From Thermococcus sp. SY098 (GTDB lineage: Archaea > Methanobacteriota_B > Thermococci > Thermococcales > Thermococcaceae): a DNA stretch of 64,000 nucleotides. The DNA is taken from contig NZ_CP141821.1 in NCBI RefSeq assembly GCF_035621495.1, positions 1,578,760-1,642,759 on the forward strand, written 5' to 3'. A program made the translations under genes and the position numbers. The notes beneath the pieces are model-generated. The model saw nothing but the letters and a program-made list of their open reading frames with translations. It was not told the origin of the DNA and ran no database searches. Shown piece after piece: positions 1 to 64,000 of this stretch; the stretch's first letter is position 1; every line of letters starts with the position of its first letter.

Positions 1-576
1 CTTAATTCTCAATCCTTTCCTCTTTGCCTCTATCAGCATCTCACTCGCAAACTCCATTCCTGGGCATTTTAAGTTCATTTTTTCTAAGGCTTCCCTTGTA
101 AATGCTCTAAAACCACAGTGAGCATCTGAAATCCCAACACCAAAGAATAGATTTAGAATCCAAGTCAACAGAGGATTTCCAATATACTGATGCAGTTTTG
201 GCATTGCTCCTGGCAAAATTTTCCCTTTTAATCTAGTTCCTATAACTAAATCAGCTTCGCCTTTCATTAAAGGTTCCAAAAGCTTTGGCATCTCGAGGAA
301 ATCATAAGTATCATCACCATCAGCCATAACAATATATTTTCCTTTTGCATACCTAAATCCATAGATGTAAGCATAGCCATAACCTTTGCCATCAGGAGTC
401 ACAACTTTTGCACCCATAGAGCGGGCAATTTCAGAAGTTCTGTCGGTAGAATTATCGGCAACTATAATCTCCCCATCGATGTTATATTCTTCAAAAACTT
501 TCTTGATTTTCTCAATACATCTCCCTATTGTTTTTTCTTCGTTGAGAGTTGGTATGACAACTGAAACCTCTACCAT
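1..576 (-). CDS. Family-2 glycosyltransferase, C-terminus cut by window edge
   Basis: Partial gene: 192 codons are visible and the frame is open to base 1. The N-terminus has the GT-A fold pattern VVIPTLNEEKTIG, then VADNSTDRTSEIA, then the metal-binding ADGDDTYDF motif near residue 90, and later SDAHCGFRAF. This is the dolichol-phosphate mannose/glucose synthase-like branch of GT2, which moves sugars from nucleotide donors to polyprenyl phosphates at the membrane. The ATG at 574-576 follows a GGAGGG ribosome site, which supports the start. It differs in sequence from the broken GT2 fragments just upstream. The exact sugar and acceptor cannot be read from this part. Confidence 0.85.
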   Translation of the reverse strand, partial: MVEVSVVIPTLNEEKTIGRCIEKIKKVFEEYNIDGEIIVADNSTDRTSEIARSMGAKVVTPDGKGYGYAYIYGFRYAKGKYIVMADGDDTYDFLEMPKLLEPLMKGEADLVIGTRLKGKILPGAMPKLHQYIGNPLLTWILNLFFGVGISDAHCGFRAFTREALEKMNLKCPGMEFASEMLIEAKRKGLRIK

Positions 577-578
577 TT

Positions 579-818
579 TTAGTCCCTCCAAGACTTTTTA
601 TGTGTAACCTCCTGTCTGTGCTTGTTATTGTATTTCATCTGATTCAAAGTTGGCTTATTTTTAACAGCAGAACTTTCCGCAATCTCAGAGGTTCTGTCCT
701 TAGAGCCGTCATCAACAACAAGAACATCTCCATACTTCTTAGCTAAAGCCACAACTGAGCCGATTGTCAATTCCTCGTTGTAAGCTGGAATCACTATAAG
801 GGTTTTCATTTTAACCAC
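579..818 (-). pseudogene. 5' fragment of a GT2 glycosyltransferase
   Basis: About the first 50 codons read as a good GT2 start (KTLIVIPAYNEELTIG, then VLVVDDGSKDRTSEIA). The frame then goes into non-homologous sequence and stops at 79 residues, against roughly 210-350 for the family. The metal-binding DxD and the rest of the enzyme are missing. It follows the vapC stop closely. It is one of four such 5' remnants in the first 4.1 kb. It is almost certainly not an active enzyme. Confidence 0.75.
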
Positions 819-1227
819 CGGGTAGAATTTTTAGTCCAAACTTTTCAAGCCTTTTAAAGTGTCTTGTGTTGTTCGTTAAAATCGGTAACTCATGGGTTAT
901 TGCTATACTGCCAATCAGCAGATCTCTGATATCAACTGGTTTCCCTTCCTTCTCCAAGCTTGCTAAAATCTCTCCAGCTAAAATTGAACTCTCTTTTTCT
1001 AAAGGATACACTACCATGTTTTCAAGTAGCTTTTGGGTTGAAATTACATTTATATTTCTGAATTTTGATTTATATGCTCCGTAATAGAGCTCAAACACAT
1101 TTATTACAGTGGTTGCCGGGAGATATTCCTCTTCGAGCTTTTTCAAATGTGTTTTTGTGTTTTTATTCCCTCTAAGCAAATTTATTAGTATATCGGTGTC
1201 TATTATCAGAGCTTCCAATTCTCCCAC
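811..1227 (-). CDS. vapC: VapC-type PIN-domain toxin
   Basis: 138-residue PIN ribonuclease. It begins with the first catalytic Asp in ALIIDTDILINLL. A conserved Glu follows in NVFELYYGAY, then the second acidic cluster VDIRDLLIGSIAI and a late LTNNTRHFKRL strand. This is the full set for a metal-dependent PIN nuclease, and family members usually cut tRNA or rRNA. It overlaps the upstream antitoxin frame by 22 bases, which implies translational coupling. The start is either GTG at 1227 or TTG at 1218. RNA target unknown. Confidence 0.88.
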   Translation of the reverse strand: MGELEALIIDTDILINLLRGNKNTKTHLKKLEEEYLPATTVINVFELYYGAYKSKFRNINVISTQKLLENMVVYPLEKESSILAGEILASLEKEGKPVDIRDLLIGSIAITHELPILTNNTRHFKRLEKFGLKILPGG

Positions 1228-1394
1228 AACCCCCGGATCTCTTTTTTCAGCTTTTCTGCTTCTTCTTCATCCATTTTCCAGGTTCCGGCGAATTCGGTTA
1301 TTCTTTTTCTCTTTTTGGAGATAAAGCTCTCAACCAGCCTTTTAATTTCATTCTCATCAACCCAGTCCGGAACTTTAATCGTTACAACTTTCAT
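1206..1394 (-). CDS. vapB: VapB-type antitoxin
   Basis: 62-residue protein. A short beta strand (VVTIKVPDWVD) is followed by a helical, strongly charged tail (EEEAEKLKKEIRGLWENW). This fits an antitoxin that binds DNA with its N-terminus and the PIN toxin groove with its C-terminus. It sits directly upstream of and overlaps the toxin gene. A diverged, N-terminally deleted copy of this gene lies near 3868-4010. Function is inferred from position and composition rather than a clear family signature. Confidence 0.75.
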   Translation of the reverse strand: MKVVTIKVPDWVDENEIKRLVESFISKKRKRITEFAGTWKMDEEEAEKLKKEIRGLWENWKL

Positions 1395-1712
1395 TATCTC
1401 ACCCCTTTCTCTTATACGGCAGTATTCTAAGCCAGAGCAACAACTGAGCCAATAGTTAATTCCTGGTTGTAAGCAGGAATTACTACCAAGACCTTAGTAT
1501 TCCATGGGGAAATGTCAGCTGAGTCTTTCTCTCCCATAATGCATCCTCTCCCGTTTAGGGTTTGTTGAAAAACCTTGATTTTACTTTCCTCTCTGTGATT
1601 TTATTGCTTTTTGGAATGTTCTGTTGCATGAACATTTCTACCGCCAGTATATCTATTGTATTATTCACGGTAAGTTGGTTAATAAATTTTTTTGGATAGT
1701 CATGTGGTGAAA
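1214..1712. repeat. Diverged block duplication, copy A
   Basis: This block covers most of vapB, a GT2 5' remnant and about 200 bases of unassigned sequence. It recurs in the same order and orientation at about 3867-4285. Long stretches are identical (for example the 3' part of vapB and the ACTTTCCTCTCTGTGATTTT stretch). Other stretches differ by substitutions and small deletions. In this copy vapB is intact; in copy B it has lost its N-terminus. Confidence 0.8.
1436..1497 (-). pseudogene. Short GT2 5' remnant (copy A)
   Basis: The minus strand reads KVLVVIPAYNQELTIGSVV and then stops. This is the first strand and helix of a GT2 enzyme, with no start codon in a good context and no remaining domain. 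The same fragment recurs in copy B at 4020-4072, and in longer form at 579-818 and 1750-1812. Confidence 0.65.
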
Positions 1713-1812
1713 GAGAATTGTTACGATCCTTCTCTAATACATGAAGAACTGAGGAGATTGACCGGATCATAAGCTTCTCATTGTAGGCGGGAATCACTAT
1801 CAAAGTTTTCAT
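1555..1812 (-). pseudogene. Chimeric ORF: GT2 5' end joined to unrelated sequence
   Basis: The first ~25 residues are a GT2 start (KTLIVIPAYNEKLMIRS). The remaining ~60 residues do not resemble a glycosyltransferase and run through the unassigned part of the duplicated block. The ORF directly follows the HepT gene. It is best read as a fourth broken GT2 start fused by deletion or insertion to other DNA. I do not recognise the C-terminal part. Confidence 0.55.
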
Positions 1813-1814
1813 AG

Positions 1815-2159
1815 CTATTCACCCAGTTCTCTCTTCAGTTTTTCAAAGAGTGGCTTTACGTGAGGGATATCTTTCTTTATGGTCAGCCAGACAACTTCCC
1901 AATCAACGCCGAAATAAGCGTGAATCAACCTATCTCTCATTCCGGCCATAACCCTCCAAGGAATCTCCGGATGTTTTTCTTTAATTTCCGGAGGAATTCT
2001 CTTTACAGCCTCGCCAATTATCTCCAGAGCCCTAACAACTGCATACTGGGTTTTTTCATCCCTCAAAAATTCCTCATAATCCATTCCTTTAACGAACTCC
2101 TCAATCTTTTCAATTGAGTCCAAGATATCATTCACGTAATCTCTCGGGTCTCGCTTCAT
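1815..2159 (-). CDS. hepT: HepT-like HEPN RNase toxin (DUF86)
   Basis: 114-residue all-helical HEPN protein. The catalytic-type motif R-x4-H followed by x-Y is present as RDRLIHAYF near residues 74-82, as in DUF86/HepT. HepT toxins cleave RNA and are neutralised by the partner MntA through AMPylation of the motif tyrosine, which is present here. The gene overlaps mntA by 4 bases, so the pair is translationally coupled. It is the last gene of a likely six-gene TA operon read leftward from 3821. Confidence 0.9.
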
Positions 2160-2449
2160 ACATATACTACCTCCCTTAAGATGTACTCTTTTATGCGTGG
2201 TTTTAATGCTTTCTTCATGACCAAGTCAACTTTAACCCCAAGCAGGTCGCTTAAATATATCTCAAGCTCTATGAATTCGAAAAGTGATGGCGTCTCATAA
2301 AAGTCTACAAGGATGTCAACGTCGCTCGTTTCTTCAGCCTCTCTCCTCACGTAAGAGCCAAAAATCCCGATCTCTTTAACCTTAAACTTTCTCTTCAACT
2401 CTTCCTTATGTTCCCGCAAAATCCTTTCGATCTCTTCGAGGGTTTTCAT
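2156..2449 (-). CDS. mntA: MntA-like minimal nucleotidyltransferase antitoxin
   Basis: A 97-residue protein from the chosen ATG at 2449. It carries the nucleotidyltransferase signature G-S-x10-D-x-D ([20 protein letters not shown]), so the active site looks complete. Family members use ATP to AMPylate the HepT toxin. The ATG at 2449 has a GGTGAG site just upstream, and its first bases overlap the stop of the preceding vapC. That places the module in one operon with the VapBC pair ahead of it. Confidence 0.9.
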
Positions 2450-2450
2450 A

Positions 2451-2888
2451 TCACTCACCAAGCTTTTTCTTTATCTCTTCGAGCTCTTCGATTAAATAGA
2501 AGGCATTAACTCCAAACTTTTTAGCGCTTTCAACTTGGATTTTATCGTTTGATACGAGAATTGCATCCCTGACCTTTGCAGTGGCTATGTAGAAAGAATC
2601 TATCGCCCTGCATCCTGTTTCAAATGCTATCAAAAATGCGAGCTCATAAATTTCATTGTCTTCAACAAAGTTAACATCATTAAAGACATCTTCTGCAATA
2701 ATTGAGGCTCTGTCTTTTTTTGTTCTCCTAACTAGTTGCCCAATAAACTCTATTTTAAATACTTTAGGCTCAAAAATTGGGAGTCCTTTTTCCTCTATAA
2801 TCTTAAATAGGGCATCTGCAAGTTGGGTTCTTTTTCTGTCATACTCGAAAAACAAATCTATGAAAACTGATGTATCAACGACAATCAT
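2451..2888 (-). CDS. vapC: VapC-type PIN-domain toxin
   Basis: 145-residue PIN ribonuclease. It starts MIVVDTSVFIDLF (first Asp) and has a Glu in FKIEFIGQL. The central catalytic Asp lies in CRAIDSFYIATAK, and the closing strand in DAILVSNDKIQ. All expected acidic residues are visible, so it should be active. It overlaps the AF2212-like antitoxin by 4 bases at its start and the mntA start at its end. RNA target unknown. Confidence 0.9.
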   Translation of the reverse strand: MIVVDTSVFIDLFFEYDRKRTQLADALFKIIEEKGLPIFEPKVFKIEFIGQLVRRTKKDRASIIAEDVFNDVNFVEDNEIYELAFLIAFETGCRAIDSFYIATAKVRDAILVSNDKIQVESAKKFGVNAFYLIEELEEIKKKLGE

Positions 2889-3070
2889 CTCCTCTCCTCC
2901 AGGAACTCCTTGAGGACATCTTTCTTTACTTTTATCCTATATTTTTCCGCTATCTCGGATATTCGCTTTGGTAGTTTTATAATCACGACTCCCTTCGTGC
3001 CATCTTTTAGTTTTATTCGTTTTAAAGGCTTGAAAACACCATCCTCATAAACGACCTCGATCTCCTCCAT
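2885..3070 (-). CDS. AF2212-like (DUF104) antitoxin
   Basis: 61-residue protein with the typical opening of the AF2212/DUF104 family: EVVYEDGVFKPLKRIKLKDG, a small beta-barrel-like domain. A charged helical tail follows. In archaea these proteins are encoded immediately before a PIN toxin, as here with a 4-base overlap. A GGAGGTG site precedes the ATG. Another member lies at 8044-8241. Confidence 0.88.
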   Translation of the reverse strand: MEEIEVVYEDGVFKPLKRIKLKDGTKGVVIIKLPKRISEIAEKYRIKVKKDVLKEFLEERR

Positions 3071-3096
3071 CCAAACACCTCCACCAAGTTTCCATG

Positions 3097-3537
3097 TTAT
3101 TCACCTTTCAGCTCTTCCAAAAATTCTTCCGGTCTCAGTATCTTAAAGCAGTGCTCTCTTATTTTGAATTCTCTTTTATCGTCTCTCAAATCGAGCAGAT
3201 CCCTATCAAGGGTTACCAGATAATCCACTTTTGCTTCATAAGCGACATCTAAAAATTTATTGTCCTCATAATCTCTGCAGAGGTTAAAATTTTCTTTTGG
3301 ATTAACGATTGATGAGTGCTTTTCAATCATCTCAAAGAATTTAACTGCAAAGCTCAGAGTGAAATATCCCTCAACGACTTTTTCAACAAGTGTCCTTCTG
3401 AATTCTTCTAGGGTTTCTCTGGAGGCATGATTTACAATCTTATCTAAGAGCATGAGCTCTACAATTTTAAAAGGTGAGGATTTCTTTGAAATTGCTGCTG
3501 AAATGAGAACTGAAGTGTCTACAACAGCCCTTTCCAT
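3097..3537 (-). CDS. PIN-family toxin (COG1569 type)
   Basis: 146-residue PIN protein with DTSVLISAAISKKSSPFKI at the N-terminus and ETLEEFRR. The acidic pair is in RDYEDNKFLDVAYEAKVDYLV (split across the centre), followed by LDRDLLDLRD and a C-terminal LRPEEFLEEL. This is the long COG1569 type rather than classic VapC. The same type recurs at 5529-5978 and, on the integrated element, at 61404-61922. It overlaps its antitoxin by 19 bases. It is probably active, with unknown target. Confidence 0.87.
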   Translation of the reverse strand: MERAVVDTSVLISAAISKKSSPFKIVELMLLDKIVNHASRETLEEFRRTLVEKVVEGYFTLSFAVKFFEMIEKHSSIVNPKENFNLCRDYEDNKFLDVAYEAKVDYLVTLDRDLLDLRDDKREFKIREHCFKILRPEEFLEELKGE

Positions 3538-3821
3538 TTTTTAAATGCCTCCCTGCTCTCCTTGATTTCTTCAAGCACTTCTTCCTCGGATTTCAGCTTT
3601 CCCTCTTTTCCAAGTCTTTCTCTCAAATCCCTAATCTCTTCTAGAAATTCTTCCTCGGAACTCTCAACCCTGAGCTTGTCCCAGACATCTAAGAGTGCTT
3701 TAATGAGGGAAAACTTGATAAATTCAGAAGTATCTTTGAACATCCCCTTCTCCACAAGCTTTTCAACTTCCCTCTCAAATGTTTCGGGAATTTCAACAGA
3801 TATAGTTTTGGTCTTTATCAA
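3519..3821 (-). CDS. Ribbon-helix-helix antitoxin
   Basis: 100 residues. The N-terminus TISVEIPETFEREVEKLVEKG followed by DTSEFIKFSLIKAL is a ribbon-helix-helix DNA-binding pattern. The remainder is a long charged helix that would wrap the toxin. The start is a TTG at 3821 with a strong GGAGGTG site. It is the first gene of a run of six TA genes with overlaps or gaps under 30 bases (3821 to 1815), so it may control the promoter for all of them. Confidence 0.85.
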   Translation of the reverse strand: MIKTKTISVEIPETFEREVEKLVEKGMFKDTSEFIKFSLIKALLDVWDKLRVESSEEEFLEEIRDLRERLGKEGKLKSEEEVLEEIKESREAFKKWKGLL

Positions 3822-3866
3822 TAATCACACCTCCTTTGTGTTTTGTAGATTTTAATACTTTAAATT

Positions 3867-4298
3867 TTCCAATTCTCCCACAACCCCCGGATCTCTTTTT
3901 TCAGCTTTTCTATTTTCCCACCCATTTTCCAGGTTCCAGCGAATTCGGTTATTCTTTTCCTCTTTTTGGAGATAAAGCTCTCAACTAACTTTTTAATCTC
4001 ACTCCTATACGGCAGTATTCTGAGCCGATAGTTAACTCCTTATTGTAGACAGGAATTACTACCAAAACCTTAGTGTTCTGCGGGAAAATGCCAGCTGGGT
4101 TTTTCTCTTCCACAATGCATCCTCTCCTGTTTAGGGTTCGCTGAAACCTTGATTTTACTTTCCTCTCTGTGATTTTGATGATTTTATCATAAAAGCCATC
4201 CTATTCTGTGCATTTCTACTGTAAGTATGTCTATCACATTATTGATTACAAGTTAATTAATAAAACTTTTTGGGATAGTTATATTTTGAAACTATCCC
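3867..4298. repeat. Diverged block duplication, copy B, with degenerate vapB and GT2 remnants
   Basis: Second copy of the block at 1214-1712. The vapB homologue keeps its C-terminal half but has lost about 60 bases covering the start and first codons. The GT2 remnant at about 4020-4072 reads KVLVVIPVYNKELTIGS before the frame is lost. The block ends at a 9-bp inverted repeat, GGGATAGTT (4272-4280) and AACTATCCC (4290-4298). No intact gene is present. Confidence 0.75.
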
Positions 4299-4321
4299 AA
4301 GATCTTGCTAAATCCTCAAAT

Positions 4322-4400
4322 TAAGCTCGATTTTCTTTACTTCTCGAATTTCTTTCAGTATCAGCAGTATTACAAATCCGGTAACTATGCGGCTTGATTC
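4322..4400 (-). pseudogene. Fragment matching the 3' end of the membrane-protein gene at 6520
   Basis: About 80 bases match, imperfectly but colinearly, the last ~25 codons of the gene at 6520-7086. The shared core is ATTTCTTTCAGTATCAGCAG. No open frame of any length remains. It is a second, independent partial duplication in this island. Confidence 0.6.
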
Positions 4401-4439
4401 TTACTAAGCCTACGTATTAGAGTTTGGAAAGAAAGACCG

Positions 4440-4720
4440 TTATTCTATTTTGATTAGGGTTGCAAATTTCTCTGATTCAATTAATTCCAGCAATTCCTTC
4501 CTGAGAGATTCTACAAACTCAAAGAACTTATCCCCGTCAAATTCTTCAACAATGAGGACCGCGTCTTTTTCAACTTCCGGCTTGAGTACATTCAAGTAAT
4601 CCTCCGCTTGAGCCCTTTAAGGGCCTTTAAGAGGTTCTTACGTGCATTGTTGCTTGTACTGATGTAATTCTTCACTTCATTATTATCTGCCTCTTATTTT
4701 TTAGCCCTAATGGGATCCAT
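4440..4720 (-). pseudogene. Broken gene of unknown family
   Basis: From an ATG at 4720 the frame meets an in-frame TAA after 8 codons. It resumes as EADNNEVKNYISTSNNARKN, shifts frame at about 4615 and continues as VEKDAVLIVEEFDGDKFFEF to a stop at 4440. The two halves read as one helical, charged protein of about 90 residues with one nonsense and one frameshift mutation. I do not recognise the family; a HEPN-like or antitoxin-like helical protein is possible. Confidence 0.5.
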
Positions 4721-4823
4721 GATAGGAGAGAGTGTCCTTTAGCTGTTTTGGGTTTAAATGCAAACTTTTTTGACCAGAGAAATGTTTTTATTTTCTTTAA
4801 TCTATCTAAGTCCAGTGAGCACT

Positions 4824-5096
4824 ATGCAGGAGATAGGGAAAGTTGTTTGGAGTTTTCCTTTATTCGAGACTTATGAAGAAAAGGAGAGGTTTTTCAAAGT
4901 GTTGGGGTTATTGGTCTCTCATCAAATAACGTTTGAAAAAGCTGCTGAGCTTCTCAAGCTCGACAAAGAAAAGCTTGCATTTCTTTTAGATCTCCTCGAA
5001 ATTGACTATTCATTCTTGGATGAGGAAGAAGCTAATTTAGAAAAAGAAGCGGTCAAAAAGCTCTTGGAGGAGCTAAAAAGTGAAAATAGTCTTTAA
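4824..5096 (+). CDS. UPF0175-like antitoxin
   Basis: A 90-residue protein from the ATG at 4824. The upstream in-frame extension to 4758 is poorly conserved-looking and spans an AT-rich promoter-like stretch. The sequence LVSHQITFEKAAELLKLDKEKLAFLL is a helix-turn-helix of the UPF0175 type, which is regularly paired with DUF3368 PIN toxins. The next gene is such a toxin and overlaps it by 17 bases. It may now be an antitoxin without a working toxin. Confidence 0.72.
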   Translation: MQEIGKVVWSFPLFETYEEKERFFKVLGLLVSHQITFEKAAELLKLDKEKLAFLLDLLEIDYSFLDEEEANLEKEAVKKLLEELKSENSL

Positions 5097-5355
5097 CACC
5101 TCTCCATTAATCTTTCTAGAAAAGCTAAAATACCTCGACAAAATTTTTGATATTTTTGATGAAGTTATAATTCCAAAGGCAGTTTATGATGAAATTAGAG
5201 CAAAAAATGACGAATCTTCAAAGAAGATTGCCAAATTGGTTGACATGAGAAAAATCAAAGTTCTCCAAGTTGAGCCTGAAGATCTTTTTAAAGAGCTAAC
5301 TCAAGTAGGTTTTAGAATTAAAAAAGATCTGTTCTTTGAGATTTTCAAAGATTAA
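5080..5355 (+). pseudogene. DUF3368-type PIN toxin with internal deletion
   Basis: 91 residues against about 150-170 for DUF3368. The N-terminus (VFNTSPLIFLEKL, then DEVIIPKAVYDEI) and the C-terminal helix (VGFRIKKDLFFEIFKD) are both recognisable. The middle is missing: the stretch with the conserved GExEAI and D-x-x-A residues of the active site. The junction falls near residue 73 and keeps frame. The nuclease is therefore probably dead, although the fold's ends could still bind the antitoxin. Confidence 0.7.
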
Positions 5356-5429
5356 CTTATCTTCAGCATGTTTTATTTTTGATATTTCCTCTACAGAATT
5401 CTTTCTTATAAAGGAGAGAGCCTCTAATG

Positions 5430-5505
5430 GCTGACCTCCTCCTTGCCGTGGAGGGCGAGGGTTCCGACGAGTTAACCTCTCGCCAAGGGTAGAGAGGAGG
5501 TCAGC
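5430..5505 (+). mobile_element. Orphan IS200/IS605-type right end (omega-RNA-like)
   Basis: A 12-bp perfect inverted repeat, GCTGACCTCCTC (5430-5441) and GAGGAGGTCAGC (5494-5505), encloses 52 bases. Inside is a second stem, GGCGAGGGTT against AACC-T-CTCGCC. The GACCTCCTCC...GGAGGGCGAGGGTTCC wording is what I know from the 3' ends of many archaeal and bacterial tnpB elements, where the omega/reRNA scaffold lies. No tnpA or tnpB is present nearby. The base composition is far richer in G+C than its surroundings. Confidence 0.6.
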
Positions 5506-5528
5506 GCCTGCTCTTTGGAATAAGAAGG

Positions 5529-5978
5529 TTAGATGGTGGGAAAATCTTCGATAAATTCCTTTGGTGTTAGAATCTTGAATTTATGAGTGCCAAGCTTGAA
5601 CTCTCTGTCTTTGTTTCTCAGGTTTATTATATCCCTTATGTTCCCGCTGATCAAGTAATCTGCCTTCGCTTCATAAACCACGTCAAAAAATTTGTTATCG
5701 TCTGTATCTGGAGATACGTTAAAATGCACTTTTGGCTCCACAATGATTGACATTGTAGAAAAGCTTAGGAGTAAGTCTAATGCAATAGAAGCATCACCTA
5801 TGTATTTTAACACTTTCTCTGAGAGTAGCTTAAAGCCCAATTCTTCTAAGATTTCCTGCGAGGTGTATGAGACTATCTCCCCATTCATTATCATGTCAAT
5901 GATCTTTCCTGGCTTCCCTTTTGGATTTATTGCTGCAGATATTACCACGTTTGTGTCAATCACAACCCTTGGCTCCAT
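5529..5978 (-). CDS. PIN-family toxin (COG1569 type)
   Basis: 149 residues from the ATG at 5978; an ATG three codons upstream is also possible. First Asp in RVVIDTNVVISAAINPKG, Glu in SQEILEELGFK, acidic centre in DTDDNKFFDVVYEAKADYLI, C-terminus LTPKEFIEDF. It is a paralogue of the toxins at 3097 and 61404. It overlaps its antitoxin. The pair lies between the two IS-like palindromic elements at 5430-5505 and 6392-6458. Confidence 0.87.
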   Translation of the reverse strand: MEPRVVIDTNVVISAAINPKGKPGKIIDMIMNGEIVSYTSQEILEELGFKLLSEKVLKYIGDASIALDLLLSFSTMSIIVEPKVHFNVSPDTDDNKFFDVVYEAKADYLISGNIRDIINLRNKDREFKLGTHKFKILTPKEFIEDFPTI

Positions 5979-6250
5979 TTCTTCCACTCCTTATCAACCT
6001 CTCTTAGGACTTCTTCGATCTCCTTTTCTGGAACTTCTTTCGCTTTGATTTTATATTCCTCCCATATCCTTCTCGCTTCTTGTTCAGTTATCCTTTTTGT
6101 AAGGGCTAACTTTACTAGGGCTTCTCTTATTGCATACCTCACGAACTCGCTCCTGTTGTTAAATTCACCATTCTCCACAAGTTCATCAATGCTTTTTAGC
6201 AATGTCTTCGGGAGTCTTATTGTGAACCTGCTCTCATTGGCAGTTTTCAT
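5960..6250 (-). CDS. Ribbon-helix-helix antitoxin
   Basis: 96 residues. SRFTIRLPKTLLKSIDELV followed by FNNRSEFVRYAIREALVKLA is a clear ribbon-helix-helix (CopG/MetJ-like) DNA-binding domain. The C-terminal half is a charged helix for toxin binding. The ATG at 6250 follows GAGGTGAGG. The region upstream (6270-6300) is AT-rich and promoter-like. It probably represses its own operon together with the toxin. Confidence 0.88.
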   Translation of the reverse strand: MKTANESRFTIRLPKTLLKSIDELVENGEFNNRSEFVRYAIREALVKLALTKRITEQEARRIWEEYKIKAKEVPEKEIEEVLREVDKEWKKWSQGL

Positions 6251-6391
6251 TTCCTCACCTCGTCATACCATTGTCTGACAAAATATAAAAACCCTTTGTC
6301 TATGTCCAAATATATAAGGATAAACAAGCTTGAATAAACCAATGTTTTGAAGCAGATAGGGACGTTATTGAGAGTGGAATATTTCTTTGAG

Positions 6392-6458
6392 AGCCTTGAA
6401 AACCCGCCCTGGAGGGTGAGGGCTCCTCTCGGGAGTCATGACCTAGCCATTCAAGGCT
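6392..6458 (+). mobile_element. Second orphan IS200/IS605-like right end
   Basis: AGCCTTGAA (6392-6400) pairs with TTCAAGGCT (6450-6458) around a 49-base loop that contains CCCTGGAGGGTGAGGGCTCC and a small internal hairpin (GGCTCC with GGAGTC). Loop sequence and layout match the element at 5430-5505, but the outer stem has different bases that still pair. That suggests the structure was kept while the sequence changed. No transposase gene is attached. Confidence 0.5.
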
Positions 6459-6519
6459 TTCATTGGTTTGCAGGCCCATCACAAGCCCGAAAACCCTGTC
6501 TTTTAGACACAGAAAGAGA

Positions 6520-7086
6520 TTAGTTTCTAATTCGCAGCTCGAACGTAACTTTCCTCAAATTCCTGATTTCTTTCAGTATCAGCAGTACTGTAAATCCAGC
6601 GGCTATGGCAACTTGATTCTCAGGTGTGTACAAATACGAATACTTTGCCTTCACAATCCACAGCATTGAAAGAAGCAATATTGTGCCGACAGTAACATCT
6701 CTCAAAGCCTTAAAGCTCAGCTCCTCTTCTCCAGCAATCAGCAGGGCTGCTCCCAAGGGTAAAAGATAACCATACAGCAGTCCGGCAGCTAAAACAAAAA
6801 TTCCGATCAGCTGAAGTAGGGTGAACTTCACCTTGAGCTCAGCTCCGCTTAGAATCTCCCCAAGCACAGCTATCGATGGAACGATAATTGCCAGGGCTTT
6901 TAAAGACTCATATGAGAGGAAATCACCCACTTGAACCTCATTAACCAATAAAACCCCATAGAAGAAATATATCAGCAGAGCTAAGTCTTTACTCTTCCTT
7001 GAAACTAAATACGCCACAACCAATAATATCACAGCCCGTGCTTTAAACGCCATTCCTCCAATGAGTGAAGCTATCAGCCAGATCAT
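6520..7086 (-). CDS. Multi-pass membrane protein, unknown function
   Basis: 188 residues with about six hydrophobic segments (for example VILLVVAYLV, LALLIYFFYGVLLV, LLQLIGIFVLAAGLLYGYLL and VAIAAGFTVLLIL) and a basic C-terminus. There are no motifs of a known transporter or enzyme. It looks intact. It lies alone between TA modules. A decayed copy of its 3' end is at 4322-4400. Function not recognised. Confidence 0.6.
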   Translation of the reverse strand: MIWLIASLIGGMAFKARAVILLVVAYLVSRKSKDLALLIYFFYGVLLVNEVQVGDFLSYESLKALAIIVPSIAVLGEILSGAELKVKFTLLQLIGIFVLAAGLLYGYLLPLGAALLIAGEEELSFKALRDVTVGTILLLSMLWIVKAKYSYLYTPENQVAIAAGFTVLLILKEIRNLRKVTFELRIRN

Positions 7087-7129
7087 TGTTTTAACCCCGT
7101 TTTAACTTGTTATCAAAGGGATTTTTGAA

Positions 7130-7320
7130 TTATCTACCGAGTTCCTCTTTTATATTCTTGAAATTTTCTTCCCGGATTAGTATGCTGTTTAGACCTATTG
7201 AACGAGCATGTCTGCTCATTTTTTCATCATCAGTTATTAGGGTCCTTGGGAAATAAACTCTCCTTGGGTGCTAGTTTCAGCGTAGATCTTCATCAGGGAT
7301 TCGATTAGTTGCTGACCCAT
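7130..7320 (-). pseudogene. TA remnant: short ORF plus PIN-domain C-terminus
   Basis: An ATG at 7320 with an AGGAG site starts a 27-codon ORF (MGQQLIESLMKIYAETS...) that ends at 7237. In another frame, downstream of in-frame stops, the strand reads RTLITDDEKMSRHARSIGLN followed by a helical end and a stop at 7130. That is the last strand and helices of a PIN domain. The layout looks like a deletion that joined the start of one gene to the end of a toxin gene. Confidence 0.55.
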
Positions 7321-7334
7321 TGTGTTCGGCTCCT

Positions 7335-7541
7335 TTAATAAGCTTTTGCTTGTTTTTCTATTGCTTTGAGAGCATTCATTATGATTTTTTCTCCAGCGTT
7401 CCAGATTTCTATGCCCATTATATTTCCGTTTTCGTCGTATTCTATCCAGATGTCTTCGTCAATTTCTTCAGTGTCATAAACTTCGCCCTCTTTGATTAGG
7501 ATGTAAAGGATGTTGGTTTTTGGATCATACCTAACTTTCAT
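7335..7541 (-). CDS. DUF2283 protein, probable antitoxin
   Basis: 68 residues: MKVRYDPKTNILYILIKEGE, then IDEDIWIEYDENGNIMGIEI. This is the compact beta-rich DUF2283 fold. Proteins of this family are commonly encoded next to DUF4258 proteins. It overlaps the upstream DUF4258 gene by 4 bases. The order (toxin-like gene first) is the reverse of VapBC but usual for this pair. Antitoxin function is inferred from the pairing. Confidence 0.8.
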   Translation of the reverse strand: MKVRYDPKTNILYILIKEGEVYDTEEIDEDIWIEYDENGNIMGIEIWNAGEKIIMNALKAIEKQAKAY

Positions 7542-7819
7542 AACTCAACCCACCTCCTGCTCTCTACTCTCCTGCTAATTATTTTATCCAAACTTCTGCT
7601 CACGTCAATTACGGTTATAACCTCAATAACATCCTCACTTTGATCATAAACTACAATCAGGTAGTGATCTTTCTTCTTCCTAGCACCAATTGCAATCTGG
7701 TGACCACCTTTTAAATCATAAAACCTCCATGCAGGCTCCTTTAGGACGGCTTCAACTTCTTCCTCACCAATTCTCCTCTCCCTCAATCTGAGCCTCGCAT
7801 GCTCAGTGAAAACAATCAC
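7538..7819 (-). CDS. DUF4258 protein, probable RelE-like toxin
   Basis: 93 residues. FTEHARLRLRERRIGEEEVE at the N-terminus and KKDHYLIVVYDQSEDVIEVITVI towards the C-terminus are the DUF4258 signature. The fold is related to RelE/BrnT-type small toxins. It is basic, with a central beta sheet. It is first in a two-gene operon with the DUF2283 gene. The activity (mRNA cleavage or other) cannot be told from sequence. Confidence 0.8.
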   Translation of the reverse strand: MIVFTEHARLRLRERRIGEEEVEAVLKEPAWRFYDLKGGHQIAIGARKKKDHYLIVVYDQSEDVIEVITVIDVSRSLDKIISRRVESRRWVEL

Positions 7820-7978
7820 TGCTTATCCCCTTATATTATATTCCAAAAGAGATATTTAAGTTATGCGAAATCTAAGTGGCGAAAATAATGAAATCAAGAT
7901 AGGTGGTGGATATGCAAGCATGTTTTGTAGGAATGATTAGTATATTGGCATCATGATTTAAGTTGCAGAGTTTTCTCA

Positions 7979-8047
7979 TCACCTCTTAAAGTGTTGAGCA
8001 ATAAAGCTTTTCACTATTACGCTGGTGTCTAATACCACGTTGTTCAT
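7979..8047 (-). pseudogene. Truncated VapC, first 22 codons only
   Basis: The ATG at 8047 overlaps the antitoxin stop as ATGA, the normal VapBC arrangement. The frame reads MNNVVLDTSVIVKSFIAQH, the first strand and first Asp of a PIN domain, and then stops. No further PIN sequence is found in the next 150 bases. The toxin has been lost by truncation while the antitoxin upstream stayed intact. Confidence 0.75.
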
Positions 8048-8241
8048 AATGCTTTTTCTCCTGATGTTTTCTCTAGGGTTTTGTCTAAATCTTCTCTAGC
8101 TTCGAGTTCGAGCTCATCAATTAATTCAAAGAACCTCTTTTCTTCAATATACACAAGGATTTTCTCCCTTTTTGGAAGCTTTATTAGCTTTGTAAGCCTT
8201 AGCACACCATTTTCATAGACAGCTTCAACGGGTTTTGACAT
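8044..8241 (-). CDS. AF2212-like antitoxin, orphan
   Basis: A 65-residue protein from the ATG at 8241 (MSKPVEAVYENGVLRLTKLI), with a typical DUF104/AF2212 start and a charged helical tail. An upstream ATG at 8271 would add ten unlikely residues. Its partner vapC is reduced to 22 codons. It may persist as an antidote to related toxins elsewhere or simply be decaying more slowly. Confidence 0.8.
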   Translation of the reverse strand: MSKPVEAVYENGVLRLTKLIKLPKREKILVYIEEKRFFELIDELELEAREDLDKTLEKTSGEKAL

Positions 8242-8296
8242 ATTTCCTACCTTTCCATTTAAGTGCTCCACCGGGAGAGATTTTAAAAAGAAAAAG

Positions 8297-8785
8297 TCAC
8301 TTTCTCTTTTGCTTCTTCTTTGGTTTTAGAGGTCTGGGAACTACTGTAAAGCCATAAGTTGCAAAGTCACTGTCGAAGGTGAAGGCTTTGGTGATTTCGA
8401 GGCGTTCCATGATTGCGAAGCTCAGGCAGTCCACTAGATCCATGCCATCTTGATCTTTGAATTTTTCGAAGAGTCTCCATGCCTTTTCCCAGTCTTCTTC
8501 AGTCTCATTTTCGATGAATATGTATTTGCTTGAGCAAATCAGGTTTTTGAGCTGTATTGCGACGTGCTTTCCGTTTATCTTTGAAGCACCGTTGAGGAAT
8601 TCTGCGAGGACAGGCCGTCCAACTACGAATTTCACACCTTCTAGAACGGAGGATTCAAAGTAGCTTACAACAATCTCATGATTCTTGTCTCCCTTGTCGA
8701 AAAAGGCAATTAATGCCCCTGTGTCCATGTAGATGAGTTCGGGTTTTACTGCACGTCCTGGGTTGTGTTTCATTCGCTTGACCAC
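8297..8785 (-). CDS. PIN-domain toxin
   Basis: Up to 162 residues; the domain proper starts at ELIYMDTGALIAFFDKGDKN. Later motifs: PVLAEFLNG (conserved Glu), DGMDLVDCLSFAIM (Asp pair) and KAFTFDSDFATYGF (last Asp). The C-terminus is very basic (KPKKKQKRK), which may help RNA binding. Possible starts are at 8785, 8773 or 8728. It overlaps its antitoxin by 16 bases. It looks intact and active. Confidence 0.87.
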   Translation of the reverse strand: MVKRMKHNPGRAVKPELIYMDTGALIAFFDKGDKNHEIVVSYFESSVLEGVKFVVGRPVLAEFLNGASKINGKHVAIQLKNLICSSKYIFIENETEEDWEKAWRLFEKFKDQDGMDLVDCLSFAIMERLEITKAFTFDSDFATYGFTVVPRPLKPKKKQKRK

Positions 8786-9039
8786 TCAACCACGCCCCAA
8801 GTGTCCTTCTCACTTGCTTCTGGGTCTCCGGTGTGGAGGAGGCCTATGCCCTTCCAAATGGGATCGTCATAAATGTTTTTGACAAGGTCTTTCTTGTGTG
8901 CCTCGGCATAATCGCGCAAGCTTTCTCTGATGATTTCTTTGAGAGGAACGCCCCGGTGTATTGCGATTGCCTTCAGGACATTGTAGGTTCTCAAATCTAT
9001 TTCTGTCTGCACGACTTTCATTTTTTTTATTGTTACCAT
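8770..9039 (-). CDS. Antitoxin of the 8297 PIN toxin
   Basis: 89 residues. KVVQTEIDLRTYNVLKAIAI followed by GVPLKEIIRESLRDYAEAHK is a ribbon-helix-helix domain. The C-terminal tail (WKGIGLLHTGDPEASEKD) matches the extended toxin-binding arm seen in many VapB proteins. The ATG at 9039 follows GGGTGAG. The promoter ahead of it is framed by repeated operator-like motifs (see 9062-9127). Confidence 0.87.
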   Translation of the reverse strand: MVTIKKMKVVQTEIDLRTYNVLKAIAIHRGVPLKEIIRESLRDYAEAHKKDLVKNIYDDPIWKGIGLLHTGDPEASEKDTWGVVEWSSE

Positions 9040-9061
9040 TTAACTCACCCTAATTGAGAGT

Positions 9062-9127
9062 TTACATTCAATTTCTTATAAGATTTTCGTTACATTTAAT
9101 TTCCTTAAAAAGCTATGTTGAATGTAA
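9062..9127 (-). promoter_or_regulatory. Promoter and putative operator of the 8297-9039 TA operon
   Basis: A TATA-like element CTTATAAG lies at about 9075-9082 (minus-strand transcription). The decamer TTACATTCAA occurs at 9062-9071, nearly the same word TTACATTTAA at 9090-9099, and its exact inverse TTGAATGTAA at 9118-9127. Two copies flank the TATA box, so a ribbon-helix-helix antitoxin bound there would block transcription factor access. Confidence 0.65.
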
Positions 9128-9222
9128 ATAACACTTGAAGATCTCCTACCATATTGCCGCATTCTCCCTTTTCTCTGTAGTCTTCATTTGATTAATTAGA
9201 TCCTCAACAATGACAATTGAAA

Positions 9223-9390
9223 TCATTCTTTCATGATTTTTAATCTACGATATGCTTTCTGGATAAAACTAAAGTGCTTATCCCGAGTTACGATGGTGAG
9301 GTCTCTGTTCAGGGCAACTGCGGCTATTACATGAATAGTCAATATGCTGGGAGAGAGTTTTAAATCTCGTGGGGGTTCAATAACCACTGG
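9223..9390 (-). pseudogene. C-terminal remnant of a VapC PIN toxin
   Basis: The minus strand reads PPRDLKLSPSILTIHVIAAV, then ALNRDLTIVTRDKHFSFIQK, to a stop at 9223. This is the second half of a PIN domain with its last conserved Asp. There is no N-terminal half or start upstream; that space is used by a plus-strand antitoxin. A truncated toxin gene. Confidence 0.7.
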
Positions 9391-9398
9391 TGGTGGGA

Positions 9399-9563
9399 GT
9401 GGAAGATATTGAATATGTATATGGAAAAAACGGAAAGATTAAAGCTGTTATAGCCCCTATAGATCTTTGGAAGAAGATTAAAGCAAAGTTTTTTGATCCT
9501 TCTGAGTTTAGAGGGATATATAAAGATTTAAAGGTGGACTTTGAGAAGGAGCTTAAGGGCTGA
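9399..9563 (+). CDS. Small VapB-like antitoxin, orphan
   Basis: 54 codons from a GTG at 9399 with a GGTGGGAG site. The protein reads VEDIEYVYGKNGKIKAVIAP, then DLWKKIKAKFFDPSEFRGIY, ending in a charged tail. This matches the compact antitoxins whose C-terminal helix plugs a PIN toxin. It is followed after 7 bases by a toxin start that dies after 13 codons. Confidence 0.65.
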   Translation: MEDIEYVYGKNGKIKAVIAPIDLWKKIKAKFFDPSEFRGIYKDLKVDFEKELKG

Positions 9564-9570
9564 GGGAAGA

Positions 9571-9612
9571 ATGGGAAAGGGATATTTAATCGATACAAAC
9601 ATTGGATTTTGA
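9571..9612 (+). pseudogene. Truncated VapC, first 13 codons only
   Basis: The ATG at 9571 opens MGKGYLIDTNIGF, the first strand and Asp of a PIN toxin, and ends in TGA. The remainder of the toxin is absent before the next gene end at 9664. With 7979-8047 this is the second vapC cut just after its first motif. Confidence 0.65.
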
Positions 9613-9663
9613 TAATATTATACCGTCAATAATAATGCAGAGAATTATCATACTTTGCAGACA

Positions 9664-10950
9664 TCATCTCAGCTCCCTAACAATCTCCCTCAAATAATCG
9701 CTTGGCCCCAAATCTATCGTTGGAATAGCTGAATTGAACTTCCTAACGGTCTTCTCCCTCTCCAAATACTTCCCATACAAAAACTTCAAAGTCTCTTCAT
9801 CAAGCTCACCTGAATAAAAGAGGATTGGATTTGGGGATAAGATGATCCCCTTGTGCTTCTTTCTTATCATGAGCATCAGCCTATAAAGCTGGGAGGTGTT
9901 GCTCATCAAATCTGTTATGAGTATTAAATATGAGGGAGTTTTGATGTTCAACAAAGCCTCTGCAATGCCCCTCCTCTTTCTTGGAAACAGCTTCCCCAAA
10001 AACTTCCGCCCTCTCTCACTCAGCTTTAATGATATGCTGCTCTTAAAGCTCAGCAAACCCCTCTCTGGCTTGAATCTAATTGCATTCCTTATCTTGTTGA
10101 GCTGATCCCTTCCCCTTGACGGTCTAATGACCTTAAAGCCATCGTCCCAGTAAATTATCATTCCAACGCTGTAGTTCTTTTTCAGCAGAAGAGTTGCCAG
10201 ATGCAGTGCTAAAGTCGAGGCGTAGTCAATCTTTGCCTGCCTTGCCCCCTTTCTCATCTCCCTTGTTGCGTCAAGCACAATGTAAACATCGCTCTCCTTC
10301 TCCTTCAAAAACTCTTTGACTATCAGCTTTCCCAAACGCGAGCTGGCTTTCCAGTCTATCCTCCTCAGGTCATCTCCCGGGAGATACTCCCTCAGCCCGT
10401 AGAGCTCCATACTCTCCAAACCTAAGAGAATGCTCTTCTTATACACTTCACCAAGCCTGATGTTGTATTCTTCCTTAGCTGCTTCCCTTATGGAATCCAC
10501 AGAAGGTAAAACGTCAATCTTATACTTTCCGAGGCTTATCTCCTCAAAGTAAAGCTCACCCATATCATAGACATAAATCTTGGTTAATACCTCATATTCT
10601 CCCTTCTTTTCCGGGGTTATGAAGTACTCAATGAACTTCTCTTCGCCAGGCTTCAGAACAACTTCATCAGGAGCTTCGACTTTCACTCCTTCGGGAGCTT
10701 CTTCTTTAACTTTAACCTTAACCGCACTCCCCAGATTTTTGACCTTTAAAACCACTTTGCTTTTCTTCCCCTCTTCCAGCTTTTCCTCAAAAATCCTTGA
10801 AACTTCAACTTTTGGATTAAACCTCCTCTGAGAATAAACAATATATGAACTAACACCCACTCCAAAGATGGCACTGAATGCATTGCCCGCTAAATACCCG
10901 TGAAGAAAGCTTATTCCGGCTAATGTCCACAGCACATCTTCCCTCTTCAT
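9664..10950 (-). CDS. DUF58 domain protein
   Basis: 428 residues. Two hydrophobic segments at the N-terminus are followed by an extracellular-type beta domain (residues ~50-150). The DUF58 core follows: YGLREYLPGDDLRRIDWKAS near residue 190, and a vWA-like part with VYIVLDATREMRKG. DUF58 proteins are membrane-anchored vWA partners of MoxR ATPases. It overlaps the moxR gene by 4 bases and is last in the operon. The family probably acts in envelope protein assembly or in metal or cofactor insertion; the exact role is unknown. Confidence 0.9.
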   Translation of the reverse strand: MKREDVLWTLAGISFLHGYLAGNAFSAIFGVGVSSYIVYSQRRFNPKVEVSRIFEEKLEEGKKSKVVLKVKNLGSAVKVKVKEEAPEGVKVEAPDEVVLKPGEEKFIEYFITPEKKGEYEVLTKIYVYDMGELYFEEISLGKYKIDVLPSVDSIREAAKEEYNIRLGEVYKKSILLGLESMELYGLREYLPGDDLRRIDWKASSRLGKLIVKEFLKEKESDVYIVLDATREMRKGARQAKIDYASTLALHLATLLLKKNYSVGMIIYWDDGFKVIRPSRGRDQLNKIRNAIRFKPERGLLSFKSSISLKLSERGRKFLGKLFPRKRRGIAEALLNIKTPSYLILITDLMSNTSQLYRLMLMIRKKHKGIILSPNPILFYSGELDEETLKFLYGKYLEREKTVRKFNSAIPTIDLGPSDYLREIVRELR

Positions 10951-11876
10951 ACGGGCACCTCAACTTCTTCAAGGATTTCCCTAACTATGTCCTCGCTCTT
11001 TACACCCTCGATCTCGTACTCCGCCCTAACGATGAGCCTGTGTGCCAAGACACTAACGGCAACTTCCTTTATGTCATCTGGTATCACGTAATCCCTTCCT
11101 CTTAGAAATGCAAGGGCTTTTGAGGCGTAAAGCAAGTGCTCGGCAGCCCTTGGAGATGCACCAATTAATAATCTCTCATCTTTTCTTGTCCTCGATATTA
11201 TTTCATAGAGATAATGAAGGACATCTTCACTTGTTTTAACCTTCTTAACCTGATTTATGAGTGCCAATATCTGCCCCTTTGTGAATATTTGCTTAACCTC
11301 CCTGAAGTCCCCCTTGTCCTTTCTGATCAGCAGGGTGAGCTCTTCTTCCTTATCTGGGTAACCGACTTTAATGTGAAGCATGAATCTGTCAATTTGAGCC
11401 TCGGGAAGATTATAAACGCCTTCAAATTCTAATGGGTTCTTGGTTGCTATCACAAGGAAAGGATCCTCTAAGGGAAACGTTCTTCCCTCTATCGTCACCT
11501 GCTTTTCCTGCATTGCCTCCAATAATGCGGATTGGGTCTTCGGCTGGGCCCTGTTTATCTCGTCCGCAAGGATTATATTGGCAAATATTGGGCCCTTCTT
11601 AATTTTGAACTTCCCGTCCCTCTGGTCGTAATAAACTGTCCCTAATATATCTGCCGGAAGCAAATCTGGAGTCAGCTGAATCCTTGAGAACTTCAGCCCC
11701 AAAGCGTTTGCAAAGCTCTTAGCTACTGTTGTCTTTGCAACTCCGGGTATTCCTTCAAGTATTACGTGTCCCTCAGCCAATAAAGCAACAGATAGGAGCT
11801 CTATGACATCATCTTTACCGACAACGGCATTATGGATTTCCTCTTTGAGCTTTTCAAGGAATTCTTTTCCGTTCAT
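10947..11876 (-). CDS. MoxR-family AAA+ ATPase
   Basis: 309 residues from the ATG at 11876, which has a GGGTGG site; GTG at 11885 is possible. Walker A GIPGVAKTT near residue 45, Walker B ILADEINRAQPKTQ, sensor 1 VIATKNPLE and sensor 2 GASPRAAEHLL are all present. MoxR ATPases work as chaperones with vWA/DUF58 proteins. It overlaps or abuts genes on both sides, so the four genes 14723-9664 form one leftward operon. Confidence 0.95.
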   Translation of the reverse strand: MNGKEFLEKLKEEIHNAVVGKDDVIELLSVALLAEGHVILEGIPGVAKTTVAKSFANALGLKFSRIQLTPDLLPADILGTVYYDQRDGKFKIKKGPIFANIILADEINRAQPKTQSALLEAMQEKQVTIEGRTFPLEDPFLVIATKNPLEFEGVYNLPEAQIDRFMLHIKVGYPDKEEELTLLIRKDKGDFREVKQIFTKGQILALINQVKKVKTSEDVLHYLYEIISRTRKDERLLIGASPRAAEHLLYASKALAFLRGRDYVIPDDIKEVAVSVLAHRLIVRAEYEIEGVKSEDIVREILEEVEVPV

Positions 11877-11877
11877 T

Positions 11878-12888
11878 TTAACCACCCAGCTTTTTACCGG
11901 TCTTAATCTCTCTTACAATTTTCCTCAAAACCTCCTCATTGTAGCCTTCTTCTTTCAGTTCCTTTATAACTTCATCTAAGCTTTTTTCTTCCTCCTTAAA
12001 GAGTTTGTTGAATAGGAATGCCAAACTTTTCTCAGCCAATGATACCGCAAAACCGCTTTCAATGACCAAAGCAATTACGGCAACTCCAAGTACAACGTAA
12101 AATGCCTTAACTCTATCAAAACTCCTTCTTATTACGAGCATTCCCATATGGTATGGGTTAAAGTTGGAGTGGTGTGCTTCGTCTATGTATATCACATCGG
12201 AACTTATGTATTCTGCAAAATTTCTTATGAACTTTTCATTCTGCTTGAACATGTCGTTTATGAAAACGCTTGGGTCCGAGAATAGTATTATCTTTCCATT
12301 CCCGTATTTCAGTTCGCTCATTATTGGGTATTCCCTTTGATTTTTGCCAAGAAGTGCAACCTTGCTTGTATAAATTTCCCCCTTGGCATTCAGTATAACT
12401 GAAGGGACATTCAGAATTAGCTTATCGACTCCTGCTCCGAGTTCTGGATCGAAAATCCTCACAAGCTCGGGGAAGTTGTAGTTTTTGGAGTAAAACACAT
12501 CAATGAAGCTCGCTTTTGAAAATCTGGCCGTTAGATCCAAACCTTTCAGTATCTGATTTCCAGTTCCAAAATCATCGATTAAAACCAAAGTCCCACCGTT
12601 TTCCAAGAACTTCTTGATCTCTTCAATTTCAAGGGTAGAATAACTCATATCGGGGCCAAGGATTAGAAGTGTTCCCTTCTTTTCTCCAAGCTCTATCGAA
12701 TTAAATGGTGAAATAATTGGGATTATCTGGGAATTTTCATAGAGTACCTTCCCAAAACTTGATGCACCGTTCCACTTAGTGTTGAAGATGCTGAAGTCTG
12801 CATTTGTGCTGAATACCGGCACCGTAAGGGGCATTATTAAAAGAGAGACTCCAATCACCATCATGATGCCGTACATTGCTCTCCTCAT
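11878..12888 (-). CDS. DUF4350-like membrane-anchored protein
   Basis: 336 residues. It has an N-terminal transmembrane segment, then a soluble domain with GTLLILGPDMSYSTLEIEEI and NGGTLVLIDDFGTG, typical of the DUF4350/GATase-like domain. Also present are IYIDEAHHSNFNPY and a second transmembrane segment (VVLGVAVIALVIESGF), with a cytoplasmic helical tail. Such proteins sit in MoxR-DUF58-DUF4129 operons. It overlaps both neighbours. Likely a scaffold of the same envelope complex. Confidence 0.8.
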   Translation of the reverse strand: MRRAMYGIMMVIGVSLLIMPLTVPVFSTNADFSIFNTKWNGASSFGKVLYENSQIIPIISPFNSIELGEKKGTLLILGPDMSYSTLEIEEIKKFLENGGTLVLIDDFGTGNQILKGLDLTARFSKASFIDVFYSKNYNFPELVRIFDPELGAGVDKLILNVPSVILNAKGEIYTSKVALLGKNQREYPIMSELKYGNGKIILFSDPSVFINDMFKQNEKFIRNFAEYISSDVIYIDEAHHSNFNPYHMGMLVIRRSFDRVKAFYVVLGVAVIALVIESGFAVSLAEKSLAFLFNKLFKEEEKSLDEVIKELKEEGYNEEVLRKIVREIKTGKKLGG

Positions 12889-14723
12889 ATTTCCTCCCTC
12901 ACAACAAAGGATATGAGTACTCTTCCCGCTGACTTTATGTATTCAACAACCTCCTGTATTCTCAGCTTCTTTCTTCCGTAGACATATTTCTCATGCAGAT
13001 TCGTGAGTCTCTCCAGGCTGTAGGAGAAGCTCTCACTGCGAAGCATCTTCAAAAGTTCCCTTGGGGTTAAACTTGGTTTTAGGTTGTATTGGCTTATCAA
13101 TCTGGTATAAACCTCTCTATAAATCTCCCTAAGCCCCTTAACTTCTTTTTTCTTCTCTTTTTCTAATGCCTCTAAAGTTTTAATCATTTCAACAAATTCT
13201 TTGTCGCTTATACCTCCCTTAGCCTTCCTTCTCCGGGGAATGTAAACGTACATGAGTATAAACAAGAGCAGAAGCATCCCCACAGCAAAAACCTCAAGTG
13301 CTGTGTATGGAACTACCTCAATCCTCAGAACGTTGGACTTTGCAGGGGAGTAGATGTCATTCCCACCGAAGTATGCATAAATCTCATGAAATCCTGTTTC
13401 GTTGAATCTTATTTTAAATCCAAAAACAGTATTTGTTAGCCATTCTTGATACGGTCTTCCGTCAACATAAACCGATATCAAAATAGGCTTTTTAGCCCCG
13501 ACAACCTCGCCAAATACATAGACTTCTTTTCCCTTCGCCACTTTGTCCTTTTCAGCTGTTATTTTAATGTTTACTGGATACCGCATGAAGTACAAAACTG
13601 AAATCGCCGAGCTCTCTTTATACACCCCACTTCCTTTGTAGTTCACAACAACTCTGTATTCTCCCCATTTTTTCCCTCCAACTTCAAAAGAAAAGCTTCC
13701 ATTACTCAGCGTTTTTACGGAGAATATTTTATCATCAGCAACGATTTCAAGACGCTGATTTCCCAGTGGTTCTCCGTAATAATCCAAGAGCACGCCCTTT
13801 AATTCAATTTTCTGCCCTATGTATGCACTTTGTTTTGAGGGCAGAATTATCTTTGTTGGTATCTTTGAAACATTTAGAATAAGGACATTTGAGGTTTTTA
13901 CATTGGCACCTCGCATACCCTGGGCAAAAACCTCATATGTTCCACTCTTTTTAAAGGAATATCCTACAGAGAAATAATCTTTCTCAACTGGCACTGCAAC
14001 AGTTTTATTCCCGATATGTAGAATAATATTATCAAAACCGCGGGCGTATCCATAGAAGGTCACGTTCTCATAAATAAAGGGATTAAGGTCAGATGCGTAA
14101 AGAACAATTTCATCGGGGGGTACTACCTCATACTTTTTTAGCAATGCATAATATGTTTTGTACATCCTCCCTATCCTATTTATTCTATTTTTCAGAGGTT
14201 CTACATTCAATTTCTCTGGCTCACCTTCTTTAGTGATAAATTCGAGCCTTTCTATCTTAACTGTAGCATTTTTCACCTTAAAAATCCCATTTTTTATCAT
14301 TTCCAAGCCTTTAACGGCCTTCAAGTAGGAATAATAGTCTCTGTTTTTCTCAACAACTTTTAAATTCTCCAAAAACAAGCTTTGTCCAGCAGCGATCTCC
14401 TTTATTCCCTTCCCCAACTCTAAAAAAGGAGGTAAATATTCTTCAATCTTGCTTTTAACACCCATGGATTTGTAAAATTCAACCTCTTCTTTAGTTATGT
14501 TAAGTCGAGCTTCAAGCTTTAGTGAGTATTCAACAGAAGAATTGACCTCATCTATTATGTTATCCAGCACACTTTCAGATTGGAGCAAAATTGATTTAAA
14601 ATAAATATAAATACCCTCATCGTTCTTCTCTGCGTCCTCATATGGCAAATGCCTTTCCAAAGCTAACCCAAAGCTACTCAAGAGCAAAATGCTGACGGTC
14701 ATCAGGATTACTGCCCTTTTCAT
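12885..14723 (-). CDS. Large secreted/membrane protein with Ig-like repeats and DUF4129-like tail
   Basis: 612 residues. A signal peptide (VILMTVSILLLSSFGLALE) precedes a helical domain and at least two bacterial Ig-like beta domains (residues ~285-470, e.g. GQKIELKGVLLDYYGEPLGN). One transmembrane helix follows (LEVFAVGMLLLLFILMYVYI), then a basic cytoplasmic tail. The tail has LTPRELLKMLRSE...LTNLHEKYVYG, which resembles DUF4129. It is the first gene of the MoxR operon. It probably links the outside to the MoxR/DUF58 machinery. Confidence 0.8.
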   Translation of the reverse strand: MKRAVILMTVSILLLSSFGLALERHLPYEDAEKNDEGIYIYFKSILLQSESVLDNIIDEVNSSVEYSLKLEARLNITKEEVEFYKSMGVKSKIEEYLPPFLELGKGIKEIAAGQSLFLENLKVVEKNRDYYSYLKAVKGLEMIKNGIFKVKNATVKIERLEFITKEGEPEKLNVEPLKNRINRIGRMYKTYYALLKKYEVVPPDEIVLYASDLNPFIYENVTFYGYARGFDNIILHIGNKTVAVPVEKDYFSVGYSFKKSGTYEVFAQGMRGANVKTSNVLILNVSKIPTKIILPSKQSAYIGQKIELKGVLLDYYGEPLGNQRLEIVADDKIFSVKTLSNGSFSFEVGGKKWGEYRVVVNYKGSGVYKESSAISVLYFMRYPVNIKITAEKDKVAKGKEVYVFGEVVGAKKPILISVYVDGRPYQEWLTNTVFGFKIRFNETGFHEIYAYFGGNDIYSPAKSNVLRIEVVPYTALEVFAVGMLLLLFILMYVYIPRRRKAKGGISDKEFVEMIKTLEALEKEKKKEVKGLREIYREVYTRLISQYNLKPSLTPRELLKMLRSESFSYSLERLTNLHEKYVYGRKKLRIQEVVEYIKSAGRVLISFVVREEI

Positions 14724-14791
14724 TTTCCCTCAATCACAGAGCAATGGCAAATATTTTAAAGTTAGTGGTAATAAAAGGCACGGGAGTAAGC

Positions 14792-15550
14792 ATGAAAATT
14801 GAAAGGATGGCAGGTATAGCTCTTATAATATTGGGTGCCACTGTGCTGGGTTATGGTCTCTTGGATGCCAGTCAGAGTAAAGTAAACTTAGGATTAGCGG
14901 GCATCTTTTTGGGTGTAATTGTCTTAACATTTAAATCCCATGAATATGTAAAGAGAGACGCTTTGGACTCACTAATGCTCCCTTATGTTAAAATGCTTCA
15001 GAAAATTGTGAGCGATTTGGGCTTGGAGGGAAAAGCCCTTTACATACCCCCCTATGAAAATCTCGAGGAAGGTGGGGTGTTTATTCCACTTCATGAAGAG
15101 TTCGACTTAGATTTAGGAAGACTCGATGGTGAAACCGTGTTTTTAACAAACGTCAGCAGTGAAAGACAGATGGGACTTTCAATTAGGCCTTTGGGCTTGG
15201 ACCTTCTCAGGAAATATGAGGAGCATCTGGAGTATTACCTTGAAAACTCAAACTACAAGGAAGTGGAAAGTGCATCTTCTGCTGTTTTACGATCTTTAGG
15301 ACTTGCCAACACTGTATACATTGAGGAAGAAAACAACAGATTCAGAATAATTGTATCCCCCATTAACAAAGATATCTGCAGGATGAACATAGATTACTGC
15401 GATCAGGTGGCATGTCCGATATGCTCCTCGATTCTGCTCGGATTGGCAAAAGCCTCAAATGAAGTTATCATGAGCGAAGAATTCTCCTTTGGAAAGCATG
15501 GAATCGAGATAAAAGCCAAGAAGCTCGGAGGGATTAGAGAGTGGATGTAG
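14792..15550 (+). CDS. Membrane protein with soluble C-terminal domain, unknown
   Basis: 252 residues from the ATG at 14792, which has a GGGAG site; the longer frame to 14744 lacks one. Two transmembrane segments (GIALIILGATVLGYGLL and LGLAGIFLGVIVLTF) are followed by a ~190-residue cytoplasmic domain. This domain contains IVSPINKDICRMNIDYCDQ and VACPICSSILLGLAKAS, with several cysteines. It begins a three-gene rightward operon that diverges from the MoxR operon. Family not recognised beyond archaeal conserved protein. Confidence 0.7.
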   Translation: MKIERMAGIALIILGATVLGYGLLDASQSKVNLGLAGIFLGVIVLTFKSHEYVKRDALDSLMLPYVKMLQKIVSDLGLEGKALYIPPYENLEEGGVFIPLHEEFDLDLGRLDGETVFLTNVSSERQMGLSIRPLGLDLLRKYEEHLEYYLENSNYKEVESASSAVLRSLGLANTVYIEEENNRFRIIVSPINKDICRMNIDYCDQVACPICSSILLGLAKASNEVIMSEEFSFGKHGIEIKAKKLGGIREWM

Positions 15551-15783
15551 AGGATTATATTTTACTCTTTCTCTCCTTTTGGATTTTGATTTCTGCATTG
15601 GCTACAAGGACGGTTGATGTATTCTTAACCCTAACGTTAATAGGCCTTCTCATAACCTTGGAAGTGGGAGGGCTCTTTCTCAGCAAAGAGCAGAAGGAGA
15701 GCATGAAGCCTTTAGTTGAACTGCTCCTTATTATATTTGCAATAATTGTCATGAAAAAGGTTTATGAAGTGTTGTCTGGGTGA
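15541..15783 (+). CDS. Small two-helix membrane protein
   Basis: 80 residues from a GTG at 15541, overlapping the previous stop by 10 bases. Hydrophobic segments ILLFLSFWILISALA, VFLTLTLIGLLITL and LLLIIFAIIVM account for most of the chain. It overlaps the next gene by 4 bases, so the three genes are translationally coupled. Function unknown. Confidence 0.7.
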   Translation: MDVEDYILLFLSFWILISALATRTVDVFLTLTLIGLLITLEVGGLFLSKEQKESMKPLVELLLIIFAIIVMKKVYEVLSG

Positions 15784-16772
15784 GAGCGATGGAATGGAGA
15801 GATTACTGGGATCTTATAACAATAATTGCTTTATCCCTGCTCTTGGATTTCCTTATAGCATTTTTCCCAGACAGCTTGCTTAGAAAAGCCTTGGGCTTGG
15901 CATTTGTCCTCTTTTTCCCTGGCTATGTCTTTATAACTGCCCTTTTTCCAAATAGGAAGGAGCTTGACAACCTTGAGCGCTTGGCTTTGAGCTTTGGACT
16001 GAGCATAGCAATCGTTCCCCTTATAGGCCTGGGCTTAAACTACACACCTTGGGGGATAAGGTTAATTCCAATATTGGCCAGCTTAACGATATTCAACTTG
16101 ATATTTGGGATTCTGGCAGTATATAGGAGGGCAAAAGCAATTGATCCCTGGATTCCGAGGATTGACATTGAAATGCTCAAAGAAGAGCTCGAATGGGACA
16201 AAGCAAGCAAATTGGACAAAGCTTTGACAGTGATTTTGGTGATCGCAATAATCTCCTCAATTGCAACTTTAGCTTATGTTATAACCCACCCAAAGCCAGG
16301 GGAAAAGTTCACTGAATTTTACATCCTCGGCCCAAATGGGAAAGCCGCTGATTATCCAACGAAGCTGTTTGTTGGAGAGAACGCAACCGTCATTCTGGGA
16401 ATAGCCAACCACGAATATAGAAACGTCACATACTACGTTGAGGTCTGGCTTGTTAACCTAACCTATGACTTCAACACAAACACCACCCATATATACAACA
16501 TGTACCTCCTCGACCGCTTCAACGTAACTTTGCCCCACAAACCGGTAAACATTGAGGGCAACTGGACTCCACAGTGGGAGATGAACTACACCTTCAGCAT
16601 TGATAAGCCCGGAAAATGGCAGCTCTGGTTTTTGCTCTTTAAAGATAAGGAGCCACCGTTACCGAAGCCAATAAACGGAGATTACGCTCAAACAAATGCA
16701 ACTCAAAGAATTCTCGATGCCATTGATGGGAAAATACTGAGCTTAAAGCTGAACATTGAAGTTAAAAGCTGA
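15780..16772 (+). CDS. DUF1616 membrane protein
   Basis: 330 residues (GTG at 15780, or ATG at 15789). Four N-terminal transmembrane helices carry the conserved DUF1616 phrase LFFPGYVFITALFP and LERLALSFGLSIAIVPLIGL. One more helix follows near residue 150, then an extracellular beta-sandwich rich in N-glycosylation sequons (several N-x-T). DUF1616 proteins are archaeal surface/membrane proteins, often near glycosylation or cell-envelope genes. It ends the operon begun at 14792. Confidence 0.88.
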   Translation: MRAMEWRDYWDLITIIALSLLLDFLIAFFPDSLLRKALGLAFVLFFPGYVFITALFPNRKELDNLERLALSFGLSIAIVPLIGLGLNYTPWGIRLIPILASLTIFNLIFGILAVYRRAKAIDPWIPRIDIEMLKEELEWDKASKLDKALTVILVIAIISSIATLAYVITHPKPGEKFTEFYILGPNGKAADYPTKLFVGENATVILGIANHEYRNVTYYVEVWLVNLTYDFNTNTTHIYNMYLLDRFNVTLPHKPVNIEGNWTPQWEMNYTFSIDKPGKWQLWFLLFKDKEPPLPKPINGDYAQTNATQRILDAIDGKILSLKLNIEVKS

Positions 16773-16870
16773 TCGCTTTTTCCTAATTCACTTATCGTTG
16801 CTAATTACGAAAGACTTTTATATTTTATATTTCTAATATTAATTGTAAATTTCCAAAGAGGTGGAGTTGT

Positions 16871-17470
16871 ATGAAAAAGCTTCTGCTGATAGTACTGGTG
16901 GCTGGAATACTTATAGGAGCAGCAGGAATCCAAGTGGGAAATGCTGTCTTCAGTGACAAGAGCATTTCGGAAGGTAATGAAATGTCCACAGGAGAGTTTG
17001 ATATAGGTATAAGCAAAGATGGAAGCAGATTTTACAATGATCTGAAGCTTTTCGAGTTCTCCAACTTGAAGCCAGGCGACTACAGGGAATTTGTCTTCTA
17101 CATAAAGAACAGAGGGGATATAGAGGTCTCGAGGATTGTCATCTCCTTTAACGTTGAAGACTTGGAAAATGGAAAGCTGACTGCTGCGGAATCTCTTGTT
17201 GACAACACCACGGATATTGGTGAACTAAGCAGAAACATTATCATAGCAAAGCTCTCAGTGACAAGGAACAATCAAACGTACTCACTGGATAACTATGTTG
17301 GAAAAACGCTGAAGGAAATCAGCGGCAAGCAAATACTTCTCCTCAAAGATCTCTTAAAACCCAGGGAGAATGTTAAAGTCACAGTTGGCTTTAAGCTCAA
17401 AGATGATGCTGGAAATGAGTGCCAGACAGATACTGCAAAAATAACACTGAACATATATGCCGAGCAGTGA
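16871..17470 (+). CDS. TasA/camelysin (CalY)-like secreted protein
   Basis: 199 residues. A signal peptide (KKLLLIVLVAGILIGAAG) is followed by AVFSDKSISEGNEMSTGEFD, the hallmark start of the TasA/CalY/SipW-associated family. A beta-sandwich with FSNLKPGDYREFVFYIKNRG comes next. Bacterial TasA and the archaeal relatives form secreted fibres or matrix proteins. Start supported by GAGGTGG. A TATA-like stretch lies at about 16808-16823, so it has its own promoter. No sipW-type signal peptidase is in the window. Confidence 0.82.
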   Translation: MKKLLLIVLVAGILIGAAGIQVGNAVFSDKSISEGNEMSTGEFDIGISKDGSRFYNDLKLFEFSNLKPGDYREFVFYIKNRGDIEVSRIVISFNVEDLENGKLTAAESLVDNTTDIGELSRNIIIAKLSVTRNNQTYSLDNYVGKTLKEISGKQILLLKDLLKPRENVKVTVGFKLKDDAGNECQTDTAKITLNIYAEQ

Positions 17471-17510
17471 GTTTTTAAACTACTTCCCCTTTTCTCTTTT
17501 GGTGTCCGCA

Positions 17511-18308
17511 ATGCTCGGTATAATATTTGACATGGATGGGGTAATTTATAGGGGAAACACTCCAATTGAAGGGGCAAAAGAGGTGATTGACTACTTAAAA
17601 TCGAGAAACGTTCCTTTTGTATTTCTCACCAATAACTCAACAAAAAATGCAGAGATGTATAGAGAAAAACTCCTAAATCTGGGGATTGATGTTGAAGAAG
17701 ATCGGATAATAACTTCAGGTTATGCAACCGCCCGCTATCTGCAGAAGCACTTCAAGAGAGGAAAGGTTTTTGTAATCGGGGGAAAAGGGCTTGTTGAAGA
17801 AATCAAGAACATCAGCTGGGAGATTATGAGCGTTGAAGAGGCTAAGGAAAGATGGAGAGAAATAGATTATGTCGTTGTGGGACTTGACACGAAACTGACT
17901 TATGAGAAACTAAAGTATGGAACCTTAGCAATTAGGAATGGTTCAAAGTTCATTGGAACGAACCCAGATACAACTTATCCTGGAGAGGAAGGTATTCTGC
18001 CAGGAGCCGGCTCAATTCTTGCAGCGTTAAAAGCGTCAACGGATGTTGAGCCCTTAGTAATTGGGAAACCCAATGAGCCTGTTTTTGAAGTTGTCAAAGA
18101 GAAGCTCACTGCAGATGAGATCTGGGTTGTTGGTGACAGATTGGATACAGATATAGCATTTGCAAAAAGAATAGGGGCAAAAGCGATAATGGTCTTAACT
18201 GGTGTAAACACACTGAAGGACATTGAGAAAAGTGAGATAAAGCCTGATCTGGTTTTGCCCAGCATAAAAGAACTTCTGGAATATTTAAAAGTCCATGCCG
18301 ATGATTAG
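17511..18308 (+). CDS. HAD-IIA (NagD-like) phosphatase
   Basis: 265 residues from the ATG at 17511; the longer frame runs into the previous gene. Motif I MLGIIFDMDGVIYRG (nucleophile Asp, acid Asp), motif II VFLTNNSTKNAEMY, motif III Lys in IGKPNEPVFEVV, motif IV WVVGDRLDTDIAFAKRIG. The C2-type cap lies between motifs II and III. Members dephosphorylate small molecules such as sugar phosphates or 4-nitrophenyl phosphate; the natural substrate is unknown. Confidence 0.92.
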   Translation: MLGIIFDMDGVIYRGNTPIEGAKEVIDYLKSRNVPFVFLTNNSTKNAEMYREKLLNLGIDVEEDRIITSGYATARYLQKHFKRGKVFVIGGKGLVEEIKNISWEIMSVEEAKERWREIDYVVVGLDTKLTYEKLKYGTLAIRNGSKFIGTNPDTTYPGEEGILPGAGSILAALKASTDVEPLVIGKPNEPVFEVVKEKLTADEIWVVGDRLDTDIAFAKRIGAKAIMVLTGVNTLKDIEKSEIKPDLVLPSIKELLEYLKVHADD

Positions 18309-18352
18309 ATATTTAACCTTGGGTTCCAAATACATGAGTGAGGGATTTCATC

Positions 18353-18916
18353 ATGGAGAGATTTGAAATTGACAAGGAGGTTGAAGAGAAGGTTAATCAA
18401 ATCTTACAGAAGCTTATCAAGCTTCCTCTCGAGAAAATACTTAGCTATGCATTAAAGGGTGAGGAAGATGCCATACAGCTTTATAAATTTCTATCACAGC
18501 ACATAGAGGAACCACATGCGAAGATGAAGTTTGAACAGTTCATTAAAATAGAGTCAGGGCATAAGAAGAAAATTCGCAAAGTATTTGAGGATCTGTTTCC
18601 GGGCGTTGAACCATCCGAGGTACCACTTCCCTCTTGGGTTGAGGTGTCATCACGAGATGTTAGAAAGGACATCAAAACGGCAGAGGACTACCTCAGCATT
18701 TTGAAGGTTGCAATAAGCTCTGAAAAACTTGCCGAAAAAATGTATCGATTTGTTGCCCAAGCTCTCAGCAAAGAGTACGCCGATGTCTTCACTTCACTTG
18801 CTAAAGATGAAAAGCAGCATTACGATTTTCTGGTTAACCAGTATCTCTTTTATAAGCGTGCCAAAGCTGAAGAGGATATGCATGAGATAATAAATAAGCT
18901 GCTTGGAAAGGAGTAG
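18353..18916 (+). CDS. Ferritin-like di-iron protein (rubrerythrin-like, no rubredoxin)
   Basis: 187 residues from the ATG at 18353 after GAGGGAT. Two four-helix-bundle halves carry metal-ligand patterns: ALKGEEDAIQLYKFL with E-x-x-H (FIKIESGHKKK), and SSEKLAEKMYRFV with AKDEKQHYDFLV. This arrangement matches the rubrerythrin/ferritin-like superfamily, which reduces peroxide or handles iron. There is no C-terminal Cys4 rubredoxin domain. The next gene is a related shorter protein 6 bases downstream. Confidence 0.85.
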   Translation: MERFEIDKEVEEKVNQILQKLIKLPLEKILSYALKGEEDAIQLYKFLSQHIEEPHAKMKFEQFIKIESGHKKKIRKVFEDLFPGVEPSEVPLPSWVEVSSRDVRKDIKTAEDYLSILKVAISSEKLAEKMYRFVAQALSKEYADVFTSLAKDEKQHYDFLVNQYLFYKRAKAEEDMHEIINKLLGKE

Positions 18917-18922
18917 ATACAG

Positions 18923-19363
18923 ATGAAAGTTCAGAAGCTCCTTGAGAAGATCGCTTGGCAGGAGAATGAACTCTACAACCTGTACAAGCTCGGTGAAACC
19001 TTTGCAGTTCATGAAACACCACAGCTGGCTGAGCATTTTAACTGGTTAGCGAGTGAAGAGCTCAGGCACAGAAATACTGTGCAAACATTCATCAAAGAAA
19101 AAACGCTGGAAAACAGTGCGGTTATTGATCACTTGGATGCATTAAGTCTTGAGCCCTACTTAACCGATGAAAGGGTTGAGCCAGAGGACTTGGAGGATCT
19201 CATTCTTGAAGCCCTCATCAGAGAAAAGCATAGTTATGAGCTCTATCAAAAGCTCAGCGAAATATTGAAGGGTTCCCTCTCTCAGATCTTCAGGATGATG
19301 AGTCAAGAAGAGCTTAAGCATGCTTACAGGCTAAAGATAATATACGAAGCTGTTCACAAATAA
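18923..19363 (+). CDS. Ferritin-like protein
   Basis: 146 residues. Helical repeats with Glu and ExxH patterns: AWQENELYNLYKLGE, ASEELRHRNTVQ, LIREKHSYELYQKLS and MSQEELKHAYRLK. These provide a plausible di-iron site. It follows the 187-residue ferritin-like protein by 6 bases and is likely co-transcribed with it, suggesting a joint role in oxidative stress or iron handling. Confidence 0.8.
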   Translation: MKVQKLLEKIAWQENELYNLYKLGETFAVHETPQLAEHFNWLASEELRHRNTVQTFIKEKTLENSAVIDHLDALSLEPYLTDERVEPEDLEDLILEALIREKHSYELYQKLSEILKGSLSQIFRMMSQEELKHAYRLKIIYEAVHK

Positions 19364-19531
19364 TGGATAAATTATCCGACATATCCCTTTTTCTACCCAT
19401 CCCTTTTACGACAGAGTGCCAGCATAATATTTGTCATCTTGGCGAACCAAACATGGGCAAGGTATATTTACCCCGATTCCCTAATCCATAGCACTGATAT
19501 TTCTACTAATACACATAATAACGCTAAATAA

Positions 19532-22678
<3,147 letters not shown>

Positions 22679-22783
22679 TTTTTACTTTTATTTTTAGGGA
22701 TTGCTATGATTTTTACAAAAATTTGTAAACGCTGAATTTTTAAATGGCTTGTGCGATTCTACATTTATCAAGGAGGTGGCAAT

Positions 22784-23245
22784 ATGGATAAGGTTTACCT
22801 CACATGGTGGCAGGTTGATAGGGCAATATTCTCACTGGCTGATAAGCTTAGGGAGTACAAGCCTGATGTCATTGTTGGAATAGCGAGAGGAGGTTTAATA
22901 CCAGCAGTGAGGTTGAGCCATATTTTGGGGGATATAGAGCTCAAAGTCATAGACGTGAAGTTCTACACCGATATCGGCGAACATGCAGAGATGCCAAAAG
23001 TGGTAATTCCAATACACGGGGACTTAAAAGGCAAGAGGGTTGTTATTGTGGATGACGTCAGCGACACAGGGAAAACGCTGGAAGTTGTTATAAACGAGGT
23101 TAAGAAGCTGGGGGCAAAGGAAATAAAGGTTGCATGTTTAGCTATGAAGCCTTGGACTTCAGTTGTGCCCGATTTTTACGTGTTTAGAACTGACAAGTGG
23201 ATAGTCTTCCCATGGGAAGAGTTCCCGGTGGTGGTGCGGGAATGA
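22784..23245 (+). CDS. Purine (xanthine/guanine-type) phosphoribosyltransferase
   Basis: 153 residues from the ATG at 22784 after AAGGAGGT; the frame to 22751 is not needed. The PRPP-binding motif [17 protein letters not shown] is near residue 90 and [16 protein letters not shown] is near residue 30. These mark a type I phosphoribosyltransferase of the archaeal Gpt/Hpt type, which salvages 6-oxopurines. The C-terminus overlaps the start of thpR by 4 bases, so the two are co-translated. A TATA-like TTTTTAAATGG lies at about 22736-22746. Confidence 0.88.
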
Positions 23246-23799
23246 GGGCATTCATAGCCATTGACATAAGCGACAACGTTAGAGAAAAGCTTGTTCAAGC
23301 TCAGGATAAAATTGCAAGAACAAAGGCTGCCAAGATAAAGTTTGTTGAGCCTGAAAATCTTCACATTACCCTTAAATTTCTGGGGGAAATAAGTGAAGAG
23401 CAGGCTGAGGAAATAAAGGAAATTCTCCAGAAAATAGCGGCAAAATACAAAAAGCATGATGTCAGAGTCAAAGGAATTGGTGTGTTCCCAAACCCCAACT
23501 ACATTAGGGTAATTTGGGCTGGTGTTGAAGGAGATGAAATTATAAAGAGCATAGCCAGCGACATAGAAAGAGAACTGAGAAAGCTCGGCTTTAAAAAGGA
23601 TAAGGACTTCGTTGCTCATGTGACAATAGGAAGGGTGAAGTTTGTTAAGGACAAGCTTGAGCTTGCCGTTGTTTTAAAGGAGCTGGCAAATGAAGATTTT
23701 GGAGTCTTTACTATTGATGCAATTGAGCTGAAGAAAAGCACCTTAACCCCAAAAGGTCCAATTTATGAAACATTGGCAAGGTTTGAGCTTAAGGATTAG
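23242..23799 (+). CDS. thpR: RNA 2',3'-cyclic phosphodiesterase (2H family)
   Basis: 185 residues from the ATG at 23242 inside the end of the previous gene. The two catalytic H-x-T motifs are HITLKFLG near residue 40 and HVTIGRVKF near residue 127, at the spacing expected for ThpR/LigT. The enzyme opens 2',3'-cyclic phosphates on RNA ends and can ligate tRNA halves in vitro. Context with a phosphoribosyltransferase and a nearby cca gene suggests RNA and nucleotide maintenance. Converges with the ATPase gene on the other strand. Confidence 0.93.
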
Positions 23800-25085
23800 A
23801 GCTGGACTAAGAACAGGGGCACAGGGATTATTGCGAGGTTTCTCTCTTCAATGAAGTCAAGCTTACCTTTTGATAAAAGAATCTTGTTTTTTATTCCCAC
23901 CCTTGGGAAATCACTCGGCTTAACTTTATTTTGCCATTTCACTTCAATGCCAAAATCTCTTGTTACAAAGTCAACTTCCTTTGTATTATGGAAGAAATAT
24001 GTATCAAAGTTCCTTTTTATGTGCTCTCCCACAATTCCCTCTACTTTTTTTGCAATTTCAACCTCTATTCCAAATTTCCTTGAAAATGTTTCTAAGATTA
24101 GTGGATCCAAAAAGTAGAACTTTCTTTCTTTTCTGAAAAGCGGTGTCATTAAGTTTGGCTTTGTTTGGAAGTAGTTCCTCCCAATGAAGAGCTCCTCAAA
24201 TATTTCCAAATACTCCCTGACAGTTACATGCGAACCTATTTCCATTTCTTTTGAAAGTGCATTTAGAGAAAATTTCTCTCCATATCTCTTTAAAATGCCC
24301 AAAATTATTGAAAGTGCTATCCTTTCACTTCTCCCCAGCTTTGTAACGTCAAATATAGTGGCATTGTAAATTATCTCATATGTATTCGGGCTTATTTCAC
24401 CACCTTCAAGGAGCTCAAATATAGATTTCGGGTAACCTCCGGATGATAGATAAAAATAGAACGCTTCAAAGAGCTCGTCCATAAAGGGATACAACCTTAA
24501 GGCATTTTCATAAAATGCCTTGGGATAGTTCTCTAATGTTATCTTTCCCAGTTCTTTTTTAAGCTTTGGATTTAATAGCTCAACCACCTGTCTAAAGCTC
24601 AATGGCAGGAATTCTTCAACCTTTATTGGTCTTCCGGGAAAGCTTTCCTTTTTCAAGCCGAGGGATGAGGAGCCAGTTATGTAAAGGGTGGTATCCTTCT
24701 TTAGAGGAGAATCAAGGAAAAATTTTATCGCCCTTTCCCAGCCTTCAACAAACGTTACCTCATCGAGGAACACAAACTTCTCTCCCCTCTGCATCCTTGA
24801 GAAAAACCTTAAAATATCAACTATGTCCCTATAATCTTTGAACAAATCACAAGAGAAGTAGAGAATACTCCTTGGACTGATTCCTTTTTCAATGAGATCG
24901 AGGATTGTAAGCTTTAAATATGTGGTCTTTCCAACTTGCCTTGGACCAACAATTATTTTGTTCCTATTTTCGAATGTGTATCTTATAGGATTTTTCTTTG
25001 ATAAAGCTTCCTTAACTTTTTCATCTTCATAAATAGCTTTTTTATTTTGCCACCATGGGTTTTGAAATCCTATCAGCTCTTCCAT
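23796..25085 (-). CDS. Archaeal AAA ATPase with DUF4143 nuclease-like tail
   Basis: 429 residues. Walker [15 protein letters not shown] near residue 46, Walker [14 protein letters not shown] near residue 105, sensor LYITGSSSL, a winged-helix region ([20 protein letters not shown]), and a C-terminal domain. The tail has [15 protein letters not shown], the D...E-x-K pattern of PD-(D/E)xK nucleases. Such ATPases are frequent, variable and horizontally moved in archaea; function is unproven. Its promoter has a 9-bp palindrome around the TATA box (25107-25140). Confidence 0.88.
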
Positions 25086-25106
25086 TTTTAGTCACAATTG
25101 ACATTA

Positions 25107-25140
25107 TAGTATCAAGTAATATATAAATATTTTGATACTA
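25107..25140 (-). promoter_or_regulatory. Palindromic operator around the ATPase promoter
   Basis: TAGTATCAA (25107-25115) and TTGATACTA (25132-25140) are perfect inverted 9-mers separated by 16 bases. The spacer holds the TATA-like ATATATAAAT. A regulator dimer bound here would cover the TATA box. The ATPase start at 25085 is about 30 bases downstream, giving a very short leader. Confidence 0.7.
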
Positions 25141-25222
25141 AAATATCAAACCTGAATATAAAGACATAACCTTAAAGACTTTAAAAAAGATTGCAGAGAT
25201 AGAGAATAAGGGTGAAGCCGGA

Positions 25223-26581
25223 ATGGAAGAACTTTTAGACCAAGTTCTTAAGGAAATCAAGCCAAGCGAGGAGGAAAGGGAACTTGTTGAGAGGGTAAAG
25301 GGGGAAGTTAAGGGTATTGCAAAAGAGATAATTGCTGTCTTTGAGTATAATGTTGAGCCGTATTTTGTTGGTTCTTTGGCCAAGGATACATACCTATCTG
25401 GAGATCACGATATTGACCTCTTTTTGGCTTTCCCTCTTGAAGTTCCATTGGGTGAGCTGAGAGAGAAAGGTTTAGAGCTTGCAAAGGCTATTGGGGAAAA
25501 GCTTGGGAAATATGAGATCGCCTATGCTGAACATCCATATGTTAGAGCGTTTTATAGGGGATTTAAAGTTGATTTGGTGCCATGTTATAGTGTAAGGAAC
25601 TGGAGGGATGTGAGGACAGCAGTTGACCGCTCAATACTCCACACGGAATGGGTTTTGAGGCATTTAAATGGCAGAAATGATGAAGTTAGACTTTTGAAGA
25701 GGTTCTTTAAAGGTATTGATGTTTATGGCAGCGAGATCTATGTTAAGGGATTTTCGGGCTATCTCACCGAACTTTTGATAATAAAATACGGCTCATTTCT
25801 TGAGGTTCTTGAGAATCATGACTTCATGCTCAGGCAAAAGATCATTGACTTGGAAGGCTGGCTGAAGAAAGAGCCGGAAGTGGCAATGAAAACTGTAAAG
25901 CGGGAGGCTGATGCTGATGTTCCCTTAATAATAATTGACCCAGTTGATCCAAGAAGAAACGTTGCTTCAGCTTTAAGCTGGGAAAGATTTGGAATTTTCT
26001 ACTTCAAAGCCAAGCAGTTTTTAGAGAAACCTTCAAGGAATTTCTTTTTCCCAAGGCAGAAGCAGAAGAGGGACTACAAAAAGCTTTTGAGAGAAAAAGG
26101 AACAAAGCTTGTAACTCTGCTCTTTGAGAAGCCGGACTTAATCGATGATCTGCTTTTGCCCCAGCTTGAAAAAAGCGCAAAAGGGTTTATGAAAGCCTTA
26201 GAGCTTCGAGGCTTTAAAGTATTTGAGGCTCACTGGGGCTACAAAAATAAAGCCTTCATAATGCTCGAAGTTGACAGAACTGAAAAGCCAAGAATTGAAA
26301 TTAAACCCGGTCCGGAGTTCTTTACGGAGAGGGGGCTGAGGTTTTACTCAAAGAATCAAAAAGTTTGGATTCGTGGAAAGCGTTTATATTCAGAGAAGGT
26401 GGTAAGGGAGAGTATAGTTGATGTTATCAGAGATCTTTTGGAAAAGAACCAAGTTTCTCTTGGAAAGCAGGTTAGGGAGCATATAATGCAAGCAGACATC
26501 TTAATTAACTTCGTCCCTCCAGAGCTAAGCGATGAGGCGTATCTGTTCTTAAGCAGGGAAAAATGGAATTTAAAAGGCTAA
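25223..26581 (+). CDS. cca: Archaeal CCA-adding enzyme (tRNA nucleotidyltransferase)
   Basis: 452 residues, the usual length of the class I archaeal enzyme. FVGSLAKDTYLSGDHDIDLF near residue 50 holds the G-S and D-x-D catalytic site of the polymerase-beta-like head, with a further Asp in GFKVDLVPCYSV. The remaining domains (neck, body, tail) follow the family. It repairs or completes the tRNA 3' CCA end. The ATG at 25223 is 85 bases past the palindrome of the divergent ATPase. Confidence 0.96.
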   Translation: MEELLDQVLKEIKPSEEERELVERVKGEVKGIAKEIIAVFEYNVEPYFVGSLAKDTYLSGDHDIDLFLAFPLEVPLGELREKGLELAKAIGEKLGKYEIAYAEHPYVRAFYRGFKVDLVPCYSVRNWRDVRTAVDRSILHTEWVLRHLNGRNDEVRLLKRFFKGIDVYGSEIYVKGFSGYLTELLIIKYGSFLEVLENHDFMLRQKIIDLEGWLKKEPEVAMKTVKREADADVPLIIIDPVDPRRNVASALSWERFGIFYFKAKQFLEKPSRNFFFPRQKQKRDYKKLLREKGTKLVTLLFEKPDLIDDLLLPQLEKSAKGFMKALELRGFKVFEAHWGYKNKAFIMLEVDRTEKPRIEIKPGPEFFTERGLRFYSKNQKVWIRGKRLYSEKVVRESIVDVIRDLLEKNQVSLGKQVREHIMQADILINFVPPELSDEAYLFLSREKWNLKG

Positions 26582-28368
26582 ACACCTCTATGCTCACACC
26601 ATTCTCTGTTCTCCCATCTCCCATGAACTTCCCCCGGAATGTGTCCTGTATCGGCAACTGCCTGTTTTAAGTCGTATAAACTTTCTATTGCACTCCTAAT
26701 GTCCCTTGGCAGATCCTCCTTTCCAGCATATAACGCTGCTCTCGTGACGACGTTGTACCTGCTGTTGGGGACTTCACTTTTAAGCGAGGCAAACCATGCT
26801 TCTTCGCTTGTCTCCCAACCTTCCAGTCCCTTCATTCTGAACAGATCATAATCGTAGTAGAGCTGTGGAAATGCTAATAGCTTCATGTATTCAAGCAGTA
26901 AGAAGTTCGCTCTTTCACTGTTTTCTTCCATGTAAAGCTCTATCAGCTCAATCAGGGCTTTGCTTATGGCTATAACGTTTCCAAAGGTTACCCTTGTGTC
27001 TATGTTCTCCCAGAATCTTGGGCATGAGTGATTTGCCAGGAGCATTATGTAGTAAATCCTTCCAAGCTTCAAGGTGAGGGCGGGATCTGCATTCTTCACT
27101 GGTTCGGTCACATAGTCAACGCTTGTGTCCATGTCGAAGTACTCATAGTGCTCACGGAAGAATATTCTGGCATATCTAATTAAGAACTCTTTTATGCTGT
27201 TGCTATCAGCATCTGAATACTTTTTAATCAGATCCATCACTCCAAAGCGAACTGCCCTGTTGAGCTCGCGGAAGAGCTTTGTAAATGCAAACTTCCAGAG
27301 CTGGGAGACCTTTTTCCCCCTATACCACCGGTGTATTACTCTGTTATCCTCTCTCCTGACCCCTGTCCATCTCATATCCCCTGTTCTCCCATCTATGCTC
27401 AGATCATAGTAATCGCTCCAGCTTGAGTAGTCCTTAACATTGATCTTAAACTGCTCACTGCACTCACCGTGGAGGCATCTGTATCTCCCGCTCACCTTCT
27501 TCCTAACGAATTCAACTGCATTCACAGCCTCAACACCTCTCTCTTCAAGCCCCCTGATCCATTTTAGGAACTTGTCAAGCTGCTGTGGATTGCTGAGCAA
27601 AGCCTCTAAGTCGCTCGAGAGGAACACCAGATAGGGAATGCCGCTGTTTTCTTTAAAGACATCAATTCTCCCTTCAGAAACCGCTCTTATAAGGCCCTCA
27701 GCGTCTAAGGTGTTGAACGCAAAGGCATCGCTCAGCTGGTGATCCCTGCCGAACACAAAGGCGGTTTTCCCATCGCACTTGTATGTGTTGCATGAGAATT
27801 TGGCTTGGGGTATGTTCAAACCTATGAACTGCCTCTCATCAAGTAGAAATACAATCTTTTTTTCAGTTGCTTCGGTAATGATTCCTGCGGTTTTCCTTGT
27901 TATGACATTTTCAGGAAGCCAGAATCCGACAATGCTTTTGTCTCTTATAAAAGGCTCATAAAAGTCAAAGGAAATCTTGGCTAAAATCTCCTGCTCAAAA
28001 ATACTCAAATGCGGCATTATCGGGTGAAATGGCACTGTGGGAACAACTTCAACATGAGTTTGAAGGGTCTCTACAATCTGGGAGTAAATCTTCGGCTTGT
28101 GCTCCAGTATCATGTAAAGTGTGAAGGGCTCAAAGTCAACACTTACGCTGTTTTTTCTAAGCAGTAAAAGCGTATCGTCAACATATTCGTAGGCTTTAAT
28201 GACCGCCCTTGTCCAGTTTCTCCCTTTGAATTCTATGTCCCTGATCTCCAGTGAGACAGGGCTTAATCTTTCGGAGTATTTTATTGGATCCCATCCAGAG
28301 CCGTCGTGAATGTAGATTATATCCCCCGGCTGGTATGCGTGAAAGTGATAGCCGAATTTTTGGAACAT
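26578..28368 (-). CDS. GH57-family glycoside hydrolase-like protein
   Basis: 596 residues. GH57 motifs: HFHAYQPGD at residue 8, PFHPIMPH near 113, GFWLPENV with the likely nucleophile Glu153, and FGRDHQLSDAFAF as candidate for the acid Asp motif. A long helical C-terminal part ends in HIPGEVHGRWENREWCEH. This belongs to an archaeal GH57 group of unknown specificity, clearly different from the branching enzyme at 47153. Substrate may be an alpha-glucan but cannot be read from sequence. The next upstream genes are a small protein and a KaiC-like ATPase, same strand. Confidence 0.85.
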   Translation of the reverse strand: MFQKFGYHFHAYQPGDIIYIHDGSGWDPIKYSERLSPVSLEIRDIEFKGRNWTRAVIKAYEYVDDTLLLLRKNSVSVDFEPFTLYMILEHKPKIYSQIVETLQTHVEVVPTVPFHPIMPHLSIFEQEILAKISFDFYEPFIRDKSIVGFWLPENVITRKTAGIITEATEKKIVFLLDERQFIGLNIPQAKFSCNTYKCDGKTAFVFGRDHQLSDAFAFNTLDAEGLIRAVSEGRIDVFKENSGIPYLVFLSSDLEALLSNPQQLDKFLKWIRGLEERGVEAVNAVEFVRKKVSGRYRCLHGECSEQFKINVKDYSSWSDYYDLSIDGRTGDMRWTGVRREDNRVIHRWYRGKKVSQLWKFAFTKLFRELNRAVRFGVMDLIKKYSDADSNSIKEFLIRYARIFFREHYEYFDMDTSVDYVTEPVKNADPALTLKLGRIYYIMLLANHSCPRFWENIDTRVTFGNVIAISKALIELIELYMEENSERANFLLLEYMKLLAFPQLYYDYDLFRMKGLEGWETSEEAWFASLKSEVPNSRYNVVTRAALYAGKEDLPRDIRSAIESLYDLKQAVADTGHIPGEVHGRWENREWCEHRGV

Positions 28369-28377
28369 GATACCACC

Positions 28378-28791
28378 TTATTCTTTTATAAATCTTGGCA
28401 ATTTAAGGAATTTGGGCTTTTTAGTAAGTTCCGTATTTGTTAAAAATTCTGGTTTAGCTGTTATTTTGCTCAGCTTAAGAAAATGTAAATAATGCTTTTC
28501 TGTTTTTTCTTCTTTTGTAATACCTTTGAGTATCAATTTTATCTCTTCTTGATCTTCTGGAGGCTCTATTGAAAGACCTCTTTGAAGGAGTTCCTCTCTT
28601 TTTTTTGTTCCATCATCTTTTCCTAAAGCATAGGCTTTTCTCACTTCGTCGTATATCCCAAGAGATTTTGCCTTTGAGTATATCTGCTCTTTCTCTTTGG
28701 ATATCCATCTTATCCATTCAGTATGTCCATAAAATCCTACAAAATATCCCAGCTGGTATGCTTTTTTTAATATCTCCTCTTTTTTTATCAA
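28378..28791 (-). CDS. Small charged protein next to KaiC-like ATPase, unknown
   Basis: 137 residues, helical and highly charged, with no transmembrane segment and no catalytic motif. The start is probably TTG at 28791, six bases after a GAGGTG that lies in the end of the upstream ATPase gene. The close coupling suggests it works with that ATPase. I do not recognise the family; it may be limited to Thermococcales. Confidence 0.65.
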   Translation of the reverse strand: MIKKEEILKKAYQLGYFVGFYGHTEWIRWISKEKEQIYSKAKSLGIYDEVRKAYALGKDDGTKKREELLQRGLSIEPPEDQEEIKLILKGITKEEKTEKHYLHFLKLSKITAKPEFLTNTELTKKPKFLKLPRFIKE

Positions 28792-28794
28792 GAG

Positions 28795-29511
28795 CTACAC
28801 CTCTTCTTCAAAGGGAGATTTATTAAAGACTATGATCCCATTATCCGAGAATACAACTTTTTTCATATCCATATCATGTTTAGTTCCTCTCATCTTTAGT
28901 ATTTGGATTGCTCTTATCATTTTATTTTTATGCATGAAGTAGTGCATCATGATAACTCCACTTGTGAGGTAATGCTCTTCGGTATATCTGTCCATATCTG
29001 TCATTTCGCCTATCAAATATGCTGTTATTCCTAAATCTTCAATTGCCCTTATGAACCTGGCAAGCTCGGCTTTTTTTCTTGCCGGGTTTGATACTGAAAA
29101 CTCAATGGCAGTTACGGGATCTATCACAAGTCTATCTATTTTCTCAGTTTCTGAAAGCTCTTTAATCCTAAAAAGAACACTGCTCCATGTGGGGACTTTT
29201 TCTGTTTCTCTCCAAAGAACTGGTCCTAAGTCATACAGTATTATTTTCCAAGTTTTTATATATGCAAAAATTGAGGGATCGTATTTTGCTATGTCTTTAA
29301 CAACATCTTCTGGTTTTTGAATTAACGAAACATAAAGGCCTTTTTCTCCACGTCTGGCACCTTCCAATAAGAAATGAAATGCGAGGGTTGTTTTGCCACT
29401 GCCAGGCGGTCCAGTGATTAAGTAAACTCTCCCGGGAATTAATCCCCCTTCAATAAGCTCATCAAGACCTTTAACTCCAGTAGAAATTCTTGTTATATGA
29501 GAGGTATGCAT
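28795..29511 (-). CDS. KaiC-domain / RadA-like ATPase
   Basis: 238 residues. TGVKGLDELIEGGLIPGRVY, then Walker A ITGPPGSGKTTLAFHFL near residue 33. Walker B is RLVIDPVTAIEF near residue 130. The typical KaiC end KMRGTKHDMDMKKVVFSDNG is present. Single-domain KaiC-like ATPases of archaea are thought to act in signalling, including motility and phosphorylation-type switches. It is the first gene of an operon with the small protein. A DUF835 protein, a family often linked with such ATPases, is at 34570. Confidence 0.9.
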   Translation of the reverse strand: MHTSHITRISTGVKGLDELIEGGLIPGRVYLITGPPGSGKTTLAFHFLLEGARRGEKGLYVSLIQKPEDVVKDIAKYDPSIFAYIKTWKIILYDLGPVLWRETEKVPTWSSVLFRIKELSETEKIDRLVIDPVTAIEFSVSNPARKKAELARFIRAIEDLGITAYLIGEMTDMDRYTEEHYLTSGVIMMHYFMHKNKMIRAIQILKMRGTKHDMDMKKVVFSDNGIIVFNKSPFEEEV

Positions 29512-29598
29512 AGTAGTCCCCCCATTTAATCTAAGTTAAGCTAATATCATCTTAAAGTTTTAAGAACGAAAGTATTTAAGCTTTTGTGGTGGAATAAA

Positions 29599-29883
29599 AT
29601 GAGTGAACTACTCAAATATTTGGATATGCTCGCATCAAAAATGCGCTATGCTGAAGAGCTTTATGGAATTCCAATTAACTACGTCCCAATTATAGTTGAC
29701 GAAGACATCATCGTGTATGATAGGAGAGATGGATCAATTAAGTGGCTTTCTAACAAAAAAAGGCTTAGTAAAAAAGAACTTAAAAAACTTGAAAAGGAGA
29801 TCATCAAGAATATTGAGAGTGGGAAAGTTGAGCTGTATTTAACCCTAACCTTTGGAGAGGACGTAGGATTGGGAGAGGGTTAG
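29599..29883 (+). CDS. Hypothetical protein, Thermococcales type
   Basis: 94 residues from the ATG at 29599 with a GGTGG site. The N-terminus is helical, the centre has VPIIVDEDIIVYDRRDGSIK, and the C-terminus is charged and helical. No membrane segment or known motif. It is divergent from the KaiC-like operon and its stop overlaps the end of the convergent moaD gene. Function not recognised. Confidence 0.6.
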   Translation: MSELLKYLDMLASKMRYAEELYGIPINYVPIIVDEDIIVYDRRDGSIKWLSNKKRLSKKELKKLEKEIIKNIESGKVELYLTLTFGEDVGLGEG

Positions 29884-30101
29884 CCCCCATAAACCACTGG
29901 TAAAAGCTTTATGTGGTCATTTTCCTTTAATTTGTAATCTTTTTTGACCTTTTTCTCATTTACGAGTATATGGTATTCCTGATCGCTTATTTTCAGCTTT
30001 TTAAGCAGATCTCCAACCGTTAAATTTTCTTCGATTTCAACTTCGAATTCTGGAGAGAATTTCAATGCGAGCTCCCCATACAGCCTAATCTTCACCTTCA
30101 T
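29880..30101 (-). CDS. moaD: MoaD/ThiS-family sulfur carrier
   Basis: 73 residues with a ubiquitin-like fold pattern and the required C-terminal Gly-Gly (LLPVVYGG). MoaD carries sulfur as a thiocarboxylate for the dithiolene of molybdopterin or tungstopterin. Its place after a tungsten oxidoreductase gene set supports a tungstopterin role. It overlaps the preceding small gene by 17 bases. Confidence 0.9.
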   Translation of the reverse strand: MKVKIRLYGELALKFSPEFEVEIEENLTVGDLLKKLKISDQEYHILVNEKKVKKDYKLKENDHIKLLPVVYGG

Positions 30102-30414
30102 CCCTCAACCCCTGCAAAAACTTCTCAAACTTTTCATAAACTTCTTTGGGCGCTTCTCTTATTGGGGACATCTTAAGCTTTGGCTTCTCAAGTCCTATCA
30201 CAACCTTTTCAAAAAATTCAACTGCATTTCTTAGGGCTTCCTCTTGGGTCATGCCCGGAGGGATATCGTTATCAAAGTAATACCATGTATCCTCTTTTTT
30301 GTCATAAAGGGCTAAACTCGGAAGATATTCTCCGCATTCCCCTCCAATTGTAAGCTCAACGAGTATTTCACTGTTTTCAAGGTATCCTCTCTTTTCAAGC
30401 TGCTCTCTCCACAT
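30085..30414 (-). CDS. Small conserved protein in the tungsten oxidoreductase cluster
   Basis: 109 residues from the ATG at 30414 after GGTGAG. Contains TIGGECGEYLPSLALYDKKE and TWYYFDNDIPPGMTQEEALR, with a helical C-terminus. No recognised catalytic motif. It overlaps moaD and starts 58 bases after the oxidoreductase stop, so it is likely in the same operon. Perhaps an accessory or maturation protein. Confidence 0.6.
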   Translation of the reverse strand: MWREQLEKRGYLENSEILVELTIGGECGEYLPSLALYDKKEDTWYYFDNDIPPGMTQEEALRNAVEFFEKVVIGLEKPKLKMSPIREAPKEVYEKFEKFLQGLRDEGED

Positions 30415-30472
30415 AGCTCTCACCACTGAAAGAGAAAAGGGGAGGGAATAAAAGTCTTTTCTAAACCAAAAG

Positions 30473-32347
30473 TTAAAGCCCTAAACGCTTTTTGATTCTT
30501 TTAACTTCTCTCTTAGCTTCTCCTATACCGAGCTCTTCTAAAATTTCCTCCTTTGGAATACCGTTTTCATCGTAGCCAATCTCTTGGTAATACTGCTTGA
30601 GCTTCCCCCTAATGTCATCTCTTGTTGGTGCTTTCCCCTTCACCGGACCGCTTGGCAGGGGTTCATAGAATCTTGGTGGATTGTCATCATCCTTTCTTGG
30701 ATCCCAGTAGACATCTGGCCCTCCAAGCAGGAGAAGAATTCTCTGTAGATGGATTATCCTTAAGCCTGCTTCATTGAACCACTTCTCTGGAGTTAGATCG
30801 AAGCCAGTAACAGCGTTTCCGAACTCCAAAATACGCTCAAAGCCTGGCTTTGTAACAAACATGCATATCACAGCGGAGTCATAGAATGCATTAACTAATT
30901 CGCCTTCATAGCTTCTTGCGGGAAGACCTGCGGTTGCTGTGTGATCACCTCCTTGGACGGATGCTGCATAGCTTATGTCCTTGGTGTAATCCAAATCGCT
31001 TCTTATTCCATGTGCTCCCACACCGATTCCCTTCACATGGACTGCATATCTGAGGGCATCAGAACCCTTCATTTCGCTTATCTTTAATGCTGCCCTGTAA
31101 GTCCCCTCGGCGAGAATCTTTCCTATTCCTTCCTTGTTTGCAATCATTTCGAGAAGTTTTGCAAACGCTTTCTCGTCTCCCCACTTAAGCTCAAAGCCTA
31201 AGTCATCTTTCGTCAATATGCCTCTCTGATAAAGCTCAGCAGCAAATCCTAAAACATTACCGGCATTTATACCATCAAGGCCGTATTCGTCAACCAGATA
31301 AGATAGATATACGATCTTTTCCGGCTCAAAGATTCCCAAATTGGTTCCCATGTATGCCATGAGTTCATAGTCGGGGGCATCTGTGATTGAGCCTTTATAG
31401 GGATCATACCTCAAATAGGATATCTTCATGCAGTTAACTGGACAGCCGTAATCTGCCCAGTACTTCTTTATCCATGCTCTAAGTTCAAAATTAACAACGC
31501 TGATTTCTTCGTTGTCGTGATACTCCTCCTGCCAGTTCTTTACCGGCTGGCTTGAGCGATCCTTTCCAACACTGTATCCTCCGGCACCAGTCCCCCACTG
31601 TCTGAACGTTGTAAGCGTTAAAAGCTCCTTTTGAAATTCCCTCAGCATAGTTTTGAACTTCTCTCTATCGTAAACCTGAGGTAAAGCCTTGCTTCCCTTG
31701 ACCACAACTGCTTTGAGCATTTTGCTTCCCATAACAGCTCCAAAACCGCCGTAGCCAGCAGCGTGCATCAACTTAGCCATTATGGCAGCAAAGCGAACTT
31801 TGTTTTCTCCTCCTCTGCCTATATACATAATTGCTGGCTCTTTCGGAACACCCTTGAGCTTTTCCTTTTTCTTCAGCTCTTCATGAACATCTTTTGTTAA
31901 TGTCTTAACGACTTCAACACCGTTCATTCCCCAGTATTTGCTTGCATCTCTGATTTCGATTGTATCATCATTAACGAAAAGATAAACCGGCTCTTTCGCT
32001 TTTCCTCTGATTATTATCCCATCATATCCAGAAGCTTTGAGCTCGATTCCTACCTCACTGCTTAGAACACTTCCAACAACACCATTGCTCTCTGGAGACT
32101 TAGACACCACGGCAGTTTTTATACCTGGGTAATAACCCGTTAAAGGTCCCGTCAAAATGAGCAGAAGGTTTTCTTCGCCAAGAGGGTCAACATATTCCCA
32201 TCTTTCTCCAAGCTCTTTCCAGAGGATATATGTACCTAATCCCCTTCCTCCGTAGAACTTTTTCAGTGTTTCTTCATTAATTTCGATGATCTCTATCTTA
32301 TTCCTGCTTAAATCAACATCAATAAGCTTTCCGGTATATCCGTACAT
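30473..32347 (-). CDS. Tungsten aldehyde:ferredoxin oxidoreductase family (WOR5-like)
   Basis: 624 residues from the ATG at 32347. AOR-family start YTGKLIDVDLSRNKIEII, pterin-binding segments LKASGYDGIIIRG and MHAAGYGGFGAVMGSK, FeS Cys residues in DYGCPVNCMKI with a later Cys in AVICMFVTK, and DHTATAGLPA. The enzyme binds a bis-tungstopterin and one 4Fe-4S cluster, oxidising aldehydes (or running in reverse) with ferredoxin. The adjacent multi-cluster FeS protein is typical of the WOR5-type two-subunit enzymes. Substrate range uncertain. Confidence 0.88.
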   Translation of the reverse strand: MYGYTGKLIDVDLSRNKIEIIEINEETLKKFYGGRGLGTYILWKELGERWEYVDPLGEENLLLILTGPLTGYYPGIKTAVVSKSPESNGVVGSVLSSEVGIELKASGYDGIIIRGKAKEPVYLFVNDDTIEIRDASKYWGMNGVEVVKTLTKDVHEELKKKEKLKGVPKEPAIMYIGRGGENKVRFAAIMAKLMHAAGYGGFGAVMGSKMLKAVVVKGSKALPQVYDREKFKTMLREFQKELLTLTTFRQWGTGAGGYSVGKDRSSQPVKNWQEEYHDNEEISVVNFELRAWIKKYWADYGCPVNCMKISYLRYDPYKGSITDAPDYELMAYMGTNLGIFEPEKIVYLSYLVDEYGLDGINAGNVLGFAAELYQRGILTKDDLGFELKWGDEKAFAKLLEMIANKEGIGKILAEGTYRAALKISEMKGSDALRYAVHVKGIGVGAHGIRSDLDYTKDISYAASVQGGDHTATAGLPARSYEGELVNAFYDSAVICMFVTKPGFERILEFGNAVTGFDLTPEKWFNEAGLRIIHLQRILLLLGGPDVYWDPRKDDDNPPRFYEPLPSGPVKGKAPTRDDIRGKLKQYYQEIGYDENGIPKEEILEELGIGEAKREVKRIKKRLGL

Positions 32348-32352
32348 TTCTC

Positions 32353-32886
32353 TCACCTCAAGAAATCTTCCCCGTACATTTTTCTTGCCAAACTCATGCT
32401 CTTTTCAACAGGTTCTTTTGCGAATGTCCTGTATATTGAGCGGTAGTTGCCTCTAACAAGCGTTAAAGCGTCGTGACCAGCTTCATGACACACCTCAACG
32501 CATTTTGGGCTTCCACCGCATAGATCGCAGATAACGACGCTGCCCTTTCCTGCTGGAATTCTCGGAACTTTTCCTGGGCATGCCAAAACACAGGCTCCGC
32601 ACTCTGTACACTTTTCCTCGTTAACAAGAACTGCTCCTGTATTTTCGTCAACAGCTAATGCACCAAAGTTGCAGGCATTGACGCAGGGATAATCAGGGCA
32701 TTGAACACATGTGTGAGGAACGTTCACACCAGGTAAGAGCTCGTAGATCCTTATGCGAGAAGCCTCGGGCCATATTATGCCCTCATGCTCAAGAGAACAT
32801 GCAACCTCACACAGCCTACAGCCGCTGCATTTATCGGGAGTTATGAGTATCCATATCCTTTCTTCACTTTTTGCTTCTTCGCTCAT
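32353..32886 (-). CDS. Polyferredoxin-like FeS subunit of tungsten oxidoreductase
   Basis: 177 residues from the ATG at 32886 after AGGTG. Sixteen-Cys pattern for four 4Fe-4S clusters: CSGCRLCEVAC, CVQCPDYPCVNAC, CTECGACVLACPG and CDLCGGSPKCVEVC. It resembles HycB/DmsB-type electron-transfer subunits. It is the first gene of the cluster and ends 5 bases before the oxidoreductase start, so it should pass electrons from the tungsten enzyme. Confidence 0.92.
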   Translation of the reverse strand: MSEEAKSEERIWILITPDKCSGCRLCEVACSLEHEGIIWPEASRIRIYELLPGVNVPHTCVQCPDYPCVNACNFGALAVDENTGAVLVNEEKCTECGACVLACPGKVPRIPAGKGSVVICDLCGGSPKCVEVCHEAGHDALTLVRGNYRSIYRTFAKEPVEKSMSLARKMYGEDFLR

Positions 32887-33003
32887 TGGCAACACCTGAA
32901 AATATTTTTATGCGGATTGAGTATATATTCCTTACGTAAATCAGAGCGTTTAAACTAAAATCTAAAGAATACCTTTATATAAGGAGGCTCGGAGGCTGCT
33001 TTG

Positions 33004-33846
33004 ATGAAAAAGGCGGAACTTGTACTTTTGGGAATAACTGCAATATGGGGGTTTACATTTCCAGCAATGAAAGTCAGTCTTGACTATGTCTCCCCGATTC
33101 TCTTTTTAGCATATCGTTTTGGTATTGCATCTCTTCTGATGCTTCTGATATTCAGAGATAGGGTTTTACAGACTGACACAGTTAAAGAGGGTTTCATTTT
33201 GGGCATGACGTTGTTTTTTGGACATGGGTTTCAAATTATTGGCTTAAAATATACAACGGCATCCAACTCAGCTTTTATAACATCCCTTTATGTCGTTTTT
33301 ACTCCATTTATAGCTTATATAGCTTATTTCATTCTTAAAGATAAGCTTGAGCTTAGGGATTTTGTCTCGTTAATCTTCGCAGTTATAGGACTCTATTTAA
33401 TCTCCGGGGCGAGTCTAAAGTTCAACAAAGGAGATCTGCTAACAGTTCTATGTGCACTTTCTTTTGCATTTCAGATAGTTTTGGTTCAGAAATTCGGGGA
33501 GAGGGACTACCTAAGTTTAGCATTCTGGCAAATATTCTGGAACTTTATGTTCTCGTTGATATATTCTGTCATCTTTGAGGGCATAAGGTATCCTTCCGGA
33601 TATCTCCCCTGGCTGGGCATTCTCTATACATCGGTATTTGCCACGGTAATTGCCTTCACCCTTCAAATCAAGTATCAGAAGGAGACCAAAGCCCACAGAG
33701 CGGCATTGATTTATTCAGCGGAGCCGATATTTGGACATATATCTGCTTTATTAACTATCAGAGAAGTTTTAACTTTAAAGGGCTATGCGGGTGCGGCTCT
33801 TATACTTGGAGCAATATGGAACGAGATAAGAAATGAAAGAGATTAG
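33004..33846 (+). CDS. EamA/DMT-family transporter
   Basis: 280 residues with ten predicted transmembrane helices in two EamA repeats (LLGITAIWGFTFPAMKVSL near the start, second repeat from about 145, FQIVLVQKFG). DMT permeases export amino acids or metabolites or move sugars; the substrate is unknown. Promoter ACCTTTATATAAGG at about 32979-32992. Diverges from the oxidoreductase cluster and converges with the DUF116 gene (4-base overlap of ends). Confidence 0.9.
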   Translation: MKKAELVLLGITAIWGFTFPAMKVSLDYVSPILFLAYRFGIASLLMLLIFRDRVLQTDTVKEGFILGMTLFFGHGFQIIGLKYTTASNSAFITSLYVVFTPFIAYIAYFILKDKLELRDFVSLIFAVIGLYLISGASLKFNKGDLLTVLCALSFAFQIVLVQKFGERDYLSLAFWQIFWNFMFSLIYSVIFEGIRYPSGYLPWLGILYTSVFATVIAFTLQIKYQKETKAHRAALIYSAEPIFGHISALLTIREVLTLKGYAGAALILGAIWNEIRNERD

Positions 33847-34460
33847 CTTACAGCAGGTCTTCGCATCATGCTTGCAGAAAGTTCTGCTTTTTCTTCACCA
33901 TCTGCTATGCCTATCCTGAGAACATCCTTAACCTTCTCAATATCGACAATTGTGTTTATGCACCCTGCCTTCAGCAGGGGGACCGCTTGAAGGGGAATTT
34001 TTAGAGGTGCCAACTTTTCTGCAGCTTCTGCCAGCTCAGGCCAGCACGCTATTCCAATAGCAGCTCTTATTTCTCCCTTTGGAACTTTCTCTTTGAGGAT
34101 CTTCTTGACCAGACTTCCCCCCGGGGTTATGTAAAACTGTCTGTAGCCAAGCTTTTCTCCGTATTCTATGATGTCTCCAATTACGCACTTACCGCATTTG
34201 GTGCATTTCCATCCATAGCTATCAAATTCTGCAGGACATTCTTTGATATTCCTTAGGCATTGAGGTATGAAAACGGCTCTTTTTTGGACGGGTACCTTTG
34301 CAAAGTCCTCCTTGTACGCCTTATTCTTAAGCTCAACGTAGATTTGATCTGTAAGTTCCTCGTCTTCACTTATGAGAGAAAGCGCCATTCTCACTGCATT
34401 TCTTGTGCTCAAATCTGCCCCAAGAGCGAAGAGTTTGGCTATGGTGTTCTCTAAGCTCAT
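33843..34460 (-). CDS. DUF116 protein
   Basis: 205 residues from the ATG at 34460. The longer frame to 34526 would cross the TATA box (GTTTATATGC, 34499-34508 on the minus strand) and the guide RNA, so it is rejected. Cys-rich centre: PQCLRNIKECPAEFD, then GWKCTKCGKCVIGD, likely FeS or zinc ligands. GIACWPELAEAAE and AGCINTIVDIEKVK are the family's late motifs. DUF116 function is unknown. Confidence 0.85.
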   Translation of the reverse strand: MSLENTIAKLFALGADLSTRNAVRMALSLISEDEELTDQIYVELKNKAYKEDFAKVPVQKRAVFIPQCLRNIKECPAEFDSYGWKCTKCGKCVIGDIIEYGEKLGYRQFYITPGGSLVKKILKEKVPKGEIRAAIGIACWPELAEAAEKLAPLKIPLQAVPLLKAGCINTIVDIEKVKDVLRIGIADGEEKAELSASMMRRPAVS

Positions 34461-34512
34461 CGCCATCACCATGTGAAAAGCCTTAAATTTTTCCATGCAT
34501 ATAAACTTTTGG

Positions 34513-34569
34513 CCCTCCCCACTCACGCCCCCGGGACAAAATGACCGGGGGTCGGTCGGGGAGGGTACA
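34513..34569 (+). ncRNA. Candidate H/ACA pseudouridylation guide RNA
   Basis: Lower stem CCCTCCCC (34513-34520) with GGGGAGGG (34558-34565), then one base and box ACA at 34567-34569. Upper stem CCCCCGG (34528-34534) with CCGGGGG (34545-34551). The apical loop GACAAAATGA carries the GA/UGA pair of an archaeal K-loop that binds L7Ae. The pocket between stems is ACTCAC on the 5' side and TCGGTC on the 3' side. The pocket lies about 15 bases before ACA, as the family requires. A TATA-like TTAAATTT at 34480-34487 would start transcription near 34509. Confidence 0.72.
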
Positions 34570-35652
34570 CTAACTCAAAAGTCTCTTTAACAATGCCCAC
34601 TCTTTTTCTGACCATGCTGACGGATTTGTCACGAGTATCAAGGTTCCCCCATACATCAAAACGAAATCCCTTAACAAACTGAGGAACTTGACAATTGATT
34701 CAAAGCTGTTGTACATTATGAGGTATTCAAGGCAGTCAATGATTATTATTCCTCTCTGTTCTATTTTTGCCATACTGCGAAGATATCTGTTTACAAGCTC
34801 CACCATTTTTGCTAAATTGGTGGGGGATATTGTTTTGAATTCCTTTCCCGTGATGTGAGTTATGAAATATACTTCCCACCTTTCCGGAACATTTGATAGA
34901 TCTCTTAAAAAAGCGAGAACTTCAGTATTTTGGAGTGTTTCTCTTATCTCCCTGTATTTTTCTTCGCCTATAATTAAGACCCCGGTTTCTATTTCTCCTT
35001 CAAGCTTTTCATATTTTCTTTTCTTTGGAAATTCTTGAAATCTCTCGGTTCTTACAAATTGGATTACAGAATAAGACACCATAAACGTAAAGATGGCACC
35101 TAATAAGAACCCTATGGGAGCAAACCATGAGACTGGTCTCAGAAGGGGATAATCCATTTCATGTGCTCCATATAGGATAAGAGATACTGCAAGAAATGTT
35201 GCTTTTTTGCGGTATACCCTCGAGAAAGGGAGTATAAGAATTCCAGAAAGGAGTATGTAGAATCCAGAGAGTCCATAGGGAACTCCCATAATCATCATCC
35301 ATTCAGATCTCTCCCCAAAATGCATGATACCAATCAGATAGAGGGTTATTATAAAGGGCACTGATGCCACGTAGTAAAAGCCTGGAGTGAAAAAGTAAAA
35401 TGCTTCCTCGTTTATGATCATAAGCACCCCGCAGAAAAGCAGTGATGCAAAGAGTGCTTCAAAGAGTGAGTTTAAATAATTAACTTCGGCAATGTCGAAC
35501 AAAATTGAGAGTGCTGCAGACAGCCATGCTAATCCCCAAATTAAAGCAGATTTCCTGTCCCTGGTTCTTGCAATGTAAAGCAGATACAACGCTGCGATAA
35601 GCTTTATTATCAGACTAAGCCCTCTTCCCATATTGAGAAACATTTTATCCAT
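34570..35652 (-). CDS. Membrane protein with cytoplasmic DUF835 domain
   Basis: 360 residues from the ATG at 35652. About seven transmembrane helices (residues ~10-215) are followed by a soluble DUF835 domain (TGVLIIGEEKYREI; VPERWEVYFITHITG; GIIIIDCLEYLIMYN; GTLILVTNPSAWSEKEW). DUF835 resembles a degenerate ATPase/KaiC-like fold and is common in Thermococcales sensory proteins. The layout suggests a membrane sensor or signal protein. Possible partner: KaiC-like ATPase at 28795. Confidence 0.85.
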   Translation of the reverse strand: MDKMFLNMGRGLSLIIKLIAALYLLYIARTRDRKSALIWGLAWLSAALSILFDIAEVNYLNSLFEALFASLLFCGVLMIINEEAFYFFTPGFYYVASVPFIITLYLIGIMHFGERSEWMMIMGVPYGLSGFYILLSGILILPFSRVYRKKATFLAVSLILYGAHEMDYPLLRPVSWFAPIGFLLGAIFTFMVSYSVIQFVRTERFQEFPKKRKYEKLEGEIETGVLIIGEEKYREIRETLQNTEVLAFLRDLSNVPERWEVYFITHITGKEFKTISPTNLAKMVELVNRYLRSMAKIEQRGIIIIDCLEYLIMYNSFESIVKFLSLLRDFVLMYGGTLILVTNPSAWSEKEWALLKRLLS

Positions 35653-35701
35653 ACTATCACTCACAATGACTTATTACGACTTTAGGATATTAAACAATTT
35701 C

Positions 35702-35758
35702 GGCTCATTAGGGCTGGACTTCATCACCCCTCAGGTTTTCCGGAGTTAAATCATCGCC
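35702..35758 (-). ncRNA. C/D box methylation guide RNA (16S rRNA targets)
   Basis: Read on the minus strand: terminal stem GGC/GCC; box C GATGATT (35749-35755); 14-nt guide; box D' CTGA (35731-35734); box C' GTGATGA (35721-35727); 12-nt guide; box D-like ATGA (35705-35708). The D' guide TAACTCCGGAAAAC pairs over 11 bases with CUUUUCCGGAGUG of Thermococcus 16S rRNA. The D guide AGTCCAGCCCTA pairs over 10 bases with AAGGGCUGGGC about 25 bases further on. Both rRNA pieces are recalled, not in the window. Box D is non-standard. It overlaps the stop of the DUF401 gene, so it may be processed from that mRNA. Confidence 0.78.
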
Positions 35759-36944
35759 TCAGGAGGAGGGTGTATAATACTCCCACTGTAAAAAGAATTG
35801 TCCCGGGAACTAAAAGCTTTCTGTATACATCTCTCAGCTCTGCCTTATAGTATTCGGCTGAAAAGACCAGACAAAGGTGTACTGGACTGAATAGCATTCC
35901 CATATAACCACTGAGATATGCAAGGGCTATTTTATCAAACCCTGTAAAGAAAGGGAGCAGAAGTGGAAATGCCATTCCTACATAAGCAAAGCTTATCCCT
36001 GTCATTAAACCCACAATAAAGGGTGTTAATATTATAACAAAGACCACTGGCAGGTTAAGCTCGAGAATGGCTTTAGGCAGAGCCTCAACTGCATTGGTGA
36101 TTTGTAAAAGGTACTTGAAGTACATGACAGACAAAAGGAGAAAAATTATCTTTGGCTGAAATGCATGTTTTATGATTTCTTTTTTGTTGAGCTTATTGAA
36201 GTGTGGCATCAATGCTGAAATAAGGCCTATAAATGCACCATAGATCATGTCGTAACCCAGTACAATAGAAATCAAAATTATCACCAAAATAGGATAGGTT
36301 GTCTTCAGCAGGAGCTTTACTCCTTCATTCTTCTTACCCTCTTTGATGCTTTCATCTTTAATTGGACGTAAGATCAAGAAGTACCCTATGAGAATCATGA
36401 GAATCGTCAGCGGAAACATCTTGGTGCTGAACTCTCTGACAGTTATTCCCAAGATTGCTGATGCGATTATTATTGCCTGATACATTGGCCAAGAAAACTC
36501 CCACACATGCCTAAACCAGTAGTTTACGAGAGTTTTTTCCTCTGGCTTTAAGCTGAGCTTATTTGCGACTTCCTCGATCATTGGAGCTGAAACTAAAGCA
36601 CCAGCAGGCATTGGCATCAGCCCGATTAAAGCTGGGAGCATTGCAAGGGAGTACTTTGCTTTAGGAAACAGCTCTTTGATGGCTTTCTCCATGTCTTTGA
36701 GGTATCCAATCTGAGAAAAGACGTTTGTCATTGCCATTATGAATATGATAATTAAAATTAACCTTATTGTGCTCCAGGCAGTTGAAGAGTGGTAAAAAGC
36801 TTTAATGAGTTCCAGTGGCGTCAAACCAAAAAGAATTCCCAGCAAGATCGACCCGGCAAATATTGAGACTCCTACATGGATCTTTAAGCGAATAAGAATT
36901 ATTACAAAGGCAAATGTTATGAGCAGTTTAAGTACTTCGATCAT
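35751..36944 (-). CDS. DUF401 family permease
   Basis: 397 residues, ten or more transmembrane helices, with family phrases GLMPMPAGALVSAPMIEE and FRHVWEFSWPMYQAIIIA. DUF401 proteins resemble gluconate/citrate-type permeases of the ion transporter superfamily. Transport substrate unknown. Its stop overlaps box C of the C/D RNA at 35702-35758. Confidence 0.9.
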   Translation of the reverse strand: MIEVLKLLITFAFVIILIRLKIHVGVSIFAGSILLGILFGLTPLELIKAFYHSSTAWSTIRLILIIIFIMAMTNVFSQIGYLKDMEKAIKELFPKAKYSLAMLPALIGLMPMPAGALVSAPMIEEVANKLSLKPEEKTLVNYWFRHVWEFSWPMYQAIIIASAILGITVREFSTKMFPLTILMILIGYFLILRPIKDESIKEGKKNEGVKLLLKTTYPILVIILISIVLGYDMIYGAFIGLISALMPHFNKLNKKEIIKHAFQPKIIFLLLSVMYFKYLLQITNAVEALPKAILELNLPVVFVIILTPFIVGLMTGISFAYVGMAFPLLLPFFTGFDKIALAYLSGYMGMLFSPVHLCLVFSAEYYKAELRDVYRKLLVPGTILFTVGVLYTLLLRR

Positions 36945-37075
36945 GCATTCTCACCAGTGTATTAATGTTTAGATGCAAATCTAATGTATTCCTTATAAGC
37001 TTATCTGAAATCAAATTTTTAACAACAAAAAGTTAATAAACATCTAGATCGAAGTTTGAAGAGGAGGTGATAAAA

Positions 37076-37453
37076 ATGGTGCATCAGTATATTAAGGAAA
37101 GAACTAAAGAGTTTACAAAAGAGGAAAAGGAAAGAAGGTACAAATATTTAGGAAAAGAAGTCATTGACTACGGTGATCCAGGGCTGGACAGCATACCTGA
37201 GTTCTATGGTATAGCTAACGCAATTTGGAGAGATTGGAAGGAAGGAGAGATAAGCACAAAAACAGCTTTAGGAAGGTTAGCATTGCTCAAGCTTCTCACT
37301 TACAAGACAAAAAACAAGAAAATTCAAGACATACCAGATGAAGAGCTTGAAGAAGTTAGAAAGTTCATTGACTATGTAATTCAGGTCATTAAGAACGAAA
37401 GCCGGAGAAAGGGGGAGCCAGAAGAGGAAAGGCAGATTGAGGATAAGGCTTAG
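37076..37453 (+). CDS. Small charged conserved protein, unknown
   Basis: 125 residues from the ATG at 37076 after GGAGGTGA; a GTG at 37067 is possible. The protein is soluble and helical with many charged residues (KERTKEFTKEEKERRYKYL, IWRDWKEGEISTKTALGRL). No known motif. It stands alone between the permease and ileS. Seems conserved-looking but function not recognised. Confidence 0.65.
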   Translation: MVHQYIKERTKEFTKEEKERRYKYLGKEVIDYGDPGLDSIPEFYGIANAIWRDWKEGEISTKTALGRLALLKLLTYKTKNKKIQDIPDEELEEVRKFIDYVIQVIKNESRRKGEPEEERQIEDKA

Positions 37454-37595
37454 TTATAACATCCCAATTCCTTCTTTTATCTCTGTTTTATAGCTTCTTT
37501 AACCCTGAGGAGAAATCTCCCCCTCCACCAAAAATATTTTGGCGTGCAAGTTAATTAAAATTTGTTTTGGGATCAACACTCAACTTTCCAAAAAA

Positions 37596-37606
37596 CTTAT
37601 AAGTAA
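37596..37606 (+). promoter_or_regulatory. Probable ileS promoter (TATA box)
   Basis: ACTTATAAGTA at 37596-37606 is a good archaeal TATA box and predicts a start near 37625. That gives a leader of about 110 bases before the ileS ATG, long for this group. A second AT-rich TTCTATAAAC near 37709-37718 lies too close to the ATG, given the AGGAGG site in between. Confidence 0.5.
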
Positions 37607-37628
37607 AGTTCCACAAAAATGGTGCGAT

Positions 37629-37687
37629 GCCCATGAGGGGGGATTTATTTATCCTCAGCTTTGCATTTCGCCCATGATAACTTGGGC
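37629..37687 (+). promoter_or_regulatory. Structured leader of ileS
   Basis: The octamer GCCCATGA occurs at 37629-37636 and 37670-37677, and one GGGC at 37684-37687 can pair with either copy. Between them GGGGAT (37639-37644) pairs with ATCCTC (37651-37656) around a six-base loop. Two mutually exclusive pairings are the layout of a switch, but no known archaeal riboswitch or T-box matches. No C/D or H/ACA boxes are present. Confidence 0.4.
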
Positions 37688-37734
37688 TGTTCTGTTAGCT
37701 TAGTTTGTTCTATAAACTTTAGGAGGTTTTTACC

Positions 37735-40700
37735 ATGATAAAGGAACCAGAATTTAGAGAATACAACGCCCAGCTATTAGAAGAAAAGATGGAGAAGTTT
37801 TGGGCTGAAAACAACATATACGAAAAGGTAAAGCAGAGCAGAGCCAATGGGCCGAAGTACTACTTTTTAGATGGGCCACCATACGTCAGCGGTGCCATAC
37901 ACCTTGGTACAGCTTGGAACAAGATAATCAAGGACATGGTAATAAGATTTAGGACAATGCAGGGTTACAACGTGAGGAGACAGCCAGGTTTTGACATGCA
38001 TGGTCTTCCAATTGAGGTTAAAGTAGAGCAGGCTTTGGGACTGAAGATAAAGAAAGATATAGAGGAGAAAATTGGCGTTGATAACTTCATAAAGAAGTGT
38101 AGGGAATTTGCACTCAGAAACCTCAAGATAATGACCGAGCAGTTTAAGATGCTCGGCGTTTGGATGGATTGGGATGATCCATACATGACAATAAAGAATG
38201 AGTACATTGAATCAGCTTGGTTCACCCTCAAGAAAGCATGGGAGAAGGGCTTGCTTGAGAAAGATATGAGGGTTCTCCACTGGTGTCCAAGATGTGAGAC
38301 AGCTTTGGCAGAGCATGAGGTCAGGGGAGAGTATAAGATAAGGGAAGACCCGAGCATATATGTCAAATTCCCACTTGAAGGCAAAGAGAATGAGTATCTC
38401 CTAATCTGGACAACTACACCATGGACTCTGCCAGCTAATCTCGCAGTTGCGGCACATCCTGAATATGATTACGCTAAAGTTAAGGTCGAGCTTGATGGAA
38501 AAGAGGAGTACTGGTATCTTGCAAAGGCCCTTGTGGATAAGGTCCTTGGGGAGATAGGGGTTAAAGGAGAGATTGTTAAAGAGTTTAAAGGAAAAGACCT
38601 TGAGGGACTTAGATATGTCCATATATTCCTTGAGGAGTATCCAAGGCAAAAGGAGTTTAGGGAAAAATACGAGTGGGCTCACCGCGTAATTCTTGGTGAT
38701 TTTGTGACACTCGGAGAAGGTACGGGATTAGTTCACTCTGCTCCAGGCCATGGTGAGGAAGATTTTGAGGTTGGAAGAAAATATGGACTGCCAGTTTACT
38801 CTCCATTGGACGATGAGGGAAGGTACGTTGAGGGTAAGTGGAAAGGGGTCTATGTGAAAGATGCAGACCCAGAGATAATAGAGTATCTCAAAGAGAAAGG
38901 GCTTCTCGTGAAAGCTGGGATCATAGAGCACAAGTATCCCCACTGCTGGAGATGTAAGACCCCTCTCATATTCAGGGCAACAGAACAGTGGTTCCTTAAG
39001 GTCAGTAAAGTAAAGGATCAGATAATCAAAGAAAATGATGAGAAAGTTACATGGTATCCGGATTGGGTTAAGATAAGGTTTGACAATGGTGTCAGAGACA
39101 GCGGAGACTGGGTCATCAGCCGTCAAAGATATTGGGGAATTCCGCTACCAATATGGCAGAGTGGGGATGGGGAGATATACATTGTGGGCAGCTTTAGAGA
39201 GCTTGTCGAATTAGCAGTTGCCCTTGAAGTGAACGGTGAAAGGATTGAGCTCCCAGAGAGCTATGAAGAAAAGCTCAAAGTCATAGAAGAGAAACTTGGC
39301 CCAGAAGACTTGCACAGACCTTACGTTGATGCCTTCATAATAAAGGTGAACGGCAAAGAAATGAAACGCATAAAAGATGTCCTCGACGTGTGGTTTGACA
39401 GCGGAATAGCCTCATGGGCTTCTCTCGGCTATCCAAGGGAAAAAGAGCTGTTTGAGAAGCTCTGGCCTGCGGACTTCATAGTTGAGGGCGAAGATCAGGT
39501 TACAAAGTGGTTCTACTCCCAGCAAGCTGCTTCCGTAATTGCCTTCGACACAGTTCCCTACAGACACGTTGCAATGCACGGTTATGTTCTCGATGAAAAA
39601 GGAGACAAGATGAGCAAGAGCCTTGGAAACATCATAAGGCCAGAAGAAGTTGTGCAGAAAGAGGGAAGAGATGCTTTCCGCTTTTACATGCTCTGGGCAA
39701 CGACCCCTTGGGAGAACTTGAGATTCAGCTGGAAGGGATTAGCTCAAGTCAAGCGTATGTTGAACATACTCTGGAACGTCTACATACTTGCAGCGACTTA
39801 CATGAGCCTTGACAAGTTTGAGCCAGAGAAAGTCAACCCAGAAGAGCTGCCTTTCAGGGAAGAGGATAAGTGGATTCTAAGCAGGGTGAACAGCTTAGTT
39901 GAAACTGTTACAAATGGAATAGAGACATTCTATCTTACAAGAGCGACAAGGGGAATCTATGACTTCGTCGTTGAGGACTTAAGCAGATGGTATGTGAGAT
40001 TGATAAGAAAGAGGCTCTGGGTCGAGGGAGACGATCCAGATAAATTGGCTGCATACTGGACTCTCTGGAAGGTCTTTGATGTGCTGTTAAGGCTTATGGC
40101 ACCGTTTACACCATACATAGCCGAGGCAATCTATCAGAACATGGTTGCCAGAAAGGAGAGCGTTCACATGGAGGATTGGCCTGTCAAAGAATTCACGGAT
40201 GAAGAGCTTGAGAAGGAAATGGCAATAGTCAGAAAGATAGTCGAGGCAGGAGCTGCAGCGAGGCAAAAAGCAAGGATAAAGCTCAGATACCCAGTCAGGC
40301 AGATACTCATAGAGACAGAGGATGAGCTTACAAAGAAAGCTGTGGAAAGGTTGAACAGAATCTTAAGAGACCAGCTCAACGCTAAGGAGGTTAAAGTCTC
40401 AAAGGTAGAAAGGGAAATAAAAGTCAAACCAAACTTCGCAAAGCTCGGTCCGCACTTCAAGGGAGATGCAAAGCTCATAGCCAAGTGGATTGACGAGCAG
40501 AACGACAGAGAGCTTTATGAGAAGCTCATGAAGGGCAAGCTCAAGGTTGAAATTGAAGGAAAAGAATTTACTCTCGAAAGAGACCACATAGTTGTTGAAG
40601 AGCAACTCCCGGACTTTCTCGTTGGTGAAGAGTTCGATTACGGAAAGGTCTTCGTTGACAAGACGCTTACAAGGGAGCTCATGATGGAAGGGCTTGCAAG

Positions 40701-40932
40701 GGAATTCGTCAGAAGAATACAGGAAATGAGAAAGAGGCTTGACTTAGATGTCAATGACAGAATAAAGGTTTACATTGAAACCACAGAAGAGAACAAAGAG
40801 CTGCTTAAAGACATGCTTGACTACATAAAGAGAGAAACGAGGGCTGTTGAAGTGCTCTTCGAGGAGCCAAAAGGCTACGTCGTTGATTGGGATGATGTGA
40901 ACGCAAAGATTGGAATTGAAAAGGTTGAGTGA
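37735..40932 (+). CDS. ileS: Isoleucyl-tRNA synthetase
   Basis: 1065 residues, class Ia synthetase. HIGH-type motif PYVSGAIHLGTAWNK near residue 46, editing domain with LLIWTTTPWTLPANLAVA, KMSKS motif DKMSKSLGNIIRPEE near residue 624, anticodon-binding helical domain and archaeal C-terminus. Charges tRNA-Ile. AGGAGG precedes the ATG. Upstream lies an unusual ~110-base leader with repeated elements. Confidence 0.98.
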   Translation: MIKEPEFREYNAQLLEEKMEKFWAENNIYEKVKQSRANGPKYYFLDGPPYVSGAIHLGTAWNKIIKDMVIRFRTMQGYNVRRQPGFDMHGLPIEVKVEQALGLKIKKDIEEKIGVDNFIKKCREFALRNLKIMTEQFKMLGVWMDWDDPYMTIKNEYIESAWFTLKKAWEKGLLEKDMRVLHWCPRCETALAEHEVRGEYKIREDPSIYVKFPLEGKENEYLLIWTTTPWTLPANLAVAAHPEYDYAKVKVELDGKEEYWYLAKALVDKVLGEIGVKGEIVKEFKGKDLEGLRYVHIFLEEYPRQKEFREKYEWAHRVILGDFVTLGEGTGLVHSAPGHGEEDFEVGRKYGLPVYSPLDDEGRYVEGKWKGVYVKDADPEIIEYLKEKGLLVKAGIIEHKYPHCWRCKTPLIFRATEQWFLKVSKVKDQIIKENDEKVTWYPDWVKIRFDNGVRDSGDWVISRQRYWGIPLPIWQSGDGEIYIVGSFRELVELAVALEVNGERIELPESYEEKLKVIEEKLGPEDLHRPYVDAFIIKVNGKEMKRIKDVLDVWFDSGIASWASLGYPREKELFEKLWPADFIVEGEDQVTKWFYSQQAASVIAFDTVPYRHVAMHGYVLDEKGDKMSKSLGNIIRPEEVVQKEGRDAFRFYMLWATTPWENLRFSWKGLAQVKRMLNILWNVYILAATYMSLDKFEPEKVNPEELPFREEDKWILSRVNSLVETVTNGIETFYLTRATRGIYDFVVEDLSRWYVRLIRKRLWVEGDDPDKLAAYWTLWKVFDVLLRLMAPFTPYIAEAIYQNMVARKESVHMEDWPVKEFTDEELEKEMAIVRKIVEAGAAARQKARIKLRYPVRQILIETEDELTKKAVERLNRILRDQLNAKEVKVSKVEREIKVKPNFAKLGPHFKGDAKLIAKWIDEQNDRELYEKLMKGKLKVEIEGKEFTLERDHIVVEEQLPDFLVGEEFDYGKVFVDKTLTRELMMEGLAREFVRRIQEMRKRLDLDVNDRIKVYIETTEENKELLKDMLDYIKRETRAVEVLFEEPKGYVVDWDDVNAKIGIEKVE

Positions 40933-41002
40933 GCTTTTGCTTTTTCTTTTTATAGAATAGCTTTAATTCTCCACATTTCTCGCCCTGTACTCAAAACATT
41001 TA

Positions 41003-41032
41003 TAACTTATGCCCCCGTAAGTTACTTACGGT
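41003..41032. repeat. 30-bp direct repeat, left copy, with palindrome
   Basis: Identical to 42090-42119. It contains the palindrome CCGTAAGT-T-ACTTACGG, with 8-bp perfect arms. The left copy lies between a TATA-like CATTTATAAC (40998-41007) and the GTG start of the ATPase at 41040, so the palindrome sits where transcription begins. Confidence 0.9.
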
Positions 41033-41039
41033 GGCGTAA

Positions 41040-42092
41040 GTGCTGTTTGATTTGAGACCAAAAAGTAGAAGAGAAGACATCTTTGATAGGGAAAAAGAGT
41101 TTGAAGAGCTTGAAGAGAGTATTAAAACGTATCCTTTAACCCTACTTTTAGGAATAAGGCGTGTAGGCAAGAGTTCAATTTTAAGAGCCTATCTCAATGA
41201 GAAGCCTGGAATCATTATAGACTGCAGAGAGCTTTACGGAGAAAGAGGGCATATAACTAGAGAGGACTTGATCAGAGAGCTTCAAACCAGTGGATCGTTG
41301 CTCTCTAAAGCTCTTGCAAAATTCAGGATTAGTATTGACTTGAAGTTCCTAAAGCTTGAGCCAAAGGGGCTTTCACTGCGTGAGATTTTGAGGGAATTAA
41401 ACGAAGTGGGAAAGAAAGCTGGAGAATTCATCTTAGCTTTTGATGAAGCCCAATATCTGAGGTTTTATGGTTCCAGAGGTGGAAAGGACTTGCTTGCACT
41501 CTTTGCTTATGCCTACGACAATCTTCCCAGCTTAAAGATTATTCTAACAGGTTCAGAGGTGGGCTTGCTTCATGACTTTTTGGACATTGGGAACTATGAA
41601 AGTCCCTTATATGGGAGAGTGGCAGGGGAAGTGTACGTGAAGCCTTTTGATAAGGATACCTCCATTAAGTTTCTGAAAAAGGGCTTTGATGAAGTTGGCA
41701 TCAGTATCCCAAAGGATGAACTTGGAAGAGCTGTTAAGATCCTTGATGGCATACCAGGATGGCTTGTGACGTTTGGAGTTGAATACACCAGAGAGGGAAA
41801 TTTTGAGAAAGCTATAGCGAGAACCCTTGAAATTGCTAAGGGATTGATATTTGGAGAGCTGAAAGAACTGGAGCGCAGAAGTCCGAGGTATATGATTATT
41901 CTCCAAGCTGTAGCACTTGGCTACAACAGATGGAGCCTTATAAGGGATTATTTAGCTGTTAAAGGATATAAAACACCAGAGCCGAGACTTCATGAGCTTT
42001 TGAAGAATCTGAAAAAGATGGGCTGGATTGAAGAAAAAGATGAGACATATTACCTCACTGATCCCGTTGTATCAATAATTCTCAAAGGTTAA
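41040..42092 (+). CDS. Archaeal AAA ATPase flanked by 30-bp direct repeats
   Basis: 350 residues from a GTG at 41040. Walker A LLLGIRRVGKSSILRAYL near residue 36, Walker B EFILAFDEAQYLRFYG near residue 131, sensor KIILTGSEVGLLHDFL, arginine-finger-like SPLYGRVAGEV, C-terminal winged helix (RDYLAVKGYKTPEPRLHELL). Unlike the two other ATPases here it has no PD-(D/E)xK tail. The gene lies exactly between two identical 30-bp palindromic repeats, and its stop overlaps the right copy. Confidence 0.88.
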   Translation: MLFDLRPKSRREDIFDREKEFEELEESIKTYPLTLLLGIRRVGKSSILRAYLNEKPGIIIDCRELYGERGHITREDLIRELQTSGSLLSKALAKFRISIDLKFLKLEPKGLSLREILRELNEVGKKAGEFILAFDEAQYLRFYGSRGGKDLLALFAYAYDNLPSLKIILTGSEVGLLHDFLDIGNYESPLYGRVAGEVYVKPFDKDTSIKFLKKGFDEVGISIPKDELGRAVKILDGIPGWLVTFGVEYTREGNFEKAIARTLEIAKGLIFGELKELERRSPRYMIILQAVALGYNRWSLIRDYLAVKGYKTPEPRLHELLKNLKKMGWIEEKDETYYLTDPVVSIILKG

Positions 42093-42119
42093 CTTATGCC
42101 CCCGTAAGTTACTTACGGT
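42090..42119. repeat. 30-bp direct repeat, right copy
   Basis: Exact copy of 41003-41032, beginning within the ATPase stop codon region. It ends 17 bases before the 3' end of the convergent ATPase gene. Together the two repeats delimit a ~1.1-kb unit with one gene. Confidence 0.9.
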
Positions 42120-42136
42120 ATCAGCTTTGTATAACA

Positions 42137-43447
42137 CTACTCAAGGATATCTTCCAAATCGAATGCAAGTTCAAACTGTTCCTTCCCTTCTATACTTCTC
42201 GCTATGATGCCGTGCTTGAACTCACCCTTGAAGCGAACATCCTTCGCTTTCTCTTTCAGTAGGGACAAAATCCTCCTTGTATCTTTCTTGCTCAAATCCT
42301 TCCATTTCACCTCGATGAGATAAGCCGTGTCCTCATTAATGGCAACTATGTCTATCTCTTTCCCCCTCCACCACCATCTTCCAATCTGGGAGAACTCAAA
42401 GGGCTTCTTTAGGATTAAAAACTCCCGTGCAAGATCTTCAAATCTAACTGAAAACACCTTATATATATTCTCAAGTGTTGCAGTCCCAAGACTTATCCTG
42501 TCCATCTGGGGATAAACAAGCGTAAACCATGTTAGAAGCATTGGATCGCTTATCCGGTATAGGCTAACTTTTCTGTCCCCGAAAAGTGGCTTCTCCCTCT
42601 TCACAAGGCCGAGCCTCAGAAGGTTCTCCAAGTATGGGTAAACACTTCTCGCTGGCAGTCCAAGAAAGTTTGCTATTTCTTCAAGGCGCGTGTTACCTTC
42701 AGCAATTGCTCTGAGGATTGAGAAGTAAGTTCTGAGCTCCCTCAGCTCCTCTCCGAGGATTACGTAGGGTTCATCATAGAAGAATCCGTAGTCACTCAGG
42801 AATTCCTCATACAAAAATTTCTCAGCCGAAGAATATTCCCTTGCTATTTTCAGATAGTGGGGAATCCCACCAACGAGCATGTAAGCTTGAATTCCATACT
42901 CTGGATCGCCGAAGAACCTGAGTGAGTTGAGATAGTCCATGGGCTTCAAGTGCATGCTCCTTGTTCTTCTACCATAGAGCGGTGAAGCGTAGCTTAAAAC
43001 GTCGTCCCACATCATCCCCAACAAGGAGCCTGAGAGAATTAGCATAACGCTCTTTCTGCTTAGCTCATGATCCCAGACCCTCTGGAGGTCGCTCAGAATC
43101 TTTCTGTCACTTTTTATGGCATAGGTGAACTCGTCAAAAACCATGAGGGTCTCAGCTTCGAGTTTGGAGGCAAGATATTTGAACAAATCATACCAACTAT
43201 CTGTCTCGAGTTTGAGAATAAGCTCATCGTCGAAGAACCTTGATAGCTCCTTCTTAAATTCTCTCATCTGGGCCTCCTTAATAGCTTCGGGAAACGTAAA
43301 GAAGAACACTTTCTTTTCCTTTGAGAACTCCCGGATTAAACGCGTTTTTCCAACTCTCCTTCTCCCATAAAGAACCACAAAAGAAGGCTTTCTTTTCCAT
43401 TCTCTTTCAAGGATTTTCAGTTCTTTCTCGCGATCTATAAACTCCAT
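42137..43447 (-). CDS. Archaeal AAA ATPase with DUF234 nuclease-like tail
   Basis: 436 residues from the ATG at 43447 (GGTGA site). Walker A VVLYGRRRVGKTRLIREF near residue 26, Walker B LMVFDEFTYAI, sensor LILSGSLLGMM, winged helix (NTRLEEIANFLGLPARSVYP). The C-terminal DUF234 has KEIDIVAINEDTAYLIEVKW, a PD-(D/E)xK-like site. Family function is unknown; members are patchily distributed in archaea. It converges with the repeat-flanked ATPase. Confidence 0.88.
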   Translation of the reverse strand: MEFIDREKELKILEREWKRKPSFVVLYGRRRVGKTRLIREFSKEKKVFFFTFPEAIKEAQMREFKKELSRFFDDELILKLETDSWYDLFKYLASKLEAETLMVFDEFTYAIKSDRKILSDLQRVWDHELSRKSVMLILSGSLLGMMWDDVLSYASPLYGRRTRSMHLKPMDYLNSLRFFGDPEYGIQAYMLVGGIPHYLKIAREYSSAEKFLYEEFLSDYGFFYDEPYVILGEELRELRTYFSILRAIAEGNTRLEEIANFLGLPARSVYPYLENLLRLGLVKREKPLFGDRKVSLYRISDPMLLTWFTLVYPQMDRISLGTATLENIYKVFSVRFEDLAREFLILKKPFEFSQIGRWWWRGKEIDIVAINEDTAYLIEVKWKDLSKKDTRRILSLLKEKAKDVRFKGEFKHGIIARSIEGKEQFELAFDLEDILE

Positions 43448-43466
43448 GTAATTCACCATTTAGTAT

Positions 43467-43492
43467 AAACACGATTATATATAAATATGTTT
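43467..43492 (-). promoter_or_regulatory. Promoter of the DUF234 ATPase with flanking inverted repeat
   Basis: AAACA (43467-43471) and TGTTT (43488-43492) flank a 16-base spacer holding TATATATAAAT. The geometry (arms, 16-base spacer with TATA) equals that at 25107-25140, though the arm sequence differs and is short. Confidence 0.45.
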
Positions 43493-43502
43493 CGATAAAA
43501 TA

Positions 43503-44585
43503 TCAGTTTATCGGCGTCCTTTCAACTTCAATCCTATCCCAAGTCGGATATTCTTCCACGATGTAAAACTTGACGTTGCCTTCTATTGCATCAGCCAATT
43601 CAAGGGCAACTTCAATCGGCATTTCAATCCTTCCCTTCTCCCTGTTTAGATAGAGCCACTCCTTTGGAATTTCAGCCTCTTCAACCAGAAGATGATAGAG
43701 CTCGTCCAAATCTTCATATTCCGCTACTGCAAACTTCAGCGTCCCATCTTCAGTTATCTCCATGTAAGGCTTTGCAACGTTTTTCGCCATTCTCCTCAAT
43801 CTGTTTTTCAGCTGCACTGCATCTTTCAGCTTTGCGGTGCAGAGATGGTAGCTAAGTGAGGTGTTTTCTTCTCCCCATCTGAGGATTTCAAGTCCCAGCT
43901 CTAAGCTCCCTTTAATTGCCGAACTCTCATCACTTATTGGCTGATATCCTCTGGTGATGAGAGCCCTTAGATTCGTCTCGCTGAACTCAAGCTCATTTAT
44001 ATTTAAAAATTTAGCTCCAAGCTTGTCTAAAAGTTCTGCAAACCACTTTATCTTCTCTCCATGTCTTGGAACAGCGGGGACTTCCCCACCAACATCCCAG
44101 TCAAAATCAAAAGCGTTCTTTATGTTCTCAATCTCAACCTTGAAAAGCCTTGAGTTCGGATTGAACAAATCTGGATGAAAGCGAATCTCATCTAAACCAA
44201 CATCATAAAGCTTCTCCAGATTTTCTTTTGTTGCCAAAGCTCCGGTGGTGTAGAGATGGATGTGGAACTTTTCGCCAAAATTTTCTTTCAAAACTTTGAT
44301 GTATTCTACTGTTCTATCCAGCCTCGCCAAAGGATCTCCACCCGTAACTCCAGCTCCTAAAGCTTCTTGGATTTTAGCTTCCTCAATTATGTCATCTATG
44401 CTTTTTATGGGTCTTTCATTAGCATAAACTACATCCTCTCTGCGCCAGGGGCTAAGAGGACAGTAGAAGCAGTTTCTTGGACATGCACCCGTGGTAAAAA
44501 GCACTAACTTGGCTCCTTTAACACAGAGCTTGCATCCTTGGGGCAACTCGCCAACGACATATGAGTAATATCCGCTCTCTCTCAT
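43503..44585 (-). CDS. Radical SAM protein (COG2108-like)
   Basis: 360 residues. The cluster motif C-x3-C-x2-C is ACPRNCFYCPLS near residue 35, preceded by GCKLCVKGAKLVLF with two more Cys. A TIM-barrel pattern follows (GAGVTGGDPLARLD, HIHLYTTGALATKE, DEIRFHPDLFN). The enzyme family is archaeal and of unknown substrate. It follows the rqcH/small-protein pair on the same strand at 10 bases distance. Confidence 0.88.
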   Translation of the reverse strand: MRESGYYSYVVGELPQGCKLCVKGAKLVLFTTGACPRNCFYCPLSPWRREDVVYANERPIKSIDDIIEEAKIQEALGAGVTGGDPLARLDRTVEYIKVLKENFGEKFHIHLYTTGALATKENLEKLYDVGLDEIRFHPDLFNPNSRLFKVEIENIKNAFDFDWDVGGEVPAVPRHGEKIKWFAELLDKLGAKFLNINELEFSETNLRALITRGYQPISDESSAIKGSLELGLEILRWGEENTSLSYHLCTAKLKDAVQLKNRLRRMAKNVAKPYMEITEDGTLKFAVAEYEDLDELYHLLVEEAEIPKEWLYLNREKGRIEMPIEVALELADAIEGNVKFYIVEEYPTWDRIEVERTPIN

Positions 44586-44594
44586 TTTATCACC

Positions 44595-45038
44595 TTATGC
44601 AACATCAACCTGCTCATAGTGGGGTAGATCTTTCTTGTGCCTTATGAGCATTTCGTAGAAAAACTCCTTCATGTCGGGGCTCATGTTGTCATCCATCAGC
44701 AAATCAGCTTTTCCTTTGTATCCGCTCTTCTCGGCCTCTTGTATCAAATTGTTTAGAACTGGTATAAGTTGCTGGATTAAAGCTCTCACAAGCTCTGGAT
44801 ATGCATCTTCATCAATTTCCTCATCGCTCTCAAGACCGAGGTAGATTATGTATCCTTTCATCTGCAAAGCCAAGACAAATTCGGTCTCCGTTATCTCAAC
44901 AAATGAGAAGTTGTAGCTCTTTGAATCGGTTCTTGCAATCATGACCCCTTTGATTGAAAGGGTGACAATCTCATCATCAATCTCAAAGATCAAATCTTTA
45001 GCTAAATCCCTCTGAACAATTGCATAGAGGTTTATCAT
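44595..45038 (-). CDS. Conserved archaeal protein next to rqcH, unknown
   Basis: 147 residues, acidic, alpha/beta without membrane segments (FEIDDEIVTLSIKGVMIA; FVLALQMKGYIIYLGLESDE). It overlaps the end of rqcH by 4 bases and lies just before the radical SAM gene, so the three form an operon. Function not recognised. Confidence 0.65.
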   Translation of the reverse strand: MINLYAIVQRDLAKDLIFEIDDEIVTLSIKGVMIARTDSKSYNFSFVEITETEFVLALQMKGYIIYLGLESDEEIDEDAYPELVRALIQQLIPVLNNLIQEAEKSGYKGKADLLMDDNMSPDMKEFFYEMLIRHKKDLPHYEQVDVA

Positions 45039-46987
45039 TCCACCACCTCCACTATCTCTCCCTCCCCCGGAGGTAGAATCGCCATTATGTCTTCTTCAGC
45101 CACCTTATACCCCCATTTCTCGAGGATTTTTTTAATCTTCTTCACAAGCTCGCTCTTCTTTAAGTCGCCGGGTCTTATTACAATGTATCTCTTCGTGTGG
45201 GCTTTAAGGGCGTCAACTGGGCCGCACATCACTAAATCTTCTCCTTCATAGTTTACTATCCCAACTGCCAGCTTGAGGGGAATTCCGTGATACCAGTTTC
45301 TCTTTCCATAAACCATGAATGCACCCTTACCAAGATACTCTCCGCTTGGAGCTTTTTTAGTAACTTGGTTTGGATATGCCCAGTAGGCATCTGCTGAATA
45401 AACACCTTCGCTCCATGCTTTTGACATTGAAACAGCGAACTGACATGCCTCGAATATGGTCTTTTCACTCGCTTTCTGTCCGTCTTTGATTACAATGTGA
45501 GGTGCCCCGTGAACATCAGCGTGGCAGTATAGATCATTGTCCCCCATGTGCCTCTTAACCACCATCTCGTTGGTCGTTGCATCCTTCCCTCCTATAACGA
45601 GAAATCCTTCGCTGCTTATGAACCATCTAAACTTTTCAAACCACTTCTTCTTTCTTTTCTCCAGCTTTTTGACTTTGAGCTCCTTTTTCATCTCTTCCTC
45701 GATCAGCTTTTCGATCTCTTGAAGTTTCTTCTTGGTGTCTTCATAAGCCTTCTTCGCTCCTTCTAGCTTGTGCTTGGCTTTTTTAGCTTTTTCATAATAA
45801 ATCTCGGCATTCTCACCGATGCTTTTGTTGAGGTACAGCCTAATTTTCCTGCTCTCAATCTCGATTGTGACAGCTTTTTCCTTGGGGTCTATTGATTTAA
45901 CCATCAGGGCTATCTTATTTCCAGCTTTCTTGCCTTCCTCTATGCGTTTTTTGAATTCTTCCCAGCCAAGCTTTTCAACCGCTTTTGAAAACTCTCTTAA
46001 AAGATTATCAATGAAGGTGAAATTCGCATATATCAAATCGCCAAGCTCCTGATTCTTCTTCATCTCGGCTTCAAAGCCTTTCATCTGCTCTTCCTGCCTT
46101 CTAAGTGTTGCCAATATCTGCCTCTTCTTCTCCTCTAAGCGCTTAGTTCTCTCAATTTTTGCTTTCTCCAAGATTATCTTCCCAAAGTACTCATCCAAAG
46201 CTTCGCTGAACGTTTCAAAGTATTTCTTCTCATAATTTTCATACCATTTGAGCTCAATTGGAACCACATCAATCATTGTTCCGTCTTTATATATGATGTT
46301 TGGCTTCTTCGGAGCGCTGAATACCTCTTTCATCTTCTCAAAAATCAGCCTAAGCTCATCTTCGCTCAGCTCGTTTGCTTTCTTTTTCTTGTCAATTTCA
46401 GCCCTCAGAAGAATTTCCTCTGCATAGAGACCTCCCATATTTAGCTTTCTTGCAAGTGCCCTTACAATCTCGACATTTTCGCTTTTAATTAATTCAAGGA
46501 ATCTCCCCCAGCTCACTTCTATGGGACTTTCTCTTGCAGGGGGGAGTTTATACTCATGCTTTGGTTTTATTGCCCTGTCTTTAAACTCCTCATATCTTAA
46601 AGCACCAATGATAGTGTTATTTTCATCAACCAAAATTATGTTCCCCTTCCTAAAGAGCTCGGCTATGAGAGTGTAGTTACCAATCCTAATCTTTACAATT
46701 CTGTCAAAATCATGCTGCTCAATATCATCAAAAAAGCCGCCGCTTAAGTGTTTGCGGAGAAGCATCGTGAAAGATGAAGGCATCTTTGGGGCTTCTTTTA
46801 TGTAGCTCGTCAAGTGAATTCTTTTGCCTGCCTCAATGATTAAATCTTTTCTTCCCTCGCCTGCTTTATGAAGCTTAATCCTAATCTCACTCCCGTCATG
46901 ATAAATCTTGTCAATCCTCGCGCCTTTAAGAGACTTAAGCTCTTCAACTATGTATTTTATGTCAACGCTGCTCATTTCTTCTTTCAT
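45035..46987 (-). CDS. rqcH: RqcH / NEMF (Rqc2) homologue
   Basis: 650 residues from the ATG at 46987. Domain order: NFACT-N (residues ~1-180, with RIHLTSYIKEAPKMPSSFTM), HhH, central coiled coil (~280-440, highly charged), and NFACT-R (DUF814) with the motif FRWFISSEGFLVIGGKDATT and GDNDLYCHADVHGAPHIVIK. RqcH binds stalled large ribosomal subunits carrying peptidyl-tRNA and recruits tRNA for tailing of the nascent chain. Confidence 0.93.
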   Translation of the reverse strand: MKEEMSSVDIKYIVEELKSLKGARIDKIYHDGSEIRIKLHKAGEGRKDLIIEAGKRIHLTSYIKEAPKMPSSFTMLLRKHLSGGFFDDIEQHDFDRIVKIRIGNYTLIAELFRKGNIILVDENNTIIGALRYEEFKDRAIKPKHEYKLPPARESPIEVSWGRFLELIKSENVEIVRALARKLNMGGLYAEEILLRAEIDKKKKANELSEDELRLIFEKMKEVFSAPKKPNIIYKDGTMIDVVPIELKWYENYEKKYFETFSEALDEYFGKIILEKAKIERTKRLEEKKRQILATLRRQEEQMKGFEAEMKKNQELGDLIYANFTFIDNLLREFSKAVEKLGWEEFKKRIEEGKKAGNKIALMVKSIDPKEKAVTIEIESRKIRLYLNKSIGENAEIYYEKAKKAKHKLEGAKKAYEDTKKKLQEIEKLIEEEMKKELKVKKLEKRKKKWFEKFRWFISSEGFLVIGGKDATTNEMVVKRHMGDNDLYCHADVHGAPHIVIKDGQKASEKTIFEACQFAVSMSKAWSEGVYSADAYWAYPNQVTKKAPSGEYLGKGAFMVYGKRNWYHGIPLKLAVGIVNYEGEDLVMCGPVDALKAHTKRYIVIRPGDLKKSELVKKIKKILEKWGYKVAEEDIMAILPPGEGEIVEVVE

Positions 46988-47152
46988 TAGTCTCACCTAA
47001 AGAGAATTTGCTGAAGGCAATATAAACTTTAGGAGGGCTATTTCACCACCATAAACCATTTTTGGATTATAAAAAACATCTCCATTCCGAAATTGTTAAA
47101 TACTCAAAAATAATTAATGATCAGTGGAATTTAAGCTTGGAGGTGGTATTTT

Positions 47153-49141
47153 ATGGCTAAAGGATATTTTACGTTTGTACTACACACCCACATCCCTTAT
47201 GTGAGAAAGCACGGCAAATGGCCATTTGGTGAGGAGTGGATATTCGAGGCGATAGCAGAGAGCTATATCCCTCTTTTAATGGAGTTTGAACGCTTAAAAA
47301 AGAAAGGTGTTAAGTTTCAGCTGGTCATTGGGATAACACCGATTTTAGCAGAGCAGCTTGCGGATGAGTACATGAAAGCTGAGTTTGAGAAATATATGGA
47401 GAGAAAACTCAACGCTATGCGTGAGGATTTGAAGAGGTTTGAAGACGCTGAGTTGAAGAAAGCTGTTGAATACATGCTCAATTATTTTGAAGAGGTCTTC
47501 AGATACTGGAAGTCCATTAAGGGGGACATCCTTGGAAAATTAAAGCAGTTCCAAGATGAGGGATACATTGAAATCATAACTTCGGCAGCAACTCACGGCT
47601 ATCTGCCCCTCTTGGGGAGAGATGAAGCAATTGAAGGACAGCTCGTGAATGGAATATTGACATATGAGAAGCACTTTGGAAGGAAACCCAATGGCATATG
47701 GCTCCCAGAATGTGCCTATCGTCCAGAAGGCTTTTGGCAGAGTCCAAGCAACGGGGAAATCCTGTGGAGAAAAGGTTTGGAGAAGTTCTTAGAGAAGTAC
47801 AACCTTAAGTTCTTCTTTGTTGAAAGTCATCTCATTGATGAAGGGCCCGCAAGCTTTGGCTATGGAAAAATCCTCCCAGCCAAGACTCCGAAGTCAACGC
47901 TGAGACCATACTTCATAAAAGGCACAAACATAGCAGTCTTTGCAAGGAACAGAGAAACTGGACTGCAGGTTTGGAGTGCTGATATCGGGTATCCCGGTGA
48001 CTTTTGGTACAGGGAGTTCCACAAGAAAGCTGAGAAGAGCGGAGGTCAGTACTGGCGTGTCACTGGAAAGCACATTGATTTAGGAGATAAAGAGCCATAT
48101 GTTCCGGAAAAGGCTTTAAAAAGAACTGAAGAACATGCAAAGCACTTCGTCAGTTTGGTGAGAGGATTGCTCGAAAATTATGAGAAAGAGACGGGAGACA
48201 AGGGCATAATAGTTGCTCCTTATGACACTGAGCTCTTTGGTCACTGGTGGTTTGAAGGTGTCAAGTGGCTGGGTCGTGTTTTAGAGTTAATGAGCGAGGA
48301 GGGAATAGAGACAACTACGATTTCAAGGTTCCTTGAGAGTTATAAAGGAGAGAGGTATGAGATAGAACTCCCGGAAGGTTCATGGGGGATGTATGGGACT
48401 CATTACACATGGTGGAATCCTGAAGTTGAGTGGATGTGGGAGCACATACACAGAGCTGAGGACAGAATGGTTGCTTTGGTGAGCAAATACCTCCATGAAG
48501 ATGAGTTTGGAGATAGGGTTTTGGAACAGCTTGGAAGGGAGCTTTTGCTGATTGAGAGCAGCGACTGGCCATTCCTCATAACAACTGGTCAAGCTAAGGA
48601 GTATGGAAAGAGACGCCTTTTGGAGCATGCAAATGTCTTCCACCGCTTGGCAAATGCTTTAGAAGAGTACTTCAAGAGTGGTGAATTCAGAGAGGTTGAA
48701 TTCTTAGAGGGGATTGAGGAGAAAGACAATCCCTTCCACCCCATAAATATAGAAGTTTACGTGAGTGAAGAACCGCCTACCTTCTCTGAATATGTGAAAC
48801 CACCTGAGATTCCAGAAGAAAAAGAAAGCTCTGAAGAAAAAACCAAAGTTGCCAATGAGGTTGTTTATTCATACACAGTAGTACAGAGAGCTTATGCGAC
48901 GGAAAAAATAAAAAGGAAAAGAACCCCCAAAGAACTTCCTAAACTAAAGAGAAGAAAAAGTAAGAAGATCCAAAGCGAACTTTTAAAAATAAAAGGAATA
49001 GGTCCAAAGACCCTCGAGAAACTTGAAAAAGCTGGTATAAGAACGCTCAACGATCTAAAGAGTGCTGATTTAGAAGATCTTGCAAGGAAGACAAAGATTT
49101 CAGTTAAAAGGTTGAAAAAATTTGTGAGCCAGATCCCTTGA
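47153..49141 (+). CDS. GH57 1,4-alpha-glucan branching enzyme
   Basis: 662 residues, very like Thermococcus kodakarensis TK1436. HTHIPYVRKHG (motif 1), GIWLPECAY with nucleophile Glu186, and APYDTELFGHWWFEG with acid/base Asp358. The last ~50 residues form a helix-hairpin-helix (LLKIKGIGPKTLEKLEKAGI), joined by a charged linker. The enzyme makes alpha-1,6 branches in glycogen. GGAGGTGG precedes the ATG. Confidence 0.94.
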   Translation: MAKGYFTFVLHTHIPYVRKHGKWPFGEEWIFEAIAESYIPLLMEFERLKKKGVKFQLVIGITPILAEQLADEYMKAEFEKYMERKLNAMREDLKRFEDAELKKAVEYMLNYFEEVFRYWKSIKGDILGKLKQFQDEGYIEIITSAATHGYLPLLGRDEAIEGQLVNGILTYEKHFGRKPNGIWLPECAYRPEGFWQSPSNGEILWRKGLEKFLEKYNLKFFFVESHLIDEGPASFGYGKILPAKTPKSTLRPYFIKGTNIAVFARNRETGLQVWSADIGYPGDFWYREFHKKAEKSGGQYWRVTGKHIDLGDKEPYVPEKALKRTEEHAKHFVSLVRGLLENYEKETGDKGIIVAPYDTELFGHWWFEGVKWLGRVLELMSEEGIETTTISRFLESYKGERYEIELPEGSWGMYGTHYTWWNPEVEWMWEHIHRAEDRMVALVSKYLHEDEFGDRVLEQLGRELLLIESSDWPFLITTGQAKEYGKRRLLEHANVFHRLANALEEYFKSGEFREVEFLEGIEEKDNPFHPINIEVYVSEEPPTFSEYVKPPEIPEEKESSEEKTKVANEVVYSYTVVQRAYATEKIKRKRTPKELPKLKRRKSKKIQSELLKIKGIGPKTLEKLEKAGIRTLNDLKSADLEDLARKTKISVKRLKKFVSQIP

Positions 49142-49221
49142 CCCTTCATTTTTTTATCTTTAAATTTACCCCACTTTTGACAACTTAATCTTTGAAAAAT
49201 AGAAACTTTTATCTTTCTTAA

Positions 49222-50288
<1,067 letters not shown>

Positions 50289-50328
50289 AAAATACACCTC
50301 CCAAATTTAAAAAGGAAAAGAAGAGGCT

Positions 50329-50439
50329 TTAAGCCTTTTGTTGTTGCTCAGCCTTAAGCAACTTAGTAATGCTCCAGTACATCATGAAAAAGATTGAGCC
50401 CCATGCAAAAATCAGGAAAGCTAAGGCGCTGGCTTTCAT
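50329..50439 (-). CDS. MetS-type small subunit of NSS transporter
   Basis: 36 residues, too short for most gene callers. One transmembrane helix (ALAFLIFAWGSIFFMMYW) is followed by a short polar tail rich in Gln and Lys. GAGGTGG precedes the ATG at 50439. It starts 11 bases after the transporter stop. It matches the small subunit found next to NSS transporters (MetPS-type pairs). Confidence 0.8.
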   Translation of the reverse strand: MKASALAFLIFAWGSIFFMMYWSITKLLKAEQQQKA

Positions 50440-50449
50440 CTTTACCACC

Positions 50450-52036
50450 TCACACCTTGATGATGACCTCGTTCTTTTCAAGCTCTTCTCCGTACTTCTT
50501 CTTGATTGCTAAGTATGCTTCGATGGCACCAATGATCAGGATTATGAGGATCACTATTCTTGCCCTGAGCACCAGTGGTACAGCGTCTGGATATGAGCCT
50601 CCAAGGACGTTCTCAACATAGGCTTTTGAAACGTGGAATCTAAGCGCTCCCATGCTGTAGTAGTCTTTTGTGTTTCCAATTAGGAGTACTGCCATGAATA
50701 TTGGGGCGATATACATTATAATTGGCTTGAACCACTCTGGAACGTTGATAAATGCACCTTTGTGGAGCTCCTCCCAGAAGTTGTCTGGCTTGAAAAGCCA
50801 CACGCCTACTATGACGTCGAAGAATCCAAGCAGTACGAGGAAGTATGAACCAACCCACATGTCAAGTTCGCTCAAGTAAACTAAGCTGCTGTCCAATGCA
50901 ACTGGCAGTCCGAGGAGGAACAGGAATATGAACACCAACCATGTGCCGACCTTTCTGTCGATCTTGAGGTCTTCCTCAAGCATTGCTACCAGATAGTTGT
51001 ATGTTGCGATAGCTGATGTGAATCCTGCGAACCATAGCAGGAGGAACCACATTGCACCAAATATTCTTCCTCCAGGCATGTGCATGAAAACGTTTGGCAG
51101 TGCCATATATGCTAATCCAACACCACCTTTGATTGCCTGCTCTGGTCCTAAGTATGCGAATGCGATTGGAATAGCCAATGAACCACCAAGTATAACCTCA
51201 GCGAACTCGTTAAGTGAGACCGTTGCTAAACCGGAGAGAGCAACATCATCCTCTGGTCCAAGATAGCTGGCATAGTTGTGAATAATACCCATACCCAAAC
51301 TTAACGTGAAGAATATCTGTCCTGCGGCAGCTAAGCTTATCTTGAAGAAGTTTTGCTTTAATGCTGTAAAGTTAGGTGTCCAAATGTATTCCAAACCTTT
51401 AATTGAGCTCCATTCTGGCTTAACTGGTGAGCCAAGGGTTAGGGCTCTGATAACTAGTAAGATAGCGAACACATACAATAGTGGCATCATTACCTTGACC
51501 CATCTCTCGATACCCTTGCTGACACCCTGTCCTACCGCAATGCCAAGGAGAACCATTGTTATGCCCCAGAAGAATATAACTGCTTTGAGATTTGCTACAT
51601 AGTTCAGGAAGAACTTCACGGTATCTTGTCCGAAGTATGCACCGGTAAGGCTGTAGTATGTGTATGCAGCTGACCATCCGATAACTTGGTAGTAGTATGA
51701 GCTCAGCAATGATGAAACTGAAAATGCCAGCATGCCGCCTATTATACCGAAAATTAATGCGGTCTTTGGTTTAACACTTTCTCTTGCCATCAAATAGAAC
51801 ATTGGTCCCAGTGTACCATGACCGTATTTTCCACCGTATCTTCCTGTTGTCCACTCAATCCACATCACTGGAATGCCCAAGAAGAACAGTGCAATGAAAT
51901 ATGGTATCATGAAGGCACCGCCACCATTGCTGGCAAGCTGGTACGGAAATCTCCAGAAGTTTCCAAGACCGATGGCATTACCTGCCATAGCTAAAATCAA
52001 ACCAAGTTTGGTTGCCCATCTATCTCTTTGTTCCAT
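50450..52036 (-). CDS. NSS-family sodium-dependent amino acid symporter
   Basis: 528 residues with 12 transmembrane helices. The N-terminus has GLILAMAGNAIGLGNFWRFP (split), the sodium- and substrate-binding helix 1 of the LeuT fold. GGGAFMIPYFIALFFLGIP follows. Members import amino acids with Na+. Promoter: TTTGATATATTG on the minus strand at about 52055-52066. The small MetS-like subunit follows in the same operon, suggesting a methionine/alanine-type transporter. Confidence 0.93.
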   Translation of the reverse strand: MEQRDRWATKLGLILAMAGNAIGLGNFWRFPYQLASNGGGAFMIPYFIALFFLGIPVMWIEWTTGRYGGKYGHGTLGPMFYLMARESVKPKTALIFGIIGGMLAFSVSSLLSSYYYQVIGWSAAYTYYSLTGAYFGQDTVKFFLNYVANLKAVIFFWGITMVLLGIAVGQGVSKGIERWVKVMMPLLYVFAILLVIRALTLGSPVKPEWSSIKGLEYIWTPNFTALKQNFFKISLAAAGQIFFTLSLGMGIIHNYASYLGPEDDVALSGLATVSLNEFAEVILGGSLAIPIAFAYLGPEQAIKGGVGLAYMALPNVFMHMPGGRIFGAMWFLLLWFAGFTSAIATYNYLVAMLEEDLKIDRKVGTWLVFIFLFLLGLPVALDSSLVYLSELDMWVGSYFLVLLGFFDVIVGVWLFKPDNFWEELHKGAFINVPEWFKPIIMYIAPIFMAVLLIGNTKDYYSMGALRFHVSKAYVENVLGGSYPDAVPLVLRARIVILIILIIGAIEAYLAIKKKYGEELEKNEVIIKV

Positions 52037-52324
52037 GGTGCTTCACCCCAACCTTCAATATATCAAACACTGCAGCAATGCTCAAATATTTTGCAATTAT
52101 ACTCTACTTCGTCACTCATTAATAAAGCTTTCTCTTTTTTTATTTCGGCAAAAGACGATTTACTTGAGCTTAAAAGTAAGCAAACAGCATTTTTGTCATT
52201 TTTTCAATACTCTGGTAAAAAGTAAAAGATTTTTTGTCTTTCCGGTAATTTTTCTAATATATTTAGACTTTACCTGAGGTGGTTTCATAAAGGCTTTTAA
52301 GCATGAGGTGTTAAATTTTGTATC

Positions 52325-52382
52325 GCCCGATGATTGCAACGAGAGTGAGCTGAGCAGTGATGACCGACTTCTCGCTGAGGGC
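52325..52382 (+). ncRNA. C/D box methylation guide RNA
   Basis: Terminal stem GCCC (52325-52328) with GGGC (52379-52382). Box C GATGATT (52329-52335, a variant of RUGAUGA). D' guide GCAACGAGAGTGAG, box D' CTGA (52350-52353), box C' GTGATGA (52357-52363, perfect). D guide CCGACTTCTCG, box D CTGA (52375-52378). The layout equals that of the RNA at 35702-35758. TATA-like CTTTTAAGC at 52294-52302 and a T-run after 52383 would bound it. Predicted targets: CUCACUCUCGUUGC and CGAGAAGUCGG, not identified. Confidence 0.78.
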
Positions 52383-52481
52383 TTTTTGTCAAAAAATTTC
52401 ATATGTCCGAAATTTTGGGACATTGATATTCTTTTGTGTACACTGATGTATGTAAACTTAAAGTTCTGTGGGCTTTTCTAA

Positions 52482-52572
52482 GCCGAAAAGTTTTGGAAAT
52501 TTTCTTATTCTGGCTGAAATTTCCATATATAACCTTTCGTTTAGAAATAAGAGTTTTCCAAGCTTTTTCGGC
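52482..52572. promoter_or_regulatory. Nested inverted repeats upstream of gdhA
   Basis: TGGAAATTT (52494-52502) pairs with AAATTTCCA (52517-52525) and directly precedes a TATA-like CATATATAACC. GCCGAAAAG (52482-52490) nearly pairs with CTTTTTCGGC (52563-52572), which directly precedes the main gdhA TATA box. They may be operators or just strand-symmetric sequence. Confidence 0.4.
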
Positions 52573-52576
52573 GAAA

Positions 52577-52588
52577 GGTTTATATAGG
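52577..52588 (+). promoter_or_regulatory. gdhA promoter
   Basis: GGTTTATATAGG is a strong archaeal TATA box about 60 bases before the ATG at 52637, like the well-studied Pyrococcus gdh promoter. Transcription should begin near 52610, leaving a short leader with GGAGGGATG. Confidence 0.8.
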
Positions 52589-52636
52589 TAATTGCCCAAA
52601 AGTGTATCGCCAATCACCTAAATTGGAGGGATGAAC

Positions 52637-53899
52637 ATGGTTGAGCAAGACCCATTTGAAATTGCTGTTAAGCAGCTTGAAAGAGCTGCCCAGTATATGG
52701 ATATAAGTGAAGAGGCTTTGGAGTTTTTAAAGAGACCTCAAAGAATTCTTGAGGTAACAATCCCTGTTGAGATGGATGACGGTTCTGTAAAAGTCTTCAC
52801 TGGTTTTAGAGTCCAGTACAACTGGGCTCGCGGTCCAACAAAGGGTGGAATTAGGTGGCACCCTGAAGAGACACTCAGCACCGTTAAAGCTTTGGCTGCT
52901 TGGATGACCTGGAAGACTGCTGTTATGGACCTCCCATACGGTGGAGGTAAGGGTGGTATCATCTGTAACCCGAAGGAGCTCTCCGATAGAGAGAAGGAGA
53001 GGCTTGCAAGAGGGTATATAAGAGCTATCTATGACATCATAAGCCCATACACGGACATTCCAGCCCCAGATGTTTACACTAACCCACAGATCATGGCTTG
53101 GATGATGGACGAATATGAGATGATCTCAAGAAGGAAGACTCCTGCCTTCGGTATCATCACAGGTAAGCCACCAAGCGTTGGTGGTATAATAGCGAGAATG
53201 GATGCAACAGCAAGAGGCGCTTCATTCACAGTTAGAGAGGCAGCCAAGGCTCTTGGATGGGACACCCTTAAGGGCAAGACAATCGCAATCCAGGGTTATG
53301 GTAACGCCGGTTACTACATGGCTAAGATCATGAGCGAAGAGTACGGAATGAAAGTTGTTGCAGTCAGCGACAGCAAGGGTGGTATCTACAACCCAGATGG
53401 ACTCAATGCTGATGAAGTCCTTAAGTGGAAGAAGGAGCACGGCTCAGTTAAGGACTTCCCAGGTGCAACAAACATCACAAACGAAGAGCTCTTAGAGCTT
53501 GAGGTTGATGTCCTCGCACCAGCTGCAATTGAGGAAGTTATCACCAAGAAGAACGCCGACAACATCAAGGCTAAGATCATAGCGGAGCTTGCAAACGGCC
53601 CAACCACCCCAGAGGCAGATGAGATTCTCTATGAGAAAGGCATCCTTATCATTCCAGACTTCCTCTGTAACGCCGGTGGTGTTACAGTCAGCTACTTCGA
53701 ATGGGTGCAGAACATAACTGGCGACTACTGGACAGTTGAAGAGACAAGGGCAAAGCTTGACAAGAAGATGACCAAGGCATTCTGGGACGTCTACAACACC
53801 CACAAGGAGAAGAACATCAACATGAGAGACGCAGCTTATGTCGTTGCCGTCAGCAGAGTCTACCAGGCAATGCTTGACAGAGGATGGGTCAAGAAGTGA
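52637..53899 (+). CDS. gdhA: Glutamate dehydrogenase
   Basis: 420 residues from the ATG at 52637 ([20 protein letters not shown], the family's usual start; six bases further upstream is an alternative). K-rich substrate site [10 protein letters not shown], catalytic-lysine segment PYGGGKGGI, nucleotide-binding [16 protein letters not shown]. The hexameric enzyme interconverts glutamate and 2-oxoglutarate with NADP(H). Highly similar to Pyrococcus and Thermococcus GDH. Confidence 0.98.
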
Positions 53900-53976
53900 T
53901 CTTCTTCCTCTTTTCTTATTGTTCTTTTCTGTGAAAATTAGCTTTTTTGAAGATTAATTAAAAATCAAAAAAGAAA

Positions 53977-55140
53977 TTAGGCTTTAGCCCAATATTCTTT
54001 TTCCTCCACCATTGCCTGAATCATCTCGTCCTCATTTTTGAACATGGTTCTCCTTGATGGATTCTGCATACCGTAGAACTCCATGAATGGGCTGGGTCTC
54101 CTCTTAAATGGATAATACAGATAGATTGCTGCCAGTGTTCTGTATGCTTCAGCCATCTCGCTTATAACTCCGGCTGAGATGCCTTCGGCATAATGGTAGA
54201 CGGCTATTGCCTTGCTGACGTCAACAAGGTTAAAGTCCCTTTCTACCAGCTGTCTTCTTAGAATGTCCGTTGCCTGCTCGATGTCTTCTCTCTCAAGCTC
54301 TTCGACTTCTTCTCCATCAAAGATGTTTTTAATCCTAATCTTCTTTATCCCCGGATTTCTTTCGACTTGATTATCGTACTCTGCAACGATCCACCAGTCA
54401 TCTAAGGCACCAGGGTCAAGAACAGTAAAGTATTTGCTGAGCTTTTTGTAGAACCCTCTAACTCTGTGGTAGTATTCTTCTTCATGCCCGGTCATCGGGT
54501 AGCTGAGATAAACGAGGGGCTTTTCTTTCTCGTGGAATATTAAATCTATGAACGTTTGATATGGATGTCTTATTCCAAACTGGAGGATATATCGGACTTC
54601 TATGCCTTCTTTTTTCAGCTCATGAATTAGCGTTTTAACATGATTTATAGCATCTTCTCGCCACATAACTAAGGTGGTTAGCTTTATGTTATCTTTTTCC
54701 TTTCCAAATCGCTCGAACCACTCTGGATCATTTATAATCCTTCTCCTGACGCTTAGAATATCGTCAAGCATTATTACGACTCTGTCAGGCTTGAGTAGTT
54801 TTAGATTGCTGAGAGTAAATCCCAAAACACTCCCACTCCCCCATCTAAAGAGGGAAGGTGTTGAAACCAGATGAAACTTCTTGTCGCTGTTGTCTATATG
54901 CATCCTTATTTTTTCAAAAGCTTCGTCTCTAATGTCATTCATTAAATCTGGGTGGCTTATTGCAAAGTCAAGAACATTTTTTCTCGTGATTTTGACCCCC
55001 CTTTCCTTCCCCACCTCTTTTAGGTATTCAAAGACATGATAGTAGGCGTAGCTCTCTTTTTCTGCAAGCTTTAGAGCTTCCTCAATGTATTCATCTCTTC
55101 CGTTAAGCGGAGGGCCAGTTAGGAGAATTACCTCTTTCAT
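53977..55140 (-). CDS. P-loop-like protein with nucleoside deoxyribosyltransferase-like C-terminus
   Basis: 387 residues from the ATG at 55140 (GGTGG site). N-terminal kinase-like fold with LLTGPPLNGRDEYIEEAL, where the Walker A Lys-Ser/Thr is replaced by Arg-Asp, so ATP binding is doubtful. The C-terminal half has PLVYLSYPMTGHEEEYYHRV, then FTVLDPGALDDWW and AEGISAGVISEMAEAY, resembling nucleoside 2-deoxyribosyltransferase-like sensors. Function unknown. Converges with gdhA across an AT-rich gap. Confidence 0.65.
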   Translation of the reverse strand: MKEVILLTGPPLNGRDEYIEEALKLAEKESYAYYHVFEYLKEVGKERGVKITRKNVLDFAISHPDLMNDIRDEAFEKIRMHIDNSDKKFHLVSTPSLFRWGSGSVLGFTLSNLKLLKPDRVVIMLDDILSVRRRIINDPEWFERFGKEKDNIKLTTLVMWREDAINHVKTLIHELKKEGIEVRYILQFGIRHPYQTFIDLIFHEKEKPLVYLSYPMTGHEEEYYHRVRGFYKKLSKYFTVLDPGALDDWWIVAEYDNQVERNPGIKKIRIKNIFDGEEVEELEREDIEQATDILRRQLVERDFNLVDVSKAIAVYHYAEGISAGVISEMAEAYRTLAAIYLYYPFKRRPSPFMEFYGMQNPSRRTMFKNEDEMIQAMVEEKEYWAKA

Positions 55141-55273
55141 TTTTGCCACCTTTTAATTTTGCTCAAAGCTGTTAGATTTTCATCAAAGAAGTTTATAAAT
55201 CAACCTCCCAAATGCGAAAACTTTAAATAGTATTCAGGATTAGGGGGTTTTGTAGAGTTCTATCTGTTCTATC

Positions 55274-55909
55274 ATGGCTAAAGGGGTGTTGCACTTGAGT
55301 AAATTTAAAGGGACAACAACAGTAGGCATTGTTTGTAATGACGGAGTGGTGTTAGCAGCGGATATGAGAGCAACAATTGGCAACATGGTTATGTCAAAGA
55401 ATGTCACAAAGATATTTCAGATAGACGAGCACTTAGCGTTGGCAGGTGCAGGCAATGTGGGGGACATCTTAAGTCTTGTCAGGATGCTCAGGGCAGAGAC
55501 CAAGCTTTATAGAGCAAGGGTTGGCAGGGAGATGAGTGTTAAGGCTTTGGCAACATTAACAGCAAACATTCTCAATGGGACAAAATATTTCCCATATCTT
55601 GGCTGGTTCTTAATTGGGGGCTATGATGAAAAGCCAAATCTTTATTCTGTTGATATGGCTGGAGGAATGACTGAGGATAAATATGTTTCGGCAGGTTCTG
55701 GTATGGAGTTTGCATATGCTGTTTTAGAAAATGAATACAAAGAGGACATGAGTGTTGATGAAGGCGTTAAATTAGCAGTTAAAGCAATAAACACTGCTAT
55801 TAAGAGAGACATTTTCACGGGAGATGGAATACTGGTTGTTAAAATTACAAAAGAAGGATACAGAGAACTCGACAAAAAGGAAGTTGATAAGATTCTCAAA
55901 ACTCTTTAA
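55274..55909 (+). CDS. psmB: Proteasome beta subunit
   Basis: 211 residues. A 13-residue propeptide ends in Gly before the catalytic Thr14 ([15 protein letters not shown]). [11 protein letters not shown] and later [12 protein letters not shown] complete the active site (Asp, Lys, Ser). After self-cleavage it forms the inner rings of the 20S core. It ends 8 bases before fttA, so the two are co-transcribed. Confidence 0.97.
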
Positions 55910-55917
55910 GTTCAGAG

Positions 55918-57873
55918 GTGAGTAAAGTGATAAAGAGGGAGAGCTTTGTAGATGACATTTTAAAGGAAATGAGGGAGATTATAAATCAAATGGTTCCAAG
56001 AGAAGCGAAAATAACAGATATTGAGTTTGAAGGCCCTGAGCTCGTTATTTATGTTAAAAATCCCGAGGCAATAATGCAAGATGGGGATTTAATTAAAAAT
56101 CTTGCTAAGGTTCTCAAAAAAAGAATTAGTGTCAGACCTGATCCAGATGTGCTTCTCCCTCCCGAGAGAGCTGAAGGCTTGATTAAGGAGATAGTACCTT
56201 CTGAAGCTGAAATCACAAACATAAGCTTTGACCCTTCTGTTGGTGAGGTCATTATTGAGGCTAAAAAGCCGGGACTGGTTATTGGAAAGAACGGCGAGAC
56301 ATTAAGAAAAATAACACAGAAGGTTCACTGGGCGCCGAGAGTTGTTAGAACCCCACCTTTACAGTCCCAAACAATATATTCGATTAGACAGATTCTCCAA
56401 ACAGAGAGCAAAGACAGAAGAAAGTTTCTCAGGAATGTGGGGAGAAACATTTACAGAAAGCCGGAGCTTAAAAGTGAGTGGATCAGAATAACGGGTCTTG
56501 GGGGCTTTAGAGAGGTTGGAAGAAGTGCCCTACTTGTTCAAACAAATGAAAGCTTTGTTCTGGTTGATTTCGGAATAAACGTTGCAGCGTTAAATGACCC
56601 AAAAAAAGCATTTCCGCATTTTGACGCCCCTGAGTTTAGATATGTCTTGAATGAAGGATTGCTGGACGCTATAATCATCACCCACGCCCATTTGGATCAC
56701 AGCGGATTGTTACCATATCTCTTCCGCTACAACCTCTTTGATGGACCAATTTATACAACCCCCCCAACAAGGGACTTAATGGTTCTTTTGCAGAAGGATT
56801 TCATCGAAATACAGCAGAGCAACGGTGCAGAACCGCTTTATAAGCCAAAAGACATAAAAGAAGTTGTAAAGCATACGATAACCCTCGATTATGGGGAAGT
56901 AAGGGACATATCTCCAGACATGAGGCTTACCCTTCACAACGCTGGACACATTTTGGGTTCTGCCATAGTTCATCTCCACATTGGAAATGGGCTCCATAAT
57001 GTGGCAGTTACGGGAGACTTCAAGTTCATTCCAACAAGGCTGTTTGAACCTGCCAATGCAAGGTTTCCAAGGCTTGAAACGCTGATCATGGAGTCAACAT
57101 ACGGAGGAAGCAATGACTATCAGATGCCAAGAGAAGATGCAGAGAAAAAGCTCATTGAGGTTATTCATCAAACGATAAAGAGAAAAGGAAAAGTGCTTAT
57201 CCCAGCAATGGCCGTTGGTAGGGCTCAGGAGATCATGATGGTTCTTGAGGAGTACGCAAGAGTTGGCGGCATTGAAGTGCCGATATATCTTGATGGAATG
57301 ATCTGGGAGGCAACAGCAATTCACACTGCCTATCCAGAATATCTGAGCAAGCACTTGAGGGATCAGATATTCCACGAGGGATACAACCCATTTTTAAATG
57401 AAATATTCAAGCCAGTTGCAAATTCTAAGGAGAGGCAAGACATAATTGACAGTGAAGAGCCAGCAATCATAATAGCATCTTCTGGCATGCTTGTTGGTGG
57501 ACCGAGTGTTGAGTACTTCAAACAACTGGCGCCAGATCCAAGGAATTCAATAATTTTCGTCAGCTATCAGGCAGAAGGGACACTTGGAAGGCAAGTGCAG
57601 AGGGGTCTCAAAGAAATACCAACAATTGGGGAGGGTGGCAGGACAGAAGTGATAAGGGTAAACATGGAAGTACACACAATCGATGGATTCTCAGGTCATG
57701 CTGATAGGAGAGAGCTGATGAGCTACGTTGCAAAGGTAAGGCCAAGACCCGAGAGGGTAATCACGGTTCACGGTGAACCACAGAAGTGTCTTGATTTAGC
57801 TTCAAGTCTGCATAAAAGATTCAGCATCTCAACAAGAGCACCCAACAATCTGGATGCAATAAGGTTAAAGTGA
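55918..57873 (+). CDS. fttA: aCPSF1 / FttA, KH-beta-CASP ribonuclease and termination factor
   Basis: 651 residues from a GTG at 55918. Two N-terminal KH domains (residues ~1-140, with GLVIGKNGETLRKITQKVHW), then a metallo-beta-lactamase domain with HAHLDHSGLLPY, an inserted beta-CASP domain (IYLDGMIWEATAIHTAYPEY) and the C-terminal GFSGHADRREL with VHGEPQKC. It cleaves nascent RNA at U-rich sites and releases archaeal RNA polymerase. Linked to psmB, as in other Euryarchaeota. Confidence 0.96.
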   Translation: MSKVIKRESFVDDILKEMREIINQMVPREAKITDIEFEGPELVIYVKNPEAIMQDGDLIKNLAKVLKKRISVRPDPDVLLPPERAEGLIKEIVPSEAEITNISFDPSVGEVIIEAKKPGLVIGKNGETLRKITQKVHWAPRVVRTPPLQSQTIYSIRQILQTESKDRRKFLRNVGRNIYRKPELKSEWIRITGLGGFREVGRSALLVQTNESFVLVDFGINVAALNDPKKAFPHFDAPEFRYVLNEGLLDAIIITHAHLDHSGLLPYLFRYNLFDGPIYTTPPTRDLMVLLQKDFIEIQQSNGAEPLYKPKDIKEVVKHTITLDYGEVRDISPDMRLTLHNAGHILGSAIVHLHIGNGLHNVAVTGDFKFIPTRLFEPANARFPRLETLIMESTYGGSNDYQMPREDAEKKLIEVIHQTIKRKGKVLIPAMAVGRAQEIMMVLEEYARVGGIEVPIYLDGMIWEATAIHTAYPEYLSKHLRDQIFHEGYNPFLNEIFKPVANSKERQDIIDSEEPAIIIASSGMLVGGPSVEYFKQLAPDPRNSIIFVSYQAEGTLGRQVQRGLKEIPTIGEGGRTEVIRVNMEVHTIDGFSGHADRRELMSYVAKVRPRPERVITVHGEPQKCLDLASSLHKRFSISTRAPNNLDAIRLK

Positions 57874-57903
57874 CCTTTTTACTATCTATCTTTTGGTGAT
57901 AGC

Positions 57904-59232
57904 ATGAGATGTCCAAGATGTGGGAGAGAGTATTCCTCTTTTATTCCTCCACGATGCCTATGTGGTGAACTGCTTGAGATAACATATGACTACTCCGCCG
58001 TTAATCCAAAGAAGTGGAAAAACCGTGAGAAAGGAGTTTGGCGCTATAAAGAGCTTCTACCAAGAGTTGATGAGATCGTAACTCTCAAAGAAGGGGGAAC
58101 TCCCTTAGTGAAAGCTAAAATTGGTGAAATGTTAAATCTCAGCGTCTACATAAAAGATGAGACTCGAAATCCTACAGGCTCTTTTAGAGACAGACTCGTA
58201 ACTGTTGGGGTTTCTTATGGCCTCCCTCATGCTGATAATGGTTTTATAGTTGCAAGCGATGGAAATGCCGCTGCTTCTTTAGCTGCTTATGCTGCAAGAG
58301 CTAACAGAGAGGCTTTTGTTGTAGTGCCGAGAAGGGTCGATAAAGGAAAGCTCATTCAAATGATAGCCTTCGGTGCAAAGATAATCCGCTATGGGGACAG
58401 TGTTGATGAGTGTGTAGATTACGCTAAAGAGCTTGCAAAGCTCAATGGCTTGTACGATATAACCCCAGAGAACAACATAATTGGATTAGAGGGACAGAAA
58501 ACTGTAGCTTTTGAGCTTTGGGAAGAGATAAATCCAACACATGTTGTTGTTCCAACGGGAAGTGGGAGCAATCTCTACAGCATTTATAAGGGTTTTAAGG
58601 AGCTTTTGGAGATTGGGGCAATTGAGGAATTGCCGAAGCTAATAGCTGTTCAAACAGATAAGTGCAACCCAATAGCGAGTGAAATTTTGGGGATAAGACA
58701 AAAGAGAGAATTCACAAAAGCTTTAGGGCTTTATGTTAAGGATCCTGCAAATCGGGAAAGAGCAGTTAAAGCTGTAAAAGAAAGTGGTGGAACAGCTGTC
58801 GTAGTTAGGGAAGATGAACTTGACTTGGGAGAAAAGCTATTGGCTAAAGAGGGTGTTTTTGTTGAATACGCATCAGCTGTAGTAGTTCCGGCTCTCATTA
58901 AGCTTAGCAATGAGGGATATTTTGAAAAAGACGATAGGATTGTTCTCATTGTCACTGGTTCCGGGCTCAAGAGCTATTATATAGATGAGCGTGAGAAGTT
59001 CTCCATTGGTGGAACTAAGCTTAAAATCCTCAAATTGCTGAAGGAAAAGCCTATGTACGGCTATGAAATATGGGAGAACTTAGAAAAGCCAATGAAGTAT
59101 CAAGCAGTTTACCAGCACATTAAAGAGCTTGAGAGCTTGGGGCTCATAGAAGAGGCATACAAGAAAGGAAGGAAAATTTACTACAAATTGACTGAAAAGG
59201 GACAGCGCTTGTTGGAGAACTTTGAAGAATAG
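57904..59232 (+). CDS. Threonine-synthase-like pseudoenzyme fused to a winged helix
   Basis: 442 residues. Residues 1-20 form a zinc-ribbon (CPRCGREY...CLCG). Residues ~50-365 are a fold-type II PLP domain of the threonine synthase kind (KEGGTPLVKAKIG; SDGNAAASLAAYAARA; VVPTGSGSNLYSIYKG). In the PLP motif, normally S-F-K-D-R, the Schiff-base Lys is Arg (NPTGSFRDRL), and the codon is AGA. Residues ~370-442 form a PadR-like winged helix (KILKLLKEKPMYGYEIWENL). Probably a ligand-sensing regulator rather than an enzyme; annotation as threonine synthase would be misleading. Confidence 0.8.
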   Translation: MRCPRCGREYSSFIPPRCLCGELLEITYDYSAVNPKKWKNREKGVWRYKELLPRVDEIVTLKEGGTPLVKAKIGEMLNLSVYIKDETRNPTGSFRDRLVTVGVSYGLPHADNGFIVASDGNAAASLAAYAARANREAFVVVPRRVDKGKLIQMIAFGAKIIRYGDSVDECVDYAKELAKLNGLYDITPENNIIGLEGQKTVAFELWEEINPTHVVVPTGSGSNLYSIYKGFKELLEIGAIEELPKLIAVQTDKCNPIASEILGIRQKREFTKALGLYVKDPANRERAVKAVKESGGTAVVVREDELDLGEKLLAKEGVFVEYASAVVVPALIKLSNEGYFEKDDRIVLIVTGSGLKSYYIDEREKFSIGGTKLKILKLLKEKPMYGYEIWENLEKPMKYQAVYQHIKELESLGLIEEAYKKGRKIYYKLTEKGQRLLENFEE

Positions 59233-59279
59233 AAAGAATTTTAAAGACCTTTAAATACTAAGCCTTTTAGGTGGGAAAC

Positions 59280-59603
59280 GTGAGAGTTGAGAGCAAAGTG
59301 TCACTTGTCATCTATGCAATGGGGGCTTTGGGTGGGATAATCAGCGGTGTACTTTCTGCTAACGCTAATCTTGGCTACATTGCCGGTCTGCTCTTGTATC
59401 TGCTAACTCCTAAGGTAATTAAAGCCACTATTAAGGATCTGCCTGGAGAACTGCAAGACGAGAATGTTCTTCTCAAGAAGTCATTTTGGGGCTTCCTGTT
59501 GTTCTGGTTTTACTTCACGATACTCGTTTACAACATAGTGCTCCCACAGCAGCCTGTGTTCTATTCAAATCAGAGCTTATTGTATAACGCAACAAAGGGA
59601 TGA
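59280..59603 (+). CDS. Small membrane protein (DUF5379/EMC6-like)
   Basis: 107 residues from a GTG at 59280 with GGTGG upstream. Three transmembrane segments (SLVIYAMGALGGIISGVL, LGYIAGLLLYLLTP, FWGFLLFWFYFTILVYNIVL), like the EMC6-type small proteins of the archaeal insertase-related group. Ends 3 bases before rpiA. A TATA-like TTTAAATAC lies at 59250-59258. Confidence 0.7.
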   Translation: MRVESKVSLVIYAMGALGGIISGVLSANANLGYIAGLLLYLLTPKVIKATIKDLPGELQDENVLLKKSFWGFLLFWFYFTILVYNIVLPQQPVFYSNQSLLYNATKG

Positions 59604-59606
59604 ATT

Positions 59607-60296
59607 ATGAACACTGAGGAGATGAAAAAGCTGGTCGCAAAGGAGGCTTTGAAGTATATTGAGGACGATATGATAGTTGGGTTAGGTACTGGTTCCACAA
59701 CAGCGTATTTCATCAAAATGCTGGGCAAGATGATTATGAACGAGGAGCTTTTTGATGTTTATGGACTGCCAACTTCATATCAAGCGAGAATTCTGGCTTT
59801 GGAGAGTGGAGTTCCGGTTGTTAGTTTAGATGAAGTTGATGCAATAGATATAGCCGTTGACGGGGCAGATGAGGTTGACCCGCATTTAAATTTGATCAAA
59901 GGCAGGGGAGCAGCTTTAACCATGGAGAAAATTATCGAGTATAGAGCTGGAACTTTTCTCGTTCTCGTTGATGAGTCTAAACTTGTGGAATATCTCGGAC
60001 AAAAAATGCCTGTTCCAATTGAGGTAATTCCAGCGGCTTGGAGGGTTATAAAGGAAGAGCTTGAAGTTTTTAATGCTACAGCTGAGCTCAGGATGGGTAT
60101 TAAGAAAGACGGCCCTGTAATTACGGACAATGGAAACTTCATACTTGATGCCAAGTTTGAAAGGATTGAAGACCCTCTGGATTTAGAGATTGAGCTTAAC
60201 AACATTCCTGGCGTCGTGGAGAATGGAATCTTTGCTGATATAGCTGATATTGTCTTGGTCGGCACTAAAGAGGGTGTTAAGAAGTTGGAACGCTGA
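59607..60296 (+). CDS. rpiA: Ribose-5-phosphate isomerase A
   Basis: 229 residues, standard length. MIVGLGTGSTTAYFIKMLG (phosphate loop), AVDGADEVDPHLNLIKGRGA (catalytic Asp, Lys) and LVDESKLVEYLG. Interconverts ribose 5-phosphate and ribulose 5-phosphate, feeding nucleotide synthesis. Last chromosomal gene before the integrated element. Confidence 0.97.
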   Translation: MNTEEMKKLVAKEALKYIEDDMIVGLGTGSTTAYFIKMLGKMIMNEELFDVYGLPTSYQARILALESGVPVVSLDEVDAIDIAVDGADEVDPHLNLIKGRGAALTMEKIIEYRAGTFLVLVDESKLVEYLGQKMPVPIEVIPAAWRVIKEELEVFNATAELRMGIKKDGPVITDNGNFILDAKFERIEDPLDLEIELNNIPGVVENGIFADIADIVLVGTKEGVKKLER

Positions 60297-60321
60297 ACAT
60301 TCATTTAAAACTTGACCATAA

Positions 60322-60332
60322 GGTTTTTAAAA
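60322..60332 (+). promoter_or_regulatory. Promoter of the tRNA-Leu gene
   Basis: GGTTTTTAAAA is a TATA-like box about 26-36 bases ahead of the tRNA start at 60358. After integration it would drive a transcript from the tRNA 5' half into the integrase remainder. Confidence 0.55.
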
Positions 60333-60357
60333 CTGCACTGTTGTATAGAGTGATGGA

Positions 60358-60406
60358 GCGGGGGTTGCCGAGCCTGGTCAAAGGCGGTGGACTCAAGATC
60401 CACTCC
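60358..60406 (+). pseudogene. 5' half of tRNA-Leu(CAA), attachment site of integrated element
   Basis: The sequence runs from acceptor strand GCGGGGG through the D arm and a complete anticodon arm GTGGA-CTCAAGA-TCCAC (anticodon CAA, position 60394-60396) and then stops matching at about 60406. No downstream CCCCCGC, variable arm or T arm follows. The rest of the tRNA must be at the other end of the element. The same bases are read in frame as part of the integrase. Confidence 0.85.
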
Positions 60407-61407
60407 ATTCTAAAATCCAAGTCATAACAACCGAGAAAAGCCAAAAAGAAGTTATGGACATGCTTCAAGAGCCTGACATTTTTTCTGAGCCAATTACCAA
60501 AAAGCAACCTTCTAAAGGCTTTCTGCTTAACGACCTATGGAAAGAGTATAAAAACAAATTCCTAAGCTGGTATCTAAATAAGAAATATAAAGGCAAAACA
60601 TTAGACCAACTGGAGAAAAACCAACGCAAAACAGTCAAATCATACATAAGCGCATTGGATAAACTATTCAGCAAATTTAAGATCAAAGACAACTTAGACA
60701 TCATGGAAGCACTAAAAGCGCTAAATTATGGAAAATGGTATGCAAACGGATTAAGAAACTTCTTGAACTTCTTATTCGAAATTGGCTTAATCAACATGGA
60801 AGATTATGAGAGAATGAAAAAAGCAATACAATCAAAGAAAGCTGAAGCACCAAGCGAAGAAGTCTTTGAAAAAATTAACATCAACGAAATCAAAAAAGCA
60901 TACAAAAGAGCAATCGAATACGTTAAGACAAAAAGCAGAATACCAAACGATCCGTTTCCACTATTCTTCAAGTTCTTATACTATACTGGCTTAAGGCTTG
61001 ATCAAGCGGTTAGAATCTTCAAGAACTTGAAGAAAAGCGACATTAAATTTGAAGGCAACATTGCTTATATCCTAACACATGAAGCAAAAAGAGGAAAGAA
61101 AGGAACTTACATCGCAATAATGCCTAAACACTTTGGAGAAGAATTAGCTGAAAATATAAGATACGTTGGCAACCTTCCAGAGAGAATTGATAAGCGCTTT
61201 GGTAAAGAAGGCATCAACTTTGGTGCAAAACTGCTTAGAAAATTCCACTACAACTTTTTAAGACAAAATGGCGTTGAAAAGGACATTGCAGAATTCATTC
61301 AAGGACGTTCAAGCGTTGATGTTGGATCAACACATTACCTTGATAAAATCAGACTTGCGAAAGAACAATATAAGAAAATCGCCGATAAGTTTCCAAAACT
61401 CGATTAA
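60358..61407 (+). CDS. int: SSV-type tyrosine integrase, C-terminal part (split gene)
   Basis: The frame is open from the stop at 60346, through the tRNA segment, to 61407; the first ATG at 60454 is not the true start because the N-terminal part is at the other junction. From 60454 the protein has 317 residues: a SAM-like core-binding domain (LDQLEKNQRKTVKSYISALD) and a catalytic domain. Catalytic candidates: Arg181 (YYTGLRLDQAVRI), Lys near 212-216, His265 in RKFHYNFLRQ, Arg285 and Tyr295 (GSTHYLDKIR). Integrase split on insertion into a tRNA gene is the SSV/pTN3 style. Confidence 0.85.
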   Translation, partial: AGVAEPGQRRWTQDPLHSKIQVITTEKSQKEVMDMLQEPDIFSEPITKKQPSKGFLLNDLWKEYKNKFLSWYLNKKYKGKTLDQLEKNQRKTVKSYISALDKLFSKFKIKDNLDIMEALKALNYGKWYANGLRNFLNFLFEIGLINMEDYERMKKAIQSKKAEAPSEEVFEKININEIKKAYKRAIEYVKTKSRIPNDPFPLFFKFLYYTGLRLDQAVRIFKNLKKSDIKFEGNIAYILTHEAKRGKKGTYIAIMPKHFGEELAENIRYVGNLPERIDKRFGKEGINFGAKLLRKFHYNFLRQNGVEKDIAEFIQGRSSVDVGSTHYLDKIRLAKEQYKKIADKFPKLD

Positions 61408-61922
61408 AGCTTCTTTTTCTTTTTGTTTGCTTCATAAAATTCCTTGATGAATTCTTTTGGTGTTAAGATGTAGAACTCATGAGAATTCAGCTTAAACTTT
61501 CTCGCTTTATCTCTGATTTTAAGCAAATGCTTCCTGTCATAGGTTATCAAAAACTCAGCTTTAGCATTATAGACAACATCAAGAAACGGAATGTCCTTTT
61601 CATCTTTTACAAGCTCCTTAATACGCTTACTCTTCTGGAAACTCTTTTTAATTGATATTAGCTTAGAAGAAGATATAACGGCACTAACTCTTAATATTGC
61701 AACTTCGACTGGAATCTTCTTTATTATTTTTGGATATGCCACCACGATCTTGTATTCTTGGAGTGTTTTTCGAGAGTAATAGTTAGTTATCTGACCAGTT
61801 AAGACTTTTTCAATCACTTCAAAGGCATATCCTTGTGAGGACATCAAAGCGGCAATTAAAACTGAAGTATCAAGGACTACTCTAAACCGAGCTTTTTGAG
61901 CTTTCTTTCGATTTCTTTCCAT
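61404..61922 (-). CDS. PIN-family toxin (COG1569 type) on the integrated element
   Basis: Up to 172 residues; the PIN domain begins at FRVVLDTSVLIAALMSSQG. Glu in KTLQEYKIV, acidic centre in EKDIPFLDVVYNAKAEFLI, then YDRKHLLKIRDK and LTPKEFIKEF. Paralogous in type to the toxins at 3097 and 5529. The start is uncertain because the frame overlaps the antitoxin by 46 bases. Converges with the integrase gene (4-base overlap of ends). Probably stabilises the element. Confidence 0.85.
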   Translation of the reverse strand: MERNRKKAQKARFRVVLDTSVLIAALMSSQGYAFEVIEKVLTGQITNYYSRKTLQEYKIVVAYPKIIKKIPVEVAILRVSAVISSSKLISIKKSFQKSKRIKELVKDEKDIPFLDVVYNAKAEFLITYDRKHLLKIRDKARKFKLNSHEFYILTPKEFIKEFYEANKKKKKL

Positions 61923-62173
61923 CTCTTGATTTCCTCCTCAGCCTCATAATAAATCTCGATTGCTTTCTCCTCGCTTATGCCAGTTCTTTCACTCTTCCAT
62001 TCCTGTAGTACTTGCTGAACTTCCTTTTTAGTCATTTTCTTGGTCTTGAGTTTTTTTAGATTAGCCTTCCACTCGTAATACTCTACAAGCTCTTTAGGTG
62101 AAACACCAACGGCCTTTGCAACTTCATTAATGAGGAGCCTAACACCTTCAGAGTTTTTCACTTTTGTAGCCAT
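61877..62173 (-). CDS. Antitoxin of the element's PIN toxin
   Basis: 98 residues from the ATG at 62173 (GGTGAG site). RLLINEVAKAVGVSPKELVE looks like a helix-turn-helix, followed by a long charged helical region (EEKAIEIYYEAEEEIKRWKE). It differs from the ribbon-helix-helix antitoxins paired with the chromosomal COG1569 toxins, so antitoxin type and toxin type have been reshuffled. It overlaps the toxin. Confidence 0.78.
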   Translation of the reverse strand: MATKVKNSEGVRLLINEVAKAVGVSPKELVEYYEWKANLKKLKTKKMTKKEVQQVLQEWKSERTGISEEKAIEIYYEAEEEIKRWKEIERKLKKLGLE

Positions 62174-62236
62174 CCAACTCACCACTCTAACCTTTGCATT
62201 AATCGTTTAAAAATTTGGTGAAAAAGAGAAAAGCAT

Positions 62237-63196
62237 TCAAGGCAACTTATTGAAAACATAGACTCCATCGTATTGAGCAACTATGCTTATTGTAGTATCG
62301 TAATCCGCATAGGCATACTGAAATATTGCTGGATTCAGATTTTGGAACGGTAGAAATATAACTTTCCTAATTGTTACTGCTTGTAGTCGCATAAAGTATC
62401 TTGATACATCAGTATCATCTAAGGATGTTGAATATAATGCTTCAACATATAATCTCCCCCTTGAAGCATCATAAATATTGTATGCAGTTACATTTACGAT
62501 TGCTGAAAAGAATTTGTCGTTTATAATGTCTGTTGTTCCTGCATTCATTGGATATATCCATAGTCTTCTATATCCATAGCTCTTATTTCCTTGAATTGTA
62601 ATCTTTAGTGAAGCATCAGTAACTAAACCAACATCGCTAACGTAAGTTGCGACTCCTCCACCTGAAGCGATTAATTTAAAGTATAAGTCTGCTAATCCAT
62701 TTACTCCTGTCAATCTCGTTCCATCAGTTATATTGGTTAGTGCCAATCCTGAAAAATTCCATTTTTCAAAGATAATATCACTTTCGTTTGGATATTGTGT
62801 TGAAGTCCATGATCCATCAGCTTGCTGAATGTAGCAATGAATATTCACTGTAATGTTATCCTCTCCAAACAGTTGTGTCAATGCTGAATCTTTGTAATAC
62901 TGAACTTTTATCAGCACTTGGTCTTTTTGTGTTTCGGTCGGCACAGTTGAAGCAACAAGCTTCTCATTAAGCTCTAAAACTGAATATGCGTTTATTGTGT
63001 AAGTTTTCTCAGTTACTAAGTTTCCAGCACCATCATCAAAATACCAAAGCAAGTTTCCTTGACTACTTATGCTAAGTTTTACATAAATCGCCTTATCGCT
63101 TGTGTTATTCACTTTTGCTGGAAGATATGTTGCGTATTCGCTCAAACTCTCCTTGTAGTATTTCACAAGTGCCAAATCTCTCACATAACTCGCCAT
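62237..63196 (-). CDS. Beta-rich protein, probable structural or adhesion protein of the element
   Basis: 319 residues from the ATG at 63196 after GAGGTGAGTGAG. No transmembrane segment and almost no charged clusters. Rich in Thr, Ser, Tyr and Asn, with alternating beta-strand patterns (AIYVKLSISSQGNLLWYFDD, ITIQGNKSYGYRRLWIYPMN), very unlike the Lys/Glu-rich cellular proteins around. This composition suits a virion, tail-fibre or secreted protein. Family not recognised. Confidence 0.6.
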   Translation of the reverse strand: MASYVRDLALVKYYKESLSEYATYLPAKVNNTSDKAIYVKLSISSQGNLLWYFDDGAGNLVTEKTYTINAYSVLELNEKLVASTVPTETQKDQVLIKVQYYKDSALTQLFGEDNITVNIHCYIQQADGSWTSTQYPNESDIIFEKWNFSGLALTNITDGTRLTGVNGLADLYFKLIASGGGVATYVSDVGLVTDASLKITIQGNKSYGYRRLWIYPMNAGTTDIINDKFFSAIVNVTAYNIYDASRGRLYVEALYSTSLDDTDVSRYFMRLQAVTIRKVIFLPFQNLNPAIFQYAYADYDTTISIVAQYDGVYVFNKLP

Positions 63197-63206
63197 CTCA
63201 CTCACC

Positions 63207-63458
63207 TCACACAAGCGTTATATCAGTCGCATAGCCTAAACCATCGCTCAAGGAAACACCAAAAGCTAAAGCGCCTAAACTTTTACTTAGTGAAGTTCCA
63301 AAATGCAAAACACCAATATTTTTGCTTAAACTCGATCCATAGTGGACAGTACCTATGCCTTTTGAGGAGCTTATTCCAAAGCCTAAGCTTCCAATGTCTA
63401 TTTCAATAAATCCACCTTCGAGGACAAAACTACCACCAACGCCTTTCAGCATCAGCAT
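63207..63458 (-). CDS. Repeat protein with tandem 13-residue units
   Basis: 83 residues from the ATG at 63458 (AAGGTGAT site). Four units of 13 residues: FGISSSKGIGTVH, YGSSLSKNIGVLH, FGTSLSKSLGALA and FGVSLSDGLGYAT. Each has aromatic-Gly, Ser-Leu-Ser and a small-hydrophobic end, as in a beta-helix or beta-roll. It sits between two beta-rich genes and overlaps or nearly overlaps both. A structural role in the particle or surface is likely. Confidence 0.6.
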   Translation of the reverse strand: MLMLKGVGGSFVLEGGFIEIDIGSLGFGISSSKGIGTVHYGSSLSKNIGVLHFGTSLSKSLGALAFGVSLSDGLGYATDITLV

Positions 63459-63487
63459 TTTTATCACCTTGATAGAAAAATTAAAGA

Positions 63488-63832
63488 TCAAATGTAGCTG
63501 ATGTTCACTAACACGGAATCAGTTATTGTTGTTCCAGGCTTTGGCTCGATCTCAATCACGATTTTACTAACTCCACCTTTTGGAATTGGCAAAAAGAACA
63601 CTTGTCCATTCAAGCCTTTGTAGAACTTATGCTTCCAGAATGGTCTTGTATCTTCCTCTTTCCTTAGCTTAACAATAACATAATCGTCATTTCCATGACT
63701 AACGCTGATGGCGCAAATGTGAGCTTTTCTTCCGAAATTTACCTCGTCTTTAGTCTTTGAAGCGTCAAGCTCGACTGGTATATTATCAGCATCTTCAAAC
63801 TCAGCATAAAACTTTTTTTCACCAAAAGTCAT
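63488..63832 (-). CDS. Small beta-rich protein of the element
   Basis: 114 residues from the ATG at 63832 with GGTGAG; GTG at 63841 is possible. Contains KAHICAISVSHGNDDYVIVK and FKFLPIP-like strands (GQVFFLPIPKGGVSKIVIEI), ending in LVNISYI. A beta-sandwich is likely. It belongs to the leftward operon; family unknown. Confidence 0.6.
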   Translation of the reverse strand: MTFGEKKFYAEFEDADNIPVELDASKTKDEVNFGRKAHICAISVSHGNDDYVIVKLRKEEDTRPFWKHKFYKGLNGQVFFLPIPKGGVSKIVIEIEPKPGTTITDSVLVNISYI

Positions 63833-63837
63833 CTTTC

Positions 63838-64000
63838 TCACCGTCCTTTATGACTATCAACGTATTTTTTAACTAACAAAAGCGTTAGTGCAAGCAATAA
63901 TAACATTACTCCACTTCCAAAAAGCCTTTTCCAAAGCTCCAACTTCCTCTCACCTTTATCCGCTGATTTTACCATCTCAACCTTAGGCTTCTCAAAAGCG
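63838..64000 (-). CDS. Membrane-anchored protein, C-terminal end only (partial)
   Basis: 54 codons are visible before the stop at 63838-63840. A charged stretch (EKPKVEMVKSADKGERKLEL) leads to one transmembrane helix (GVMLLLLALTLLLV) and a short basic tail (KKYVDSHKGR). The next gene's GTG overlaps the stop. The N-terminal part is outside the window. Confidence 0.6.
   Translation of the reverse strand, partial: AFEKPKVEMVKSADKGERKLELWKRLFGSGVMLLLLALTLLLVKKYVDSHKGR

Follow-up and report, generated by a model that had tools for sequence, protein, structure and literature searches.

The gene described here, which lies in a window of 64,000 nucleotides of Thermococcus sp. SY098 DNA and is named threonine synthase in the databases, likely encodes a DNA-binding repressor that senses vitamin B6 and controls vitamin B6 genes, an analogue of the bacterial MocR/PdxR regulators; we infer the ligand and the repression from sequence comparisons.

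The open reading frame starts with an ATG, and its product matches the NCBIfam family NF004170 "threonine synthase" over its full length (799 bits for a cut-off of 421) as well as TIGR00260, also above threshold. Pfam recognizes a PALP domain (E 6e-68) and a PadR domain (PF03551, residues 375–438, E 1e-9, 38.5 bits for a cut-off of 27). The AlphaFold2 model (mean pLDDT 89, pTM 0.80) has two separate parts, the enzyme body and a winged helix at the C-terminus, with a low-confidence linker between them (Table 1), and a Foldseek search of the PDB ranked threonine synthases first (6cgq, 6nmx, 2d1f, 1v7c), the best match, 6cgq, having a TM of 0.86 over the target. The fused C-terminal PadR-like winged helix proposed in the preliminary description is thus recovered by both Pfam and structure prediction, and the order of the domains, enzyme fold first and winged helix last, is that of a reversed MocR-like layout, as it had stated. 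The N-terminal cysteine cluster is common to archaeal threonine synthases too.

Table 1. Features of the fused regulator gene, in window coordinates
Feature	Position	Strand	Remark
Whole gene: 442-amino-acid fused regulator, database name threonine synthase (NF004170/PRK05638)	57904..59232	+	
N-terminal cysteine cluster (C3, C6, C18, C20), zinc-ribbon-like	57910..57963	+	metal binding inferred
PALP domain, residues 59–352: degenerate threonine-synthase fold, predicted PLP-sensing domain	58078..58959	+	
AGA codon of R95, site of the PLP Schiff-base lysine	58186..58188	+	
Residues 189–194: E189 and G194, aligned with Thermus S155 and R160	58468..58485	+	
Flexible linker, residues 355–369	58966..59010	+	pLDDT <50
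PadR-like winged helix, residues 368–441	59005..59226	+	Pfam and AlphaFold2

The motif that carries the Schiff-base lysine in threonine synthases, NPTGSFKDR, reads NPTGSFRDR in the window protein, which agrees with the arginine reported from the first reading of the sequence; its AGA codon, then placed at about 58194–58196, in fact occupies 58186–58188. The SDGNAAAS and GSGSN loops are both present, as had been noted, the latter at a position where true threonine synthases have GNAGN. A sequencing error at the AGA codon was considered and ruled out, Arg being found in nearly all Thermococcaceae orthologues and in distant full-length archaeal relatives.

Among the 84 non-redundant fused proteins compared, the other positions of the PLP pocket are kept: N121 of the asparagine loop in 81, the phosphate-loop glycines G219 and G221 in 83 and 84, T351 in 82 and K356 in 83. 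We take S155 and R160 of the Thermus enzyme (1V7C) to be the contacts to the substrate phosphate. The arginine is lost in all 84 fused proteins, including those that bear the lysine, and the serine position is usually changed, being Glu in 64 of the 84. This pattern says, as far as alignments can, that the PLP pocket was retained while recognition of the phospho-substrate (O-phosphohomoserine) and catalysis would have been given up. The full-length NF004170 match, the TIGR00260 match and the shared fold speak for an active threonine synthase to which the winged helix is an accessory, in line with the database names. We nevertheless regard this as very improbable, as the Schiff-base lysine is replaced in most members, the phospho-substrate arginine is gone from all of them, and a canonical Lys-bearing threonine synthase is separately encoded in the same genome (C1:32937-34031).

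Relatives were drawn from 121 genomes close to the window's own, from a sample of 392 archaeal genomes around genome G102 and from named GTDB contigs. We found the fused form in Thermococcaceae, in a further family of Thermococci, in Bathyarchaeota, in some Thermoproteota and in Asgard archaea (Odin-, Baldr-, Jord-, Heimdallarchaeota and others). In a tree of the enzyme domain, built with position 95 masked, all 84 fused proteins fall on one side of a single branch (SH-aLRT 98), so that the fusion needs one origin. Position 95 is Lys in all 33 unfused relatives and a residue other than Lys in 70 of the 84 fused proteins (R in 49, L in 10, I in 6, and Y, V, S, N and T once each), the remaining 14 having K. 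Whether Arg and the fused domain always occur together, as the preliminary description asked, is hence answered in the negative by the alignment: L, I, Y, V, T, N and S also occur, and K is found in two nested places of the fused clade, one being the Asgard group f31 and the other L026, from a single Thermococcaceae genome. Judged from these sequences, the fused lineage appears to be freed from the lysine requirement, the Arg itself being a clade-specific state.

Homologues combining Lys with the fusion, which had been named as evidence that would speak against a regulator should they act as threonine synthases, therefore exist, but they do not appear to be threonine synthases, since the substrate Arg is lost. 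Moreover, the genome that contains L026 (G010) has both operators described below (L217, L196), so its Lys does not indicate that enzyme function has come back. An internal aldimine could form in the members with Lys. The regulator gene of genome G019 (C1:1996288-1997570) runs over two frames and is apparently frameshifted or a pseudogene.

The order of genes in the window (psmB, aCPSF1, the regulator gene, a gene for a 110-amino-acid membrane protein, rpiA) is uninformative on function. The predicted membrane protein (59271-59603, + strand) is without Pfam or NCBIfam match and adjoins the regulator in 18 Thermococcaceae loci. The rpiA gene (59607-60296, + strand), encoding ribose-5-phosphate isomerase, lies two genes 3' of the regulator, an arrangement shared by many Thermococcaceae (17 loci, cluster c4). 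Since PdxS uses ribose 5-phosphate as a substrate, the regulator–rpiA order may perhaps not be accidental, though the window genome has no pdxS. Beside rpiA, the region 60454-62185 contains an archaeal phage-type integrase (PF16795) and after it a PIN toxin (TIGR00305) with a small partner of 102 amino acids, possibly the edge of an integrated element with a toxin-antitoxin pair.

Clustering of the genes that neighbour the regulator across archaeal lineages was more telling. An ECF S component of the PF07155 family (gene hereafter ecfS) lies close to the regulator in 33 loci, in some of them with EcfA and EcfT, and the PLP synthase genes pdxS and pdxT do so in seven (five Heimdallarchaeota and two others). 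The regulator is also divergent from GINS and MCM genes in several lineages (L041, L042, L043, L074, L082, L084, L149, L151, L153, L155), which we take as conserved gene order without drawing a functional reading. The sole significant PDB relative of the S component is HmpT (4hzu_S). HmpT was first named an HMP transporter, but its bound substrate was identified as pyridoxamine by mass spectrometry (PMC4860826), and PF07155 includes the known B6 transporters PdxU and PdxU2/HmpT (PMC9997740). Three of the six HmpT ligand-contact residues (Y120, N140, Q143) are conserved in ecfS and E41 is D or E, whereas H84 and Q87 have become K and E, so that more than one vitamer is conceivable.

Gene neighbourhood together with the conserved operator described below points to vitamin B6 genes as the predicted targets, i.e. 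pdxS/pdxT and the HmpT-like S component. The original proposal of a ligand-sensing regulator, made of a dead PLP-enzyme fold on a DNA-binding head, is supported, and free PLP was among the ligands it listed; its expectation of amino-acid genes as targets is not. Its main reading, a sensor of an amino acid or phospho-amino acid that acts on amino-acid genes, could draw on the partly kept substrate side of the fold and on the fact that amino acids bind the threonine-synthase fold as PLP adducts, but it seems unlikely to us given that both neighbours and operator sites are those of vitamin B6 genes and that the contacts to the substrate phosphate are lost. A regulon for another vitamin would also have to be weighed, for instance the thiamine precursor HMP with the S component as its transporter, in keeping with the first name of HmpT and with weak matches of PF07155 to riboflavin- and folate-type S components. 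We give this very little credence, as the product of the second target, pdxS, is PLP, as the sensing domain has a PLP-enzyme fold, and as ecfS and pdxS of genome G150 are adjacent on one strand with a single operator in front.

The regulator gene of Thermococcaceae is unlinked to its predicted targets. At the unlinked ecfS and pdxS promoters of this family, the palindrome TTCAAGTTNNAACTTGAA is found just 3' of the TATA box, the upstream regions of ecfS having TTTCAAGTTTTAACTTGAAA directly 3' of the box. In the window genome, which lacks pdxS, the operator (C1:1029403-1029422) is located about 27 bp before the start of ecfS (C1:1029449-1030051), and in a genome-wide pattern search this was the only site with fewer than three mismatches, matches with three being no commoner than in a reversed-pattern control. 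No operator was detected within the 64-kb window or at the promoter of the regulator itself, where just three-mismatch matches at chance level occur. The exact core CAAGTTNNAACTTG is present in zero to three copies per genome in 91 Thermococcaceae genomes, mostly upstream of ecfS or of the unlinked pdxS, and four genomes (G002, G003, G009, G028) have one copy at each of the two genes.

Counting an operator as present at 13 or more matches out of 16, we found it at ecfS in 35 of 39 Thermococcaceae genomes with the regulator versus none of nine without it, and at pdxS in 28 of 31 versus none of 16 (Fisher p of 4e-7 and 6e-10, plain values inflated by relatedness). Regulator-lacking genomes keep a TATA-like box at pdxS and have no palindrome; three Pyrococcus genomes and G067 have the regulator and lack a good operator at ecfS. 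Along the gene tree of pdxS, presence of the regulator changes about six times, and three of these changes are forced by well-supported branches. In each of these three contrasts the operator goes along with the regulator, a number too small for a sign test to reach significance. Because independent losses of the regulator are so few, the statistics of co-occurrence are weaker than the raw counts.

The presence pattern of the genes was assessed in 65 largely complete Thermococcaceae genomes. ecfS occurs in all 49 that have the regulator and in nine of the 16 that lack it (p 2e-5, a plain value for genomes that are related). pdxS is missing from ten genomes, that of the window included, all of which have both the regulator and ecfS. 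At least one of pdxS and ecfS is present in every genome; we considered this as proof of B6 transport and rejected it, the absence of double negatives being not significant alone (ten and seven of 65, p 0.58).

Operators of the same type extend beyond Thermococci. In Heimdallarchaeota, with Leu at position 95, TATACAAGTTATAACTTGTATA stands between the divergent regulator and pdxS genes, and in the Asgard group f31, with Lys at this position, TATAAGTTNNAACTTATA lies upstream of ecfS; close variants of the core are found in Odin- and Bathyarchaeota. Outside Thermococcaceae, the exact core AAGTTNNAACTT is present in 13 of 38 upstream regions of ecfS or pdxS versus none of 298 upstream regions of other genes at the same loci. 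For targets located far from the regulator, the exact core was found at ecfS of G142 and G150, and nothing clear was seen at pdxS of G124, G141, G170, G149 and G157 or at ecfS of G133, G149 and G157. The second Thermococci family has looser sites of the type TACAAG-N6-CTTGTA. In another clade of fused regulators, a palindrome of the TATAGG-N4-CCTATA type lies between regulator and ecfS, a difference that suggests a shift of operator specificity; there, the intergenic regions of L171, L173, L182, L183 and L184 have ATATATAAG/TATAGG arms separated by 4–6 bp.

The unlinked position of the Thermococcaceae regulator gene, together with its lack of an operator of its own, leaves room for a B6 operator bound by another transcription factor, the fused protein having a different role or merely assisting. 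This appears improbable in view of the Heimdallarchaeota, where the same core stands between the regulator gene itself and pdxS, of the many lineages in which the regulator neighbours ecfS or pdxST, and of the Thermococcaceae genomes from which operator and regulator are missing together.

Thus, we propose that the fused protein acts as a repressor of vitamin B6 genes in the following way. The threonine-synthase-like domain would bind free PLP or a PLP adduct, probably non-covalently, since the catalytic lysine and the phospho-substrate arginine are lost and the rest of the PLP pocket is kept. The C-terminal winged helix, as a dimer, would bind TTCAAGTTNNAACTTGAA 3' of the TATA box of ecfS, for vitamin B6 uptake, and also at pdxS, for PLP synthase, where this gene is present. 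When PLP is plentiful, the bound form would block transcription, and when it is scarce the ecfS and pdxS genes would be open; in the window genome ecfS alone would make up the regulon. That this protein is what binds the operator is very likely, and there are good grounds to expect its ligand to be PLP or a closely related B6 species. The protein probably represses, with PLP as its co-repressor, because the operator sits at the expected transcription start and end-product control is the usual logic. With less assurance, we also favour a deep-rooted family of archaeal transcription factors whose sensor, a fold-type-II PLP enzyme that is catalytically dead, would report free PLP non-covalently. 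This control of B6 would have arisen independently of MocR/PdxR, by a single fusion, and would have kept the core AAGTTNNAACTT from Thermococcales through to Heimdallarchaeota and further Asgard lineages.

If this proposal is correct, the name threonine synthase is given to a broad group of archaeal genes that in fact encode regulators, and a vitamin B6 transporter S component becomes assignable in many archaea. Archaea would also gain a vitamin B6 repressor, none having been found described in the open literature. In the open-access literature we found no publication that deals with PRK05638, with a threonine synthase fused to a winged helix or with a PLP regulator from archaea, and predictions could exist elsewhere. 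The family would be an independent counterpart to MocR, showing how the pocket of an enzyme turns into a sensor of its cofactor, and R, L, I, Y and K would be its natural variants at the former Schiff-base site. Thermococcus or Pyrococcus would allow direct tests of the predicted operator and regulon.

Several known systems resemble the fused protein in part. In PadR regulators the winged helix is N-terminal and a helical dimerisation domain comes after it; the fused protein shares their winged-helix domain (PF03551), which in its case is C-terminal and has PALP as partner. RbkR, the archaeal riboflavin regulator, is a winged helix fused to a riboflavin kinase whose activity is kept, and is likewise an enzyme-derived archaeal regulator of vitamin synthesis and uptake genes, but with another enzyme fold, another vitamin and an active enzyme. 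In the CymR-CysK system of Bacillus, a fold type II PLP enzyme also serves as sensor for a winged-helix regulator, there as two separate proteins, with an active enzyme and in cysteine metabolism. With ThrC (NF004170/PRK05638, TIGR00260) the fused proteins share fold, common descent and most PLP-pocket positions, and they differ in lacking the catalytic Lys (most) and the phospho-substrate Arg (all), in having the winged helix and in their link to vitamin B6 genes; the protein is thus, from its sequence features, a member of the threonine synthase superfamily by descent that apparently lacks what defines the enzyme. In function the parallel is with MocR factors, the known PLP sensors among regulators, which bind PLP and join a GntR winged helix to an aminotransferase-like domain, and of which PdxR controls pdxST; they are reported not to be present in Archaea (PMC5320631). 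Both join a PLP-enzyme fold to a winged helix. MocR/PdxR act on PLP synthesis genes via repeated operator boxes; the operator predicted here lies at pdxS and ecfS. However, the winged helix of MocR is N-terminal and of the GntR type instead of C-terminal and PadR-like, and its enzyme domain is a fold type I aminotransferase instead of a fold type II threonine-synthase domain. The fused regulator would work like PdxR, yet is no member of the MocR family.
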